A DNA stretch of 8,695 bases from Oscillospiraceae bacterium (lineage in GTDB: Bacteria; Bacillota_A; Clostridia; Oscillospirales; Oscillospiraceae). The position numbers and the translations under genes are program-made. The notes under the pieces were generated by a model that did not search any database, was not told where the DNA came from, and saw only the letters and a program-made list of their open reading frames with translations. Positions 1 through 8,695 of the stretch are shown piece after piece. Each line of letters begins with the position of its first letter. The first letter of the stretch is position 1. Location: contig JAFQLA010000106.1 in assembly GCA_017396725.1 (NCBI GenBank), positions 1 to 8,695 on the forward strand, given 5' to 3'.

Positions 1-708
1 CACAAAGTCAGAGCCGGAGATGGAGAGGAAGCCTGCGGAGGCCTCGCCTGCCACCGCCTTGGCAAGAAGGGTCTTACCGGTGCCGGGAGGGCCCACCAGC
101 AGCACGCCCTTGGGAATGCGGGCGCCCAGAGCGCTGTACTTGGCGGGATCACGCAGGAAGCCCACGATCTCGCCGAGTTCTTCCTTCTCTTCGTCCGCCC
201 CTGCCACATCACGGAAGGTGACGCGGCGGGTCTTGCCGTCCGGCGTGCGGACACGGGCAGTGCCGAATTTGGCCATCTTATCGTGGCCGCCGCCACCGCC
301 GATGCGGCCCATCATCACCATCATAAAGAGGAAGAACATGATGAGCATGGCGGCATAGGGCACCACGGTCTCGATCCAGCTGTGATCCTTCACGCCGCTG
401 AATTCGGCGGAGGTGATGATGTTGGCTTTGCGCTGCTCTTCGATGAGATCACCCAGATCGTTGTAGAACTGATCGATATTGTAGATCTCGCTGGTAACAT
501 ACTCACCGTCTTCCGCGTCCTTGAGATACAAGGTGACGGTGGTATCGGAAACGGCAAAGCTCTCCACCTTCTCCTGCTCGAAAAGGCGGCACATTTCGGT
601 GTAGGGCACGGCATTTTTGCCCGCGCCCAGATTAATAAGGTATACGGCGCTCAGCACGATGATGAGAATGAAAAAGATCGTGTTGATCCCGCCGCGGCGC
701 TTTTCCAT
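1..708 (-). CDS. ftsH: ATP-dependent zinc metalloprotease FtsH, N-terminal part (cut by window edge)
   Basis: FtsH is a membrane-anchored hexameric AAA+ protease that extracts and degrades misfolded membrane proteins and some short-lived cytosolic regulators. The first 236 codons are present. Residues 8-27 form the first membrane helix ([20 protein letters not shown]). An extracytoplasmic domain follows to about residue 110. The second membrane helix spans about 113-133. A glycine-rich linker leads into the AAA+ domain, with [14 protein letters not shown] and a Walker A motif GPPGTGKT at residues 206-213. The Walker B, SRH and HEXXH zinc protease motifs would lie beyond the left edge; the family is usually 600-650 residues. 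The ATG at 706-708 is preceded 8 nt upstream by a strong Shine-Dalgarno sequence, AAAGGAGG (717-724 on the plus strand). It is the last visible gene of the leftward series, 71 nt after hpt, an arrangement usual in Firmicutes. Identification is firm. Confidence 0.96.
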
Positions 709-747
709 AAAGCGATCCTCCTTTAACGGGTCAGTGATTTGCGCGAA

Positions 748-773
748 GCAGGGGCTGCGGCCGCAGCCCCTGC
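748..773. repeat. Perfect 26-nt palindrome between hpt and ftsH
   Basis: Each 13-nt arm is GCAGGGGCTGCGG or its exact complement, with a GCGGCCGC core. In the leftward transcript it could fold into a very stable GC hairpin 6 nt after the hpt stop and about 40 nt before the ftsH start. A T-run follows it only on the plus strand (776-780), where no gene needs terminating. On the minus strand the hairpin is preceded by AAAAACT and followed by TGCTTCGCG, so it lacks the U-tract of a normal intrinsic terminator for this operon. A role as an attenuator, RNA processing site or 3'-end stabiliser is inference. Confidence 0.7.
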
Positions 774-779
774 AGTTTT

Positions 780-1334
780 TCAGTTGCTGTAAACTTCGGG
801 CTTGAGTACGCCTACATAGGGCAGGTTGCGATACTTTTCGGCATAGTCGAGACCGTAGCCCACCACGAATTCGTTGGGCACTTCGTAGCCGGCGATATCG
901 GCATAGATGGGCTTTTCACGGCGGGAGGGCTTATCCAGCAGGGTCACCACGGCAACGGATGCCGCGCCCTTGGCCATGAAGTAGTTCTTGAGGAAGTACA
1001 GGGTATTGCCGCTATCGAGGATATCTTCCACCACGATGATATCGCGGCCGGTGATGTCCTGCTGCAGGTCGTGGCGGATTTGCACATTGCCGGAGGAGGT
1101 GGTGCCGCTCTGGTAAGAAGAAACGGCGATAAACTCCATGTCGCTCTTAAGCTGGCAGGCGCGAACTAGGTCAGCCATGAAAATGAAGCTGCCCTTGAGC
1201 ACCATCAGGAAAAGAGGGTTCTTGTCCTTGTACATTTCATAGAGCTGATCGCCCATTTCCTGCACACGCTTTTTAAGCTCTTCTTCGCTGTAGAGCACTT
1301 TCAGGATATCCTGTTCCATATTGCTTTTATACAT
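780..1334 (-). CDS. hpt: Hypoxanthine (guanine) phosphoribosyltransferase
   Basis: This cytosolic purine salvage enzyme transfers the phosphoribosyl group of PRPP to hypoxanthine, and usually guanine, giving IMP or GMP. The protein has 184 residues, the normal bacterial length. Recognisable elements in order are the pyrophosphate-binding LKG at 46-48, the mobile active-site loop SSYQSGT at 72-78, the PRPP-binding signature [11 protein letters not shown] at 101-111 with the E103-D104 pair, the base-contacting K135 region (TLLDKP), and the metal-binding GYGLDY at 159-164. The ATG at 1334 overlaps the end of tilS by 8 nt and has AGAGG about 6 nt upstream inside tilS. Met6 has no such site, so the first ATG is preferred. 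The overlap suggests translational coupling to tilS. The tilS-hpt-ftsH order is typical of Firmicutes. The stop is TGA. Confidence 0.96.
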
Positions 1335-2652
1335 AGCTTACCTCTTCAGTTTCTTTCTTTATTTCCACAGTCAGGGTCTCCCCTTCCCATTGAATACTCC
1401 GGTTTTCTCCCAGGCCGTATACGCCCGCAAGTTTGCCCTGCACCTCCACGGCGGGGCAAAGCTCCCGCTGGGCGGGGGTGTAGCCCGCGTCCGCCAAAAG
1501 GCGCTTGACGCCGCGGCTGCCGCTTGGCACAGGGAAGCGGTCCTTTGCGGCGCAGGGCCGCAGCACAAGCTCCGCGCCCCGGGGCACGGTGAGCTTTAAG
1601 CCGGTGGAATGCTCATCCCACTCTCCGGCGGAAAATACCGCGCTCATAAAAGCGGCGCGGCCGCCGATCTTCAGCACCGCCCGCTGCTGCTTTTTGCCCC
1701 AGCGGAGAATGAGCCGCCCACCCTCGATGCTTGACTGCATACTGTGGAGGTGAACGCAGGCGCCCTCGGCGCGAAGGGATAAAATTTCTTCTATATGGGC
1801 AGCCCCCAGATCTTTTCTGCCGATCCCCAGCGCGTCTGCCATGGAGCGCACCATGCGCCCCCGCAGCGCCTGCGGCGCATCCAGAAGGTCACAAAGAGGC
1901 AGCGATACCGCCCGCTCCCCTACTTCCAGATTGCCCATGCGCGCATCGGCAAGGGACTGCAGATAGTCGCTTTCCATGGAGAGGATCTCCGCGCTGCGGC
2001 AGATGTTCTCCACGGCCCGCCCGTTGAGCTGCTCCATAGCGGGCAGGATCTCGGCGCGGACACGGTTTCTCGCGTATTTCACATCTTCGTTGGTGGAATC
2101 CGTCACATACGGGATCTCCCGCGCGGCAAGGTACGCCTCCACCTCGGCGCGGCTCACGGCAAGCAGCGGGCGGATAAACTCTCCCCGTACGGCGGGGATG
2201 CCGCCAAGGCCAAGGGAGCCTGTGCCCCGTGCCAGGCGGAAAAGCACCGTCTCTGCCTGATCGTTGGCGGTGTGAGCGGTGGCGATCTTCTCCGCCCCCA
2301 CTTTTTGGGCAGCCTCGGTCAAAAAGGCATAGCGCAGTGCCCGGGCGCCTTCTTCCACGGTTTCCCCCGTTTCATAGATCCGCGCCTTGGTGTCCCCCGC
2401 GCCGAAAACGCAGGAAACGCCCCACTTTTCACAAAGTCCGCGGACAAATTCCTGATCCCGCTCCGCTTCCGCTCCACGAAGGCCGTGGTTGAAGTGGGCG
2501 GCATAAACGGTGAAATTTTCTTTTTGGGAAAGAGAGAGCATCATGTGCAGAAGGCACACCGAGTCCGCGCCGCCGGAAACGGCGCAGAGCACCGCGCTGC
2601 CCTCTTTGGGCATCATGCCGCGGCGGCGCAGGAAAGAAATGACCTTCTCCAC
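1327..2652 (-). CDS. tilS: tRNA(Ile)-lysidine synthetase TilS
   Basis: TilS uses ATP to attach lysine to C34 of the CAU-anticodon isoleucine tRNA, so that it reads AUA and is charged with isoleucine; the gene is normally essential. The 441-residue protein has the PP-loop ATPase motif SGGADS at 26-31, then HFNHGLRG at 53-60. HTANDQAETVLFRLARGTG lies at 127-145 and DSTNEDxxYARNRVR at 185-199, both typical of the family. The C-terminal substrate-binding domain includes DRFPVPSGSRGVKRLL from 371 and VYGLGENR near 411-418. The start is GTG (2650-2652), fixed by AAGGAG at 2659-2664 on the plus strand with 6-nt spacing. The gene begins 18 nt after the dnaB stop and its end overlaps hpt. Full length with no sign of damage. 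Confidence 0.95.
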   Translation of the reverse strand: MEKVISFLRRRGMMPKEGSAVLCAVSGGADSVCLLHMMLSLSQKENFTVYAAHFNHGLRGAEAERDQEFVRGLCEKWGVSCVFGAGDTKARIYETGETVEEGARALRYAFLTEAAQKVGAEKIATAHTANDQAETVLFRLARGTGSLGLGGIPAVRGEFIRPLLAVSRAEVEAYLAAREIPYVTDSTNEDVKYARNRVRAEILPAMEQLNGRAVENICRSAEILSMESDYLQSLADARMGNLEVGERAVSLPLCDLLDAPQALRGRMVRSMADALGIGRKDLGAAHIEEILSLRAEGACVHLHSMQSSIEGGRLILRWGKKQQRAVLKIGGRAAFMSAVFSAGEWDEHSTGLKLTVPRGAELVLRPCAAKDRFPVPSGSRGVKRLLADAGYTPAQRELCPAVEVQGKLAGVYGLGENRSIQWEGETLTVEIKKETEEVSYV

Positions 2653-2670
2653 AGTGATCTCCTTGCTTGA

Positions 2671-4026
2671 TTAATACTCGTCCTCGTCGTACCGCGTTTC
2701 GAGGGTACTGAAAGAGGTGTATTCGGGCAGCCACTTGAGCTCCACCTTGCCGGTTTCGCCGTGGCGGTTCTTGGCCACGATGCACTCGGCCACATTTCTC
2801 TTTTCGGAATCCTCATTATAATAATCGTCACGGAAGAGGAACATAACGATATCCGCGTCCTGCTCGATGGCGCCGGATTCACGAAGGTCGGAGAGCATGG
2901 GGCGCTTATCCTCACGCTTTTCGTTGGCACGGGAAAGCTGAGAGAGGCACAGCACCGGCACCTGCAGCTCCTTTGCCATGATCTTGAGCATACGGGAGAT
3001 ATCGCTGACGGCCTGCTGGCGGTTTTCGCCGGAATAGCCCTTGCCGCCGGCAGAGGTCATCAGCTGCAGATAGTCGATGACCACAAGGCCCAGATTATCC
3101 AGTCTTCTGCACTTGGCGTTCATATCCGCCACGGTGAGAAGGGGGTTATCGTCGATACGGATGTCGGTGCGGCTCAGTACAGAGGCCGCGTCCGCAATTT
3201 TCACCCAGTCGGTCTCTCTGAGATTACCCATGATGAGGCGGCCGTTTTCCACCAGCGCCTCAGAGGAGAGAAGACGGGTCACCAGCTGCTCGCGGCTCAT
3301 TTCCAAAGAGAAAATGGCAACGGTCTTTTCGCTGGCCTTGGCAACATTCAGCGCCACATTGAGCGCAAAGGAGGTTTTACCCATACCGGGGCGGGCCGCC
3401 AGCAGCACAAGGTCGCTCTTATTGAGGCCGGAGATCTTGGCGTCCACCGCGCTAAGGCCCGTGGAAAGGCCGGGCAGGGTCTTGCCGCCGGCTTCACTCA
3501 GCTCGCTGAGATGGTCCAGCACGCCGGGCAGCACCGTGCCCACCGTCACCATCTCCTGGGCGCCGCGGCCGCGGCGGATGGCGTAAATTTTCTGTTCGCT
3601 CAGCTCCAGCACATCCTGCGCTTCGCCCGCGCCGGACTGCACCAGGGCGGTGATCTCCCCCGCGGCGGTGGCAACGGAGCGCAAAAGCGCCTTGTCGCGA
3701 ACGATACCGGCATACTCCATCACATTGGCGGAGGTGGGGGTGATCTCCATAAGCTGGATGAGATAATCGCGGGTAACGGATTCATCAAAGATCTCGTTTT
3801 TCCGCATTTCGTCCGCCACGGTCACCGCGTCGATAGGACGGGAGTAGACGAACATGGAATAGATGGTTTCAAAGATCTCGCGGTTCTGGCGGAGATAGAA
3901 ATCCTGGGCCTGAAGCTTTTCCATCACATCCTTGACGCAGTTGGCGTCAATGAGCATAGAGCCCAGAACGGCCTGCTCGGCTTCCAGACTGTGGGGCATC
4001 TGCCGCACCAGCAAATCATCCTGCAT
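2671..4026 (-). CDS. dnaB: Replicative DNA helicase DnaB (DnaC in Bacillus naming)
   Basis: The hexameric 5'-3' helicase unwinds DNA at the replication fork and contacts DnaG primase. The 451-residue protein shows the family layout. The N-terminal scaffold domain (about 8-110) starts with MPHSLEAEQAVLGSML. A linker follows, then a RecA-like helicase domain from about 180. Walker A is ARPGMGKT at 211-218. FSLEMS lies at 239-244. Walker B with its following motif is LVVIDYLQLM at 314-323. SQLSRANEKR lies at 362-371, and the subunit-interface motif KNRHGETG with its arginine at 419-426. There is no intein or insertion. The ATG at 4024-4026 has an excellent ribosome binding site, AAGGAGG (4034-4040 on the plus strand), 7 nt away. 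The gene lies 29 nt after rplI, a common Firmicutes order. The stop is TAA. Confidence 0.97.
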   Translation of the reverse strand: MQDDLLVRQMPHSLEAEQAVLGSMLIDANCVKDVMEKLQAQDFYLRQNREIFETIYSMFVYSRPIDAVTVADEMRKNEIFDESVTRDYLIQLMEITPTSANVMEYAGIVRDKALLRSVATAAGEITALVQSGAGEAQDVLELSEQKIYAIRRGRGAQEMVTVGTVLPGVLDHLSELSEAGGKTLPGLSTGLSAVDAKISGLNKSDLVLLAARPGMGKTSFALNVALNVAKASEKTVAIFSLEMSREQLVTRLLSSEALVENGRLIMGNLRETDWVKIADAASVLSRTDIRIDDNPLLTVADMNAKCRRLDNLGLVVIDYLQLMTSAGGKGYSGENRQQAVSDISRMLKIMAKELQVPVLCLSQLSRANEKREDKRPMLSDLRESGAIEQDADIVMFLFRDDYYNEDSEKRNVAECIVAKNRHGETGKVELKWLPEYTSFSTLETRYDEDEY

Positions 4027-4055
4027 GGAAAAACCTCCTTCCCGATGGGAATTTC

Positions 4056-4502
4056 TTACTTCTCTTCGCTGACTACCACATAAACGGTGCCGCTGATCTC
4101 ATAGCCAAGCTTAGCCTTGACTTCATAGGAGCCGAAGCTCTTGATGGGTTCCACCACCAGCTTCTGCTTGGGGATATCCAGACCGAACTGCTTTTTCAGT
4201 TCCTCGGAAACTTCCTTATTGGTGATGGCGCCGAAAAGACGGCCGCCTGCGCCGCCCTTGGCGGGGATCTTCACCACGCACTCTTTGAGCTTGCCTGCGA
4301 TCTCCTGGGCGGCAGCCTTGTTGGCGGCTTCCTGCGCCAGGCGCGCCTTTTCCTTGAGCTTCATGGTATTGATGGCATCGGGGGTTGCAAGGACAGCTGC
4401 CTTGCGGGGGAGAAGGAAATTGCGGGCATAGCCTTCGCTGACTTCGATCATTTCACCCTTCTTGCCCTGACCTTTTACATCCTGCTGCAAAATAACTTTC
4501 AT
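4056..4502 (-). CDS. rplI: 50S ribosomal protein L9
   Basis: L9 binds 23S rRNA near the base of the L1 stalk and helps limit frameshifting and stop-codon bypass. The 148-residue protein has the normal two-domain form. The N-terminal RNA-binding domain is [21 protein letters not shown] followed by the L9 signature region [14 protein letters not shown] long alanine- and lysine-rich helix follows (about 42-76). The C-terminal domain contains [13 protein letters not shown] and ends in VYVVVSEEK. The ATG at 4500-4502 has GGAG 8 nt upstream. The gene sits 37 nt downstream of the catalytic half of gdpP and 29 nt upstream of dnaB, the usual gdpP-rplI-dnaB order. The stop is TAA. Confidence 0.97.
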
Positions 4503-4539
4503 AACGGTTTCTCCAATCTTTCAGAATGCGGTTTCCCGC

Positions 4540-5511
4540 TTACTTTTCAAAATAGGCATCCAGCGATGCTTCCAGCTGACTGCGGATATCGTCCACATCG
4601 GCATTCTCCACGCGGCCGCCTGCCACATTGGAGTTGCCGCCGCCGCCAAGGCGCTCCAGCACGATCTGCACATTTACATCCCCGTTGCTGCGGCCGCTCA
4701 TGGCCACGGCGTTGCCGCTGCGGTAGAGCACGAAGCTGGCATCCACGCCGCGCAGGCTCAAAAGCTCGTCTGCCGCCTGCGCCGCGATCACGCGGTCCAC
4801 ATTCTCTTCCACCGCGGCGATGGCGATGGAATCGCGGTACATCTCGGCATGGCGGATGATGCTGTAACGGGTGACCATTTCCTCCAGATCATTCTGGAAG
4901 AGGCGGATCACATCCACGGGGTTGGCGCCCACACGGCGCAGGAAAGCTGCCGCCTCAAAGGTGCGGGAGCCGGTGCGCATGGTAAAGCGCTTGGTGTCCA
5001 GCATAATGCCTGCCAGCAGCGCTTCGGCTTCGGAGCGAAGGATATCGCCGCTTTCGGTGAGATACTGCAAAAGCTCACTCACCAGCTCGCTGGCAGAGGA
5101 GGCGTACGGCTCGTGGAAATTGAGAGCGGGGTCTTCGATATAGGTGGCGGCGCGGCGGTGATGGTCGATCACTGCCACCTGATTGCAGGATTCCAGCAGC
5201 TGGCGGGATTCCACCGTCTCGGGACGGTTGCAGTCCACCACCACCAGAAGGTCACCTGCCTGCGCCTTCAAAAAGGCTTCTTCAGGGGAGATGAATACAT
5301 CTTCGTATTCCTCGTTCTCCCGCAGAAGGTCGATAACATCCATAGCGGAGTTTTTGGCAAGATCCACCACGATGTGGGCCTTTTTGCCCTTGCGGCGGGC
5401 AATGCAGCACACACCCGCGGCAGCGCCGATGGCGTCCATATCCGCATAGGAATGGCCCATGACATAGATCTCGCGCGCGTCATTCATCAGCTCGCCCAAG
5501 GCGTTTGCCAT
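4540..5511 (-). CDS. gdpP: GdpP C-terminal half: DHH-DHHA1 c-di-AMP phosphodiesterase domains, separated by an in-frame stop
   Basis: This is the catalytic part of GdpP, which in known homologues hydrolyses c-di-AMP to pApA using two Mn2+ ions. The 323-residue open frame contains DHH motif I, GHSYADMDAIGAA, at 19-31 with His20, Asp24 and Asp26. It also has VVDCNRP at 91-97 (Asp93), the DHH triad at 116-118, and LDTKRF at 171-176 (Asp172), so the metal ligands appear intact. DHHA1 follows to the end. Its glycine motif reads GGGGNSNVAGG (289-299), with Asn293 where the family typically has His. The frame continues that of the upstream half beyond a TAG. The ATG used here is the first possible start after that stop and has no good Shine-Dalgarno sequence; the nearest AAGG is 14 nt away. 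It may be a fragment, a reinitiated product, or part of a readthrough protein. Its length resembles free-standing DHH-DHHA1 phosphodiesterases of the Pde2/NrnA type. Confidence 0.85.
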   Translation of the reverse strand: MANALGELMNDAREIYVMGHSYADMDAIGAAAGVCCIARRKGKKAHIVVDLAKNSAMDVIDLLRENEEYEDVFISPEEAFLKAQAGDLLVVVDCNRPETVESRQLLESCNQVAVIDHHRRAATYIEDPALNFHEPYASSASELVSELLQYLTESGDILRSEAEALLAGIMLDTKRFTMRTGSRTFEAAAFLRRVGANPVDVIRLFQNDLEEMVTRYSIIRHAEMYRDSIAIAAVEENVDRVIAAQAADELLSLRGVDASFVLYRSGNAVAMSGRSNGDVNVQIVLERLGGGGNSNVAGGRVENADVDDIRSQLEASLDAYFEK

Positions 5512-5556
5512 AACGCGGGACTTGACCTTGGTGCGCTTTTCCGTGCTCTTGGACTA
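5512..5556 (-). other. gdpP: In-frame amber codon and translatable linker inside gdpP
   Basis: The upstream half ends GGC GGC TAG, with the TAG at 5554-5556. The 14 codons between this stop and the next ATG stay in the same frame and encode SKSTEKRTKVKSRV, followed by MANAL. In intact GdpP proteins the degenerate GGDEF domain ends in FYGG and runs straight into a linker resembling K/R-x-x-x-x-EKRTKVRARV, so family-like sequence continues directly across the stop. Reading through would give one protein of 662 residues, close to the usual GdpP length. A single base change from AAG (Lys), CAG (Gln) or another one-step neighbour would explain the TAG. The family comparison is from memory, not an alignment. 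Confidence 0.85.
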
Positions 5557-6528
5557 GCCGCCGTAGAACTCGAAGGTCAGCGCGTTTTTCACAACGGCCT
5601 GATCGCCGCCGCGGGAAAGGGCCATTTCCAGAGCGAGGGAGGCATACTTGAAGAGGCTTTCGTAGCCTTCCACATCCTTGCCGATGCCGATGGAAAGGGT
5701 CACAGCCACACCGTCGCCCACGGTGATAGAGCGGACGGCTTCCAGCACGGGGAACTTCTCTTCGATGATGCGGGAAGCATAGCAGGACTCGAAAACAAGA
5801 ATATACCGGTCACGGTCATACTTGAGGAAAAGACCATTGGCGGGTTCCACCCACGCGTTGAGCTTTTCATCGATGGCTGCCAGCACCGCGGAGCGGGAGG
5901 ATTCGGGGCAGGCCTTCATGACCTCGTCATAATTATCAATGGTGAGGATGGCCACCACAGGGCGGGAGGCGGAGTAGCGCAGGGTCTTCATATCCGCTTC
6001 GGTGGTATCGATCCAGTAGGTGGTGGCAAGATAGCCGGCAGGGGCGTTTTTCGCCTGCGCGCGGACCATGCTGCCGTAAACACGGTAGCGGCGCTGCCCC
6101 ACGATGACCCGCTCAGGGCATTCCTGACGGCCTTCCAGCAGCCAGCGGGTGGAGAAATTGGGCAGAACATCGCCCACACGCTTATCAAAGATCTGTTCCT
6201 TGGAATCCACCACGGCGCGGAAGCTCTCATTGCTCCAGAGGATCTCCTGCGTTTCGGGCCGGAAGACCATGCTGGGCAGGGGCGAATCCACCAGGGTGGA
6301 GTGGCTGGCGGAATCCATGCTGCCTGCCACACTTTCGATGTACTGCATCACGCTTCTCTTGCGGCGGAGGTTATCGCGGCGCAGCCAGAGATAGGCAAAA
6401 ACCGCCACCACCAGCTCCGCGGCGCCAAGCCACGGCTCAAAGTAAAGGGCTGCTGCGGCAAAGGCGAGGAGCAGCAGAAAATATAAAGTAAGATTCGACT
6501 CCAGAAGGCGGGAGATCTTCTTATTCAT
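5554..6528 (-). CDS. gdpP: GdpP N-terminal half: membrane, PAS and degenerate GGDEF domains, ending at an amber stop
   Basis: This is the membrane and sensory part of a c-di-AMP phosphodiesterase. The 324 residues begin with two membrane helices, about 13-30 and 34-51. A PAS-type sensory domain covers about 75-175, including LPSMVFRPETQEILWSNESF; haem binding is reported for some homologues but cannot be judged here. A degenerate GGDEF domain (about 188-324) lacks a GG(D/E)EF signature, as is usual in GdpP, but keeps SIGIGKD and SRGGDQAVVK. It ends at FYGG followed by TAG, so the DHH-DHHA1 catalytic domains are missing from this frame. The ATG at 6526-6528 was chosen because GGAG lies 5 nt upstream and MNKKISRLLESNL is a typical N-terminus. 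A TTG 17 codons further upstream (6579) is also in frame but would add an atypical leader. It is the first gene of the leftward series. Confidence 0.88.
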   Translation of the reverse strand: MNKKISRLLESNLTLYFLLLLAFAAAALYFEPWLGAAELVVAVFAYLWLRRDNLRRKRSVMQYIESVAGSMDSASHSTLVDSPLPSMVFRPETQEILWSNESFRAVVDSKEQIFDKRVGDVLPNFSTRWLLEGRQECPERVIVGQRRYRVYGSMVRAQAKNAPAGYLATTYWIDTTEADMKTLRYSASRPVVAILTIDNYDEVMKACPESSRSAVLAAIDEKLNAWVEPANGLFLKYDRDRYILVFESCYASRIIEEKFPVLEAVRSITVGDGVAVTLSIGIGKDVEGYESLFKYASLALEMALSRGGDQAVVKNALTFEFYGG

Positions 6529-6600
6529 ATACACTCCATTTCCGCCGCGCAGGGCAAATCCCACGGGCGCAGAACACAATAATGCTAATTATACAGATAC

Positions 6601-6629
6601 AGTATAGCACAAAGCTTTTCCGCTGTCCA
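6601..6629 (-). promoter_or_regulatory. Probable sigma-A promoter for the gdpP-rplI-dnaB-tilS-hpt-ftsH series
   Basis: Read on the minus strand, a -35 box TGGACA (6624-6629) is separated by 17 nt from a -10 box TATACT (6601-6606). The -10 is preceded by TGC, giving an extended -10. Each hexamer matches the vegetative consensus at 5 of 6 positions. Transcription would start near 6594, giving a leader of about 65 nt before the gdpP ATG. A second perfect TATAAT (6588-6593) lies at the predicted start but has no good -35 box. Confidence 0.7.
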
Positions 6630-6645
6630 CCACACTTTGTGGTGG
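6627..6645. promoter_or_regulatory. Inverted repeat between divergent -35 boxes, candidate operator
   Basis: CCACCACA and TGTGGTGG form a perfect 8-bp dyad around a 3-nt centre. It overlaps the gdpP-side -35 box by 3 nt and ends 9 nt before the -35 box of the rightward promoter, so one bound protein could affect both directions. A looser outer repeat, CGCTGTC (6621-6627) and GACAGCG (6657-6663), is mostly the two -35 boxes and their GCG flanks. No U-tract follows the dyad on either strand, so it is not a normal terminator. The regulator is unknown. Confidence 0.5.
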
Positions 6646-6654
6646 TTGAAAACA

Positions 6655-6683
6655 TTGACAGCGCACATTTGCCGTCTTAAAAT
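6655..6683 (+). promoter_or_regulatory. Strong sigma-A-like promoter for the deacylase-peptidase pair
   Basis: A perfect -35 box TTGACA (6655-6660) and a -10 box TAAAAT (6678-6683, 5 of 6 consensus bases) are separated by the optimal 17 nt. Transcription would begin near 6690, leaving a leader of under 20 nt that contains the Shine-Dalgarno sequence AAAGGAG (6692-6698). So short a leader leaves no room for a riboswitch; control, if any, would be at the promoter. Confidence 0.8.
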
Positions 6684-6707
6684 AAAGGGCGAAAGGAGAT
6701 GGTGAAA

Positions 6708-8297
6708 ATGCTCGATACCATCATCTTGGGCGGCACCGTGGCAGACGGTACTTTGGCCCAGCCCCGCCGCGCCGATGTGGGCATCCGCGCCGGCAAGATC
6801 GTGTCCGTTGGCGACCTTTCCCGCGAAAGCGCCGCAAAAATCATTTCTGCCGAGGGAAAACTGGTGACCCCCGGCTTTATCGATATTCACCGCCATTGCG
6901 ATATCGCCTATTTCCGTCCCGATTTCGGCAAGGCGGAACTCAAGCAGGGCCTTACCACCATCATCGGCGGCCAGTGCGGTCTTTCCGCCGCTCCCTGCCG
7001 CGGGCCTTACGCGCAGGAACTCATCCACTACATGAACGCCGTCAACGGGGATGTGCCTGCCGGCACGCCCCTTGACTCCATGAAAAACTATATTGACGGT
7101 CTCGCTGAGCGCGCCTTCCCCATCCATGTGGGCACCGAGGTGGGCATGGGCACGCTGCGCGCCAATGTGGCAGGCTTTCTGACGGAAAACCTCTCCCGAG
7201 AGGAAGTCCGCGCCATTCAGGCTCTGCTGGAGGAATCTCTGGCGGCAGGCGCTCTTGCCGTATCTCTCGGCATGGGCTATGCCCCCGAATGTTTCTACAC
7301 CACCGAACAGCTCCTGGATGTGCTCTCTCCCCTGCAGGGCACTTCCACCCTTGTCACCTGCCACATGCGTCAGGAGGGCAGCGAGGTGGAAAAATCCGTG
7401 GCGGAGATGATCGAGCTTTCCATGAAGCTCTCCATTCCCGTGCAGATCAGCCATCTCAAGGCCATCGGCCGTGAGAACTGGGGCAAGAAGGTGCCCCTTG
7501 TGATCTCCATGATCGAGGAGGCCCGCAAAAGCGGCGCGGATGTGGGGTTTGACGTCTATCCCTACACCGCGGGCTCCACTTTGCTCCTCCATGTGCTGCC
7601 CCCCGAATTTTTGAAGGGCGGCGTGGCACAGCTGCCCAAAACGCTGATGGACCCCGCCCTGCGGCCGCTGATCCGTCAGCGCATGGAAACGGGCACCGAC
7701 TTTGAAAATATCTCCCTCCTTGTGGGCTGGGAGAATATCATCATGGCCTCTTTGAACTGCCCCCACAATAAGCCCTGGGCAGGCATGACCATTGCCGACA
7801 TCGCCAAGGGGCAGGGCAAGGATCCCTTCGACACCCTCTTTGATATGCTCGCTGAGGAAAAAGGCGAGATCACCATGATCGACCATGTGGCCTCCGAAGA
7901 GGACATCGCGCTGCTGCTCAAACACGAAGCGGGCCTTATCATTTCCGACAGTATCTATCCCACCAGCGGCCTCCGTCACCCCCGTCTCTACGGCACCTTT
8001 GTCCGTGTGCTGGAGCGGTATGTAAAAGAGCGCAAGGTGCTCTCTTTGCCTCAGGCCATCCACAAGATGACCCTGGCCCCCGCCCGCCGCTTCGGCATCG
8101 CCGGCAAGGGCTGCATCAAGGAAGGCTATGACGCGGATATCAACATCTTCGACCCCGACGCTCTCCGCGAAACGGGCACCTACCGCGAGCCCGATCAGTA
8201 CGCCGAAGGCATGGACACCGTCCTCGTCATGGGTGAGACTGCCATCGAAAAGGGCGAATTCTCCCACATGACCGCAGGCCGCCTCATAAGGAGATAA
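6708..8297 (+). CDS. N-acyl-D-amino-acid deacylase (D-aminoacylase family, amidohydrolase superfamily)
   Basis: Members of this family are zinc enzymes that remove the acyl group from N-acyl-D-amino acids, or hydrolyse related D-amino-acid or dipeptide-like amides. The 529-residue protein has the amidohydrolase pattern. PGFIDIHRHCD carries the H61-x-H63 metal motif. GLTTIIGGQCGLSAAP contains the metal-ligand Cys90 typical of D-aminoacylases. CHMRQEG supplies His219 and QISHLK supplies His249. FDVYPYTAGST follows at 281-291. ISDS provides the catalytic-type Asp414, followed by HPRLYGTFVRVLERYV. No signal peptide is visible, so it should be cytoplasmic. The ATG at 6708 is preferred because AAAGGAG ends 9 nt upstream and MLDTIILGGTVADG matches family N-termini. 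The in-frame ATG at 6699 abuts the Shine-Dalgarno sequence and is too close. The peptidase gene follows after 1 nt. The exact substrate cannot be told; dihydropyrimidinase-like or dipeptidase activities are less likely alternatives. Confidence 0.88.
   Translation: MLDTIILGGTVADGTLAQPRRADVGIRAGKIVSVGDLSRESAAKIISAEGKLVTPGFIDIHRHCDIAYFRPDFGKAELKQGLTTIIGGQCGLSAAPCRGPYAQELIHYMNAVNGDVPAGTPLDSMKNYIDGLAERAFPIHVGTEVGMGTLRANVAGFLTENLSREEVRAIQALLEESLAAGALAVSLGMGYAPECFYTTEQLLDVLSPLQGTSTLVTCHMRQEGSEVEKSVAEMIELSMKLSIPVQISHLKAIGRENWGKKVPLVISMIEEARKSGADVGFDVYPYTAGSTLLLHVLPPEFLKGGVAQLPKTLMDPALRPLIRQRMETGTDFENISLLVGWENIIMASLNCPHNKPWAGMTIADIAKGQGKDPFDTLFDMLAEEKGEITMIDHVASEEDIALLLKHEAGLIISDSIYPTSGLRHPRLYGTFVRVLERYVKERKVLSLPQAIHKMTLAPARRFGIAGKGCIKEGYDADINIFDPDALRETGTYREPDQYAEGMDTVLVMGETAIEKGEFSHMTAGRLIRR
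8288..8293 (+). promoter_or_regulatory. Ribosome binding site of the M24 peptidase, inside the end of the deacylase gene
   Basis: AAGGAG lies within the last codons of the deacylase, 5 nt before the ATG at 8299. The upstream stop TAA is at 8295-8297, so the two genes are 1 nt apart and probably translationally coupled. Confidence 0.8.
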
Positions 8298-8298
8298 T

Positions 8299-8695
8299 AT
8301 GAACCGATTTGAAGCCATCCGCCAAAAACTCCCGCAGCACTCGCTGGACGCCATTTTGCTCACGGAAGAGGCCAACCGCTTCTATGCCTCCCTCTTTCAC
8401 TCCACCGGCTCCGACGGCGCCGCCCTCATCACCCAAAAGGGCGCTTACTACCTCACCGACTCCCGCTATATCGAAGCCGCGGAAAAGACGGTGCAGGGAG
8501 CGGAGTGCCTGCTGGTGACGGCGCAGGAGCCATACAGCGCCAAGATCAACGCCATCCTCGCTTCCGACGGCGTCCAACGCCTTGGTATCGACGAGGAGTA
8601 TATGACTCTCGCCGCTTTCCGCCGCTATGAAAAGCTCTTAAAGGCCGCGCTTTGCGACGGCAGCGCCCTTATGCGGGAGCTGCGCGCCCAAAAGG
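8299..8695 (+). CDS. M24B-family peptidase (Xaa-Pro aminopeptidase-like), N-terminal part (cut by window edge)
   Basis: The first 132 codons are present and the frame is open to the right edge. The sequence fits the creatinase N-terminal domain that precedes the metal-binding catalytic domain in M24B peptidases. MNRFEAIRQKL is followed by DAILLTEEANRFYASLFHSTGSDGAALIT, the usual 'place with N-x-x-Y and a G-S-D-G turn' pattern. YYLTDSRYIEAAEKTV at 55-70 matches the conserved T-D-x-R-Y region, and LGIDEEYMTLAAFRRY lies near 106-121. The metal ligands would lie beyond the window, so catalytic competence cannot be checked. Xaa-Pro aminopeptidases remove N-terminal residues that precede proline; some relatives are Xaa-Pro dipeptidases or creatinases. 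Pairing with a D-aminoacylase-type enzyme suggests a role in peptide breakdown. The start is fixed by its ribosome binding site. Confidence 0.85.
   Translation, partial: MNRFEAIRQKLPQHSLDAILLTEEANRFYASLFHSTGSDGAALITQKGAYYLTDSRYIEAAEKTVQGAECLLVTAQEPYSAKINAILASDGVQRLGIDEEYMTLAAFRRYEKLLKAALCDGSALMRELRAQK

Follow-up and report, generated by a model that had tools for sequence, protein, structure and literature searches.

The gdpP gene of the window, that is, of the whole 8,695-nucleotide stretch of DNA analysed here, carries a single internal stop, a TAG at codon 325, in an otherwise clean frame (translation of positions 4540-6528, minus strand). There is no clear sign of a new mechanism at this stop: judging from the sequence, the TAG is most probably either a mutation of the usual kind that knocks out the gene or a mistake in the sequence, rather than a novel way to make the protein. 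The explanation favoured here, with a confidence slightly above even, is that an otherwise ordinary gdpP is present as a private nonsense allele, the stop causing loss of function. The features on which the argument rests are the following:

6528-4540, minus strand: gdpP, whole and interrupted, 662 codons plus the terminal TAA
5554..6528, minus strand: N-terminal part of gdpP, 324 aa, ending at the TAG, with a membrane stretch (by eye) and a GGDEF-like domain
5554..5556, minus strand: in-frame TAG, codon 325 of gdpP, from the translation of the window
5512..5553, minus strand: family-like linker, 14 codons between the TAG and the next start codon
5509..5511, minus strand: ATG, the first possible restart codon after the TAG, with weak Shine-Dalgarno pairing
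4540..5511, minus strand: C-terminal part of gdpP with the DHH and DHHA1 catalytic domains, 323 aa from the ATG
4056..4502, minus strand: rplI (ribosomal protein L9), the next gene downstream of gdpP
2671..4026, minus strand: dnaB (replicative helicase), downstream of gdpP

Upstream of the TAG, Pfam identifies GGDEF_GdpP (PF24898) at residues 196-315, with 86 bits against a cut-off of 30, while DHH (PF01368, 90 bits) and DHHA1 (PF02272, 47 bits) lie downstream of it. The GGDEF match ends 10 codons before the TAG and the DHH match starts 29 codons after it. The 14 codons past the TAG encode SKSTEKRTKVKSRV, the same linker as in close relatives. These results bear out the first-pass annotation, which had described a gdpP split by a lone in-frame TAG at 5554-5556, with a GGDEF half before it, a DHH-DHHA1 half after it and family-like linker in the 14 codons that follow. 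The C-terminal half matches solved catalytic domains of cyclic-dinucleotide phosphodiesterases in the PDB (5xsi and 5xt3, E 6e-63; 9n0l, E 2e-48). The gene resembles GdpP/YybT/Pde1 in this match, in its GGDEF_GdpP, DHH and DHHA1 domains and in the presence of rplI and dnaB downstream, but differs in its in-frame TAG and in the lack of a Pfam match to a PAS domain in the N-terminal half. Degenerate PAS domains are often missed. The putative N-terminal transmembrane segment corresponds to a hydrophobic stretch, read by eye. A GdpP without PAS is described for Mycoplasma bovis in the excerpted text of PMC10720645. As for the placement of the stop, 11 of the 175 single-step nonsense changes possible in gdpP (6%) fall within codons 316-353, so the position of the TAG between the domains is not in itself strong evidence of anything.

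Next to gdpP on the minus strand come rplI and dnaB, followed by a gene resembling tilS, one for a phosphoribosyltransferase (hpt by eye) and the beginning of a gene that looks like ftsH (by eye). An amidohydrolase gene lies upstream of gdpP on the plus strand; because AAAGGAG directly precedes its first ATG (6699-6710, plus strand), translation may in fact begin at an ATG three codons downstream. Opposite gdpP, dnaB and the amidohydrolase gene run long open frames of 545 aa (4849-6486, plus strand), 440 aa (2761-4083, plus strand) and 596 aa (6585-8375, minus strand), respectively, which are probably a side effect of G+C-rich codon use.

Alignment with close relatives, the check proposed along with the first-pass annotation, found no TAG. 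Among the best 120 of 7996 scored full-length homologs, the column at the TAG holds arginine in 114, lysine in 4 and histidine in 2, and all 120 have the GdpP domains in one polypeptide, the length window of this search favouring full-length proteins; in the window, these domains are divided at codon 325. None of the five closest full-length homologs (84-91% identity) is interrupted; at the TAG position, four have lysine and one has arginine. These close relatives are known as database proteins only, and the nearest named gdpP locus, in an Oscillibacter sp. MAG, is 64-65% identical. In the fetched loci, a motif search located the codon in 37 of 53 (34 distinct, L001-L003 being duplicated as L019-L021), each time as a sense codon, and gave no match in the remaining 16. 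A gdpP-type match was found in 394 of 400 genomes sampled from the family of the Oscillibacter locus, at least 9 of which have a weak match alone (E about 1e-13 to 1e-4), so that an intact gdpP is not implied for every genome; none of the matches listed from these genomes, which leave out the weaker ones, contains an internal stop. No free-standing GdpP half from a close relative was present among the matches listed (best C-terminal half 70%, best N-terminal half 56%), no further strain of this species turned up among the relatives searched, and no relative of P0001, one of the close relatives, was found in viral contigs. Thus, with the same break absent from the five close relatives, the 120 listed homologs, the 34 distinct loci and the matches listed from 400 genomes, the TAG looks private to the window sequence.

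Half-length proteins in the databases were considered as possible cases of a similar division. On the C-terminal side, 15 of the 120 half-length matches listed begin at the methionine equivalent to ATG 5511. They measure 323-326 aa, are 59-69% identical to the C-terminal half of the window and belong to more distant relatives. Their longest contig is below 5 kb for 12 of the 15 and above 10 kb for P0151, P0156 and P0178, and they could represent contig ends or true splits. Such proteins would be expected to gather at this conserved methionine in any case, because a gene finder takes the first start available downstream of any break, whether a contig end, a frameshift or a stop. On the N-terminal side, none of the 37 matches of at most 400 aa (among the 120 listed) ends at the place of the TAG, directly after FYGG, and a recurrent break at the same codon was therefore rejected. 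P0243, P0246, P0280, P0342 and P0354 end slightly further into the linker, on contigs of 1.0-4.6 kb, and P0257, P0272 and P0332 end near the TAG place with the GG changed or missing, on contigs of 1.7-9.1 kb; these nearby ends would be accounted for if the contigs stop there. Two truncated GdpP proteins, P0309 and P0339, end in the peptides SLIHI and IGRASCRERV, which look like translated sequencing adapter. In P0006, a GdpP of 712 aa from a relative, about 47 residues around the end of GGDEF and the linker are repeated in tandem, possibly through an assembly duplication.

The first-pass annotation had left four explanations side by side: a nonsense mutation, an error, a natural split into two parts and readthrough by a suppressor. 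The first two are likely, and the last two find little support. A two-part protein, in which translation restarts at ATG 5511 to give a soluble DHH-DHHA1 enzyme acting apart from or with the membrane half, is unlikely. This ATG, the next start codon after the TAG, is in frame and only 42 nt on, DHH-DHHA1 pieces of GdpP of 339-343 residues have been solved as structures (5xsi, 5xt3), the C-terminal half still looks constrained, and the 15 proteins starting at the same methionine, three of them on contigs above 10 kb, point in the same direction. On its own, this half would resemble the stand-alone DHH-DHHA1 enzymes DhhP and NrnA, from which it differs in being the tail of a gdpP gene without a strong start signal of its own. 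The anti-Shine-Dalgarno pairing 12 nt from ATG 5511 amounts to -3.3 kcal/mol; six gene starts of the window range from -4.5 to -12.5, and the equivalent methionine in intact relatives has much the same value as ATG 5511 (mean -3.6, 31 of 32 loci), so no start signal has been gained. The lack of N-terminal matches ending at the TAG place, the pile-up of gene-finder starts expected at a conserved methionine and the absence of any split close relative also speak against natural splitting. More improbable still is a split kept because it is adaptive, in which the lineage makes a stub serving as membrane sensor together with a little freed, soluble c-di-AMP phosphodiesterase by restart at ATG 5511, breakdown being uncoupled from PAS/GGDEF control and the 15 distant half-length proteins being repeated cases of it. 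The least probable reading is that the TAG is decoded as an amino acid (by a suppressor tRNA, as pyrrolysine or through other recoding) to give a full-length GdpP. The lysine found at this position in four of the five close relatives would suit it, as would the absence of TAG from the six complete gene ends of the window; however, six ends without TAG have a probability of P = 0.21 at the rate of the relatives, where TAG is an ordinary stop and terminates 22 of the 96 genes called crudely across 32 loci. In addition, the pyrrolysyl-tRNA synthetase PylS was above cut-off in none of the 400 family genomes, in a search that brought 1 of 14 controls above the cut-off and gave some match for 13 of the 14. 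Sub-cut-off matches occurred in 233 of the 400 genomes, the best listed reaching 33 bits against a cut-off of 178, as would be expected of other tRNA synthetases. No tRNA was found in the window and the sequence after the TAG has no unusual fold (z = 0.39 versus shuffles). An RNA element was likewise rejected, with no Rfam match and no such fold.

An error in sequencing or assembly, or an uncommon strain variant caught in the consensus, would leave the gdpP of the organism intact and is a real but less probable alternative to the nonsense allele. It would require one base-level event in an otherwise intact and conserved gene, and the five close relatives are intact. In the C-terminal half, the window gdpP departs from 1 of the 137 invariant columns; four close relatives likewise depart from one and the remaining close relative from none. 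On the other hand, a lone error would not be expected to come with a relative excess of changes in the C-terminal half. Counting as private those changes at positions where the other five members of the close group agree, the window gdpP has 3 in the N-terminal and 9 in the C-terminal half, while the five close relatives together have 43 and 19; the difference (Fisher p = 0.007) comes from a post hoc comparison, picked once the data were known, and is based on 12 changes. The ratio of C-terminal to N-terminal change on the terminal branch is 2.17 for the window and 0.36-0.81 for the relatives. This excess hints at relaxed constraint after a real stop and would lean towards a true allele. At the same time, only 1 of the 9 C-terminal changes (residue 536) hits a position that never varies in the other 120 proteins; the expectation for an unconstrained sequence is 3.7 of 9 (P = 0.065), so the C-terminal half does not look long dead. 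A nonsense mutation and a sequence error would look alike on the assembled sequence and would be separable by reads.

Under the preferred reading of a nonsense allele, in which we infer that the TAG base is real and that no suppressor acts in the host, the ribosome would halt at 5554-5556 and release a 324-residue stub that has the membrane and GGDEF-like parts but lacks the DHH-DHHA1 domains needed for catalysis. At best, chance restart at ATG 5511 would yield a low level of the catalytic half. GdpP activity would be lost or strongly lowered, and c-di-AMP should rise in the host, an expectation based on studies of other Firmicutes. According to the excerpted text of PMC3164647, gdpP stops in or before DHH/DHHA1 disrupt activity in suppressor strains of S. 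aureus, and the same text treats GdpP inactivation together with raised c-di-AMP. Similarly, loss-of-function pde1 in S. pneumoniae raises c-di-AMP and low-level penicillin resistance, as stated in excerpts of PMC10576035. Those alleles belong to a different group of bacteria; the allele of the window is putative and its effect predicted. Judging from listings of open-licence papers, no report of a gdpP loss-of-function allele in Oscillospiraceae-related bacteria was found.

Among the matches listed for the 400 genomes, many family genomes have at least two matches to the gdpP query. In three genomes, the second match is 27-28% identical to the DHH-DHHA1 half and lies in a frame of 350-383 aa, a length that would suit a stand-alone DHH protein, which might share the work of GdpP. 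If the TAG is a sequence error, it matters for annotation only. If the base is real, the window holds another naturally occurring loss-of-function allele of gdpP, here from an Oscillospiraceae-related bacterium, and this would suggest that raised c-di-AMP is tolerable in that group.
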